NCBI GenBank assembly: GCA_963691705.1
Contig: OY829545.1
Location: forward strand, 11,845,444 to 11,909,443
Direction: 5' to 3'
DNA: 64,000 nt
Source: Viola odorata
Taxonomy: Eukaryota; Streptophyta; Magnoliopsida; Malpighiales; Violaceae
A program made the position numbers and the translations under genes. The number at the start of each line of letters is the position of its first letter. The stretch's first letter is position 1. Positions 1 to 64,000 of the stretch are shown here, piece by piece. The notes under the pieces were generated by a model, which saw only the letters and a list, made by a program, of their open reading frames with translations, searched no databases and had not been told where the DNA came from.

Positions 1-31
1 GAAAAACGGTCAACCATTCAGCAAATTAACC

Positions 32-40
32 TATAAATAA
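32..40 (+). promoter_or_regulatory. TATA box of the pectinesterase gene
   Basis: A TATAAATAA match lies about 70 bases before the ATG at 102, leaving room for a short 5' leader. It is the only good TATA element before that start. Confidence 0.6.
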
Positions 41-101
41 AACTCACTCTACCCATCCAACACCAACAAACCCCTCACACCCAAACAAACAAACAAACAA
101 G

Positions 102-1983
102 ATGAAGAAATTCATTGCCGCCGGTGTTTCTGTAGTTCTTGTAGTCGGCGTTGTCATCGGCGTGGTCGTCGTATCCAACCGGGGCAGCAGCGGCGGTACG
201 GCCAATACCGGAGGAGGTGCCGTGTCCACCTCCACAAAATCAGTCCAACAAATATGTGCTCCCACAGATTACAAAGAAAAATGTGAGACTGTACTCAACA
301 AGGTAAACGATACGAGTGATCCAAAACAATACATAAGCGCGATAATCGAAGCCACATTAGATGCAGCTGGCAAAGCTTTCAATCTCTCAGATGATCTCGC
401 AGTTAAAGCCAACAGTAGCGACGACTCAAAGACAACGATGGCCTTAGACGATTGCAAGGAATTGCTTAAAGACGCAGTGGATGAGTTGGAATCAGCATTC
501 TCTATGGTGGGAGACAGTGAGATGCATACTATGGATAAGCGGGTGGCCGAACTTCAGAACTGGTTCAGCGCGGTTATTTCATATCAAGAAACATGTCTTG
601 ATCAATTCGGAGATCAAGAAGATGCTTCTACCAAAACTGCGATTCAAGCTGGGATGACGGATGCGGGGCAGTTAACAAGCAATGCATTGGCTATTATCAA
701 CGGATTGTCCAACATTCTTGAAGCATTTGGGTTACAATTTAACATCCCTAACCCAAATTCAAGAAGGCTTCTTGATGTTTGCGAGGATTGCGACCAATAC
801 CCCTGGTGGCTATCCGCTGCGCGACGAAGCCTTTTGGCGTCGCCGGACAGCTTCGGGGATTTGAAGCCTAATGTTGTTGTGGCTAAAGATGGGAGCGGGC
901 AGTTCAAGACTATTACAGAAGCTTTAGCCACGTACCCAGGTCTAAGTGAAGGAGGTAAAAAGGGTAAAAAGGGCAAAGGCGCCGCTCCGGCCAACAGTGC
1001 CCCGTTTGTTGTGTATGTTAAGGCTGGTGTTTATCAGGAGTATGTTACGGTGACAAACCAAATGACAAATGTGATCATGTATGGCGACGGGCCTGATAAG
1101 ACTGTCGTCACTGGAAACAGGTGCAATACCAAAGGTTACAAAACCATGAAGTCAGGCACTTTTGGTAAGTTAGTTAATTTGATCAGCTTTATTTTACGGA
1201 CGAATTACAAATGAATTTGTAGCTTAATAGAGATATTTCCTGCAAAGCATATACATAGTTAATGTCTTTATCTATGCAGAGGCCCTTGGAGATGGGTTCA
1301 TGGCGAAATCGATGGGATTTCAGAACACTGCTGGAGCTGTAGGGCACCAAGCAGTGGCGCTCAGGGTACAAGGTGACTTGGCAGTGTTCTACAACTGCTG
1401 GATCGATGGATATCAGGACACTCTCTACACGCAAGCCCATCGCCAACTCTACAACAACTGTACCATCACTGGCACTATTGATTTCATATTTGGCGACGCA
1501 TCTGTGGTGATCCAGAACTCCCTTATTGTCGTGAGGAAGCCCATGGACAACCAACAGAACACGGTGACCGCGCACGGGAGGGTGGACAAGCACGAGACAA
1601 CAGGGGTTGTGATCCAGAACTGTAAGATTGTGGCAGAGGACAAGCTAGTCCCAGTTCAGAGCAAGATCCCATCGTACCTGGGGAGGCCGTGGAAGGCCTA
1701 TTCGAAGGCGATTATAATGGAATCAGAAATATCGAACGTGATTCATCCAGATGGGTGGTTGCCGTGGGCTGGCAGCTTGTATCTGGACACATTGTATTTT
1801 GCTGAATTTGGGAACAGAGGAGCTGGGGCTAATACTGATAGGAGGGTTAAATGGAAAGGTATCCAGAAAATCACAAGCAAAGACGCTGCAACATATGCTG
1901 CTGCACCTTTCATCCAAGCTGATAAATGGCTCAATGTCTCCAATAAAGCGGCTTTCCCTATGGGTTTGGTAGGAAAATATTAA
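102..1983 (+). CDS. Pectin methylesterase with N-terminal inhibitor-like pro-region (type I PME)
   Basis: It removes methyl esters from cell-wall pectin. Two exons, 102-1164 and 1280-1983, join in frame (donor TTTG/GTAAGT, acceptor TATGCAG) to give 588 residues, normal for a type I enzyme. Residues 5-24 are a hydrophobic signal or anchor segment; about 50-210 form the inhibitor-like pro-region with its cysteines; RRLL (221-224) and RRSLL (241-245) are the expected subtilase processing sites. The catalytic domain has every signature: Gln378 in GHQAVALR, Gln400 and Asp401 in YQDTLY, Asp422 in DFIFG and Arg490 in LGRPWK, so it should be active once processed. Two oddities: the usual DFIFGNA is DFIFGDA, and a Gly/Lys-rich stretch (about 284-300) sits early in the catalytic domain. 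The enzyme class is certain from the motifs; which pectin or tissue it serves is not visible. Confidence 0.95.
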
Positions 1984-1984
1984 A

Positions 1985-2040
1985 TCCTAATCCTAATCCT
2001 AATCCTAATCCTAATCCTAATCCTAATCCTAATCCTAATC
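1985..2040 (+). repeat. (TCCTAA)n minisatellite directly after the PME stop codon
   Basis: Nine uninterrupted copies of a 6-base unit begin just behind the TAA stop. The G-rich strand reads TTAGGA, close to but different from the plant telomere repeat TTTAGGG, so it is a simple 3'-UTR repeat and not a telomere. Confidence 0.9.
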
Positions 2041-2123
2041 GGATCTGGACTATTTGGTGAATGGGCAGAACATGTAAATAAACTATAGTCATTTAGTTAG
2101 TTTATTTCACATGGTCCGGATCC
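2041..2123. repeat. Imperfect inverted repeat in the PME 3' UTR
   Basis: The arms GGATCTGGAC / GTCCGGATCC and CATGTAAATAAACT / AGTTTATTTCACATG can pair into an interrupted hairpin of about 80 bases. It may be a foldback relic or a transcript 3'-end structure; the function is unknown. Confidence 0.6.
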
Positions 2124-2529
2124 ATTTAATTTTTTTTCTTCTTTTGTATATGAACATGTATGTAATCCTCCTGGGCTGGCTGCCCAAGTTCTTGCAGTGC
2201 AGCCCATTTAGGATTAACAAGAATCTTTTTCATTCTATCTTGTTTTCTTCGTGGTTGCATGATGAATTTGATGATGGTGTTTAATTAATTACTGAAATGA
2301 ACACCTAGTTTTTAAGAAAGGGATATGATTTTTGGCCCTGATGGCCACCACCCACTTTCATTTTTAAGTGTGATTCTAACATTATACTCCCGAAATTGGT
2401 CCAAACATGTTTATTACTAGTTTTATTGAAAGATATTAGAGTATATTTTTACCAGTAAATAGACCGTGAGCCTCTCGGTCTCTCCTATAGCTATTAACTA
2501 CAACGGTACAACCTCGTGCGTCACACGGT
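2124..2529. other. Intergenic stretch
   Basis: AT-rich sequence containing the likely end of the PME transcript. No gene is visible. Confidence 0.6.
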
Positions 2530-3562
2530 CTAGGGGTGGCCAGTCGGGATTCCCGAAATTCCGAGACCCGAACAAGAAATTATTGGAAATTCCGATTTTT
2601 ATTTTTCCAATCCCGACCCGAAATGCTAAATTACATACCCGACTCCCAACTTTCCGAATTACAATTTCGGAAATCTTCGGATTTCCGAAATTTCCAAAAT
2701 TTCAGAATGCAAATCAATTTACATCATAAATTTCAGTTTTCCAGCAATTTTTCAATAATTGTTCCAATAAATTTATCCAACAAACACAACATCCATCTCT
2801 AAGCTGTCAATTTTTCAACAAATTGAAGTCTAGATCAATCAACAACAATAATAAAGCAATCAAGTCTGGTTAACCAAGCATCAAATAGATTACACCCTTC
2901 TTCTCCACTGAATTTCTTTTCTCCAATAGATTACAAAATACAGACTAAATCCAATGAAATAAGGAATACATGAAATAATTAACATGAAAAAGAAGAGAAA
3001 GAAACAGAAGGAAGGAAGTACCTTGATGAGACGAGCTTGTTCAGTCGGGCGATTGAGGAAGATGATGGTATTTTACGGTTCGATCGATGGAGGAAGACGA
3101 TGGGAAGCAATGACGTTTTATGGGTTCGGTACGGTTAATGGAGTTGAGGAAGAAGATGATGGTGTTTTACTGTTCGGTCGATGGATCCATGGAGGTGAGG
3201 TGAGGAAGAAGACGATTGATGGGTGTAGAGGGAGTCTGGGAGATGAGAGAAAGCGATGCTGCGTTAGGAACTTAGGGTTAGTCACTTAGGAAAAAGGGTG
3301 CAAAATAACAGCAGTGGGCTAGGCCGGCTGGCTAATAAATTAATAATAGCCTATATGTTAGTATTTCCTAAGTTTGGGTTTTCGGGGTACCCGAACTTTG
3401 AAAAATCATTCCCGACCCGACCCCGATATTTATTTCGGGTATCGCTTTCCGATACCCGAATTTCTGAGACCCGAAAATTTGTTTCCAAAATTTCCGAAAT
3501 TTGAAAAAATCGGGTCGGAAAAATCGGAATTTCGGGTCTCGGAATTTTTGGTCAGTCACACC
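2530..3562. mobile_element. Non-autonomous hAT-like DNA transposon
   Basis: The left end reads TAGGGGTGGCCAGTCGGG and runs into repeated motifs around AAATTCCGAGACCCGAA. The right end carries the same motifs inverted and finishes in GTCAGTCACACC. The sub-terminal CCCGAAA/TTTCGGG clusters and the TAGGGGTG-type tip are typical of plant hAT elements. The flanks CACACGGT (2522-2529) and CACACGTA (3563-3570) could be a decayed 8-bp target duplication (6 of 8 match). No transposase is present; a 101-codon reading frame inside (2984-3289) has no recognisable domain. Confidence 0.7.
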
Positions 3563-3570
3563 CACACGTA

Positions 3571-3970
3571 GGCGCCAACCCAATGACAATTGAACCCTCC
3601 AAAAGAGCCACGTTGCCTGCTCCCCCTGCCAAATAAAAGAGAGCAAGGAAACTTGTGGAGTTGGAAGGTTTAATCAATATCAAAATATTTATAAAAGTTG
3701 TGAGATGGAATTTTATAGATTTTTAGAAGTTTAGGATTTTAATCAATTTGAGTTTAAAATAGTTCGTATTTAATGTAGTTATTGGATATCATATGGTTTT
3801 GATTAAAAAAAAGATTATACAATAAATAGGTGGTTGGTTGGTGTGATTCTTTAAACAAAAGATTAAAAAAGTGCGAACAAGATTAATATTATTTTAATAA
3901 ATTTAATAATTCTTGTGGTTCGTATCTAAAATAATTATAAAAAAAAACTACATATACTTAAAAGTTTGTT
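3571..3970. other. Intergenic stretch
   Basis: AT-rich DNA between the hAT-like element and the glycosyltransferase promoter. No gene is visible. Confidence 0.55.
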
Positions 3971-3974
3971 GTCA

Positions 3975-4096
3975 CACGTGACGTTGTAGCTCATGTGTTA
4001 AAATATGTTATAATACGAAGGATTTCAGGAATCCCACGTGGTTTTTGTCCAATCACCGAAAGAGTGAGAGAGTTTCACCGTGGTTTTTATATATAA
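3975..4096 (+). promoter_or_regulatory. Glycosyltransferase promoter with two G-boxes and a TATA element
   Basis: Two CACGTG palindromes (3975-3980 and 4035-4040) precede a TATATATAA element near 4088-4096, about 80 bases before the chosen ATG. G-boxes bind bHLH and bZIP factors and are common in flavonoid-pathway promoters, which fits the downstream gene; actual regulation is inferred. Confidence 0.55.
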
Positions 4097-4176
4097 CCAC
4101 ACTGTTGCAAGATGCGTTTGAACTAATAAATAATAATCAGCCATATCAAATTACCAAATTTAATCTCATTCTCGTA

Positions 4177-6616
4177 ATGCCAAAACCCAAACACATTGCG
4201 GTGCTAGCCTTCCCATTCGGCACCCACGCGCCGCCTCTCCTCAGCCTTGTTCGGCGCCTAGCGGAGCAGCTCCCCCCTGATACCCATTTCTCATTCTTGA
4301 GCACCCAGCAATCAAACGCCAAGCTTTTCGGCGAGGGATCTGACGACGACCACCACGGCCGGATAAAACCGTTCAACGTCAGGGACGGTCTGCCGGCGGG
4401 GTATGTGTTGGGCGCGGCGGGAAGGCCACCACAAGAACCGGTAGAGCTTTTCCTGAAGGCGACGCCTGAGAATTTCAAGGAAGGGATGAAAGCGGCAGTG
4501 GAAGGGAGCGGAGGGAGGGAGGTCAGTTGCATCATCACAGACGCGTTCTTGTGGTTTGCTGCTGACGTGGCGAAAGAAATGTGGGTCCCGTGGGTCCCGC
4601 TGTGGACCGCCGGTCCTCGATCTGTACTCGTGCATATCGAAACCGATTTGCTCCGCCGCAATCTGCTACAGGGAGTCCATGGTACCGGTAACATTTCCCC
4701 TCTTTCATTATAAAAAATGAAAATGAAAATTGATTGTTTTAAAAATAAATTAAAGCTAAATACTCATTTTAGTTTTTATCTTTATATATCATTTTAAAAT
4801 TAGTCTTTACATTTGTATTTGGCTGAAATTGATTTCGATATTTATATAATATAATTAGTTAAGATCAGTCCAATTTATTTAATTTATTTATTTTTTATTT
4901 TTTAAAAATATAAAAAAGATACTACTTTATTAAAAATCTTACATTGAATTAATAAATAAAAATTCTTATCATGTCATAAAAACATATTTTTTGGAATTTT
5001 TTGAAAAAATTAAATCAATTGGACTAATTTTAATCAGTTGTACAAATATAGGGGACAATTTTAGCCAAAGATAAACGGAATGACTAATTCAATAATTTTA
5101 GACAAATGTAAGAACTAAAAGAGACATTTAGTAAAAAATTAATTATATTATTAATTATCATTATAATAACAACGATCGAACTCATAACCTTTAGTTATAG
5201 AAATTATTATTTTTGAATGCCATACTCACACAATGAGTACTTAAATTTAATTTTCTACATTTATGTATATGAAAATGAAATTTTAGGAGTAAATTTAATT
5301 TCATAAATTGTAAATGACTCATAAAGAGATTATATTAATTTAAAATAAAATACTATTATGATAAATAAGCGAGAATGTTCAATTTGCTTATTAGCTGATT
5401 TTTTACAAATCAGAAAATAATTCCTAATTATGTGAGTTTTTTATTTTATTAAATGCTAAAATATATACATTCATCTGTTATTCATAAAATTGACCGATAC
5501 TTAAGAGATTTAAGTAGAGTCAAATATTTAGAATATATTTTAATTTAATAAAAAAATTACTAAAAATATAAATATTATATATATTGTTCAAATTTTGAGT
5601 GGGTCCAAGTTACCCCACTCACTGAATCACGGCTCGTCCATAAGTGAAAGGAACAAGCGCGGGAGAAACAACTAAAATAAGTCTTATAGCTCATTACAAA
5701 TCTCACTTTTACCTCCTTGTTGGATTTTACTGATGCAGGAGGTGAAGAATCGGATAGAACAATGGACTTTCTCACTGGATTTTCTGCAATACGCGTCGCG
5801 GACTTGCCTCCGGAAGTGTTGTCTGAAGATTTGACTTCAGGTTTTCCAGGGATGCTGCATAAGATGGGATTAATGCTGCCACGAGCAACTGCCGTTGTCT
5901 CCAATTCCTTTGAAGAATTAGAGTGTCCCGAACTTGTGACTGCACTCAAGTCGAGACTTGAAAATTTTCTGGACGTGGGTCCTCTTGCAATTGCTTCTCC
6001 TCCTCCGGAGATGGTTTCGGATCCACAAGGGTGCTTGGATTGGTTGGACAGGCAGAGACCAGGATCGGTGGCGTATATCTCTTTCGGGACCGTGATATCC
6101 CCGCCGCCCCACGAGCTAGCTGCGTTGGGAGAAGCCCTGGAGGAGGCTGGAATCCCCTTCCTTTGGTCATTCAGAGGAAATCCTGAGGAGAAGTTGCCGA
6201 AAGAATTCCTGGAAAGAAGCAATAAAGATATGACGGGGAAGATAGTTTCTTGGGCTCCGCAGGTGAAAGTGCTGCAACACACTGCCACAGGGGTGTTCGT
6301 AACGCATGGCGGATGGAATTCTGTTTCGGAGAGTATTATCGGTTGCGTGCCGTTGATTTGTAGGCCATTCTTTGGGGATCAGCGGCTCAATGCAAGGACT
6401 GTGGAGGCGGTGTGGGGGACCGGGGTGGGGCTGCAGGACGGGAAGCTGACGAAAGATGGAGTGACCAAAGCTTTGAAATCTGTCTTGTTTAACGAAGAAG
6501 GGAAGAAAATGAGAAGCAAACTTCTTGAACTCAAAGAGAGAGCTTTTGGAGCAGTGCAACCAAATGGTAGCTCTACCAGGAATTTCAAGACTTTGGTAGA
6601 GATCGTCAACAATTAA
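4177..6616 (+). CDS. Flavonoid/anthocyanidin 3-O-glycosyltransferase-like UDP-glycosyltransferase (UGT78-like)
   Basis: Family-1 glycosyltransferase, probably moving a sugar from UDP-sugar to the 3-OH of flavonols or anthocyanidins in the cytosol. Exons 4177-4687 and 5739-6616 join in frame (donor ACCG/GTAACA, acceptor GATGCAG) to give 462 residues, a usual length. A second donor 6 bases earlier would also keep the frame. The start is the Met of MPKPKHIAVLAFPFGTH; an upstream in-frame ATG at 4045 precedes the TATA element. The catalytic His17 and its partner Asp122 (ITDAF) are present. The donor-sugar (PSPG) box spans residues 342-385, exactly 44 long, ending DQ, which usually means UDP-glucose. 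The oddity is HGGWNS where almost all plant enzymes have HCGWNS (Gly361). The 1-kb intron holds a foldback transposon. The UGT78 assignment comes from overall resemblance; the acceptor is inferred. Confidence 0.88.
4753..5134. mobile_element. Foldback MITE, copy 1, inside the glycosyltransferase intron
   Basis: The ends GCTAAATACTCATTTTAGTT and, inverted, ACTAAATGTCTCTTTTAGTT form long imperfect terminal inverted repeats. Both arms contain GGCTGAAAT...AGTCCAATT-type blocks in opposite orientation. A second copy lies at 8695-9042. No coding capacity. Confidence 0.6.
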
Positions 6617-7107
6617 ATTTAGTTGCTAGTCTTTTAAGGAGTTTTTGTTTGAAGAACATGATCCAATTGAACTTTTTTGTATGCCAAAATTAAAATCCGA
6701 GTTTATTTAGTGACCCAACCTAATGTGAAACAAGACTAGTTATCTTCCGATAGGCTTAAAGTTTTTTTTAATTAAAAAGTAGAACTCAAATAGTCATGTA
6801 AAGGAAAAGCTGGCAGTGAATTATATAGAGTTTGTTTAGGACTGGGTTCTATTTTTTTCTACCACAGATTCAATGGCCAATTGCTTATGGCAGAAACCAA
6901 AGTATATAGTAACACAAGAGTTTAGGTACTCACTTGCAACTTCAACGAGACAAAATCATACTAACTTTTAAGGGAATAACAATTTAAGCTCGCCCCAAAA
7001 TTCCAAAACTTGTTGGAAAAGATGCGCAAATGTGAATCTGAAACTTGGATAAACAAGAACAAATACCATATAGCAAGTAAATCCAGAGTATCATCGGTTT
7101 GAAGGCA
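6617..7107. other. Intergenic stretch between convergent genes
   Basis: Holds the 3' ends of the glycosyltransferase (+) and of the eIF3e-derived locus (-). Nothing else is recognisable. Confidence 0.6.
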
Positions 7108-8400
7108 TTACCGAGCAGCCTGTGGTTGCGCATGCTCTAAGAGCGGACTGACTAACTTGTACGTTCGCCCTGATAGTCCCTTTGTGTGATCAATCAACTG
7201 CTCATACCTGGAGGCAGAAAATAAACAAGTTTTATAAGCAGCGATTTAGCTGCCTCAGGAAAAACAGATGTGAAGAATAGAGATTGAAATCACTTCCATA
7301 GAAGAAATAAATCTAACTAGAAAACCGAAGATGTAAGTATGGTCTTGCATCAAGCAACTGGGTCAGTAATCTTACACATTGGGGTGATTGGGCTCCATGA
7401 TAACAGTTCCTGACTCCGAATCAATCTTGGCATCAAGCTTTGAACTTCGGATAAGATTCACAATCCATCTCTCAGCCTCCTCATAATTCAAATTCAATTT
7501 CTCAGCAAGGACACTGTCATGATTTGTAGAGTACTTTGAATTAGCATCTCTAATAGAGGGAAGCAATAAAAACTAGACTCTCCATTTCACGGATGTGAAG
7601 CGGCTAAAATTGAACTAATTATGATCCATCTCACAAGTACTGAGAACCTACTGTTGCACTGAGGAAAATAAACATTTTTCCCACATCATCAAAAACAAAA
7701 AAGCTTACGTGAGTCTGTAACACGATATTGGTTTTACATTCTACTATCTTATAAAAAACTGTAAGTCCAAGAATAAACAAGAAACTCTTAACAAATTGAA
7801 AAGAAGAAGCATCAATAGAGGATGAGGATTGAAAGATTTCTATTCATTCAACGGAACAAAGGTAGCATTTTGAGGGGGCATATTTCTATTGTGAAGCTTT
7901 AACAAACCATTTAAGCAAGAATATACATACCCCATCTCAATACGCTGATGTATCCGGCAGTAGGTTTCAAATATGAACAGACGTGCATTTTCAAGGAACT
8001 CATCTCTCAATGGCACAGTAGAAAAGTTGCCATCTTCTACTCACTTGCCAAGGAAAGGATCATTTAATATCACCTACAATAATAGAGAAATTAACAAATA
8101 CAGGAACCGATGCACCAGATTGAACCAAATTTCATATAAAAGTCAACCATGCCAATTAGCACAGGATTTAGGAAGCCTACTTCTTCACACTCCATCATCT
8201 TCTTTTGTGCCCCATCAAAGTCAAACTTAACATAAACACATGCCAAAAACTCGGTAATGGGATCTTTAAAAGAATGTTGCTCCTGCTGGATAACCTTTAT
8301 GAAGTCTTTGAATTGAGGTCGTCTTCTTTTGTTGACAATGAATGCAGTTGCTAAGTAGCGCAAAAGATGGGGTGCGCTGGTTTGAATGGCATTAAGATAC
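7108..8400 (-). pseudogene. 3'-half fragment of the translation initiation factor eIF3 subunit e gene, with a premature stop
   Basis: Four exons on the minus strand (8181-8400, 7931-8073, 7376-7513, 7108-7207) with intact splice sites and compatible phases encode the C-terminal part of eIF3e (INT6): the [18 protein letters not shown] segment, the GAQKKM...CEE segment, and the PCI/winged-helix region with [15 protein letters not shown] and [15 protein letters not shown], ending ...AAR-stop. In exon 7931-8073 the conserved GKRVEDG motif reads GK-stop-VEDG: the Arg codon CGA has become TGA (8041-8043). No sequence for the N-terminal half of eIF3e can be found upstream (8401-9840). Because introns are kept, it arose by DNA duplication and not by retroposition. 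A functional truncated product is unlikely but cannot be excluded. Confidence 0.88.
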
Positions 8401-8694
8401 CTAAAAAGAAGAAGAAAAGAAGATTTGAATCATTCGGGGAACAAATAAAGGCTAAAACTTAACATAGGGATGCATAATAGGTATTATTCGAAACCCAAAA
8501 AAATCTTGGCATTACTTAGCCTCATAAATGCTCCTAGAACTTAATAATATATCCAACAATTGCAATATCAACCAGCTATCATCTCAGATAGATGGAAAGC
8601 AAGAACATTGCAAGAGAACCACAGCCGTAAGAAATGCTTTGTTGAGCATGCCTAAGCAACAAAGCACATAATGCATTCAAATAGGAACAAAATC
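8401..8694. other. Stretch upstream of the eIF3e fragment
   Basis: Begins with the polypyrimidine tract of the first remaining eIF3e exon (read on the minus strand), then non-coding sequence. I looked for the preceding eIF3e exon here and did not find it. Confidence 0.6.
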
Positions 8695-9042
8695 TCATCT
8701 TATTTTTAGTTTAAATTGATCCCCATATTTATATAATTGGCTGAAATCAGTCCAATTGATTTAATTAAATTAATTTTTATTTTCAATAAATTTTTAAAAA
8801 ACTTTTTTTTTGCTAATATCTTACATGGCATGATAACGTAGTCAAAATAATAATAACAAAATATTTTTTTGTTATCTTTTGTTATTAATTTATGTAGGAT
8901 CTTAATAAAGAAATTTTTTTTAAAATTTTTGAAAATTAAAAATTAATTAATTTAAATCAGTTGGATTGATTTCAACCAATTATACAAACACAAGGATCAA
9001 TTTTAGCTAAAGACAAACAGAAATGAACATTTAGCCATTTTT
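8695..9042. mobile_element. Foldback MITE, copy 2
   Basis: Related to the element at 4753-5134: both arms carry the block around TATATAATTGGCTGAAATC and AGTCCAATTGATTT, once direct and once inverted. About 350 bases, AT-rich, no coding capacity. Confidence 0.6.
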
Positions 9043-9736
9043 TATCAAAAGAGTCTTTATTTGTACACATTTTTGGAAAAATCAAGATCCCCTATTATCT
9101 CAAAAAGTTATCTTTTATCTCCCCTAACTTTTTTCCCGAACAAATTTACCCTTTATCTTCAAAATTAAACGTGAAACTAACAATCACGTGTCTTGCGTAT
9201 GATTATTACATGCTGCCTTAGATTGCTCTCTTGCTTGCAAGTGATATTAGTGAATTGAATACTCGTGAGGGTTACTAGGTTCATGTTATAAAATTAATAC
9301 AATGGATCGAGATCCATAGGACACATCTTGTTAAATTATACTACTAATATAATGGATCGGGATTCTTAGGGCACATGCTGTTACATTAATCTTTTCGCAG
9401 TTATTTTTAGTGAGCGGCTCCATCAATTTACTTTTACAAGTTTTTGCCCTTCTACAAGTTTTCAAGTTAATCTCTACCGTTTGTTTTGTATCAATGGCTA
9501 AGATTAAGCTCTATCCGAAAAGGAGGATCTCGATTGTTTAGATTATTAGCTTACGCATGATGTAACTGGGGTTTGTATTAGTTAATGCTCTTTCTCATTT
9601 TTAAAAGAAAAAAAGAAGATTTAATGTCCCAAATTACATCATTTTTTAAAGAAAGAAGGAGGACTTAATGGCCCAAAGTGAAACAGCTAGAAGTAGCCAA
9701 AGCCACCTAAAAAACTGTCCAAATAATGTTAGTAGG
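9043..9736. other. Intergenic stretch with a degenerate local duplication
   Basis: No gene. Two imperfect copies of a roughly 45-base block (ATGGATCGAGATCC... near 9300 and ATGGATCGGGATTC... near 9352) lie next to each other. The right part is the upstream region of the transporter gene. Confidence 0.5.
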
Positions 9737-9746
9737 TATAAAAATA
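9737..9746 (+). promoter_or_regulatory. Probable TATA box of the WAT1-like gene
   Basis: TATAAAAATA stands about 100 bases before the ATG at 9843, with a non-coding leader in between. Confidence 0.5.
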
Positions 9747-9842
9747 TGCATGCAACTAATTAGGTGTTCAATTCTGAGGAGAGAAAGAAAAGATTCCTTT
9801 CTGCATTATTTTCCCTTCAAAATAATTCATTAGCAACATTAA

Positions 9843-10603
9843 ATGGGAAAATCTTGTGATATTCTCACTGAGTTGAAGCCTGTGCTGCTGATGGTGGTAG
9901 TTCAAGTCGTATTTGCTGGAGTTAATGTGTTTGGTAAATTAGCAATTGATGATGGAATGAGTATAAAGGTTATGACTGCTTATAGGTTCATCTTTGCTGC
10001 CATTTTCATGATCCCTCCTGCACTCATCTTTGAAAGGTTCTCTTCTCTTCCTTAATCCTTATTACCTTTCAAATTATTAGTTGATTCATTGTACTTCTTG
10101 CAGATCAAAGAGCTCTTGATTTTTACTTTTGCTTTCTTTTATAATTTTTCAAATTGATTAATCTAGAAATAGTTGATTTTGTTTGCTATATCATATTAAG
10201 AAGAATCACTTTATATGTGATTGATAATGCCTAACTATTGTTTTTAGATTTTGTTCTCTCTTAAATCCGATCTAAACCATAATATCACATTTAGAAGAAA
10301 GTAAAATTTGCTGGGAAGCTAATATGAGACCCTTATACACCTATCAGTAGCAGTACTTTTTCTTTTCTTTCACAAGAGAGGGCATAGTTTCAGGAATAGC
10401 AAATATACATATTTGAATGTTACTTAAGTTCATTTTGTGATTGACTGAGAGTGTGGTCATCTATGACGTGAAACAGGAATAGCAGACCGAAACTAACATG
10501 GACAGTGCTCTTCCAAGCGTGCCTTTGTGGGTTATTTTCGTGAGTCACATATTGATTACTTATTATATATATGCGCTAATGTATTTTATACACGTTAATT
10601 ACT

Positions 10604-10689
<86 letters not shown>

Positions 10690-12564
10690 AGTTGATGAAG
10701 AATTTGTCTAATTAAGAAATTATGTAAATGTTGATTGTTGGGTGCGGGGGATTATTTGGGACTGAACTAATCTATTATGGTAGGACTGAAGGCGACTTCT
10801 AAGTTAGTGAGTTAAGAGTCATAAGTACCTGGAAGTCAAGTAGGCGATTGATATAGTACTATAGATGATGTTCATGTATATAGTGTTTGAAAACTATCGA
10901 TAACCAATTTGTACTCGCTAATTTGTATTAAATTAACATTCTGTCATTTTTTTAGTTGTATATATTTTGACGCCATGTACTTGGACTAAAACTATTACAG
11001 GGGCTCTTTGACTCAGAATATATACATGGAAAGCCTATTCTTAACATCTGCAACGTTTGCATCCGCCATGTGCAATCTCATACCAGCAGTTATCTTCATC
11101 TTGGCCACTTGTCTTGGGTACGCACACGTAGATTTTTACGTCATTATTTCTTTTTATTTTGTAAATTCATAAATCTATATATTTGTTAGGATGGAGAAGT
11201 TGGGTCTAAGAACGGCGGCTGGAAAGGCAAAAGTAGTGGGGACTCTGGTGGGCGTTGGAGGGGCGATGATGCTAACATTCTACAAAGGTCCACAAATTAA
11301 CATCTGGTCAACCCATGTTGACCTCTTGAAGCATAGGGACGCAGGCCACGTGGCAGCATCTCATGGCAATATTAATGTATTGGGCTCCATATTGGCCGTC
11401 GCCAGCTGCTTCGGTTATGCTTCCTATCTAATTGCTCTGGTAACCTTTCTTTTTGTTTGGTTACACTTGCTAAATTGCTAATGCGCAAAAAAGTTTAATA
11501 GGTACAAGTAACAAAATGAGAAGGCCAAAATGTTATTTGTTCACTTATTGCAATGAAACCTTTTTTTGGGTTTTGTGAATGTTAGGCCAAAATGGCAGCA
11601 GCATACCCGTGTCCGTACTCATGCACAGCTTTGATGTCTATAATGGCGGCAGTCCAAGCCGTCGCCTATGCTCTGTGTGCGGAGAAGGATTGGGGTCAAT
11701 GGAGGCTAGGATTCGACATTAGGCTCCTCGCAGTGGCATATCTGGTATGTTGTACAATATGATCTGATCAGCATCCAATCCATCATCGTCTACCACATTA
11801 GAATTCTCATTCCTCATTTTATCATGGACCAAAATTATAATCTACTTTATAAAAAATTAAGAAATGCATACTAACCAGCTGTGTTATAATTTTTGTGCTT
11901 CTTTATTTTATTTTTTAATAATTTCATATATGAGTTGAGACTTGAGAGTTACTCCTGCGTGTGCAGGGGATTAGCATTTGTGTAATAGTGGCACTCAGCA
12001 CGTGGTGTGTCCGCGCTAGGGGTCCTGTATTTGTGTCCGCATTCAATCCCCTAACGTCGGTACTGGTTGCCTTGGCCGGGTCTTTGGTGCTCGAGGAGAT
12101 GCTACACCTTGGAAGGTACATTTTCCTAACTCAAAATAATAATAAAATAAAATACACTAGTTTAATTAGAGATTTCAGATTTAAAATTTAGGTATGCAAC
12201 TGCATTAAAATTTATGAGAGAAAGCTTGTCGTCTTTTCTTTCGGGGTCATGTCTAGCTCGAATCCAACTCTCAATGTAATTATCGGATATATGATGGTCT
12301 AGAAAGAAAAAAAAACACATTTAGTTTACAAATCTATCATTATAATTTGCCAATTACTACAGCATACTAGGAGCAACATCAATTGTTTGCGGGCTATACA
12401 CTGTACTTTGGGCCAAAAGCAAAGACACGAAGAAAATGTCTCCACCTACTTCTGTTTCAACTTTCAACCCAAGAAGGGCTGAATTGATTGGAATTACCGC
12501 CACAACTCCTCCAACCACAACAGATGGAGATTTTATGAGCAAGAAATTACATGGGAACACATAA
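9843..12564 (+). CDS. WAT1-related (nodulin MtN21/EamA-type) membrane transporter
   Basis: Seven exons (9843-10036, 10477-10539, 11001-11117, 11190-11439, 11586-11744, 11967-12115, 12363-12564) join without a frame break into 377 residues, typical for the family. The protein is a predicted ten-helix transporter built of two EamA repeats. Family marks are the N-terminal KPVLLMVVVQVVFAGVNVFGKLA, the motif EKLGLRTAAGKAKVVGTLVG opening the central part, and the FNPL...LEE segment of the second repeat in exon 6. Relatives move auxin, amino acids or other small molecules across the vacuolar or plasma membrane; which substrate applies here cannot be read from the sequence. Intron 2 holds a long (TA)n tract, and a broken copy of exons 6-7 follows the gene. 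The second exon has only 63 bases and was placed from splice sites and family similarity. Confidence 0.9.
10607..10685. repeat. (TA)n microsatellite in intron 2 of the WAT1-like gene
   Basis: About 38 uninterrupted TA units. Such a tract is likely to vary in length between individuals. Confidence 0.95.
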
Positions 12565-12979
12565 CCAAGAAAACATGTAATTATGGTATGCGTTGTAGGA
12601 CGAAGAAAGGTAAATGGTAGTATGATTTTTTGTGTTAATTTATACTATTGTGATATTCCAGCAATATACACAATACATAATATATAACTACTCCACATGA
12701 TTAAATAGAAATCGATCTTTTAAGCTTATCAGGAGGGTGAGATTGGCTATGATCAGGAAATAAGAGCAAATTAAGCTGGTGAATTGTATAATGTGGTAGC
12801 CTTGGTATAGAACTCAACTTGGTGGTTCTGGAAACTAAGCAGGTAGAGTTGGCTGTGAGCTTGGTCAAAGTATTGTTCTGCTCAATCAGCGTCAGTAAAT
12901 ACTTGGACACGTATGGAGAGCCTAAAATCAATAGTCCCATAAAGATATGAACTGGCACACCTCGTTGACGACAACGTAG
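12565..12979. other. Spacer with an unrecognised minus-strand reading frame
   Basis: Lies between the transporter gene and its broken exon copy. A minus-strand open frame at 12701-12958 (85 codons, contains YLLTLIEQNNTLTKL) shows no domain I know; its less AT-rich composition hints at an old coding fragment, but no function can be claimed. Confidence 0.35.
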
Positions 12980-13365
12980 ATGTCGCTACTGGTTGCCTTG
13001 GTCGGGTTTTTACTGCTGGATGAGTAACTACACCTTGGGGAAGGTAATATTTTTCTAAGTTAAAGAAATATAAATATAAAAATAAAAACTAAAAATACAC
13101 ATTCTTATCTCAGTCCGTATATAATTCTTTTTATCATTAATTAATTTGCTAATATTCACAGCATAATAGAAGCAACATTAATTGTATGCGGATTATACAC
13201 AGTACTATGGACCAAAAGCGAAAGACATGAAGAGAATCTCTTATTTACTTTTCAATGAAAAGTTTTCCACAAGGAGTTGAATTTATTGGAATTACTGTCA
13301 CAACCAACTCCTACAATCACCAACAACAAATGGAGATCTTATGGACGAAATGATAAAAGAAGAGT
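12980..13365 (+). pseudogene. Tandem relic of exons 6 and 7 of the WAT1-like gene
   Basis: 12980-13042 matches the end of exon 6 (CTACTGGTTGCCTTGG...CTACACCTTGG) but carries an in-frame TAA directly after the LDE codons. A shortened intron follows, and 13162-13365 matches exon 7 (GCAACATTAATTGTATGCGG..., GGAATTACTGTCACAAC...) with indels. It is a decayed piece of a tandem duplication; nothing upstream of exon 6 was kept. Confidence 0.85.
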
Positions 13366-13738
13366 AAAGGGCAGGGTTGATGACATTCACTACACGTACT
13401 CGATTTTTGGCGATAATTAAGCTATTGTTTCAACAAATTCTCAAAGTTAAGCATGTGAAACATGGGGGGAAAGAAATTGGTTTCTCGGACATGATAAGCA
13501 ATTCGGAACACAAAATCTTCATTCCAGAATGAAGTTACAAAAAGGAGAGAATTAAACCTAGAAGCTACATGCCGCAACAGAAGATGTTTTGCTCCCAAAA
13601 AATAACAAAAATGTAGAAAATACTCACCGCATTATAAATTATCTTGCACAAAACTGTTGTTCGTTCGACTCACACTACAAATCCAGTTAATTTCCCAACA
13701 GCATTGAAGCCTTGTTGTGTATACAAATTGAGTACATT
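13366..13738. other. Intergenic stretch
   Basis: 3' flanks of the WAT1 relic (+) and of MRT4 (-). No gene recognised. Confidence 0.6.
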
Positions 13739-16408
13739 TCAGGATGATTCTACGTCTGAATCGAGCCCCTCGATATAAAGCTCAAAATCCTCCGGACTCC
13801 ATCTGCAAATTAACTGAAGACGGAAAGTGGCCATCTGGATCCCTAACAATCGCTGAAAGTAGGTAATAATAATAAACCAGTTAGATAACACTTCTCTAAG
13901 CGAAAACAAGAAAACTGTGGAAGCAGAGAGAATCAGATGAAATGACAATTCAGCAAAAAATTGATGAGTGGTAACTGCTCATGATATTAAGAACAGCAGC
14001 CACATTTAAGATGCTAAGTATCAAAACTCGCATTAGTATCAAGCCAAGAAAGCTTATGGTCAAAGGGGGAAGGGTAGCAACAGTTCTATAAAAATTATGA
14101 GCAAAAAATTGATGCAAAAGGCAAAAGGCTTTAGCACTGAAACAATTCCTGTCTCATACAGTAGGATTGGTGCCTAATTGCATTAAATTGGCAACACATC
14201 TTGGTAGAGAAAAATTGTTCAACCATCACTAAAACACAGAATGCACACAGCACTTTTAGCTACTTCTCAAGGTAAAAGAACATGCGACTAACCAGTATGC
14301 GAGCTGACTCAGGTGACAAAGGCTTTCCCTCTTCACAGACCACAAAATCTGAAACAAGCTCCACGACACCTGAAAAACATGATCAAAATGAAAATAGAAT
14401 CTCAATTCTTCAAGTATAACGCATGCATTCCACATAAAAGAGATGTGCATGGTTGTATATGCATGCAACATGCACACAAGGGAAAGCAAAGAGCAGAAAG
14501 CAGCTACGAACCTTTGTTCAGCCGAACTGGCATGCTTTGCTTGCGTAGAAAGGGCTCCATTTCATGGGTAAACTGCTCCAGCGGACCTTCCTTAAGTTCC
14601 ACCTGAAACACCCCCACAAAACAAATGTCAAATATATGAACACAGAACACTGTGGTTGCAGAGCAGCATATATGGATAACCCAACCCAATGTGAAGACAC
14701 ATTATTTGGCTATTTTTATAGAGCATTAGAACAGTCTGTGGCCAGAACACGTGTTTCAGATCTTCAATTACTTATTAAACTAATTAATCACGCAATCCAA
14801 TAAGATTATGATTGCTCAAAAACAAGAAAGCCATTTCTACTGAAATATGCAAGCCCAAGCAGACCTTTTCTGTTGCGCTGCTTCCTGTTTTAGCAAAGCC
14901 AATTCCTTCATACTCTCTGAATAACCTGCAAAGTACCCAAGAAAACAGACATAAAAATCAGCTGTTTGTATCTGGGACAGCGATGCAGCCAAGAAGTTGC
15001 TTTAATTCTCAACATTTCCACCTTAATCGTTAAGATCCCACAGAAGAGCAAGCAGCAATACACTTCTAGATATTAGAGTGTTAATATCTGGTATAAGTAG
15101 TTGACTATTTAAAACATCAAGCTCCAGAAAAAAAACATTTGTATGGACCTAAGCTTTAGGCTACATGCATTTGCAAAAGCTTGTCTACTACTTCACATTA
15201 AAAATAACAAAATTTCACAAGCAATCATTAATTTGTAAGACATCAATATAACTACACCAAATTCATAAATAAAACAAAAAGAATAAAACGATGCATCAAG
15301 TTCCTTAAATTTACTGATCATAATTTTTTTTATAAAAAGTAACTAATATTTATGGGGTGCATTCCAGAGATAATGGCACATTAGCTTTGATAGAGCACGT
15401 AATACTTCCAGTAACACATGATATGAAAGGATAAACGATGGAAAATTTAGAACACAGAACCTAAGTGATGCAGTACCAGAGCTTAGAGTTGTTTTCTGCA
15501 ATTAGGAATTATGACAATTTCTCCACTTTCCTAGAAGCTAATGGCTAATTGGGAACCAGTAGTTTGTATAAAATAGACAGGTTACCTTTCAACTTCTTCT
15601 TTTGGCAGGTTTGTAAAACAAAGTCCACCAGTTGCACGCAGAAGCTGAGACAATTTAAACAAAAAGGTAAAGGACAGGTCTTTGGAAACAAAAAGATAGA
15701 AAAGTTATTGGCTGCATAGCCTACCTTGGAAAGTTTGTGGAGACCTGGTCTGATCTCATCAGCAGCAGATCGGCCTAGAGCAACCTGCATGACTTTATTT
15801 GGCCCGAGGAAGAACCTGAAATAATCAGAACAACAAAACCACCAATGAATCATATTGCAAAGTTACAACTTGAAGCTTAAAGTTAGTGGTAAATGTAATT
15901 AAAGAGCTGAAGTTTTCTAGACCGAATAGTTTCTACAATAAACTATCAGTTTGGATACATAAACTATTTCTACTAATGATTTTACTGTCACGATTTCATA
16001 GTTTCTAACATTAGGATTAAGTTCAGACCATTGATTCCACCCGAAGAAGAAAAAAAGATCAAAGCTTTTTACCTGCTGGTTGCTTTGAACTGCTCTCTAA
16101 GCTCCTTGAACTTGGAATTTCTCATGTTCACGAAAGAAAATGCATACACAGAACTATACTTCTCCGCAGCCTCTCTTATCATAGTCACTAGATTCTCTTT
16201 ATGTTCCTTACCTTTCTTCTTTGTTTTCGATAAGGTAACTGCGTATCACATAAAAGAACAAAAAACAAACTCCATGAAGTACTGGGCACCAAAAATCTCT
16301 TTTCATTTCATCTAATTAAACAACCCAGAGAAAAAGGAATTGAAATACAAAAGTGAGCAAGCAAGGAGGACAAAGGAGACCTGGCCTGTTACGCTTAGAC
16401 TTTGGCAT
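13739..16408 (-). CDS. MRT4: mRNA turnover protein 4 homologue, 60S ribosome assembly factor
   Basis: Eight exons on the minus strand (16381-16408, 16073-16238, 15725-15815, 15586-15644, 14865-14925, 14512-14602, 14293-14369, 13739-13852) join in frame into 228 residues. The protein starts MPKSKRNRP and contains FFLGPNKVMQVALGRSA, GLCFTNLPKEEVE, EGPLEQFTHEMEPFLRKQ and ICRWSPEDFELY, all hallmarks of MRT4, a paralogue of ribosomal stalk protein P0. In the nucleolus MRT4 occupies the P0 site on pre-60S particles and is later exchanged for P0. All exon joins agree with GT-AG sites and phases, no stop interrupts, and the length equals that of other plant homologues. It is divergent from the separase gene, with start codons 1.7 kb apart. 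Confidence 0.95.
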
Positions 16409-18142
16409 CTTTGATGACTAAACTGGAAAACCCTTCTGCTGTGATTTCTTTGATAGGCTTCAGAGGGGGGAAATAAAGATATTTCCAAAACCCTAATTAG
16501 CTCTCCGCCTAATAAGAGAAAAACCCTAGTTAGCTTCGAGTGGCCGAGGCCCGAGGATGTGTATACCGTGGGCCTAGATTTTATTTTGGTGTCAATGTCT
16601 GTCTAGGCTAATGGGCTTTAATACCTCAAATCTAATCTTATTGATAAAAAATTATATTCATACTCACAAACCACAATATATATACTCTTGACCTTCCGGC
16701 ACCGACCTGACGTCAGCCCCTATGTATATACTCTTATGTCTTTGCGGAGATCTTTTGAGAATTTTGACGAATATAGAAATTAAATTAATTATTAAAGGTT
16801 TGATTTTTTTTATGAATATAAGGATTAATTAATTATGTAGGAGTTTGATGAAAAGTGGGATTAAATTAATCGTTAAGGGGTTTTATTGAAGTTTTTTTAC
16901 GAATATGAGTTTAATTGGAAATATTTTATAAACTAAGGGACTAAATTAATAAACAATTATATTTTTAAAGAAAAAAAATAGAAGCGCTAACATCAACTAT
17001 CATCATTCTATTTCATATGTATAATATATTAAATTATGTTTGTTATAAAATTAGGTAACATAATCATAGTTTTTCAATTTTAAATCAATAGAGAAATTAT
17101 GTTTCTACCCGTAAAGGTAAGATCAATTTGGCAATTTTAAGCACGAAACTTGATTCATCGTTCACATTTGATTTTATAAAAAATACTAGAAAGAGTAATT
17201 ACAGAGGGTTTACTTTGACCAAATATACAAACATAGGAAGAATATGAGTTTCCATAAATGTAGTGTTCTATTGAAATTCTTTTACAAATATGGAGACTAA
17301 ATTAATCATGTTTACGAACACATAAACTAAATTAATCAATACAAATACGGAAAGAAATATGAGATTAAAAAAATGTAGAGTCCAATTGAAAAAAAATTAC
17401 GTACATGGGGACTAAAATAATTAGACTAAAAATCTTTTATGAATATAGGGAGTAAACTAATAACGAACATAGTGAAATGAGGAAAGGGAGAAATATAAGA
17501 TATGTGAGATACATGAAAATTAATTCATTTCTTATTTTAGACATAATAACGAACATACAAAATAAGAGTAAAGAGAATTTGAGAAAGAAGAAGATACAAA
17601 ATTTAGCATGACTTGAGAAAATAGAATAAGAGATGTTCACATTAGTTTTTTTTTTACTAATATAAAATAAATTTAATGTTTCTTTTAAAAAAACATAAAA
17701 TAACTAAATGGTGGTATAAACATTTCTACATTTATTAATACTCATCGATTGGAATTATAATTTAATGCATCTAATTAAGAAAATATATTAAAATATTTAT
17801 TTTGGATTATACTTGTAGGGAGTTCTTTAAGAAAATAATATTAAAATAAAATTAATTATCTCTTAAGAAAAATCTTAATAACTAAAAATTAAACAAGGCT
17901 ATTTTCTTTTTCACATATAAGAAGACTAACTATTTATGTTTTTGGTCCAAAGGAGTTTTGAAAAGGTAAAAAATGGTTCTTAGCTAAAAGGTTTTCAATG
18001 TTTCCCCCCTGCGACTGCCCTTGCCAAACTTTAAGCCAGTCCCTGTATGTAACGCCTACCATTTTCCCGCTCATATAAACCTAAACCCTTCTCCCACCCC
18101 ACCGTTCTCAGTTCACAAGTCACACTCTCATTTCGCTCGGCA
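16409..18142. other. Intergenic region between divergent MRT4 and separase genes
   Basis: The left part holds the MRT4 promoter and leader, the right end the separase 5' leader. 16700-17640 is AT-rich with many degenerate copies of a motif like GAATATAGGGACTAAATTAATTA, probably relics of an old repeat. No gene seen. Confidence 0.6.
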
Positions 18143-21100
18143 ATGGCGTCCCTATCGGAACCTGAATCCCTCCTCATCGCCCACCTCGAAAACGCTTCCA
18201 CTTCTGGTTCCGATTCCGGTTCCGATTCCGGTTCCACGCTACTTCTCTCTCTTTTCCGTTCTCATCTGGACCCTTTCAACTCCCTCCTCACCGCAAACCC
18301 CCAAAGTACCCAAAATAACCTCACCCGCTCTCTCGCCAAACAATTCCTCCCCTTCCTCAACCGCTCCCTCTCCGTCTTACCCAAACGCCTCTCAGATCCC
18401 CAATTCCTGCAATCTAACGCCAATGGTAACGCAAGTCCTTCCAAATCTGCCCTTGAGTTGTTCGATATTTACCGCCACTGCTTGAACTGCTTGGAATTAG
18501 TGTCGTCCCAGCTGTCGTGCAAGCCGTGGACGGTGCATATGCAACGGGTGAGGCTAGTGCATTGCTTAGATGCGTGCGGGCATTATAAGGAAGCGGAATG
18601 TGAAGGGTATCGGATATTGCAAAACATCAAGGGTTTGAATTTGGGAGGAGAGATGAAGAAGACAAAAAGGAAGAAAGTCCACGATGAAGAGAATTTGGGG
18701 TATCTGCCGCAACCAATGGAAAATGTAGATGGAGAGCTTGCACGATTAGTGGTGGAAGTTGTTCATGCAATTGTGAGGTGCTTGGCATTAAGAGGAAGTA
18801 AGGATGGTGGAGACTACAATAAGGTTATGGGATTGGTTAAGGAAGTCAGACCCTGGTTCAGGTACTTGATTATGCTTGATTATTAGTTAATCGGGATGAT
18901 GGGACAAACTTTAATAAGTTACCAATGAATAACCAACCATCATTTTTTTTTGTAATGTAAAACGTAGTTGTGTGATAGTTACTGGTCGGTGTAGTTACTT
19001 GCGCTACTGTGGGTGTGCTGTTGATTGCTATATGTGATTGACCTGTATGTCAGGATGTTAGATGCAGATGCACATGAGAGGTTGCACAAGATGTTTGTGA
19101 CATACTTAGGCAAGTGTCTACTGTTTTTGGCTGGAGAGCTAATGAGTTTTGATGGGGATATTGTGCATGCATTCTGTGCCATGACTTTGGATGAGTATGC
19201 AAAATTGTCAATGAAAGATCAATTGTATAAGGTAATCTATGTCCTCATTGGTTATTAGCAAATATGTTTGTGGGTTAGTATTTATGTACTTTTACTTATT
19301 TACTCATTTAATTAAATGTTTTCATTGCAGTTTGCTCGTCGTATTTGTTCCTCTCTGTTCTTGCTTCAGTGTGACCGACCTTCTATGGTTACTGACATGC
19401 TGATATGTGTTTTGGATTTCCTTGCGCGAAGATGCAAGGTATATGAATAAGTCAGACAGATTTCCTTATAGGTCATTAATTTTGTGTTTGTTAAGTGCAA
19501 AGGCACTCACACCACTTTTTATTTGATATCTTTTCTTTTCATTGTCTGTTCTTGTAGAACCATGTAAATGTTTGAAAAAGTTCCTCCAAGTAGGAAGTTT
19601 TTTCTCATTTAATATGCAGAATGGTCTCTGTGTACTTCTCCATGAGTTGGGAGAATTTAATATTTTAAAGCACAGGGTCAAATGCTCTGATGTAGCTTGT
19701 ACAATCCTTTTCCTTTGTTTCTGGTGGATTTGTTCCATAAGAATGATGCTGTTTTCGGTTACCTTTTGCTTACTGGTCAGTCGAGAAATGACAACACCTT
19801 TTTGTTGTGTTTCAATAGTAATGAAGGTTTGTACATGATATTTTGAGCTAAGTTGTCTACATTATGCTTGCTTGGCCTTTTTCATATTCCAATTATGAAA
19901 GACGTGCTGAAAGGGCAAAATATAAACTGTTGTGAAGCAGGAAAGAATGCTCAGTAGGATTATTTAACTCTATTTAAGAATACAAATAATTGTGTAACAT
20001 GGGAGTTGTTTATTCTATGGTTTTGCTATTGAATTGATTTTTTTTACTGGATATTCTTTTTTTGTGGTTTTACTTGACCCATGCGTCATTGCTCTAGACT
20101 TCTTTGCAGTAGTTTCTGGGATTAGGTTTGATGCATGCTAATCTGGAAGGTCATCTTATAAAGAAAATGATTCAACTGTGGGTTTTATTTGTTTTGGAGA
20201 TGTTACTGAGTAAATTGTTTTTCTGGCAGGATGAAGCGGAAGAATTTGTTGAATTTCTCTCCTACTGTGCCAGCAAATGTCAAACTGCATGTACATATAT
20301 TTGTGTTACTATTGGAGAACATTTTAATGTCTTAGCTGGTGATTTCTGTCAGGTAACTTGTCTGGGCTCTTATACTGACACGTATAACATCTTTAGTTCC
20401 CCATCAAGACGATGATCTTACATTTACCTCTCTTTCTAGGTTTCGACACCAATGGACTTGATTCTCAGACTTTATGCTACTGGACTGTCCTTTAGAGAAT
20501 TTGTTATGAAATCCAGGGATAGTGATGTTGCACCTTCCGAACGTGCACAACAGGAGCTTGCGTGTAGTATCTGCCTGGATGAAGTTACAGTTTCCAAGTT
20601 TGGACATGTGCTTGCTTCAACGCGAAGTTACTTTTTTTGTAGTTGCAAAGTGAATGGTGTTTCGTGTGGTGTGAAGTGCAACGGTGCCCCCAATCACACG
20701 TGTTCACAGTTAGGTTTTCATTCCAAAACCTCTACAACTCTCACACGAAAAAGTACAGAGGTTTATCATCTGGTTTACTTGAAGGCATTGAAGTTCCTTT
20801 GTGAGCCTCTTGCTGAAGTAGTGAACACTCAGAAAAAAAAATTTGTTTCCGAGAATGGTGCTTCTTCTGCTCCCACAGTCCTGCGTAGTATCCTTGAAGC
20901 ATTTCTCCAATTTTGTGACATTTCCCTAGAATTTCACAGGTAATCACTGTCTGGTAGAGAAATCCAGTGGCCATTGTAACAAATAGGAATCAGAAGTGCA
21001 TTTGCCACCCAAATATCTTTGGTTGGGAGAGATATTATTACTCTTAGGTTTTTTTTATTTTTTTTATTTTTTAATATGCTCCCTCTCTTTACGGGATTTT

Positions 21101-24100
21101 GTTTATACTGGATACAACAATATGGAAATCCTTGCTCTAGAGTAGAAACAGTCAACTGAAGTTACTGAACTTATTATGAGGCCCGGTTATGGACTGAAAC
21201 ATGACCATCTAGATAAATATCCGCTGATAAGTGTTTAGCATTCTTTAAAATTCTGCTTCTGTATGGTTACAGCACTACGTCTGACAGAGCTGGATTTGAT
21301 GAAAGCAAGATGATTACAAGTGTAGCCGTTGCTGCCTTTATTCTCTCAATCAGAATAAATGATAAACTGCAGGTTGTCATTTTTAAATAGGAATATAAAA
21401 AAATCAAACAACAATTCTTGATTTTTCCATCTTTCAGAATGTTGTTGTCTTTCTAACGTAAGTTATACTAATGTTGTTGTCCTTTCTGATTTCAGGAGAC
21501 AGTATATTTAATTATTGAGTATATCATTGCCAGCAAATGGATTCAACCTCAGGGTCTCAAGTATATATTTGCGTCTCTTTACAATGTCGGTGTGCTTTTG
21601 TACAAGAATAATGAAGCAAGCAAGGTATTTCACTTACCCTAGAAAGATGTGGTTTTTAGTGTGCAAAGCATTTGATGCTAACACAAGAGCTATGTCTGCG
21701 TTAGATATTCAAGATGTCCATCTTTTTTGGAGAGAGAGTGCATTCATAATTTTTTTTCATTCCAATTTATTTGCCTTATTCTAACAAGTACATTTCTGTG
21801 ATTCTGTCTGCTTTGAATTTCATTTTTAAGAAAGGTATCTAGGATGGAAGATTCTGACTTATTAGCTTTATTAAAGAAGGTTTTATGCTCTTTTAAGGTG
21901 CTTAGTCCTGGATGATGCTTTTGTTGCAGTTTCACAAATTAATTGCAATTTTCCCATCAAGGCGTATTCGTAACTGTCCAGTATCTACATGTGTTTCACA
22001 TCTACTAATTCTAGATTTTTAGATATGAATAGGCGCAGAGTACTTATAAAGTCCACCGTGGATGCTTTTTAAAAGTTATTTATATAGAAATGAGTATTTT
22101 CTCAAATTAGCCGTTGCAAGAGTCAATCTTTGACAAAAATACTTCTGCACTTTTCTGCAAAAAGATACTGCAAGCAAAATGCTTGAATATACTGAGGTCG
22201 CAATACAGGTTTGATATTGTTGCTAAAGATAATGTTTTGATGGATACAAGTCATCAAACTGTATCATTTTAAATGTTCAACTCGTGCTTACCTACATCAC
22301 GAAGATATCATGTTTTCAGTTTTTCCTTAGTTTTTCTTTATACTCATGGACATAAAATTAATAATATTGTTTTATTTTCCAGAATATCACTTTGGGAAAG
22401 AAGGAAAAGCATTCTTTTACTAATTAATGCTTTGCATTTAGAGCCTGAGGTTTTTGTTACTATATTTACAGGCTTCAAAGGCGTTGAAATTGTCTTGCAA
22501 AGCATCATGGAGTTGTGTTAGACTTCTTTGTCAGATGCTCAAGCATATGCCCAATGAGATTGGTGGTGATCTTTCAGAAACTGCCATTATGGATTTTGTT
22601 GGTGAAGCATGTACACGAACTGCTTTTCTTTTGGACGTTCTTTATCAGTGTGACAGTACAGAGGTGAACAAGATAACTGTGACCAGTCTTGAAAATTGGT
22701 CTTTTGTAGAGGATTTGGTAGGAAGGTTACCAGGTCCAATGCCTTTGGTGAAACAGTGGGTAAAGGTAACATCTGAAAGGCCCTACCTATCCTCACTATT
22801 ATTTTGCTAGCTTTGACTTTCTGAATGTTACATAATTTCCAGATAGGGTGTAAGCTTAATAAGACGGAGGGGAGCAATTATGCTCCGACCTTGCATTGTT
22901 TACTATCTTCAGGGAGTACATCAAAGAAAGCAATTGGCAAAATTTTATACGAGGTTTGGCACTTGTAGTTTTCCCATTTATGGATAGTATTTATGTAGAT
23001 TACTTTTAGAACTGACTTTTCTCTTAAAATTTTCTTTTTATTCCCAAAAATTTCCAGGAGCTTCTTGCCTATGAAGAAATGGATACTGTGTACCCAGAAT
23101 TGTGTCGGAGAATGGAAACGAAAATTGTAAATATCCTCTTGGAAGAGGTGTATTTGACACAGGACAGTTGTTTTGACTTTGAGAGATCAAGAATTTTGAT
23201 TAGGAAAGGGCGGCCCTTAAGGCCATGTGGGCTTGAAGGTCTGACAAACTGCATTCAGTATTTGTCAGAAGCAATATCTATAATTGTGAGTTATTCAGTC
23301 TCACTCCTTTTATCTGTTTTGGACCTGTTATTGTGATTTAACATTTATCAAACTGGTTTGCTCTACATGTTGGCTATATAATTTACTTAAGATGGTTGCT
23401 GAAACAGAAGAATAAATTATGTGGCCGTGGAGCTCGAGACTATCATCAACTAGCTGTGGCTTATTCCTTACGTGCACTATGTACCCAGGAAGCTGAACCA
23501 GACTCAAAGGTGTTAGTCGTAAAAGTCTAGTCTCCTGGATAGACTATTTATTCTTTAAGGGTTTCGTGTGTTAAAATAAATACAACTGGTTCTAGTTTGA
23601 GTTGGCGATTAGAATGTATATGGATAGAACTTATAATGGGGTCGTATGCTATCTTATTAGTAACTTTGGAGATTTCTGCTACTAATTGTTTGCTTGATTT
23701 TGCTTGGAAGCAGAAAGTGTATGAAGATATCGAAAGTGCTATAAATCTATGGTTGAGCATTCCAATTCCTGATTGTGGAGTTGCATTCGATGACTGTAGT
23801 GAACTGCCTGACTCTGCACTGTTACTGTTGTATAACATAGTTGATTTATTATCGATGAAGGTAAGCTTGAGTGGATGCTTTTGATTTTAAATACTGACTT
23901 GTTTTTAGCATATTTATGTTTTTTTTTTCTCCTACCCTTTTTGTCCATAGGGCTCCGCGGAATTTCGCTGGCACATATTTAAGCTGATGATTAGTTTGTT
24001 TAAATGGAAGAATGTACGACTGGAGAAGTGCTTGTCCTTACTTTGGGATAGTAGGAGGCTTAGTCATGCACTTTGTGTTTCACCTATAGTTGATGAATTT

Positions 24101-27100
24101 GCTACAAACCTATCAGGGGATTTTGGTGAAGAGTTCAAGTCTACTAACTCTTGGATGCGTTGCTTAAAGGGGTCCACAACTTCATTAATTGGGTTCCAGC
24201 AAAAGTTTTCAATATCATGTGCAAATTTTTGCTGTGGCACTCTCAATCATGATACTTCTTTTTGGTCGGATATTACTGTCGATAATGTTAAAGAGGCTGC
24301 TGTTGAACTTGTTTCTATGGTAAGAAACTCCTAATAATTCGCCGAAAGTTGTTAATTGATTTCATTACCCCAGATTGACGTACCATCTTTAAATTGTTTG
24401 TTACTCTTCTTATAGGTTCCTGTGACCAGTTGTTCTGTTTTCATTGCTGGATATCTTTACTATGATTTATCTGAAAGACTAATTGCAAGTGGACGTTTAT
24501 TTGAGGTAAGTAACTAGTGTGCATGAATTTTGATTCCAGATATAATACAAAATTGATAACCTATCAATTCACTTTATTCAATGAAACTATTTTCACAACT
24601 TGATAATATACGGAATCTTAAATCCTTGATTTTTCTTAGTACTGATAAATTGTTGGCAGTCAATCCTGTATATTTATGAGCATGTATAGTTCTATGGATT
24701 AAGCCCATGGGAGAACCATTTTCTGAGCCAAAAGCTTTCAATGAAAGAGGGTGGTGTAGAAGTTTTAATGTGGGATGTAATTTCCACTCAACAAAACAAA
24801 GTATTGCCAGGTTTTGCTATTTTTGGATTTTGGGGGTCAATTGGAATTAGGATGGTTCCCTCACCAATTCTTGTGTTTTTCAGTTGAGCTGATAGGTCTG
24901 GCTCATGGACTATTTACAAGAATAATTCTTTATGCTGTTGTGATTGTCTGACGAATTTCCCATATTTTTATCACTGGTTCTTCTGTTTCCTTCCTATGCC
25001 TATCCAATTGAGTTTTTTCTTCTCTTTTCTCACAGCTAAAAGATCATGTGTGGCCCTGTTCTGTTTTACCCTCAGATGTTTCCTGTTCAACACTTCTTTC
25101 GTTGCTTTGCTTTTGCACTGTTAATTTTATGCATGCATCTGTTGGATGTTATGCAAGGTCCTTGATAGCTGATCTGAATAATTCATATAGGGGTAGCAAG
25201 AGCAGACTCTCACGTTCATGCTTTTGCCTGTATCAGTTTCTAACAAGCTTCCCTTCATTCTAGGCCCTTTCATATGCAAAAGAAGCTCATCGATTGCGTA
25301 CTAAGCTCTTTCAAGAGTACTTTGCGTACTCCATCGAAAAGCATGACAAAAAGTGTACTGAAGTTGGGGATAGGATTCAAAAGCTTACATATGGTATTCA
25401 GAATCTGCAAGTGTGCAGATCAATTGCTAGGGAAATTTGGTCCTTTTGTGCTATTCCATGGGATGTGGAAGCCTGTTATCTTAGTCCATGGAAAGTACTG
25501 CAGTGTTATCTTGAAAGTACTCTTCAGGTTGCCTTGTCTTTTCCTTGTGACCTAGAAACTTAATGCAGACTCCCTTTTTCAATGGAGTCAATTGACTTGC
25601 TGTCATTTACTAACTTATATGCAGGTTGGAATGATCCATGAAATAGTTGGAAATGGAGTTGAGGCTGAGACTTTTCTACTGTGGGGCAAAGACATCTCCT
25701 GCTTGCAAAGCCTGCCACTATTTATTGCTGCCTTTTCTTCTGCTTTAGGTATGCAATTAAGTACGATCTGTTTTTTGGGTTTCGTGCATCAATAACTTGT
25801 GTGCTTGCTTAGAAGTTGATCTGGAGTTATTTCTTATGAATTGGATTGATTTTTTAGTTAGCTTGCCTTTTATTTGTTCAAATATTTCAGGAAAAGTTTA
25901 CCGCAAGAAACAGTCTTGGGATCTGTCAGAAAATGAACTTCAAATTGCCAAAAAGATGTTGGAGGATAGATATATAACATATTGCTTAAAGTGCCGATTG
26001 ATGCTGAAAGTCACTGTCAATCAGCAGCTTGGTGATTTATCCCGAAATCGTGTCTTTTATTCTACTGGGGGTAGTTTAGATAGAGTATCCCATGCTGTGT
26101 GCTTGTATACGTCAGCCTTAGATGGACTAAAATTTTCTGAGTGGAAGAACTGCGTTAGTTGCCCCGAAGAAGTTGAAGAAGGTGCTGGAAATGTTTTTTC
26201 TTGCTCTGCTACAAATAACCAAGATGGAATTGGCTTTTGTTCTACGACTACAGAGCGAAGGGTGAGGATGGAAACCAGAAAATGCAGAAAGACTAAGAAT
26301 GAACCAAAATCTGTTCTAAATGAAGAATATGTAGCCGAGCAAAACAAAAGAGTAACGCGTTCAAGATATCGCTCTCAGAATCAAAATGTAAACAGTTCTG
26401 CCAAGGCACAAATTGGGGATCCAAAAACTTTAAAGGGCAAAAGTTCGTGTGATTTTTCTGATCCAGCTACGAACAGAGAACTGCTCTTAGAAATGAAAAG
26501 TTATGCAGGCAATCCTGGTTGTGAAACAGAACACATTTGCAATAAAATTAAGCATTTGTTCTGTCTGTCTACAGAATGCAATTGCAATAAAATTAAGCAT
26601 ATGTCCTGTCTGTCAATGGTGGTTAAAGGATCTGGATTGTTGAGCAATTTCATAAACATGAAATGGGAGTTTGCTCGCAGACGACTCTCACTCAGGGTAC
26701 TTAGTGGCATAGGTATGAGCATAACTGCATACTCTAAACGTTTACTTTGATCACAACTCCGGACAGTGGAAGCATAATACCAAGTCATATACTCTATGTG
26801 CTAGAGTTTTTGGTTTGCTGCTCCTATTTTGGAAATTATTTTAGTTTTCAAAAAAATTATATTTTCTGAAGTCTATATTTTCAAGTTAATTATACTGATA
26901 TTAAACAGTGATTTGATAAATTACGGACCAATGAAAACTAGGGGTGGGCTTTCTGTGTAGGACTCGGGCAACTGGAGAACCTTTCTGTAATAAAAAAGTG
27001 TGGTGGGACTTAATGAATATGCACTTTGATAAATTTTGCTTGTATGAGTGAGGTCAATACGTAATATTTATTAATTTCTCTCTTTTCTCCAATGAGGATC

Positions 27101-30100
27101 TGTGATGTTAGTGTATTTGAGCTTCAGTATTCTCTTCCAAATTTTGGTTTCTTAAGGCTCTCTGTTTTGTCGAATTTCAGGCAAATGTCTTGAAGTTGAT
27201 GGTAAATTACATGAAATTATTTTGCAAAGCATCTTCCTCCTGGTCAGTGGTAACGCATTCGCTCCTCCTTCAGCTCCTACTACACTGACTTTCTTGCTTG
27301 AGTTGGTTGGGAAGGACTTGCCAGGGGATATATTTGCTGTTGAGCGTGCTGCATTACTTTATAACCTGTGCTGGTTCTCTTTGAAGAACTTACGATCCAA
27401 TGAGGCCAGGTACTTCTATTAGTGTACATTTTTTTCTACCAGATCTATAATCTTGACATTTGTCATTTACTGCATGACATCTATAGTCAGTTATGACCTT
27501 AATCATCTTAGTGTTGACATCTACTTATTAGTAGCCTTTCAACTTATGACTGTGCCTTTTGTTTTTAATTTGTTCAGCAATAGGACCATCTGCTGTGATC
27601 TACCTGAGCTTCAATTGCAAAAAATAGTGTCTTGCTTGATGCTTGCCTTTGTACTCTGCCGGGAGGTTCCCGCACTATTTCAGAAGGTGGAAGTCATACA
27701 TAATGTAGAATTCATGTATAATTTAAAGCAGGGATTTTCACAGTAATCTTGTAATGTGTGCCTGTAATCATGTGTGTGCACTTGTCCTGCTCCCCTCTTG
27801 ACCTTAAATTCCATCCGCTGCTTGTACCTTAACTTTTTCTTGCATCAGTAGCTGTATTTTCTTTTGACTTTAGTTGTTAATTTATTAGGTTTCCAGATTG
27901 CTGTGTTCTGTTATTGTGCTTTCGTCCTCAAGTGGGATTTCTTCTTTGCCATCTTATTGCAAGGAGCTATCTGAAAGCCATTGGGCATTTTATTTTCATC
28001 AAGCTTCCCTTGGTACTCATCTTAATTACCAGTTCTTTTCAAATGTGACTGCAAAGTTTAAAGCCCATCAACTTGTGGGTGATCAGGTACGTCTGTATGC
28101 TTATTCTTTTGGATGTTCTTTAGTTGTAATTACTTCACAGAATTTCTTTAAAAATTCTGCTTGAGTGATAAAAACCAATAATTTGGTCGAAGGTTTTGAT
28201 TACTTACTGTTGTTCCTGATTTATGTGCTAATCGACTGGAGATGTAGGTATATAACTATTCTCAACAACATATGATGCTTTTAAGGGGGTTTAATAGTAG
28301 CTGTAGATGTTCATGTTTCCAAATTTCTTTAGTTATATTAGTATTTCTTGTATGCATGCGTGTTTCACCTTGTCAATTATGGTTTTTTCAATTATTATAG
28401 GTTCAATTGTCAAATTATGAGGTCTTAAAAAAAGTCAAATTATGCAGAAGCTAGTTGGAACCACATAAATGCCCTTGGTTTTTCAAAATTTCATTTTTTT
28501 CTGAATGTTGCACAAATGTTTAGCATGTTGATGTCGCATGTTGTTTCATAGTTTGATGGGAGAGTTCTAATTGCAGGGTTTACATGCTGCTGGTTCAACA
28601 AGAGTAGTCACAAACAACTTATCGAGGTTTTGACTGCCACTTGTAGAATAACTTTTAATTGCTCCAGACTCATTCTGAGTTGCCTACTTTTCCCTTATGC
28701 TGCAGGCTTGCACCTGAGTCTCTTCAAGATCTGGAGAAATTTGTGAAGGACTTTTTTCCTGACCTTCCTTGTACCACAATCATTTGCATAAGCTTGATAG
28801 GAGGTTCTTTGGCAAAGTTGTTACAAGAACTACTGCTATATCCGTCACGTGTTAGTGCCTGGTTGCTGTTATCTCGTTTGAATTGTAAAAGTAAACCTGT
28901 TGTGATGCTTCTGCCTGTGGGTTCAATTTTAGAAGGTAGTCTGGCCAAAAAATAATTAGAGATTCTGATTTCCATACGGCACTTGTATGAATTAGACATA
29001 TCATACTAAATATTTTGCAATAATGATGTCAGAAGATGATGCTGAGAAGTCTGGCTCTGAAGACTTTTCTGGGAGCAAGGACTGGGCTAAACATTGGCAT
29101 TGTCCTTGGGGTACCACTGTTGTTGATGACGTAGCCCCATCATTCAAACTTATATTAGAGGAGAATTACTTGTCCTCATCAACTTCTCCTTTGGAAGACA
29201 CCAAAAGCAACAGAACATTGTGGTGGATGAGAAGGAAGAAGCTTGATGATCGACTCAGTAACTTGCTAAGGTAACCAATGTATCTTTTTTGGTTGGATGT
29301 GCATGTGGGTTGATATATCAAATTGGATATTCAGATAACATGTGACCATCGACCTTCCTAGTTTGAATCTCCATGTGTGGCCTAATTTGTTAAATTTGTT
29401 TGAGGCAGTAAATCTCATCTAATTTCCATGTGCCTGTCAGTGAATGCTAGGTCCTGTGATAAAAATGGCACCTCACCCATTATGCATCTTTAAAACTACT
29501 TTTGGAGTATCCACTTTTAGGGACTTTTTTTCTTTTTGGCTGACTGCATGATACTGCACCTTTATTTACCAGGAAAATAGAAGATTCATGGTTTGGCCCC
29601 TGGAGGTATGTGCTTCTGGGAGAGCGATTAAACTGTGCACTCTGGGACTCTTTGCGGAAAAAGCTGGTGGATGATTTGAATTCCAAATGCGGATTGGAGA
29701 TAAATGAAAATTTTCTTAATGCTATTCTTGAAGGTGCAAAGTGCACATTAGACGAATCTGCTACGTCACATTTATTCTCTCAAAAGAAAGGTTGCTTCAT
29801 TGGTAAAGCTGGAGGTACTGACGAACAAAGGTGCGGGACATTGTCTAAAGCGGTTGAAAAGCTGACTAGCTTGGCTGTCCAGTTGATAACTGAGGCGGTC
29901 AATGAACTTGAAGAGGAAGACACCATAAGTAGAGAACCAGTAATTCTGGTGCTTGATTGTGAGGTGCAGGTGGGCTTTTGTCATGCTCTTCCCTTTTTTT
30001 TAACCCTTTCCTTCATAGATCTTAAGTGTAGGCATTCTCTTGACTTATGTGTTGTGGCTTGAATGACGACTTGTTTGTATAGTATTAACTTAAAATTTGA

Positions 30101-31450
30101 AAATTAAGTAAAGCCAAATAAGGGGCTCCATGAATTGATTAAGAACCAAACTATTGTTGTTGGCCAATCTTGCAGCATCTTGTTCTTTGTCAATGGATTT
30201 AGATCAAACTTGTTGCATCTAACGTATCTAAAACCGCTGCGAGTCTTTGTTCTGTCAGATTCTAAGGCTAATAGTGGTACTCATTGCATGAAATATTTGC
30301 ATCTTTCTACTGCTAGTGGGAAACGGATCAACAGATTGTGTTCACCTTACAGATGCTTCCATGGGAGAATTTACCAATACTAAGAGACCAGGAGGTCTAT
30401 CGTATGCCTTCTGTTGGAAGCATACGTATGAGACTTGAAACAAGTTGCTGTCATCATCAAGATCAAGGTGGGAGCATTGTTCCGGCCTTCCCTTTGATAG
30501 ATCCCTTGGACGCGTTTTATTTGTTGAATCCCAGTGGTGATCTATGCGGCACTCAAGTTGAGTTTGAGAACTGGTTTAGAGATCAAGACCTGGAGGTAAT
30601 TTCTTGGTCAAAAAGAAATGTGTGGCATATTTCATACTTAGAACTAGATGTAACGCTATGCATTTCTAAGTGTTATTGATATTTTTCCATCTTTGATGTT
30701 CCATCAATTATCAATACAGGGGAAGGCTGGATCTGCACCCACTGCAGAAGAATTGGCAACGGCCTTGAAAAGCCATGATCTCTTTATTTATTTTGGCCAT
30801 GGAAGCGGTATGCACAATTAAATAATGCCAGTTCGTAATGATTGTTGTTGTTTATTTTGCTGTTCTGGTTTGCATTACAAAGTTCCCTTGAAATGTAGAA
30901 TCTGTAACTGTGTATGACTGGTGTTACAGGGACGCAATACATACCCCAGCAGGAGATACAGAAGCTGGAGAAATGTGCGGCTACTCTTTTGATGGGGTGC
31001 AGTAGTGGTTCTCTTTCACTAAACGGATCTTATGTTCCTCAAGGTGCTCCATTATCCTATCTATTAGCAGGTTCTCCTGTCATTGTGGCAAATCTTTGGG
31101 ATGTGACAGACAAGGACATAGATCGATTTGGGAAGGCAATGCTCAATGCTTGGTTAAGAGAAAGATCTACCGCCTCTATAGAGTGCCCCCAATGCAGTTT
31201 ACTAGTCGAGAAATTCGAGGCAATGAATGTTAGAGGTGGTAAAGGGAACGCTGCAAAGAAGAAAGTCCAGAAGAAGAGAGCATCAGAAGCCTGTGATAGG
31301 GAGTGTTTGAAACATTCTTGTGACCACAGACCGAGAATTGGATCGTTCATGGGAAAGGCTCGTGAAGCCTGCACCCTGCCCTTTCTGATTGGAGCATCAC
31401 CGGTATGCTACGGGGTGCCAACTGGTATAAGGAGAAAGAAGGATTTGTAG
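18143..31450 (+). CDS. ESP1: Separase (peptidase C50, extra spindle pole bodies homologue)
   Basis: The protease that cleaves the cohesin kleisin subunit to release sister chromatids at anaphase. I placed 27 exons: 18143-18861, 19054-19231, 19331-19438, 20230-20352, 20440-20939, 21273-21372, 21496-21624, 22472-22765, 22843-22953, 23058-23285, 23408-23509, 23714-23860, 23951-24319, 24416-24505, 25264-25527, 25625-25748, 25891-26712, 27181-27409, 27578-27686, 27889-28086, 28577-28626, 28706-28935, 29033-29270, 29573-29969, 30353-30595, 30720-30807, 30930-31450. They join with matching phases into 2236 residues, near the Arabidopsis protein's length. The N-terminal two thirds is the helical repeat scaffold that binds securin. 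The catalytic dyad is His about 2061 (YFGHGSG) and Cys about 2087 (LMGCSSGS), followed by [10 protein letters not shown] and the C-terminal [20 protein letters not shown]. The first exon has a Gly-Ser-Asp repeat, exon 17 a 15-codon internal duplication. Exon borders may shift by a few bases. Confidence 0.93.
26537..26615 (+). repeat. In-frame 45-base tandem duplication inside separase exon 17
   Basis: The block beginning TTGCAATAAAATTAAGCAT occurs at 26537 and again exactly 45 bases later at 26582, so the protein carries [11 protein letters not shown] followed by [11 protein letters not shown]. The frame is kept and few bases differ, so the duplication is fairly young and lies in a poorly conserved linker. 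Confidence 0.85.
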
Positions 31451-32673
31451 CAGTGCAGAGATTTCAGGAAAGCGACTCGTTACGTCAAAATGGAGTTGAA
31501 GCTGTACAGGTTAACACATTTAAACACCCATAGCATAGTATTGACAGAAGATTTGGCTTGCATTGTAGCTTTTTCTCTGGTCCTGTGAATCCTTGAACTG
31601 TAATATATAATCATGCAATGCAAGAGTGTTTCCTTGTCCGTTTTCCCGTGAAAAAATGTGAAATATTTTGATAAGGACGCGTCTATTGAAAACGTGCGCT
31701 ACTATTGATGGGCGCACATTTCGATGGGAAAAGTTGTCAAAACAACGAATAATTTTGCATTTGATGCGAGTTTTTTCAATGGGTTCTGTCAAAAAAGGTT
31801 TTTTTTTTATAGGAAATGACATAAGAGGGGTGTGAATAAGTGGTTGCAAAATTTCTAATCATCACAACATAAGAGGATTACAAGTCACAACCACCAAACT
31901 TAGGGTTTCCACTCTTGAACCAATCACAACCTTGTGTTTTTTTCTAGGCTTAAGCGCAACCACTACTACAACTTTACTTTTTAAGGGTGAAGCAACCAAT
32001 CCTAATTCGCAAGGTTAGGATTACAACTTTATATTTAGTTTTTTTTCTAAATGCTTTAGGATTTCTCAAGCAACTTTGCTTTTCGATAATGATTTTTTTA
32101 ATAAAAAAAATCAATTTTAAACAGAGATTTAATGAATTAAATCTCTTCAAAAGCATTTATTCAACTTGAGAAACTAAATCTAACTTAATAACTAATTTTG
32201 AGTCTTCAAAAGCTTACTCCATTTTTAAGAACACTTTGTCAACTTTAATGTATTTAATCCAAAACATTTACAAATGCCACCTACAAACTCACACATGCGT
32301 TAGTATGCATATTACTATTTTGTTATCATCAGAATAAATATTACAAGGTATGAAACTTTAGGGCTCAAGTTTCATGTAAATCGGCTCCTTTCTACTGGTG
32401 GTAATAGGAGATGATGATGAAGTCACATCTTTAATGGAGCTAACGACAAGATTAACGATAAAATATATTTTTATATTTTAGTGGGTATTTTAAGATGTGA
32501 CTATAAACGCCTTGTTAATAAATTTTAACTTTTGAATTGACTCTAAGTTCATATATAGAAAATATTTTCTTTTTATTTAAATGAAGATTTCTTTTTATGC
32601 TTAAAAATGTTAAAGGAATAACATATACATGCTGGATATGTGTTTGAGAGAGTAGATACTAGGGTAGTAATTA
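31451..32673. other. Intergenic region behind separase
   Basis: Separase 3' UTR, then AT-rich DNA. A foldback-like stretch at about 31660-31800 carries AATTTTGACAAC-type motifs. No gene or intact transposon recognised. Confidence 0.5.
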
Positions 32674-33345
32674 ATACTCCCTCCGTCAAAAATTACTTGA
32701 CGCGAGGAGAGAAAACACAGGTTTTAAGAAAAGTGGGGCCGCGTCAGAAAACTGTATGTGGGCCAAGGCCACGAGTGGGCAAGAAACAGTCTGTCAACTA
32801 TGTTGTCTCTGCTAGGAATCACTTTTCGATATTTCCTGTTTTCACCGCTCCCACAGAAAGGAGCAGAAGGTCGTCTCGAGTCGGGAGAAGGTGGAACGAT
32901 GTCATTCCGACCAGCCACGCGCAACCAAACGCAGATGAAGCTTCCGCCACTCCTTTCCACGCCCCGACGCGTGGAAACGCGTCCAGCCACCGCTGCCGCC
33001 GTCTTCACCTGGGTTCTTCTCACCTCGTCATTTTCGGCAAGGATCTATGGTCGCCTTCGTGATCTAGGAGCCGAAGAAGAGAGAAGGAGAAGATGGAGAG
33101 AGGATGTCAGGCACTCTATTTTCAGGACAACCAAATTTAAAATCTCTCCCAATGCTTTTCACCTGCAATTTCGTTTCACTCTTTTGCCCCCGTATGACAC
33201 GCAGTTTAGTAAGCGAACGACATGTCGTTCAAGAGGCATTTTTGTCAAAAAAAATATAAACTGGCACAATTATTAAGGGCGCCAATTAATTTCCTGTTTT
33301 GGTTTTTACTCTTCTCGCGTCAAATAAATTTTGACGGAGGGAGTA
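32674..33345. mobile_element. Stowaway-like element with a long, GC-richer interior
   Basis: Starts TACTCCCTCCGTCAAAAATT and ends AAATTTTGACGGAGGGAGTA, a near-perfect Tc1/mariner (Stowaway) inverted repeat with TA at each end. At 672 bases it is much longer than a usual Stowaway MITE, and the interior (about 32740-33200) is richer in G+C than its surroundings. It may be a deletion derivative or carry captured DNA; no domain was recognised. Confidence 0.8.
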
Positions 33346-33360
33346 CACACTATACATTAG

Positions 33361-33570
33361 TACTCCCTCAGGTCTTTTTTAACTGTCGCCGGTACTGTAG
33401 ATACGCATATCGAGGAGGCCGGATGACACACTATTTAACCTCAAAAAAATTTGAATTTTTACGTTAGAAAAAAAGTACGAAATTTTTTGAGGTCAAATAG
33501 TACGTCATCCGATTTCCTCGATATGCGTATCTACAATACCGGTAATAGTTAATTGTAACCGGAGGGAGTA
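33361..33570. mobile_element. Stowaway-like foldback MITE
   Basis: Starts TACTCCCTC and ends GGAGGGAGTA. The arms pair almost throughout (for example GTAGATACGCATATCGAGG with CCTCGATATGCGTATCTAC), so the whole 210-base element can form one hairpin. TA target-site borders. Confidence 0.85.
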
Positions 33571-33977
33571 CTATATATGTCAGTGTGTTTCATATATATA
33601 CTTAGTTAAGACCTTTCATGTCAGTGTGTTTTAAGTAAAAGAAATAATATAGGTAGAGATTTATGGAGTTGATCAACCACTACATAATATTTTGAAGTGT
33701 AATTATTTTTTTCTGAATTATTAATTTCTAAACTTTCAATTTGCCACTGATTTATTATCCTAAAAGATTTATCTTTTTAAAATCGACTTTAGTATATTTT
33801 TTTATTTTCAAGCCGCCATATCTTGTTTTGATAATATATATCCTCAACTTATAAAAAAAACCATTATATATACTAGCTAAGAAATATTTTTATAATTTTA
33901 ATTTATTCAACTTATTACTTATAATAGTTTTGTAATTCATGTGGCCACTGAAAGCTCACTAAGAGAAGATATTATAA

Positions 33978-34212
33978 TACTCTCTCTGTCCTTCAATGTG
34001 TGTCGTTTACTGTTCCGGTGTGTTTTTTTAGGCGCGCTGAAATAGTACGTATATGACTCTGAAAAATTTCGTATTTTTTTTCAAACGTAGGTGAATCTTT
34101 AACGTACGTTCGAAAAAAAATACGAAAATTTTGAGGGTCATATATGTACTATTCCGGCGCGCTTAAAAAAGCGCATCGGAACAGTAAACGACACACAGGC
34201 ACAGAGGGAGTA
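33978..34212. mobile_element. Stowaway-like foldback MITE
   Basis: Starts TACTCTCTCTGTCC and ends CACAGAGGGAGTA. The arms pair through GTGTCGTTTACTGTTCCG / CGGAACAGTAAACGACAC and GGCGCGC. It lies 20 bases before a hAT element. Confidence 0.85.
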
Positions 34213-34232
34213 GATAGGAGTAGTGCCGCAAG

Positions 34233-35306
34233 TAGGGCTGTTCAACGGTTAGCAATAACCGAAAAACCGAATTCCGAAACCGAAATTTTCGCTTGCTCGG
34301 TTATGGAATTTCGGTTTCGGTTATTTCGGTTTCGGTTAGTGAAAAACCAAAATAAACTACGGTTCGGTTTCGGTTTCCAATTGCAAAAGTTCGGTTAACC
34401 GAACTAACCGAACTTTTACTACCCACTATATAAGGATTTGTTTTTACTGAAATGCCATTACTCACTTCACTTAGGTCAAACCTCATCCTCTCTCAAACCT
34501 CAACCTCTCTCTTCACAGCCGCTTCTCTTCACTCTTCACAGCACCCACCGCCGCTTCTCTTCCACCCTTCGTCTCTCTTCACTCTTCACATCACCCACTG
34601 CCGCTTCTCTTCCATCCTTCACAGCACCCACCGCCGCTTCTCTTCCACCCTTCGTCGCTTCTCTTCACTCTTCACAGCACCCACCGCCGCTTCTCTTCCA
34701 CCACGGCACCACCAACCTCTATTCCTCATCCTCTCTCGCAGTCCGAATCCCGTGTTGGCGTGTTACCAGCCTCCTAACGCCGAGTGGGTCGTGTTACCAG
34801 CCTCCTCTCAGATCTGTGCTTTCCTTTCTTTCTTATGTTCTTCCTTTCTTTCTTTTTTTGTTTCAATTTTTTAATTTTTTCTGTTCTGGAAAATTGTAGA
34901 TCTGCTTATGAGAATAGCAAATTTGTGGATTTTGCTGGATTTAATTATGGATTTGATTTAATTATAGATTGATTGCGGGATTTAATTATGGATTGATTTA
35001 ATTATGGATTTGATTTAATTATAGATTGATTGCTAGATTTAATTAGATTTAATTATGGATTGATTGCTTTGCTGGAGTTAATTAGGGATTGTTTTTCTCC
35101 TTTTTTTCATGAATTAAAAAAAAAATCAGGTTGTAATTTTCGGAATTTCGGTTTTCCGAAAACCGAACCGTTATAAATTTCGGTTTTTGGTTTTCGGTTA
35201 CTAAAACTTCGGTTCGGTTTCGGTTTTAGATTTTATGATGTTTGGTTAACCGAAACTGAAACTTCGGTTATCGGTTTCGGTTTCGGTTAACCGATGAACA
35301 GCCCTA
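34233..35306. mobile_element. Non-autonomous hAT transposon with intact ends and 8-bp target duplication
   Basis: Ends TAGGGCTGTTCA and TGAACAGCCCTA are perfect 12-base inverted repeats. The host sequence GCCGCAAG is duplicated at 34225-34232 and 35307-35314, exactly the 8 bp of the hAT superfamily. Sub-terminal regions are packed with CGGTTCGGTTTCGGTT-type motifs, the usual transposase-binding array. The interior has a CT-rich minisatellite and a GATTTAATTATGGATT repeat, and no transposase. Confidence 0.93.
34519..34702 (+). repeat. CT-rich minisatellite inside the hAT element
   Basis: Imperfect tandem copies of about 40-60 bases built from CTTCACTCTTCACAGCACCC and ACCGCCGCTTCTCTTCCACC. The repeats create open frames in several phases that are compositional artefacts. 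Confidence 0.8.
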
Positions 35307-35743
35307 GCCGCAAGCAGGGCATGGGGCATGCATATATAATTAATTATTGAATAAATGTATATGGTGATATTATTATATTGTAAATGTCAGAAGAATTAAA
35401 GAAAACACGTGTCATGTTAGGTGTCAATAGATGCAATAATTAATGCAATGTTTGTTAGCAATTGAAGCAATGGAATTGGACAGCCAACCGATATATTTCA
35501 TGATTTATTTATTTTTTAGTATAATTAGATTTAATCGAGTTGAACCGAATTGTGTTTTAGAACTGTTTATACATTGAACCGTTTAACTTATAAATCACTA
35601 ATTTACGGATTCAACCGAATTGAACCGTTTAATTTATTAAAGATATAATATACATATACACATATTTTTAATTATAATAAACAATAACTTATTAAATTTA
35701 TGTTAAAAGAAAACTTAGATATATAATAATTAATAACAAGTGT

Positions 35744-35907
35744 CGTAAGTAATTTCATGGTTTGTTTTCGTTGGTCATGACTCAATCATAAAGTAAAAAT
35801 AACTCAAATTAATTGAAATAATAATCGTAAGTAATTTTATGGTTTGTTTTCGTTGGTCATAACTCAATCATAAAGTAAAAATAACTCAAATTAATTGAAA
35901 TAATAAA
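35744..35907. repeat. Tandem duplication of an 82-base unit
   Basis: Two adjacent copies starting CGTAAGTAATTT...GGTTTG differ at only a few bases, so the duplication is recent. Non-coding. Confidence 0.9.
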
Positions 35908-36920
35908 AATAAAAATAATTTCAGAAAAAATATGAAAAATTCAAAAAAGTGGAGATTGGTTTTTTTCATAGAATTTTACCCATAATTAAATAAAATTATT
36001 AAATCTTGATATTTCCGAATAAAATTCAAAAAATTATAGAAAGTTCAACAATCTCAACGTTGATAATACTAAAAGAATCTCAACATTTTTTTGGTTTACT
36101 TTTTTTCTCGTTTTTTAATTGGTTTAATATTTTTCCCGTAATTAACTATATATATATTTTTTTTGGCAAGGCAATATCTAACCTCATAAACAAGAAAAAA
36201 TATTAGATATATAAATCTTTAGTTCCAAATAATTAATCAAGAGAATATTTAAAAGAAGTATACGCTCCATACCCAATTTTGGAGACTATGTGATGTGGAT
36301 TGGATTGTCCGTTTTTACCAAACCAATTAAGCCATGAAATCGGAACAAACCGGGACGTTTTCACCGCTTAAACATATATGTTGTTATCGGTTCAACCAAA
36401 ACCAATTTGTATACCAAACATATCCAAAATAAATCGGTTAAATACTATTTTACTAATAAAATTGTACCAACTGATGTATCAATATATGATTGGTGTTTAT
36501 CCCTTTCTAATTAAATTAAATTATTATTTTTATTTAAATAAATAACTTTTAAATGAATGTGAAAATAACACGTGTATTTTTAGTATAAAAATTAATTAAA
36601 ATATTTTTTTAAAATTTGTTGTCTATTAGGATCATGGTATCAAACCTCTTTACTCTTAGTTTTTTTATTTTTATGTTTGTTTTCTCAAATTATTTTCTTT
36701 TAAAGTAATCAAATTTAAAGTATCTATAAAATAGTAGCTAATTTTAAGATTATTTATTTTACTAAATGAAATAATTACAAAAATAAGTTGTTTAGCAATT
36801 TTTGAAGAAAATAAAAATTTCGTATTTTTTTTTAATGTAAAATTCTGCATTGCGAGGTACAAGATGAAGAAAGTAATTAAACAAACTCTTTTCCATAAAT
36901 ATTTAGCTATGTGTATATAC
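35908..36920. other. AT-rich intergenic region
   Basis: No gene. Motifs such as GAACCGTTTAA before it (35560-35640) and CGGTTCAACC around 36389 resemble decayed hAT sub-terminal repeats. Confidence 0.5.
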
Positions 36921-37152
36921 TACTCTCTCCATTTTAATTAAACGTCGTTTTGAGTTTAGACACGCATATTAAAAAGATCGGATGATTTACTGTTTGAGAC
37001 AATTTTGCTCTTTATTTTTTTTCGAACGTATGTTAAGGATGCTCGTACGTTCGAGAAAAAATAAGGAGCAAAATTGTCTCAGTGAGTCATCTGACATTTT
37101 TAATATGCGTGCTGAAAGTGAAAGCGACAATTAATAAAATGAGGAGGGAATA
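36921..37152. mobile_element. Stowaway-like foldback MITE
   Basis: Starts TACTCTCTCCATTTTAATTA and ends TAATAAAATGAGGAGGGAATA. Inside, GAGACAATTTTGCTC pairs with GAGCAAAATTGTCTC and CGAACGTA with TACGTTCG. TA borders at both ends. Confidence 0.8.
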
Positions 37153-37171
37153 TACATTATGAATTGTTTTA

Positions 37172-37546
37172 GGGGAAATAGTTTTTATCACCCCTGAACT
37201 ATCGTCGAAAATTAAAAACCTCCCCTGAACTTCATTTTTTGAAATTTGCCCCCTTACATTATTGTTTTTGGGCAAAACGCCCCTTTAATGCACATTTTTA
37301 CAAATTTAAAAAATTTGTAAAAAATCTAAAGAAAATGTAAAAATTCACGAAAAAATGTAATTAACCTAAAACTCAAGAAACATTGTAAAAAATTCCAAGA
37401 ATTTACAAAAAAATTGATTTAATTATGGACAGAAGGAGCTTTTTGCCCGAAAACAATAGTCTAGGGGGGCGAATTTCAAAAAATGAAGTTCAGGGGAGGT
37501 TTTTGATTTTCGACGATAGTTCAGGGGTGGTAAAAACTATTTCCCC
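37172..37546. mobile_element. Mutator-like foldback MITE with perfect 9-bp target duplication
   Basis: The arms beginning GGGGAAATAGTTTTTA and ending TAAAAACTATTTCCCC extend inward for about 100 bases with few mismatches. ATTGTTTTA is repeated exactly at 37163-37171 and 37547-37555. Long inverted arms and a 9-bp duplication identify the Mutator superfamily. No coding capacity. Confidence 0.92.
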
Positions 37547-37904
37547 ATTGTTTTACGGTTGTCATTATGTCAGTTCTTAGCAGGACAGTCTTACTTTATT
37601 ACTGTTACAGACAGGTGTGTGGTTGCTAGAATACCGTCCAATACAGATGCCATCCATGCAGATATTGATGCAGGAGGCAAAATAAACACTATCTTTTCGA
37701 TTTTTTATAATTATAATTATACAAATCAAAATAATTATTAATTTCGATTACAAATATACTACATTAATTATCTCTTTTTATTATATTAAAATGATAAAAT
37801 CAACAGTTAAAATCGAGTCACATAATCAAATTTTGTCAAAATCTACACTTTTTTTAATAAAACAAAGTATTTTTAATTTTATTTAATAAAAAATTAAATT
37901 TAAA

Positions 37905-38054
37905 CGGGTTAATGGATGGATATGAGTTAAATCAATATAAATGAGTATGAGTACCCATTTAAAAATTATATGCGAAATAAATAGGTATACTACCCATACC
38001 CATTTAATCATTACTCAAAGAGACCCACTAATACCTACCCATTTGCCGCCCCTA
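37905..38054. mobile_element. Terminal relic of a hAT-type element upstream of cyclotide gene 1
   Basis: The stretch ends ACCCATTTGCCGCCCCTA, which inverted is TAGGGGCGGCAAATGGGT, a common plant hAT end, preceded by repeated TACCCAT motifs. No partner end was found, so only one terminus survives. It lies about 270 bases before the TATA box of the first cyclotide gene. Confidence 0.65.
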
Positions 38055-38326
38055 TTTATGAGACAGCGACTACATTGTTATTTTAGGTCTCTACAATAGA
38101 TTCTTCTCCGCTCCATATATGTATGATTGACACCGCTCGTACGTGTTAGCTCGTGTCTTCATTTTCAACAAATGGCAGTGGCACCCATGCATGCATGTGA
38201 ATCAGTCAGTAGTGGTAGCTTGTCTGAGCTGCACGTGCCGCGATTAATTGATGAATTAAACGAGATATGATGATATTTTACAATAATTAAAGTGTTAATG
38301 TAGTGATTATTTGATCAAGTCTGGTG

Positions 38327-38335
38327 TATAAATAG
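38327..38335 (+). promoter_or_regulatory. TATA box of cyclotide gene 1
   Basis: TATAAATAG lies 86 bases before the ATG. The block around it (GATCAAGTCTGGTG before, GGGCCAAAGGGAGAGG after) is shared with cyclotide gene 2, so the core promoter was duplicated with the gene. Confidence 0.8.
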
Positions 38336-38412
38336 GGCCAAAGGGAGAGGTACTAAGTCACACACAAACACTACTACTTCTAACTTGACATAATAATAAT
38401 CTCTCAAAAAAG

Positions 38413-39036
38413 ATGAAGATGTTTGTTGGCCTTGTGCTCTTTGCAGTTTTTGCTCTCCCTGCTGCCTTTGCAGCTCAGCAAGATGTCATCACTCTCCAAG
38501 CTTATGAGGAGCTTCTCAAGAATGGGGCTGCTATTGGAATGACCAAAACTGTCATCTCAAGCCCTGTTCTTGAAGAGGCTCTCGTCTCTTACTCCAAGAA
38601 CAAGCTTGGCGGTCTTCCTGTCTGCGGAGAGACTTGCGTTGGTGGAACATGCAACACCCCTGGGTGCTCCTGCAGCTGGCCAGTCTGCACCAGAAACTCT
38701 CTTGAAAGCACCAAATCAGCAAACCCTCTCCTTGAAGAGGCACTCACCGCGTTCGCCAAGAAAGGTCTTGGTGGTCTTCCCGTCTGCGGTGAGACTTGCG
38801 TCGGCGGAACATGCAACACCCCTGGGTGCACTTGCAGCTGGCCTGTTTGCACCAGAAATGCTCTTGAGACCCAGAAACCCAACCATTTGCTCGAAGAGGC
38901 ACTCGTTGCATTCGCCAAGAAAGGTAACCTCGGAGGTCTTCCCGTATGCGGCGAAACTTGCGTTGGTGGAACCTGTAACACACCTGGGTGCTCTTGCAGC
39001 TGGCCTGTTTGCACCAGAAACTCTCTTGCCATGTGA
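38413..39036 (+). CDS. Cyclotide precursor 1, three cyclotide domains (varv A / kalata B1 / varv A types)
   Basis: Encodes a 207-residue secretory precursor of head-to-tail cyclic, cystine-knotted defence peptides. Residues 1-20 are the signal peptide ([20 protein letters not shown]), followed by a pro-region. Three 29-residue cyclotide domains follow at residues 67-95, 121-149 and 175-203, each with six cysteines, the loop-1 Glu in CGETC and the Trp-Pro of Moebius cyclotides. Domains 1 and 3 have Ser in loop 4 (varv A, also called kalata S), domain 2 has Thr (kalata B1). Each is preceded by an LEEAL-type N-terminal repeat ending LG before the first Gly, and ends in Asn followed by SL or AL, the site where asparaginyl endopeptidase cuts and cyclises. 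No intron. An AATAAA signal lies at 39215-39220. Activity in the plant is known for the family, not shown here. Confidence 0.97.
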
Positions 39037-39220
39037 GATGGAGCATAATTATGTATGTCAGTATATGCATGTGAGTGTACTGGACTATAGTTGTTTCTTG
39101 TCCTTCTCCACTATTAAAAGAGGCAATAAATGTTTGTGACACATATACCACATAATGGATATGTGAAGCATGCCTCGTCAATGTTGTTCCCTTCGTTCCA
39201 CACTGAGTTTAATTAATAAA

Positions 39221-41304
39221 AGTCCAGTTAATTATTTGTGTTTTCTTGATTTGCGAATGTTTTGCTATGCATGGTTAGAAAATTTTTAGTAGTTTATTGG
39301 TGTCATTTATACTGTCAATTTTTACACGCGCACTCTGGAAGTTGCACTAGGTGGAAGGAAAAAAAACTCAACCCCAAATCCAGATACAGTCGTTTTCTGA
39401 AGTAGATTATCAAGAAATAATAAATTAACATATAAATAATTATATATAAGAGAAAAATATGAAAATTTTCATAAAATAATTCAAAAATATTATAATTCTT
39501 TAAAAGATCAAGAAAAAAAAAAATATTACTCATTCCGGTTATTTTTATATGAATGTTTGGTCCTGAACCATTAACGTTTTGGTGTTTCCAATGCACGTCT
39601 TGTCACATTACCATTATCCCCTTTATCTTCCTCCTCTCTTCGTATCTTTTCTTCTTAAAATTAAGAACACAACACCATCAGCATCTCTTTCATTCGACAC
39701 CACAATTCAGCTTCCATCACCGTCTCCGATCTACCTGAGATACACATCAGACAGCGACGGCGACATCAACTTGACGAGGAAGATGACGGTAGCTGCGCTG
39801 ATGTTGGGCAAACAATTTTTTGTCTTTTTTAATTTGAGGGTTGGGCAAAAAAATTACAAAACATATATGTGATGACAGATCTAATTTGGAAAGGATTGTG
39901 GTGGAGCAAAGAAAGGAGAGGGAGAAGGAAGAGAAGAAAGTAATCGTTACTAATTTCAGTAGGAATGAGGGGTAGAATAGAAACTTTCATTATTTTTTAC
40001 ATATATTTCCACTAAAATAAAATAAGATTGAATGAATAAAATTCCGTTCCATTAGTTAAAATTTCTTTCATTACAGTTGTATGAGAATACTGAAAATTTT
40101 GTATTGCGTTGGAATTCATATTGGATCAGGAGTAAATCCATCGTTAAGAAAGCATGTCGTCATCACCATGTTGGCCACGTTGTTTCTTTCCTTGTTAGAT
40201 TTCCGAGGGCGTACCGATCGGACTCAAGGACGGTGTGGTGGTGACACCCGTCGATCAATAGCGAGCGCTCTATTTCTTTTTCTTTTTTTGTTCACCTCCC
40301 TTGTGTGACGACGTCGGATCTGATGCCTTGGCTTTGGTTGTCGATTCACCAAATTTCGTTGAAGGACAAAACAAAACTAAAGCCAATAATAAGAGATGCA
40401 ATAGATGAGAAAGAGAAGCATTAGGGTTGGCCTTCAAAGAGTTTTGGTTTGTTGGGCCTTGCTTTTTTACATTCATGTCATTCTTCTTTTCTAATTGAGA
40501 CAGCAACTAACACCACAACAAACACCCGTCACCACCACCATCACAGTACACGTCGCCGCCCCTGCTGTCACAAACACCACTCCGACCACCACCATCACCA
40601 CCTATTCTCCTTTTCTTTCTTCCTTTTTTTTAAAAAAATTGACCATCCACTGCCATTATTACACCACACCACCACAACCACAAGGCACTTCCTCCACAAC
40701 CAAACTCCAACCACCACTCAAACAAGTAAAAAGGAAAAAAAAGGAAAAAAAGGGAAAAACAGCAAAAGAAATAAAATGAACATATATGTACTATTTTATT
40801 GGCCAAAGTGACATTTTCAGAAACTTAAAGAAACAAATTCGGATCAAAGGATGAATAGAAACGAGATTATCAAGTGTTTTCATGTTATAAAAAACGAAAA
40901 TGAAAATGGAAACAAAAATTTAGGAGGATAAAAGAGCAAGGGACGAGCAAGGAGGAGGGTGTGCGGGGGGCTAAGGGGGAATAGGGTAAGATGAGAGAGA
41001 AAAAATAATGGGTAGGTTTTTCAATTCGAAGGGGCATGTCCTGCTGTAACCAAAAAATAGTTCAGGAAAAAAAAAGGGCTTGCACAATCTTATCTTGATT
41101 GAAAATGGGCTTACACAAAGAGATGATGCAAATTGGTTTCATTTAAACTAACACTTCACTTTTTTTTTTTTTGGTACATACATAAACTCCATTGTTCCCT
41201 CACCAAATGAGAGAATAAATAGCAGAATAAGTATTTTTTTTTAAAATAACATGGTGATTCGTATTTTTTTTTGAATTAGATTAATTCATATCCCACTCTG
41301 TTAG
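39221..41304. other. Spacer between the cyclotide genes, left part
   Basis: No gene recognised. 39400-39530 is very AT-rich; 40500-40760 is a CCA/CAC-rich low-complexity stretch whose open frames are poly-Thr/His artefacts; 40900-41000 is purine-rich. Confidence 0.5.
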
Positions 41305-41335
41305 AGTATAAATGCGGCCAAAGTGGTACTTTAGG
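41305..41335 (+). promoter_or_regulatory. Possible relic of a third cyclotide core promoter
   Basis: AGTATAAATGCGGCCAAAG and a following GGTACT match the TATA block of cyclotide gene 1 (GTATAAATAGGGCCAAAG, GGTACT) with the same spacing. No cyclotide coding sequence follows. Similarity over about 30 bases could be chance. Confidence 0.35.
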
Positions 41336-41398
41336 AAATTTAATGCAACTGCTTAACACAAAACCTTAAAATGTCAATGTTAGTTCTAAACAACGCAA

Positions 41399-41640
41399 CA
41401 ACCATGTTGTGTTAGGGAATGGTTTGCAGAAGAGGTTAGACGAATCATCGGGAAATTGGACAAGGAAGATTGTGAGCAGAGCATAGAGGAAGGCAGAGGA
41501 GAGGGTGAGCATTTTGTTGCCTAGGCCGCTCATCAATGCGTAGATAACATATTTGCAGGCTGTGGAATTAAGAGGAAGGCCTGAATTGAGCTGCTGCAAG
41601 GATTCATTGTAGGGTTCGGTGTAAGGTCCACAAAGTGTGT
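41399..41640 (-). pseudogene. Fucosyltransferase (GT37) gene fragment between the cyclotide genes
   Basis: On the minus strand it encodes LCGPYTEPYNESLQQLNSG, YALMSGLGNKMLTLSSAFLY and SSNLFCKPFPNTTWLL, an inner piece of the fucosyltransferases at 46481-60064, and stops abruptly on both sides. A small deletion has removed the NRV codons found in the other copies. It lacks start, membrane anchor and donor-binding region. It covers the exact site where copy A received a retrotransposon, and here that site is empty. Confidence 0.9.
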
Positions 41641-42374
41641 GAAGATTATCTCAAATTAAATGAAATTTCATTACTTTTTGGGCGAATTTTTATTAAATTT
41701 TATTAGTGTATCTTTTATATTTTTAGAAGAGATAATTAGTGAAAGTAATAAAATATGTAAATTAGAATAAAATAAAAGGGTATTGGTGTAAAATTCACTC
41801 ATACATTTGTATCATATATTATGATAGCTCATTATATTTGTAATTGAGTCAAATACGTCACTACATTTGTCTACTCGATCTACATTAGCCACTCTTTTCT
41901 AAAAATAGTTATACTTTATTTGTCATCTAAAAAGGTCATACTATCTTAGAAATTAAATTTTAAATTTTTTATATAAAAAGTCCACATGTCAAAAAAACTA
42001 AATAAATAAATAAAATTGAGTGCTAAAGAATAGTGAATTTTTATTTTGATCTTACTCGATGGTTTATTGTTGGAAAATGGATACTATTTTGATCTCATTT
42101 GATTTTTTATTTTTAGATGTTTCATCTAATTTTTTATTTTTCTGGATTATTACAAAATAAAGCAGGACCAGGTATGGTTTTTCAAACAGAAAAGATCAGA
42201 ACCAAACTACGTGGTCCGGTTTGGTTTCCAATTCAGTTTAGTTTTTGACCACTCGTCCTACCTACCTCTACTAGTTTCACTACGCTGATATTTTTCATTA
42301 ACAAGAAACCACTCTTACCATATGGCAGCCTAGCTGTATCAGACTATTACTTACATACCCTAAAATAGAAATCT
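41641..42374. other. Spacer between the cyclotide genes, right part
   Basis: AT-rich, no gene. 42160-42265, with CCGGTTTGGTTTCC and ending GTTTTTGACCACTCGTCC, resembles a decayed hAT terminus. Confidence 0.45.
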
Positions 42375-42482
42375 ACGGGCTGTCTTTTGAATTACAATAA
42401 TTGAAGTGTTAATATAGTGATCGAAATGTGACAAAAATAAATAAATAATAATGTAGAAATGATTAATTGATCAAGTCAGGTG

Positions 42483-42490
42483 TATAAATA
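42483..42490 (+). promoter_or_regulatory. TATA box of cyclotide gene 2
   Basis: TATAAATA lies 85 bases before the second-in-frame leader end at ATG 42575. The surroundings match gene 1 closely; upstream, gene 2 has about 45 extra bases between the shared blocks GTGTTAATATAGTGAT and GATCAAGTCAGGTG. Confidence 0.8.
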
Positions 42491-42574
42491 GGGGCAAAGG
42501 GAGAGGCACTAAGTCACATACAAACACATACTTCTGCATCTTATAACTTCTCATACTAAATCAAAGTTCAAAAG

Positions 42575-43198
42575 ATGAAGATGTTTGTTGGCCTTGTGCT
42601 CTTTGCAGCTTTTGCTCTCCCCTCAGCCTTTGCAGCTCAGCAAGATGTCATCACTCTCCAAGCTTACGAGGAGCTTCTCAAGAATGGGGCTGCTAATGGA
42701 ATGGCCAAAACTGTCATCTCAAGCCCGGTTCTTGAAGAGGCTCTCGTCTCTTACTCCAAGAACAAGCTTGGAGGTCTTCCTGTCTGCGGAGAGACTTGCG
42801 TTGGTGGAACATGCAACACCCCTGGGTGCTCCTGCAGCTGGCCAGTCTGCACCAGAAACTCTCTTGAAAGCACCAAATCAGCAAACCCTCTCCTTGAAGA
42901 GGCACTCACCGCGTTCGCCAAGAAAGGTCTTGGTGGTCTTCCCGTCTGCGGTGAGACTTGCGTCGGCGGAACATGCAACACCCCTGGGTGCACTTGCAGC
43001 TGGCCTGTTTGCACCAGAAATGCTCTTGAGACCCAGAAACCCAACCATTTGCTCGAAGAGGCACTCGTTGCATTCGCCAAGAAAGGTAACCTCGGAGGTC
43101 TTCCCGTATGCGGCGAAACTTGCGTTGGTGGAACCTGTAACACCCCTGGGTGCTCTTGCAGCTGGCCTGTTTGCACCAGAAACTCTCTTGCCATGTAA
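42575..43198 (+). CDS. Cyclotide precursor 2, three cyclotide domains (varv A / kalata B1 / varv A types)
   Basis: A 207-residue precursor with the same architecture as the gene 4162 bases upstream: signal peptide (1-20), pro-region, and three 29-residue cyclotide domains at residues 67-95, 121-149 and 175-203 with the same Ser, Thr, Ser order in loop 4, each ending in Asn-Ser-Leu or Asn-Ala-Leu. All three mature peptides are identical to those of precursor 1. Amino-acid differences occur only before the first domain: Val12 to Ala, Ala17 to Ser, Ile41 to Asn and Thr44 to Ala. No intron. The 3' flank shares AATTAATAAAAGTCCAGTTA with gene 1; AATAAA is at 43376-43381. Both copies look functional, so the locus gives four varv A-type and two kalata B1-type peptides per pair of precursors. 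Confidence 0.97.
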
Positions 43199-43381
43199 GA
43201 CCGAGACCTATGCATATGACTGAACCATATTGTTCCATTTGTTGTTTCTCGTTCTTGTTCTTGTTCTTTGCCTTTATATTAGAGGAGAGGAGGCTATACA
43301 TGCTCGTGACATATGGATTTACCAAAAAGTAATACGTCAAGCATGCCTCCTCTTCCCTTCCTTTCTGTTTGAATTAATAAA

Positions 43382-43941
43382 AGTCCAGTTAATTATTTGT
43401 GCTCGTGTGCTCTTGATATGTGTACTATTATGAAAGCTGATCCGTACTTCTTATTAATTAGGAAAAAGAAGATCTGTGAGGAAGAGATTAATGTCGATCC
43501 AGTTAAAAAAAACTATGGAAATGACTTTAAAGTGAAACAATGCTATAATTAATTAAAACAATTATTTTAATTTCTAAAAACAATGAGAGATTTTTAAAAA
43601 AAAATTTAGAAATAAGAAAACAACGTAACAGTCCCTCTCCCCAAGTTTACAGCTTAGGAAGCAGGCAGTCAGCACAAAAATTTGCTTCCTTGAAGCAGTG
43701 ACTGATAACTACATACAGTCCATTCTCTAATTCTTATCAAGAGCATCCACCACAGTTATGGCCCGGATTGCCATTTGCTAGCCCCATCGGTATTCAGCTT
43801 CACCCAGCGGATCCGAGGTCTTTTCCACCAAATCTAATTTGAACTTTAAGCTGCTGAAGTAGCTATTCGTCTTGCTATAATGTGGGCAATCAGTAATTTG
43901 TTGATACACGAGAGAAGTACTATCAAAAAAACCTGGTTCCT
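43382..43941. other. Intergenic stretch
   Basis: 3' flank of cyclotide gene 2, then AT-rich DNA. No gene seen. Confidence 0.55.
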
Positions 43942-44104
43942 CTAATTGAATCTGAACCGTTCAATAAAATTGAACGGATGAAATTTAAAATTCAAATTAT
44001 TAATGAATTGACCGGTCAGTAAAATTCAACAAGTGGTCAACTCATTAATGACTTGAATTTTTAATCTCATTCGTCCAATTTTATTGAACGGTTCAGATTC
44101 TTCT
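43942..44104. mobile_element. Small foldback element
   Basis: GAATCTGAACCGTTCAATAA near the left end is inverted as TTATTGAACGGTTCAGATTC at the right end, and the arms continue pairing inward (TGAACGGATGA / TCATTCGTCCA). Family and exact ends unclear. Confidence 0.65.
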
Positions 44105-44169
44105 AACATGACTGGTCATGCTCAAAAGAAAATTAGAGGAAAAATCTATACTTAATTACTCTCTTTTTA

Positions 44170-45547
44170 GGGAAAAGTCAGAATTTGGCACCTGCACTTG
44201 CATTGACTAACTAATTTGACACCTCCTTCGGTCAAACGATTTAAAAAGCATCTCCACTTGACTAATATGACACTTTTGACACTCGTCATTGACGCCGTCC
44301 GTCCTCCACCGTTAACTGTTGACGTGTCATGCCACGTGGTATGACACGTCATCAACATGATGACGTGGCATGCCACGTCTGAAAAAAGTAATTAATTTTA
44401 AAAAATCATAAAAATAATATAATTAATTATAAAAATTCAAAAAAATAATATAATTAATTATAAAAATTCAGAAAAATAATGTAATTAATTTAAAAAATTA
44501 AGAAAAATAATATAATTAATTTAAAAAAATCATAAAAATAATTTAATTAATTTAAAAAAAAATAAAAAAAAATAATTAATTCTAAAAATTCAAAAAATAC
44601 TTTAATTAATTTTAAAAATTTAGAAAAATAATTTAATTAATTTTTAAAATCTAGAAAAATACTGTGATTAATTTTAAAAACACGGAAATGTAATTAGTTT
44701 TCATGACTAGTGGTTGGAAATGCCGGAATTTGAGTGGGAACACCATCCCCACTGCCGATTCAGCAAACCCAAATATAAACTAAATATGAAGATCTACCTA
44801 GGAAATTAATAATTTTCATGACCAGCGGCTAGAAAACCAAGCCCGCTGGAGCTCCTACCATAACCGGCAACTACAATAGTCTGTACTGTTGTCGCAAATC
44901 TAGCGCACCACCACCACACCACCGCCACAATAGATTTGGCGCCAAAATCAGAGTGGGAACACCATCCCCCACTGCCGATTCGGCAAACCCAAGCATAAAC
45001 TAAATATGAAGATCTACCCAAGAAATTAAAAATTAATTATAATATTTTTTTGGATTTTTAAAATTAATTAAATTATTTTTCTGAATTTTTAAAATTAATT
45101 ACATTATTTTTCTAAAAATTTTAAATTAATTATTTTTAAAAAAATTTAAAATTAATTACATTATTTTTCAGAATTTTTAAAATTAATAATATTATTTTTT
45201 TGAATTTTTAAAATCAATTATATTATTTTTCTTAATTTTTAAAATTAATTAAAGTATTTTTATAATTTTTATAATTAATTAAATTAAATTTCTTAATTTT
45301 TAAAATTAATTATATTATTTTTCTGAATTTTTAAAATTAATTATATTATTTTTCTGAATTTTTAAAATTAATTATATTATTTTTCAGATGTGGCAACGTA
45401 GTTAACGGTGGAGGACGGACGACGTCAATGACGAGTGTTAAAAGTGTCATATTAGTTAAGTGGAGGTGCCTTTTAAATCGTTTGACCGAAGGAGGTGCCA
45501 AATTAGTCAGTTAATGCAAGTACATGTTTCAATTTCTGACTTTTCTC
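44170..45547. mobile_element. Mutator-like non-autonomous element with 9-bp target duplication
   Basis: Ends GGGAAAAGTCAGAA and, inverted, GAGAAAAGTCAGAA begin arms of roughly 200 bases (GACTAATTTGACACCTCC..., ACGCCGTCCGTCCTCC...). CTCTTTTTA is repeated exactly at 44161-44169 and 45548-45556. Inside the arms are arrays of a roughly 30-40-base AT-rich unit (AAAAATAATATAATTAATT) in opposite orientations around a core (44700-45020) that itself holds a direct repeat of about 65 bases (GAGTGGGAACACCATCC...). No transposase. Confidence 0.9.
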
Positions 45548-45556
45548 CTCTTTTTA

Positions 45557-46480
45557 ATAGACAGGATAGATCTGACGGACCTCTGTCTCAATTAATTTCA
45601 TCCTCATCTAAACCGGGACCAACATAATAAATATACTCATCTAAACCGGGACTAATATAATAAATATACAGAACTGAAATTAAATTGTCACCGGTTGTAG
45701 ATAGAATGACACATGCTGTTCTCGGAATAGTGAATAACAACAAGTTTGAAGTAATCCGCTACGGTTGTGTGCACATGAACTTGTGACAAGCTGGAAAGTA
45801 AAGTTGGAGTATTATTAGTAGACTACCGGGCCCCTCTCTACTTCTTTTTAATGCGCAACAATTACTGTTGTCAAATAAATATTTAATTTAAAATACATAT
45901 GGAACTCTTTTTTCCTTTTTTGTTACTATTGGAAGGTATATAAATATTTAGAGTATTAATAATAAATTGCTAATTTTCCTCCATAATTTAACTAATTTTA
46001 TATATATATATATGATTTTGAATTTCTCATATTGCCTTGTGTCAGTTGTTATTCATATCGTGCCCGGTGTTCGTATCTGTACTTAATACATTAGGCTATA
46101 TATTACAAAGAATTACAGGGTCTGAAAAATAATTTTGACTCCTCCCCATGTTGTAGAGTCTAGAAACAACAAAATGAAATTACAGAATTTGCAATTGAAT
46201 GCTGCACACCATGGAGTGAGAAATACAATATAATTACCTACCTATAAACACCAATTGATTGAAAATTTGCTACCACTAATCTCTCTCTCTCTTCCTTCAG
46301 TCTCTCCTGGTGATCTCTCCATGCCTCTCCTAACCAAAACATTGTCGAGTATGAAATAGAATGACTCTCATAATTTGATTTTTTTTTTCTATTTTCTTAT
46401 TAGCTCAAATTTAAAAGATTAGTTAAAGCTAGTTTTGGTAAATTTCTTGCCGTTTTACCACAACTTGTTTGCTGCGACAA
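45557..46480. other. Intergenic stretch
   Basis: Includes a short tandem duplication near 45608-45670 (CTCATCTAAACCGGGAC twice). No gene seen; it is the 3' flank of the dead fucosyltransferase copy. Confidence 0.55.
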
Positions 46481-47639
46481 CTAGTCATGTCCATTGATTA
46501 TAGTTACTCCCCAGTCTGCATCCTCACAGTGCTTGACATGAGAAACAACCTTGCTGACATCAACAGCTTCTCCACTGCAATCATATTTTGGTGGAAAATG
46601 GAAACAAGGCTCCATAGACATGGCTTGACCACATGGAAGATTTGGGGTCTTCCCATTTGAAGATAAATAAAGGATCCATGGCTTCAAACCACCAAGACCT
46701 TGAGCCACATATCCAAAAGTTGATATGGAACTGGTAACCAACACATCACTCATACTAAGAAGATACATTTCAGCCAATGCTTTCATGTTATGCATGCTAT
46801 TCCCATATTGTTCATACCCTTCATGACTTGGCTGGAAAATCCCAATCACCTCCCCTGTCTCGGTCGCTTTTGTCCAGTACAAATCCCTCATATGCTCATA
46901 GTACTCAGAGTACAAGGATGTTATGAGAACAGCTTTCAAACTATGGTTGTTGCTGATGTGATCAGGAGGAGAATTAGGTGTATTAAGGGCTTGTGGAAGT
47001 AGTTTTTGATTCACCGTGCAGGACAGAATTTGGTCCAGAACAGTCTGAAATGGAGTTTTGGTGGTGTTTAACACTCTTACTTGGATGCCAATTCTCTGAT
47101 CTGCTCTGGCTAGGTAGGCTTGATAGAACCTGGTGATTAGTCCCCATACCTCATTGGAGGGTTGAAAAAGATAGCGACCCAAGAAGTGGAAAACAGTTTC
47201 TTTGTCAGGAAACATGTTTGTAAGCTCATTCTTGAAAGATTCCATCAGGAAAAGAGATGGGACAAAGTATTGATTTGAAGTGATGACCAACCAAGGCACT
47301 GATTGAATCTGAGCTTGATTCTTGTCACAATAAAAGAACCCATCTTCCTTATCAATGTTGTAAGCAAGGTAGAGGAGAAGGAATGGGGAGGATTTGATGG
47401 TGGTGGCATCTAATGTTTTGTTCTTTAGCATATTGCCATAAGTGTTAGGGTACTTCTGATCAAAAGTATGCGCAATCTGAGGTCCTCAAATATGGTCCAA
47501 TGGCAACAACCATGTTGTGTTAGGGAATGGTTCGCAGAAGAGGTTAGACGAATCATAGGGAAATTGGACAAGGAGGACTCTGTTTGTTAGCAGAGCATAG
47601 AGGAAAGCAGAGGAGAGGGTGAGCATTTTGTTGCCTAGG

Positions 47640-49167
47640 TGACCGCGCGTCGAACACGTCAAATATAGTAGTGAAATAGTTATGGAATTGGGGGTAGAAA
47701 TACAACTTATCACTGTCTACAATAGCTTGTAGATGATGGTAAGAGGATCGTCCACAGAGACCTCTAGGAAATGTAGTTCTTGAGTTTGACTTCCTCGTCA
47801 CTGAGAGTGGGTTTGGTTGGTATCTGAAACTGAAAGACAAAACAAAAAGTAATGAAAACAGTTTAAAATATAAAATAGTATTGGCCGAAGTCTAGGCCAA
47901 GACTGCGGGCTAGATTGGGAAAAAGTCTTGTGATACGGAATTCCAGGTAAGGGCGATGGGTGAGCTTGCGTTCTTATGCATCGATCATGGACTGGAGTAT
48001 GTTCATCTCTTCTTCATAGTACTGCTATAGAGGGGAGGAACTCCTTTTCCCTCCTATCTTCCCTCCTCTTCAAACTATCTGGCGGGTACTCCCTCTCCTG
48101 ATAATCCTAGCCAAGGGACACCTTGCTGGTTAAAGGGTTTATCCGTTTGACTGCTGTCTTGAATGGTTGCTCACCTCTTCAATGGTGCAGGGGAAGACAG
48201 TACCTAGGCTAAGTTCCTAGGTTGTCAATCTGGTCTCTACCTATTTTACTTATTCTTCTAGTCTGCTCGAGACTAGTCACCTACTCCGTCTAGCCGGCGG
48301 GAACTCCCTCTCCTTCTAGACTGGTTACAACTCTTCTCTCCTAGAGAACAAGGATGATCAAACCTTGGCTCTAGTGAGTAAGCGATGGATTAAGTTCAAG
48401 AATAAATAAATACAAAGAAAGAGATTGTGAAGAACGGATTGTGTCTCACGATTGAATTAAGAACTTCAGCTCATCACCCTTACCAAGAATGGGTTTTTAG
48501 TTACTCATACTCATGGATAAAAGATAAAGAAATTAACTTGCATAAATATAAATAAATCCGAAATAAATTCGGAGCAAAGTATTTTAACAATGGCGAAAGA
48601 AGAAGAAAGAGCGTCTGAGAGAGAGTGAGGAAAAGGGGAGGACGAGATCAGCTATAAGAAAGCTAAAACTCCTCTGTCCTTCTCCAACTCAATCTCCTAA
48701 ATAATCTCCTAAATAATCTCCTAAAAGATTATTACAATTAATTGTTCTAAATATGGAAACTAAATCGCAATTAATTAAAGAGGGAGATCCCCTTCGGGAT
48801 TCTTCATAAGATAGTCTTCCTATCCCTCTAAAATTGCTGGACAGCTGCTACGTGCCAGCTGTGAGAGTCCAACTCCAAAAATACTTCAATCGCTCCAAGC
48901 TGCAGTCTGATCGCAAAGGAGTCTTGGCCGGAGTCTAGGCCAAGACGATTCTGGTAAGCGCACTGCGTCAGATGCGAATATGTCTAGGCCAAGACCCAGG
49001 CCTAGACTCGAGTAAACAGCTTCGGCTCCAAACTTCGTGAATTCTTCTCATTCAGCCTCCAAACCAGACCTGATAAGATATGGGAAATTAAGGGATACAT
49101 CAGTAGATTTACTGTCCAAAACTACAAGTAAATGGACAATAAAACATGATGAAATGCAATGCAATCA
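47640..49167 (-). repeat. 3' LTR of the retrotransposon (left on the plus strand)
   Basis: 1528 bases, TG...CA borders. Differs from the other LTR at three places seen by eye: CGGGAACTCC versus CGGGTACTCC, GATTGAATT versus GATTGCATT, and CATGATGAAA versus CATGATTAAA. Confidence 0.95.
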
Positions 49168-49180
49168 AACTCCCCACACT
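49168..49180 (-). other. Polypurine tract region of the retrotransposon
   Basis: Read on the minus strand it is AAGTGTGGGGAGTT directly before the 3' LTR, the purine run that primes plus-strand DNA synthesis. The same word GTGTGGGGAG recurs near 50165, at the start of the non-coding region. Confidence 0.75.
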
Positions 49181-50271
49181 TAAACTATGCTTGCCCCCAA
49201 GCATACAGACTCAAAGACTCAACAAAAATTAAAAACACATCAAAACAAAACAGACATCCTGACCCCTTGGACTTTCTCATTTTCAAATTGCTTACCCGTC
49301 CACTGGATCTGCCAAGACACTTCACTAGAGTACCCAATGCAAGACTAACAAGGAATGATCAATACCCCGAACATACACCTTCCACATGGTATCAAGACAC
49401 CTTACTAGATTAGATGATAAAGTATAGGGCAACAAGGTTCACCAAGGATTTGAGTCCCACCAAGTGTCGTCTATCAAAAAGTGCCTAAAGACTGGTGCCA
49501 TTTAAATCACTTTGACAGAGATTTTTCTTCTTTTATTTTCTTTTATGTCTTTAGCAATTTTTTTTTTTCTTCTGACAATTCAAGTGTCTTTTCTATGATA
49601 AATTTTTTCTTTTATAGACACGGCACATAGACAGAGCTTGTCCTTTTCAGCGGGGACTTCCACCTTTGCTATGTCTGTCCTATGACATTCCAACACCTTT
49701 ATTTGTCTCACACTACAACAGATAGAACGACACACTCAAATCCGGGCAGCAAACCTCATCATCCTAATAAGAATTAAGGTCCTAGCTAGGTGTCCTTACG
49801 ACCATATGGATGGCTAACGTTCGGGAAACATCAGATTAAATGCCCCTTAGGCATTGATCATTTACGCTCATTCGCATCCCTGTTACTAAAGCATTGTATT
49901 CCCTAGAAAAGTGTCTACATGCAATCCCACCAAAAGACTAAACAATCTAAGCAAGAAAACAGGGATTCGGATGTTCACAACAAAACAAACTCAAAACATG
50001 CATAAAAATACCAATAAAAATCATGCAAATGACTGACTCTATACTGGACATACTGATATAAAAATAAAAAATTAAAACACACTAATTTGACTCACAGAAA
50101 CAGACGCAAAACACACAATCAAACATTTAATATTCACAAAAACACAAGACATATTTAACACCCTCCCCACACTTAAAAGACACAATGTCCTCATTGTGTG
50201 GAGAGACAAAAATAAAAGACAAAACATAAAAATAAAAGAAAGGAAAGATATAACCTGGGGGCAGAAGCAAC
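49181..50271. other. Non-coding region of the retrotransposon between Gag-protease and 3' LTR
   Basis: 1.1 kb where the polymerase genes of an autonomous element would start. No reverse transcriptase, RNase H or integrase motif is visible in any frame. Open frames are short. Confidence 0.75.
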
Positions 50272-53145
50272 TCAGGTTGCTGGGGTCTGGGGATCTTGGC
50301 CAGAAGCTTGGCCTAGATCAGGGGCAGGAGGGTCTTTTGGTTTCGGAGCTCTTGAAGCAGGAGGTTCTTGGCCTAGCGGTTGTCCAGGATGTTCCAGGAT
50401 GGACTGTTGTTGTTGAGCGAGTGGAGTGCTGCTGAAGTCCGTTTTCAGGTGGAGACTAGATAAGGGATTTTGGCCGCAGTCTTTGCCTGTGTCTTGGCCT
50501 AGATCAGCTGCTGCTGCTGGATCTGTAATGGGTGGGTCTTGCAAAGCCTTCGACTCCAGTTGTGGTGTCTGCACAACAGAAGGTAGGAATTTAGGAACCG
50601 TAGACTGCACGAATTGGCAACTTACAGTTTTTTTCTTCGGTTTGGCAGTCTTGGCCTGCGTCTTGGCCAAGCTCGAGGCCAAGACTGAGTCTGTTTTTTC
50701 TGGATCGGCCAAACTGGCCAAAACTTCTGGGAGTTCCTTCTGATCTCCTGCTCTGTCCTCCAATCCTGCTATTGGATCTAAAATATCAAGAAAATTCACG
50801 CAATGTGGATCATTAGGATGCTGTGATGCTTCTGTGATGCTGAATTTTATAGTACTTCCAAAGAATTCTAAAATTATGCTCCCTTCAAAGCAGTCAATCT
50901 TAGCCTTCGATGTCCTTAGAAATGGTCTTCCTAATAAAATGTCAGTGGTGCAAGAAGGCAATTGAATATTCATTTCAACAATGTAAAAGTCCACTGGATA
51001 TATAAAATCATTTACCATTACCAAGACATCTGTCACAATTCCCTTGGGTCGGATGAACGATCTGTCAGCCAGCTGAATCACCAGATCAGTCTCCTTCATC
51101 GTACCTAGCTTCAAGGTCTCGAATTCTCTTAATGACATGACGTTGATGCCGGCTCCTAAATCACAAAGAGCTTTCTCTATCGTTTTGTTTCCTATTCGGC
51201 ATGGAATGGTGAAAGTTCCTTGATCCTTGCACTTCTCTGGAAGTTGCTGCACTGTATGAACTAAATTCACCCTCTCTACACCTGCAACTTTCTTTTTGTT
51301 AGTGCAAAATTCTTTAAGAAGTTTAGCATAAGAGGGAACTTTGGCAATTAAGTCTAACATAGGCATATTAACAGCTATCTTTCCAAAAAAATTCATAAAG
51401 TCCCTTGCTTCATCTTGTTTCTTCTCTTTTGAGGATCTAGGAGGAAACGGTGGAGGAATTTCGATCACTTCCTCTTTCTGGTCAGTCTTGGCCCGAGTCT
51501 TGGCCAAGACAGGTTCTGTTTTTTCTGTTTCCCTGGGAACAGCAGGTTTGGTCTGAGGTTTGGCCAAGACAGCTTCTGCCTCATTTTCATCCAACTCTTG
51601 CGATTGAATTTTCTCCAATTCCTTGTCTGTTTTCGCACCTTGCCTCTCTGGTAACACACTTCCACTCCTTAAACTCATGGCACTAACATTAACATGGTGC
51701 GCTGGATTGTTTACCGTGGTGGGAGGTAATTTGCTTTGGTTAGCCATCTGATTGATTTGCTTCTGCATCTCCGCCTGTGATTGCACAAAATTCTTCTGCA
51801 TCTCTACCTGTGACAACATAAAATTTTTCTGCATCTCTACCAGATTAGTGTGGGTTGCTTGCATAAAATTTTTGAGTGTATCTTCCACAGAAGGACCAGT
51901 AATCTGCAAAGGTTGAGGGGCAGGCGGTAGCTGAGCTACAGGAGCTTGGCCAGGGGCTTGGCCTAGATTCTGTTGTGGAGGGACTGGATCTCTCCATCTG
52001 AAGTTTGGGTGGCCTCTCCATGAGTACTCGTTGCTTCCCTGAGGGTAGTTTTGCATGCTCCCTTGGTTGTGTGCGTATGCTGCATTAACCTGAGTCATAT
52101 CATCCGAAGGGTGTTGCACCATATAACAATTGTTGGTTTGGTGATCCTGCTGCTGGCATATCCCACACACTGAAGCTACCTGCTTTTGATTTTGAATTCC
52201 TGTAGGCATTGCACCTGAAAAGTTAATAGAAAGATTTTTGACCATGTCAGTTAATTCAGTTAACTTTTGTTCAACATTAATAGCACAAAGATTTGAAGGA
52301 ATAGAGTTTCGGTCAGAAGAAATATTATTTTGGCAATTGTCCGCCATAGTTTGAAGTGGCATCTTGGCTCTTGTGACAGTCAAATCTTGCAATGCTCCAC
52401 CAGCTGCTGAATCCACTTTCTCTTTGCAGCTTGGCAGCATCCCGTCATAAAAGTACTGGATCATTGTCTGATCCGCAACTCCGTGTGTAGGGCAGACTTC
52501 CTGCAACTCACGGAACCGTTGATGATATTCACTTAGACCCTCATCGTTCCTTTGCTGGATGGCAGCCATGTTCTTTCTAGCTACCCCTGCTTTTGTTGCA
52601 TTCCAGTACTTGTTTAGGAACAAAGTGGACATCTCGGCCCATGTGTTGACCGTGTTGTGAGGTAGACCGTAGAACCAATTTTGGGCAGCCCCCTCAAGAG
52701 AGCATGGAAAAGCTTTCAACTTTGCTCTTTCCATATTCACAGTAGCTGGTTTCATCATGTCACATTGAACGTGTAGGTTCCTCAGATGCTTGAATGGGTT
52801 TTCATTTGAATGGCCAAAGAACTTAGGAAGGTTGGCCACCATATTGGTCTTTATAGACCAGTCATTGGGTACAGCTGGTAAACTAATACAGGAAAAGGTT
52901 TCCTGTTCCGCTGTTTTGTTCAGTTCCCTCATCGTGGGCTCTGGTTGATTTTCTGCCATGTCTTGGCCGGAGTCTTGGCCAAGATCGTGGTCTAGACTGG
53001 AATCTGTTTCGGAACTAGAGGTTTCCGATTCACTTTCTTCTGGGGTTTTCCTCTTTCTAGCTATCTTTCTGAGTTGTGCTTCGGTCTTAGTGAGATTCGG
53101 ATTGTACAGTAGCAAATCTTCTTCTCTGCAAGAGGACCTGGTCAT
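50272..53145 (-). CDS. Retrotransposon Gag-protease polyprotein
   Basis: 957 residues from the ATG at 53145. About residues 100-260 are the retrotransposon Gag capsid domain (PFKHLRNLH, AQNWFYGLP, WAEMSTLFLNKYW, LSEYHQRFREL). A zinc knuckle C-x2-C-x4-H-x4-C is at 327-340. Residues 427-462 repeat a heptad-like unit around VEMQKNF three times, probably a coiled coil. An aspartic protease follows: active-site CDLGAG at 661-666 (DLGA in place of DTGA/DSGA, as in many Athila-type elements) and ILLGRPFL near 736-743. The tail (about 800-957) is Pro/Gln-rich; a stretch near 855-871 looks like the linker that leads into reverse transcriptase in related elements, but the frame then ends. Repeated LGQD-x-GQD and LAKT-x-AKT peptides come from one palindromic DNA word. 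Confidence 0.92.
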   Translation of the reverse strand: MTRSSCREEDLLLYNPNLTKTEAQLRKIARKRKTPEESESETSSSETDSSLDHDLGQDSGQDMAENQPEPTMRELNKTAEQETFSCISLPAVPNDWSIKTNMVANLPKFFGHSNENPFKHLRNLHVQCDMMKPATVNMERAKLKAFPCSLEGAAQNWFYGLPHNTVNTWAEMSTLFLNKYWNATKAGVARKNMAAIQQRNDEGLSEYHQRFRELQEVCPTHGVADQTMIQYFYDGMLPSCKEKVDSAAGGALQDLTVTRAKMPLQTMADNCQNNISSDRNSIPSNLCAINVEQKLTELTDMVKNLSINFSGAMPTGIQNQKQVASVCGICQQQDHQTNNCYMVQHPSDDMTQVNAAYAHNQGSMQNYPQGSNEYSWRGHPNFRWRDPVPPQQNLGQAPGQAPVAQLPPAPQPLQITGPSVEDTLKNFMQATHTNLVEMQKNFMLSQVEMQKNFVQSQAEMQKQINQMANQSKLPPTTVNNPAHHVNVSAMSLRSGSVLPERQGAKTDKELEKIQSQELDENEAEAVLAKPQTKPAVPRETEKTEPVLAKTRAKTDQKEEVIEIPPPFPPRSSKEKKQDEARDFMNFFGKIAVNMPMLDLIAKVPSYAKLLKEFCTNKKKVAGVERVNLVHTVQQLPEKCKDQGTFTIPCRIGNKTIEKALCDLGAGINVMSLREFETLKLGTMKETDLVIQLADRSFIRPKGIVTDVLVMVNDFIYPVDFYIVEMNIQLPSCTTDILLGRPFLRTSKAKIDCFEGSIILEFFGSTIKFSITEASQHPNDPHCVNFLDILDPIAGLEDRAGDQKELPEVLASLADPEKTDSVLASSLAKTQAKTAKPKKKTVSCQFVQSTVPKFLPSVVQTPQLESKALQDPPITDPAAAADLGQDTGKDCGQNPLSSLHLKTDFSSTPLAQQQQSILEHPGQPLGQEPPASRAPKPKDPPAPDLGQASGQDPQTPAT

Positions 53146-53191
53146 CAACTATCAAAAACAAAATAAAACAAAAACTACAAATACCGTTAGA

Positions 53192-53211
53192 GATCCCCGG
53201 CAACGGCGCCA
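53192..53211 (-). other. Primer-binding site of the retrotransposon (tRNA-Asp type)
   Basis: On the minus strand it reads TGGCGCCGTTGCCGGGGATC, complementary to the 3' end of plant tRNA-Asp, and begins five bases after the 5' LTR. This primer is common in Ty3-group elements. Confidence 0.85.
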
Positions 53212-53216
53212 AAATT

Positions 53217-54744
53217 TGACCGCGCGTCGAACACGTCAAATATAGTAGTGAAATAGTTATGGAATTGGGGGTAGAAATACAACTTATCACTGTCTACAAT
53301 AGCTTGTAGATGATGGTAAGAGGATCGTCCACAGAGACCTCTAGGAAATGTAGTTCTTGAGTTTGACTTCCTCGTCACTGAGAGTGGGTTTGGTTGGTAT
53401 CTGAAACTGAAAGACAAAACAAAAAGTAATGAAAACAGTTTAAAATATAAAATAGTATTGGCCGAAGTCTAGGCCAAGACTGCGGGCTAGATTGGGAAAA
53501 AGTCTTGTGATACGGAATTCCAGGTAAGGGCGATGGGTGAGCTTGCGTTCTTATGCATCGATCATGGACTGGAGTATGTTCATCTCTTCTTCATAGTACT
53601 GCTATAGAGGGGAGGAACTCCTTTTCCCTCCTATCTTCCCTCCTCTTCAAACTATCTGGCGGGTACTCCCTCTCCTGATAATCCTAGCCAAGGGACACCT
53701 TGCTGGTTAAAGGGTTTATCCGTTTGACTGCTGTCTTGAATGGTTGCTCACCTCTTCAATGGTGCAGGGGAAGACAGTACCTAGGCTAAGTTCCTAGGTT
53801 GTCAATCTGGTCTCTACCTATTTTACTTATTCTTCTAGTCTGCTCGAGACTAGTCACCTACTCCGTCTAGCCGGCGGGTACTCCCTCTCCTTCTAGACTG
53901 GTTACAACTCTTCTCTCCTAGAGAACAAGGATGATCAAACCTTGGCTCTAGTGAGTAAGCGATGGATTAAGTTCAAGAATAAATAAATACAAAGAAAGAG
54001 ATTGTGAAGAACGGATTGTGTCTCACGATTGCATTAAGAACTTCAGCTCATCACCCTTACCAAGAATGGGTTTTTAGTTACTCATACTCATGGATAAAAG
54101 ATAAAGAAATTAACTTGCATAAATATAAATAAATCCGAAATAAATTCGGAGCAAAGTATTTTAACAATGGCGAAAGAAGAAGAAAGAGCGTCTGAGAGAG
54201 AGTGAGGAAAAGGGGAGGACGAGATCAGCTATAAGAAAGCTAAAACTCCTCTGTCCTTCTCCAACTCAATCTCCTAAATAATCTCCTAAATAATCTCCTA
54301 AAAGATTATTACAATTAATTGTTCTAAATATGGAAACTAAATCGCAATTAATTAAAGAGGGAGATCCCCTTCGGGATTCTTCATAAGATAGTCTTCCTAT
54401 CCCTCTAAAATTGCTGGACAGCTGCTACGTGCCAGCTGTGAGAGTCCAACTCCAAAAATACTTCAATCGCTCCAAGCTGCAGTCTGATCGCAAAGGAGTC
54501 TTGGCCGGAGTCTAGGCCAAGACGATTCTGGTAAGCGCACTGCGTCAGATGCGAATATGTCTAGGCCAAGACCCAGGCCTAGACTCGAGTAAACAGCTTC
54601 GGCTCCAAACTTCGTGAATTCTTCTCATTCAGCCTCCAAACCAGACCTGATAAGATATGGGAAATTAAGGGATACATCAGTAGATTTACTGTCCAAAACT
54701 ACAAGTAAATGGACAATAAAACATGATTAAATGCAATGCAATCA
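53217..54744 (-). repeat. 5' LTR of the retrotransposon (right on the plus strand)
   Basis: 1528 bases, same borders as the partner LTR. It should hold the element's promoter; I did not fix a TATA box with confidence. Confidence 0.95.
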
Positions 54745-55567
54745 CTAGGCCACTCATCGATGCGTAGATAACATATTTGCAGGCTGTGGAGTTAAGAGGA
54801 AGGCCTGAATTGAGCTGCTGTAAGGATTCATTGTAGGGTTTGGTGTAAGGTCCACAAAGTTTGTGAAGATTTTCATAGCTTCTTAGCTTTGAGAGGAGAT
54901 AGGCAGATGGCTTATGGGGTGATGGTTTTTGAAATAAAGGTGATTCCAATCTGCTCAAGCATGTTTTTGTATCTGATTCTGGTGCAAATAGTTCATCAAG
55001 AGCAAGTTCAGAGGAATCCTTCCCTGAATAAAAGATGAAACGAAATAAGTTACAGGCACAAAACTTATACTTTTGCTTATGAATTGAGTTGAACGATGTA
55101 TATAGGCGTGCCTAAATGAAACTTCAGAAGTAGTGTATAATTTTCTATACGATTTTAAATAACAATTCTCTCCATATCTAAGTATGCATGGTGTATCATT
55201 AGTTTTCTGCAGTCATGCAATCAAGTGGTATGTCCGTTGGTGGTCCTAAAATTCTTAAAGCGATTTGGGTTCGAATCTCACATTTGATAGTGAAAAATTA
55301 ATAAAAAGAATCAAAGAAGGATGATGGTGTGTCATTACCATTTGGAACTAGTTGTCCTGCTGAAACATGGTCCTTAGTAGCTGTTATCTTGCTGTTATTG
55401 CTGTGATCTTTAGGTTGCCAACCGGCCGTCGTGAGACTGAAACTTGTGGTGTGCAACAAGGAGGCCCCTGTAAGAAAAGAGAGAGCAACCAAGCAAGCGA
55501 GTTTCACTTGAAACACTTTGCTGGACCAGCACGTGTGGTCCTCATAATTTACATTTCCCATCATCAT

Positions 55568-56526
55568 AATCCCTAATGCAAAATGAGAAGAGAAAGAAAA
55601 TCAAATAATTAATTAATTAGTTAATTAAATAATGTTAGTCAAATTCAACTTGTCCTTATTTCTTGGAAAGTTAATTAGTTTTACATGGAATTAAATAACT
55701 AAAATAAGAGTTCAAAAAAGTCATTGATTCAACATGCATGCATATCTAAATTAGTTTTAATTCTTTGTCCAGATCGAGAAGGCCACTTGTGTGTCAAATT
55801 TGAAAACATTAGTACCATAATCATGCAATCTGCTGCCTTAACGATGACGTTTGTGGAAAACTAAATTAGATCTTGGAATTCTTTCAATAACAAGAAAATA
55901 TTGTAGAAACTTACAGAAGATAAAGTGATCAAATGCTTAAGCTCTCTGTCTATAATGGTGGGTTGATTTGAAGAAATAAGAAACGGCTAAGCAAGTTTTC
56001 GTAAACACAGAATAAGAAAGCCACAAAGATAACTATCCAAGCCGCTGTATTTTCCCCCGATAACGTTAAACAACAATATAAGATGTGCACTGGATAAGGA
56101 AACAAGCCGCTACATAGGCATGTATATGAAAAATGCAAAAACTGAAGTTGAAGATGACAGAGATATACACAGTACGTATATTTACAAACTAATTAAAGAG
56201 GAAATTTAAGATCGTGAATAAGATTACCTCAGAAATATGAATGTGGTTTGGCTTGGCTGGCCACCTCTTTATAAATATGGTGATAATTGTACTCCTAATC
56301 TAATACACACACATATATAGGAGAGGAGTACAGAGTTTCTTTTTTCCTTTTCTGATTCTGATACTTTGCTGGATGAAAGAGGAAAAGATAGGAAGGTATA
56401 GTAATTTCAGCTAGGAATGAGGACTCTCTATCTTGTCTCTACGTAGACAAAAATAAGTACCTTTTTTTACATTATTTATGTTATTAAAAGGTTTAAAGAT
56501 TTCATCCATCACCCTATTATTATAAA
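55568..56526. other. 5'-UTR intron and promoter region of fucosyltransferase copy A
   Basis: An acceptor (TTTTGCATTAG on the minus strand) lies just before the start codon and a donor at 56226-56227, as in copy B, so the leader was spliced. A TATTTATAAAG element near 56270-56282 (minus strand) could be the TATA box. No other gene. Confidence 0.55.
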
Positions 56527-56597
56527 TCAAGGCTCCATGGATATGTCTTCCACGGCTTCAAACCACCAACACATCACTCAGGCTAAGAATATATATC
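56527..56597 (-). pseudogene. Small, internally deleted fucosyltransferase relic
   Basis: CAAGGCTCCATGGATATG, CGGCTTCAAACCACCAA and CAACACATCACTCAGGCTAAGAA match three separate parts of the 3' coding region of copies A and B, in the right order but with the sequence between them missing. It is the remains of a further copy. Confidence 0.75.
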
Positions 56598-58224
56598 AAC
56601 TCATAAGTTAGGCACACTATGAGCTTGGGCTTATAAAATCTCTAAAACCCCACATTTGAGGGAGGGGTTTGGGTCGGGCCGGTCCAGCCCACACCTAAGT
56701 CTAAGCACCACCTCATCTTCATCAATTGTTCTCCTAAAATCAAATCAAATCTTATCGACTCAAGACCAAAGGCAATGCATGGCATGAGGGAAGAGAAGAA
56801 AAATGGAGAAGCATGCGGGGGCTCCTCATGCAGATACTTCCCGAGTAAGTTCAGCTTCTCCTTTCAAACTCTCTCCTATGCGTCTTTTTTTATTTTGTTG
56901 GGTCTTGAATGAGCAATGTATGGCGACCACTAGTATTTCCGTCGAAATAATACTCCTTTAAAAAATAAAATAGTTTTAAAAAAGTATTTCGACTGAAATA
57001 TGTCCTCCCTATGATATAAGTCATGAGTTCGATTTATGTTATAAGTTTTTTTTTGTACTATGTACATTTCAGAGTGCTAAAGGTTTCAGTTCGATCCTTG
57101 TATATGAAAAAAATTACCTATCAGGAGCACTTACTTTTTAGTTGACCAACTCGATGCAAACGGAATTAATTCTAGCTCACTAAACTTAGGGATATTTATG
57201 GTATATATCTAAAGGTAATTAACCAAATAAAGCAAACTTTCAAAAATCATTTAAGAAAAATATAAGAAGCTTAAGTATTCCGAAGAAAAGATAAACTCCT
57301 TAAAGAGTTGGTGATTCATACATACACGTAATTATTGAATTTTTAGAGAGAATAATGTATTCATGAGTTTGATTATATGTCACATCAGACAACCCCATTA
57401 AAACAAAACTTTCCAAAATCATTCAATACTTTTAAAGAAAAACATAAGAAATATTTCGAAAGTAAGAAAAAAAAAACTCTTTAAAGTGTCGGTTACATAC
57501 CATTAGTAACTTGTTAGAACCAACTTCGGTTTTATTTATTTATTTATTCTTCTTTAAAGTGGACACATGTCAAGATCTTATTCCATACGGCATTATCAGT
57601 AGACCACTCTAAAATTTCCAGTCAAATTTACCAAAAGAGAAGAATAAACAATATCATTTAACCAATAAAATAGAGAAGTAAGAAAGCAGAGCAAAATGCA
57701 GAACAAGAGTGACGGCTACTCCTGCCGAGCGTGATGGCTGCCGCACGACAACAATTCTTATCTGCATGCATCACATTAGCAATTGAAACTTTAAAGGGTT
57801 AAGAAGAAAACCCCAATGGTAGACGCCATCATTTACAAGCATACCATGATGGAAGATCCTAATTTCCTTCTTATTTTTTGCAAGTCGGGTGTGGAATATT
57901 GCAAGTTAATATTTGTTTCTTATTTTGAGTGAAATCATCAAAGTTGATTGCAAAGATACAAAAGCTTAAACGAAAGAGCTTATAATTCAGTGTTACTTCT
58001 TTTAAAACGAGAAATAACAAACCTACAGTTTATTTAAATTGATGTGTTACACATATCTAATATGTGAGTTCAGAAAAATTGACGAACTTGAGGAGAGCTG
58101 GACAAACCCCTCGTAACCTATTTAATTTTTGTTTTCTTTACATAATTTGCAAGAAAATAAATGTTACACGAAACCAAGTGAGAAACACAATAACAATATA
58201 AAAAAATGACATTTTACTACTTCT
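56598..58224. other. Intergenic region with a decayed copy of the short ORF at 62451
   Basis: No intact gene. 57672-57770 (AAGAAAGCAGAGCAAAATG, GAGCGTGATGGCTGCC, CGACAACAATTCTTATCTG) matches 62434-62535 with many changes and no open frame. This supports duplication of a block containing fucosyltransferase plus this flank. Confidence 0.65.
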
Positions 58225-60064
58225 CTACTCAGTCACGCGAGCATTCACAATCTTTACTCCCCAACTTGCATCCTCACACATCTTGACATGAGGAACAGCC
58301 TTACTGACATCAACAGCTCTTCCTTTACAATCATGTTTTGGTGGAAAATGGAAACAGGGCTCAATCGACATGGCTTGACCGCAAGGAGGATTTGGGATTT
58401 TCCCATTGGAAGGTATATACAGAATCCATGGCTTCAAACCAGCAAGACCTTGCGCCACATATCCAAAAGTTGACATGGCACTGGTCACCAACACATCACT
58501 CATGCTAAGAAGATACATTTCAGCCCAAGCTTTCATGCTATGCATGTTATTCCCATATTGTTCATACCCTTCATGACTTGGCTGGAAAATCCCAATCACC
58601 TCCCCCGTCTCGGTCGCTTTTGTCCAGTACAGATCCTTCACATGCTCGTAGTACTCAGAGTATAATGATGTAATCAGAACAGCCTTTGAACTATGGTTTT
58701 TTCTGTTGTGATCAGAAGGAGAATTAGCTATCGGGTTTTGCTTATCTACTTTCGGTAGTAGTTTTTGGTTCATTGTGCAGGACAGGATTTGGTCCAGAAC
58801 AGTCTGAAATGGGGTAGTGGTTGCGTCGAACACTCTCACTTGGATGCCGATTCTCTGATCTGCTCTGGCTAGATAAGCTTGATAGAACCTGGTGATTAGT
58901 CCCCATGCCTCATTGGAAGGTTGAAACAGATAGCGACCCAAGAAGTGGAAAACAGTTTCTTTGTCAGGAAACAAGTTTGTAAGCTCTTTCTTGAAAGATT
59001 TCATCAGGAAAAGAGATGGGACAAAGTACTGATTTGAAGTGATGACCAACCAAGGCACCGATCGAATCTGAGCTTGATTCCTGTCACAGTAAAAGAACCC
59101 ATCTTGCGTATCGATGTTGTATGCGAGGTAGAGCAGAAGGAATGGAGAGGACTTGATGGTGGATCTTAAAGTTTTGTTCTTTAGCATATTCCCATAAGTT
59201 TGAGGGTATTTCTGGTCGAAAGTATGCGCGATCTGATGCCTCAAGGGATTGTCAAATGGCAACAACCATGTAGTGTTGGGGAATGGTTCGCAGAAGAGAT
59301 TCGAAGAATCATTCTCAAATTGGACAAGGAGAACTCTGTTCGTGAGCAGAGCGTAGAGAAAAACAGAGGAGACAGTGAGCATTCGGTTGCCTAGACCGCT
59401 CATGGATGTGTAGACAACATATTTACAGGTAGTGGAGTTAGGAGGAAGGCCTGAGTTGAGCTGCTGTAAGGATTCATTGTAGGGTTTAGTGTAAGGTCCA
59501 CAAATTTTATGAAGATTTTCATAGCTTCTAAGCTTTGAAATGAGATAGGGAGATGGCTTGTAGGGTGAAGGTTTTTGAAATAGAGGTGATTCAAATCTGC
59601 TCAAGCATGTTTCTTTATCTGATAATTCTGGTGCAAATAGTTCATCAAGACCAAGTTGAGAGGAATCCTTTTCTGCAAAAAAACAATAACGATTAGCTAC
59701 ATTTAGAGCGATTATCTGCTAGTAGTAAAATATCAATAAGGTTTCGGATTTGAATCTCACCTCCATCTGTTGGTAGCAAAGTATTAGTAGCATTGTCATT
59801 AGCAACTAATGTCATTGATTGTGTGCCATATTGAACATCTCCTAATCCTAAATTCCTACTGTCATTAAAGCTGTCGTGGTCTTTGATCATGAGACTGAAA
59901 CTTGTGGTATGGAAAAACATGGAAGCCATTGTTAGAGCAGAGAGAGCAAGCAAGCAAGCACATGATATGATTGTGCATCCACTTATTTGGAGCTTCAATT
60001 GAAAAACTTTCCCTGACCAGGAAGCATATTGCTCATTATTATTCACTCTATTCATCTTCATCAT
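58225..60064 (-). CDS. Fucosyltransferase copy B, intact (GT37, xyloglucan/galactoside 2-alpha-L-fucosyltransferase family)
   Basis: A Golgi type II membrane enzyme that adds fucose from GDP-fucose to cell-wall glycans. Exon 1 is 59761-60064, exon 2 58225-59672; they join in frame (GAG/GTGAGA donor, TTTGCAG acceptor) into 583 residues. A short cytoplasmic tail is followed by a membrane anchor (CTIISCACLLALSALTMASMFF). The lumenal domain has the family motifs SMSGLGNRMLT near residue 192, RIGIQVRVF near 375-383 (GDP-fucose binding), SLYSEYYEHV, and STFGYVAQGLAGLKPWIL near the C-terminus, with no stop or gap. A splice acceptor just before the ATG and a donor at 61142-61143 indicate a 5'-UTR intron. 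It is the only complete copy in the cluster. Whether it acts on xyloglucan or arabinogalactan proteins cannot be told from sequence. Confidence 0.93.
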
Positions 60065-61190
60065 CCCTGCAAAATAAGAAGATATGGAGGAAAGTTGATT
60101 GATTAATTAAAGGAAATTAATCAAGTTGAACTTGTCCTTGTTTCTTGGCAAGTTGGTGCTACTTTTGGAGTTATTCATACGCTAGAAAGAAATATAATAG
60201 AGCTCAAAAAAGTCACTCAAGCAACATTATTAACTTAAATTTTAATTTTCCTGTCCAAATCAAATCAAGAATGACACTTGTGTCCTGTTGTGTTTACAAT
60301 TTATAATTTGACTTTTTTAAGAAATTTAAATTTAAATTTAAATTTTGGACTGTTTTCAGTACATTAACTGTATATTAATCATGAAGTTTTTGGAGGAAAA
60401 AAAGAACTAAATTAAATCTTGGAATTCTTCAATCAGGAACAAACGTGCACAATTAGTCAAATGAAATGACAATTACATATAAGATTAACATATACCGACT
60501 CCTCTAATTTTTCCTTGAAATTGAAGTTAGTAAAATGAGATTAGAGAAAAAAATTAGGGAGAAATCAGTAAGCACGTAACACCTCGATAGGTTAGCGTAC
60601 AACGGGATTTGGGAAATAAAAACTCTATAACTTAGGCAAAATCATGCATATGTATAATGGTGGATTGATAAGCAACATTAATTAGCAATAACTCACAATT
60701 CGGGCTATATGAAGAAATAAGAAAAAGTCAACCAAGGAATGAAGATAGGTTCTTCTTCTTTTTTAGGCAAAATCATGTATATGTATAGTAATATATATAT
60801 TTTTTTACATATATTTACTATTTTATAGAAAGTATTAGTAAATTATAAATTCATTAGTTAAATACAAGTTTTAGGTTTATTGGGAAGGAAAAAGAGCAGA
60901 AGAGAAGTGAAAAATAGAAAAATAAATTGAAGTTTAGGTTTGAAAATAGAAAGAAAACACAATTCAAGCGTTTATATATTATAAGCTCATGCAAAAAAGA
61001 ATGGAGTAAAATACGCTGAGATTTATATACAATATTCGAATAGGTATAGTCTCGGATAACAAAACTGAAGTTGAAGATGGAGATGACAGAGCTATATATA
61101 TATATTTTAAGGAGCAAAGTATGTTAATAAGAGATAAGAGTACCTCCGAATTTGAGCGTCACTGGAAAAATTGGTTAAAGCCAGAGCCGC
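60065..61190. other. 5'-UTR intron and leader of fucosyltransferase copy B
   Basis: Flanked by a GGAG/GTACTC donor near 61143 and a TTTTGCAG acceptor at 60067-60068 on the minus strand. AT-rich, no other gene. Confidence 0.6.
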
Positions 61191-62450
61191 CTCTGTGATT
61201 TCCTGTTAAGAGAAGAATATTATGCATCTTTCGCTCCATCACATAAACAAAACTTTTGAATAGAATACCCGCTATAGAAAGTCAATAGTCTTTTCTTTTT
61301 CCTTTTTATACTTTAGAGAGGCCAATAATTAAGTAGGTAGTATATTATATGCAGTGAATGAGCACTTAACGCATTGGTTTTCTTGCTAATAACAGCAGTA
61401 CCAGTAGAGTTTTGAATTCAGATCCCCTCACACTCTTATAAAAAAATACACACGTTTTTTTTGGTCAAATACTTTGAGAGTTGATGCGTGATTATTACGA
61501 CGGTGGAACAAGAACGCGACGTTTGATACATGTAAATTGCCTAAATTAATTAAGAAACCCCTCGTCAATTACAGTAGTAGTATTTCCTTTTTGAGATATG
61601 CACATTTTCAATTACTAATTAGCGACTATAATTAATTGCTGATTTAAAAGTCAATGCATTTAAATTCTTGATTGCTTTAGGTTACTTAAAAGTCTCCTTA
61701 AATCACTTTATATAAAGAAAATAGTAAATAATAATTTTTTTTATCCATTTTTTACTAAAATAGTAAAAATATCATATATACTATTTTTTTATTTATATGT
61801 ACAACAATTACATACAAATTTACAACCATTCAATATACTTATATTGCATTTTGTAATATTGGGATGAGATTTGCCGTTCATATCAGTCGATATTGGACCA
61901 GTATTTCGGTATATTTAATGTATATAGTATTTAATGTAGATCAAGATAGAAATCGAGTAATAGACTAGTATAGTACAGGGTTGATAATATTAGTTTTAAC
62001 GCAAGTTCTAAGTGAACGTGTCAAATTGGGTACAACTTAACAATCAAGTATTAATTATTTTATCGTAATTTGTTATTAGTGCTATTGCTGTACTTCACAT
62101 CCATACATGAGATAAGACATAGCAGGTGCACAACCAATTTGTTCTGCTAAGTATGGAGCCATTCCATGAGACAAAAAAATGCCACAACCAATTATAATTA
62201 TTTTAATTTGATTGAAGAATTGAACAACAATGAAGTAAAAGGAAAGGTTTCATTAAGAATACTTAAATTATTACAGTGATGGAGTATGTAATTAGCTAAA
62301 TCAAGGCTTAGATTGATATACAATTAAAAAAAGGAGAGAGTAATTAATCAATGTTTTTATACAGGGCAAGGAAAAGGAATTGTATCCCAAGTCAAAGAAA
62401 AACACAGATCAGATAGCAGAACCGATGAGAAACATAAGAAAGCAGAGCAA
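61191..62450. other. Intergenic region upstream of fucosyltransferase copy B
   Basis: Promoter of copy B at the left, AT-rich DNA thereafter. No gene or intact transposon recognised. Confidence 0.55.
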
Positions 62451-62639
62451 ATGGCACAATTAGAGAGAGCGCGGCAATACTGCAGAGCGAGCATGATGGC
62501 TTCCACAAGACAACAATCCAATCCTTATCTGTATCACATGACAGCGACTGGATTAGCAGGATGGATGATGATGGATCAGGTTTTTAGTGGAAGAGTACTG
62601 AAATCAAGCCGAACTCCTGTTTATGTATGGGTTTTCTGA
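62451..62639 (+). CDS. Short ORF of unknown function
   Basis: 62 codons, starting at an ATG in good context (GCAAATGGC) and ending ...SRTPVYVWVF. It has no signal peptide, no clear membrane segment and no domain I recognise. The less AT-rich codons and the sharp fall of coding appearance after the stop suggest real coding sequence; it could be a small gene or the last exon of one. A decayed relative lies at 57672-57770, so it was duplicated together with the fucosyltransferase block. Confidence 0.4.
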   Translation: MAQLERARQYCRASMMASTRQQSNPYLYHMTATGLAGWMMMDQVFSGRVLKSSRTPVYVWVF

Positions 62640-63124
62640 AGGGAGGGAAAGAGAGATCGAAACGGCTCTGTTTTGTTGTTGCAAATTGAAATATGCGCGC
62701 CCTTTGTTTACTTGTAATTACTAATCTGCCCTTCTTATAGAGGGAAAAGTAACCGTTTCATGTTTGAACAATCTACAGAAGAGGAGGCAGAGCAAATTCA
62801 CTTCTCCTTCTTTGCCTACAATCCAAAACTAATCAGGACAACCCATTTCCATGAAACCCATACTTGCAACCATAAGTTGAGAACAAAAAGAGTCTTTCTG
62901 ATAACCACAATTTCCAACAATTGTCAAACAAGCAACTAAAGGAAGGAAGAGAACCTTAATGAACAAAGTCTGGTAAAAAAAAGTTTCATCAAAAGGAACA
63001 AGATTGGTTCAGTTCTTTGTATCAGAGGATCCGATCCGTCTGTTTATGGAATATTACTTGCAGCATCTTCTCCACTGCATCAACCCGTCAAAATTGGCTA
63101 TTCCTGCCCGGTTTCTGTGTCTAG
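62640..63124. other. Intergenic stretch
   Basis: Lies between the short ORF (+) and the stop codon of the coiled-coil gene (-). Probable 3' UTRs of both; no other feature. Confidence 0.55.
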
Positions 63125-63874
63125 CTAGGGGCAGTCTACTTTGTGCTTCTGCATCAGTTTGGTTAGTCCATCTTCAAGCTCTTTTTCCAGCTCGAGCTTC
63201 TCCTCCCAATACCTCTTCGTAATCGCAGTCTTCTTTTCTTCAATGTCTTTTATTAGCTTCTCCCTTTCTGCTTCGTATTCAGCCATCTCCTCATCCTTCA
63301 GCTTTATGAATCTAGCAATGCTCTCCGACCTGATGCTGAGAATTTAAAAAAACTGTAAACTGTTACCACATAAAAACTATGACGTAGATGTTCTGAAAAA
63401 AGAAAACTTTGACGTAACTTGCTGGTCTCTTTGTAACCACAGATCTATCGAAATAATAAATGACAGGAGATGCATATATGGTATGCTCCTCCTTCGCCGC
63501 CAAAATGTTCTCTTTAGTCTTTACAGGAGAAGGTGTAATGTTGAAATACAAATGCGAAACTGTCTACGAATCTAGTCTAGGATGCGGTGATCAATAGTAT
63601 TGATTTTATTGCAAAACTAAAAATTTGAAACACATTGCAAATCAAAAGTCTTCATTAAGTTTTTCTAAGTAAAATCCATCTCCAAGAAAAATGTTAAAGG
63701 AAAGCAGTGTTACTGTTACCTGTGTGCATCCCCTATGGGAGAGGGAATTCCATTTGACTGCATAACTCTTTCTCGCTGTGCTTGCTGTTGCTTCTCATAG
63801 CTTTCTTCCAGTGCTTTTGTAGTCTGGCGGACAACATCCACTTGATCCTTGAAAAAGTTTTCTAGAGAATCCAT
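63125..63874 (-). CDS. Small coiled-coil protein, last two coding exons
   Basis: Exons 63720-63874 and 63125-63335 on the minus strand join in frame (CACAG/GTAACAG donor, AATTCTCAG acceptor) into 121 residues from MDSLENFFKDQVDVV to ...MQKHKVDCP. The protein is almost wholly helical and charged: a first helix to about residue 40, a short Pro-containing break (NGIPSPIGDAH), then a long coiled coil rich in Glu and Lys (DEEMAEYEAEREKLI, WEEKLELEKELED). The ATG directly follows a splice acceptor (TTTTTTCCAG), so either there is a 5'-UTR intron or the gene has further coding exons beyond the window. I do not recognise the family; an adaptor or complex subunit is plausible but only a guess. Confidence 0.75.
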
Positions 63875-64000
63875 CTGGAAAAAAATATATACAAGAAAGC
63901 AGAACAATTTAGTGAAAAAGAATCAGTATTCGTATTTCATACTACACATTGAAAAGAGAGGAGGAGGAGCATGGTGCAGCAAGTAAGTGAAGTTAGGAGG
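63875..64000. other. Window end, intron or leader of the coiled-coil gene
   Basis: Polypyrimidine tract and acceptor of the preceding exon on the minus strand, then sequence that may belong to an upstream exon cut by the window edge. Too short to decide. Confidence 0.4.

What the first reader, a model, noticed from the sequence alone, without database searches (positions are those of the whole stretch)
47880..54600. Palindromic word GTCTTGGCCAAGAC scattered through LTRs and coding region of the retrotransposon
The 14-base word is its own reverse complement. A perfect copy is at 51497-51510, and near copies (GTCTTGGCC, GTCTAGGCCAAGAC, GGCCTAGAC) recur in pairs at about 47880-47903, 48921-48946, 48982-49011, 50287-50310, 50490-50512, 50648-50686, 51943-51970, 52960-52986 and in the other LTR. 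Within Gag they yield the repeated peptides LGQD-x-GQD and LAKT-x-AKT on the sense strand, so one nucleotide word appears in different reading phases. Recurrence in both non-coding and coding parts suggests selection on the DNA or RNA: a binding site, an RNA dimerisation (kissing-loop) signal, or a self-spreading minisatellite. I know of no described example of this kind in a plant element.
Basis: partly seen in the sequence, partly recalled or inferred. Interest (0 to 1): 0.8.

Follow-up and report, generated by a model that had tools for sequence, protein, structure and literature searches.

The report
Repeated 12-bp-pitch boxes in plant retrotransposon
A young plant retrotransposon carries the same short symmetric DNA word about a dozen times, in its non-coding ends and inside its only gene in two reading frames, on a strict 12-base spacing, which looks like an array of protein-binding sites.

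Summary
The element (47640-54744, minus strand) is a young non-autonomous LTR retrotransposon with one long ORF, Gag with a weak protease match. All 13 matches to the word in the window lie in it, against 2.0 expected. Codon-preserving shuffles of Gag never reach the count (7 against 1.6; 0 of 500).

The unit is not a lone palindrome. It is two or three GGCC boxes on a 12-bp pitch: one dyad RTCTWGGCCWAGAY plus outward half-sites, with 3-base spacers of nearly free sequence. Arm pairs occur 13 times at gap 8, 4 at gap 20, once at gap 17, never at 15 other gaps (some overlap). Units sit in the least conserved parts of Gag, in two frames, and fix GGC for glycine (10 of 10 inside, 3 of 32 outside).

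Fixed spacing with free spacers fits a protein-binding array best; RNA structure or neutral spreading remain open. Nearest precedent: palindromic repeated motifs of Sireviruses (PMC2829016). None of 180 relatives carries two of the peptides. Close relatives could not be examined; the genome search did not complete. Novelty: new variant of a known kind.

The parts
47640..54744 (-). LTR retrotransposon, 7105 bp, inserted in a xyloglucan-fucosyltransferase-like gene copy; target duplication CTAGG
   Evidence: LTR pair with 3 differences in 1528 bp, CTAGG on both sides, joined flanks match the paralogous gene at 88% over 298 bases
53217..54744 (-). 5' LTR (1528 bp), three word units; TATA-like TATATTTA at LTR position 618 (a text match only)
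47640..49167 (-). 3' LTR (1528 bp), the same three units
50272..53145 (-). Gag ORF from its first ATG (listed from a TTG at 53148), the only long ORF of the element, with a weak protease match
   Evidence: Retrotrans_gag 4.4e-17; Asp_protease_2 0.0038, 18.3 bits, below its cut-off of 24.3
54559..54584 (-). unit a (5' LTR): GTCTAGGCC tgg GTCTTGGCCTAGAC; twin at 48982-49007
54498..54523 (-). unit b (5' LTR): GTCTTGGCCTAGAC tcc GGCCAAGAC; twin at 48921-48946
53455..53492 (-). unit c (5' LTR), half-full-half: ATCTAGCCC gca GTCTTGGCCTAGAC ttc GGCCAATAC; twin at 47878-47915
52960..52997 (-). unit d/e in Gag, frame 1 (DLGQDSGQD), half-full-half
51943..51968 (-). unit f in Gag, frame 1 (NLGQAPGQA)
51545..51570 (-). 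unit g in Gag, frame 0 (VLAKPQTKP), degenerate: second box is GACC
51485..51510 (-). unit h in Gag, frame 0 (VLAKTRAKT); holds the only perfect dyad
50648..50685 (-). unit j/k in Gag, frame 0 (VLASSLAKTQAKT), half-full-half
50467..50504 (-). unit l in Gag, frame 1 (DLGQDTGKDCGQN), full-half-half, middle box GGCA
50365..50390 (-). unit n in Gag, frame 1 (PLGQE), weak
50293..50330 (-). unit o in Gag, frame 1 (DLGQASGQD), with a weak left half-site

Best explanation
The units are repeated composite DNA sites: a dyad RTCTWGGCCWAGAY with one or two outward half-sites 12 bp away. I infer that they are bound cooperatively by a sequence-specific dimeric DNA-binding protein, host-encoded or supplied by an autonomous partner element. 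Sites upstream of the TATA-like box would act as an enhancer. Sites along the body would extend binding over the whole element, for example to keep its chromatin open, as VANC proteins do at density-dependent motifs of VANDAL elements. Shown: the excess, the fixed pitch, the nearly free spacer, two coding frames plus non-coding copies, placement where Gag is least conserved, and the absence of comparable sites from the rest of the window. Inferred: binding, the protein's identity, the effect on transcription or silencing, and how copies spread.
For: Arms at 7 of 9 or better occur 13 times at gap 8 (12-bp pitch) and 4 times at gap 20 (24 bp), once at gap 17 and never at the other 15 gaps from 3 to 20 (the arm pattern was written after seeing the copies, and half-full-half units count twice). 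With nine copies chosen on the first 14 bases only, the far arm is 84% alike, the 3-base spacer 37%, the flanks 28-29% (two of the nine overlap); without the overlap 82% against 44%, matched by 7 of 220 column permutations. The stretch between the arms keeps the rest of a dyad on one side in 46 of 50 positions over 10 non-overlapping units, 0 of 20000 random draws (72 of 80 with overlaps), which a bare hairpin does not need. The W positions vary without compensation inside the dyad. Excess over synonymous shuffles: GGCC pairs 12 apart 6 against 0.43 and strong-flank GGCC 9 against 0.9, 0 of 1000 each. GGC 10 of 10 inside units against 3 of 32 outside; 10 of 11 if the weak left half of unit n is counted. 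In 56.9 kb of flanking DNA none of 82 GGCC has strong flanks and none are 12 apart; one poor two-arm match, without GGCC, was found at 14970.
Against: No binding protein, expression or chromatin data. One element only, so shared ancestry of copies and selection cannot be cleanly separated. The spacer-against-arm test is modest (7 of 220), and the middle spacer base is itself biased to C. The fixed pitch also makes 9-bp hairpins, several of which fold stably. In the two precedents read, such motifs lie mainly outside coding sequence.
Confidence: 0.4

Rival explanations
1. Neutral self-spreading. The units are short patches copied within the element, by template switching during reverse transcription or by gene conversion, and tolerated in variable Gag linkers and LTRs.
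For: Units lie in the least conserved parts of Gag (mean identity 0.072 against 0.263 over 21 chosen relatives; 2 of 20000 random placements as low), and unit h lies in a stretch nearly absent from those relatives (occupancy 0.03). Units h and j share 13 bases of flank in the same position, a trace of copying. Units fall into sub-types by context: LTR, frame 0, frame 1.
Against: Apart from h and j no flank similarity in register was found (most other matches were neighbouring units sharing one flank, the rest were 9-12 bases out of register, best c and o at 12 bases). Spacer sequence differs more than the arms while the spacing is kept; copying should preserve the spacer as well as the arms.
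Confidence: 0.27
2. RNA element. Each unit is a 9-bp stem with an 8-base loop, or a self-complementary dimer contact, used many times for genomic RNA dimerisation, compaction or Gag packaging.
For: Stems are perfect in 4 of 11 units and have one mismatch in 3 more; unit a shows a swapped A-T pair relative to b. Local folding gives mean stem probability of 0.5 or more in 6 of 11. In a 5.8-kb minimum-energy fold, 5 of 11 units examined form their own hairpin (c, e, l, o and the 3' LTR copy of b) and the other 6 (f, g, h, j, k and the 3' LTR copy of a) pair with other copies. Palindromes were suggested to mediate Ty1 RNA dimers (PMC4974528, passages).
Against: Arms match no better within a unit than when reshuffled among units (0.87 against 0.84; 270 of 2000). 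Four of 11 stems lose two or three of nine pairs. Both LTR units upstream of the TATA-like box have low local stem probability (0.22 and 0.09). A constant loop length and a dyad half inside the loop are not needed by a hairpin. No Rfam family matches the element at gathering threshold.
Confidence: 0.2
3. Protein-level repeats. GQDxGQD and AKTxAKT are short linear motifs selected in Gag, and the DNA word is a by-product.
For: All eight Gag sites carry such a peptide or part of it, and codon-preserving shuffles already give some two-arm matches (mean 3.3, up to 8, against 9 observed).
Against: Two different peptides come from one DNA word in two frames. Three units lie in each non-coding LTR. 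The four-fold site of GGC is fixed while amino acids at D and Q positions change. Counts exceed all synonymous shuffles for most patterns (0 of 500 for six; 1, 0 and 0 of 1000; 0 of 1000). None of 180 relatives has two or more of the peptides.
Confidence: 0.06

Closest known systems
Palindromic repeated motifs (RM) of Sireviruses (PMC2829016; abstract, one section and passages read)
   Same: Short dyad-symmetric motif at 8-32 copies per element in 13 elements, in the LTR upstream of a TATA box and elsewhere, suggested as regulatory without proof; extra copies at the start of ENV in two elements.
   Different: Ty1/copia lineage with a CGG-CCG core (all but one element), clustered in LTR and linker. 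Here the Gag is Gypsy-like, the core is TWGGCCWA, there is a 12-bp multi-box pitch, and most places lie in Gag in two frames. The passages seen do not mention a multi-box pitch.
VANC-target motifs of VANDAL elements (PMC5735166, passages; PMC10398659, outline and abstract)
   Same: A short motif enriched in one TE family at high density, evolving fast and bound by a sequence-specific protein.
   Different: Motif arrayed in one orientation (YAGTATTAY for VANC21), mainly non-coding and in tandem repeats; the binding protein is encoded by the TE. No such gene is seen here. That VANDALs are DNA transposons is recalled.
Palindromic sequences suggested for Ty1 RNA dimers (PMC4974528, passages)
   Same: Self-complementary sequence in a retrotransposon RNA, with Gag binding sites at it.
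   Different: Described in the 5' region of Ty1 RNA, not as a dozen units through LTR and gag.
Rickettsia palindromic elements and REP/REPIN repeats (search listings only; coding-frame insertion of RPE recalled)
   Same: Palindromic repeats dispersed, some inside coding sequence.
   Different: Bacterial and genome-wide, RPE longer (recalled); here seen in one element of this window.
TR-GAG non-autonomous retrotransposons (PMC5818461, passages)
   Same: LTRs and gag, no reverse transcriptase or integrase.
   Different: This ORF also has a weak protease match.

Membership tests
TR-GAG (non-autonomous LTR element lacking pol) | Two LTRs, target duplication, PBS and polypurine tract | tested here: met
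   1528-bp LTRs, CTAGG duplication, TGGCGCCGTTGCCGGGGATC just inside the 5' LTR, AAGTGTGGGGAGTT before the 3' LTR (the last two identified by eye)
TR-GAG (non-autonomous LTR element lacking pol) | gag ORF present | tested here: met
   Retrotrans_gag 4.4e-17
TR-GAG (non-autonomous LTR element lacking pol) | pol region absent | tested here: inconclusive
   No reverse transcriptase or integrase match in the only long ORF and 1.1 kb left to the 3' LTR without a sense ORF of 70 aa or more, but a protease-like stretch is present (0.0038, below cut-off)
Sirevirus with RM | Dyad-symmetric motif at 8 or more copies, many in the LTR upstream of a TATA box | tested here: inconclusive
   11 places with one LTR counted, but three per LTR and two of these upstream of a TATA-like text match
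Sirevirus with RM | CGG-CCG core (all but Tnd-1) | tested here: not met
   core is TWGGCCWA
Sirevirus with RM | Ty1/copia lineage | tested here: not met
   Retrotrans_gag match, weak Ty3_capsid match below cut-off, relatives are Gag-RT-integrase polyproteins of the Retrotrans_gag type; no RT to place on a tree. That this is the Gypsy side is recalled
VANC-type anti-silencing target | Sequence-specific protein binds the motif and removes methylation | not testable with these tools
   no binding or methylation data
VANC-type anti-silencing target | Motif mainly in non-coding tandem repeats | tested here: not met
   8 of 11 places (one LTR counted) are in the Gag ORF; Tandem Repeats Finder lists none of them
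RNA dimerisation hairpin | Paired arms kept by compensatory change | tested here: inconclusive
   one swapped pair; pairing within units not clearly above reshuffled arms (270 of 2000)

The most novel reading that the evidence does not exclude
An element-wide operator array. A retrotransposon has spread a 12-bp-pitch composite binding site through its LTRs and, in whichever reading frame tolerates it, through its own capsid gene, so that one DNA-binding protein coats the whole element and the coding sequence is shaped by a regulatory code.
Probability: 0.3. Interest if true: 0.75.

Novelty: new variant of a known kind. Interest (0 to 1): 0.5.

Why it matters
If the array is a binding platform, it would show a mobile element embedding regulatory sites inside its structural gene, with the protein tolerating whatever peptide results. 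That makes the question of how retrotransposon regulatory motifs arise and spread testable in one compact case. A fixed pitch with free spacers gives a ready probe for finding the binding protein.

Tried and rejected
Exact palindrome as the unit: rejected, since 10 of 11 dyads are imperfect and pairing is no better than in swapped halves. Chance and codon usage: rejected. Tandem-repeat array: Tandem Repeats Finder lists none of the units. Known RNA family: none in the element at gathering threshold. A host-wide word: no good site in the 56.9 kb around the element, one poor two-arm match; the genome could not be searched.

Relatives: the 180 proteins listed by two searches were scanned. One search scored only the 7984 candidates sharing most words and listed 120 of 782 matches. 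A third search with the C-terminal tail found none at E 0.01 among 2806 candidates. I chose 21 of the 180 for the conservation test. IMG/VR scans: 34 stretches carry a two-box pattern and 4 the primer-site sequence; I did not read them, so they say nothing either way. A Gag-based scan matched 80 stretches and confirmed none.

Cytosine context: dyads are poor in CG and CHG (5 of 77 cytosines against 683 of 2358 in the element), but copies of one word are not independent, so I do not lean on it. The avoidance of TAG by frame-0 units, which I first took as a hint, is trivial in an open frame, and unit j has T at the second W followed by CG; dropped.
Full report
What the element is. The finding lies in an LTR retrotransposon read on the minus strand, 47640-54744. 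Its two 1528-bp LTRs differ at three positions, it is flanked by CTAGG on both sides, and it interrupts a copy of a xyloglucan-fucosyltransferase-like gene; the joined flanks match the paralogous gene at 88% over 298 bases. A primer-site-like sequence TGGCGCCGTTGCCGGGGATC follows the 5' LTR and a polypurine tract precedes the 3' LTR; that this primer site is typical of Athila-type elements is recalled, not tested. The only long ORF encodes a Gag of 957 residues from its first ATG, with a retrotransposon gag domain and a protease match below cut-off. The 1.1 kb left before the 3' LTR has no sense ORF of 70 residues, so I infer that reverse transcriptase and integrase are borrowed. Two cyclotide genes in the window point to a violet-like host; that inference is from general knowledge.

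Is the word real? Yes. In 64 kb there are 13 matches to GTCTTGGCCAAGAC with up to 3 mismatches, all inside this element, against 2.0 expected. An unbiased k-mer count on one LTR plus the internal part ranks GGCCAAG (k 7) and GGCCAAGAC with GTCTTGGCC (k 9) first. Synonymous shuffles that keep the Gag protein and its codon usage never reach the observed counts (7 against a mean of 1.63, 0 of 500). LTR shuffles never reach the count for the long word either (3 against 0.05, 0 of 500), though two short sub-words are reached 1 and 5 times. The 1.1-kb stretch before the 3' LTR shows no clear excess.

What the unit is. Scanning one LTR plus the internal part for a left arm RTCTWGGCC and a right arm GGCCWAGAY (7 of 9 or better each) at every gap from 3 to 20 gives 13 pairs at gap 8, four at gap 20 (the next multiple), one at gap 17 and none at the other 15 gaps. 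The arm pattern was written after seeing the copies, and three-box units count twice; the point is the single spacing. So GGCC boxes sit on a 12-bp pitch. In most units one box carries a full or nearly full dyad and its neighbour only the outward half; c, d/e and j/k have half-full-half, o has it weakly, and l has full-half-half. The three bases between boxes are nearly free. Among nine copies selected on the first 14 bases only, the unselected far arm is 84% identical pairwise, the spacer 37%, and flanks on either side 29% and 28%. Removing the overlapping copy gives 82% against 44%; 7 of 220 column permutations do as well, so this single test is modest. In the same nine copies the middle spacer base is C in 7.

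Nucleic acid rather than peptide. The same word is read as LGQDxGQD in frame 1 and LAKTxAKT in frame 0, and occurs three times in each LTR. Inside units glycine is GGC in 10 of 10 codons, elsewhere in Gag in 3 of 32; counting the weak left half of unit n makes it 10 of 11. GGCC pairs 12 apart number 6 in the ORF against 0.43 in synonymous shuffles (0 of 1000); single GGCC number 21 against 11.3 (1 of 1000). Part of the two-arm count is explained by the protein (mean 3.3, maximum 8, observed 9), the rest is not (0 of 1000). The units occupy the least conserved parts of Gag: mean identity 0.072 against 0.263 over 21 chosen relatives, 8 of 958 circular shifts and 2 of 20000 random placements as low.

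DNA site or RNA structure? Units can form a 9-bp stem with an 8-base loop: four of 11 stems are perfect and three have one mismatch, and mean stem probability is at least 0.5 in 6 of 11 local folds. In a 5.8-kb minimum-energy fold 5 of 11 units form their own hairpin and 6 pair with other copies. Unit a has a swapped pair relative to b. But arms pair no better within units than across units (270 of 2000), dyads pair no better than swapped halves (1762 of 2000), the loop length never changes, and the loop keeps the rest of a dyad (46 of 50 positions in 10 non-overlapping units, 0 of 20000). A hairpin needs none of this, whereas a row of dyad half-sites on one helical pitch does. I therefore favour a DNA-binding array, at 0.4, over neutral spreading (0.27) and RNA structure (0.2). 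The protein, the binding and the effect are inferred. The idea that coverage of the element body keeps it active is borrowed from VANC proteins, whose motif density matters for localisation (PMC5735166, passages).

Relatives. Two protein searches listed 180 relatives; three hold a single LGQD or LAKT and none holds two or more of the peptides. The nearest are P0001, 36% over 81% of Gag, and P0061, 58% over part of the C-terminal half, so the word is either recent in this lineage or confined to it. A third search with the C-terminal tail found nothing. A Gag-based scan of viral contigs confirmed no relative; contigs with pattern matches were not read.

Known or new. Sirevirus repeated motifs are the nearest precedent: palindromic, up to 32 copies, upstream of a TATA box, and in two elements also at the start of ENV. 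This case differs in lineage, core sequence, multi-box pitch, and placement through Gag in two frames. I call it a new variant of a known kind.

Noticed in passing
38413-39036 and 42575-43198: Two cyclotide precursor genes, each with three cyclotide domains, identical at 613 of 624 bases and 4.2 kb apart: a recent duplication in a violet-like genome.
   Followed up: partly
46481-47639 and 54745-54977; paralog 58225-59604: The retrotransposon splits one xyloglucan-fucosyltransferase-like gene; an uninterrupted paralog lies about 3 kb away.
   Followed up: partly
47635-47639 / 54745-54752: The empty insertion site reads CCTAGGCCAC, sharing CTAGGCCA with the word; the paralog has CCTAGACCGC. May be coincidence, or a hint that a bound protein tethers integration.
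   Followed up: partly
44172-45545: Large inverted repeat (arms of 107-193 bp) whose arms hold opposite arrays of a 31-bp AT-rich tandem repeat: a foldback-like element.
   Followed up: no
51760-51841: 33-base tandem repeat inside Gag (EMQKNF repeats), unrelated to the word.
   Followed up: no
30914-31450: C-terminal piece of a Peptidase_C50 (separase, name recalled) gene.
   Followed up: no
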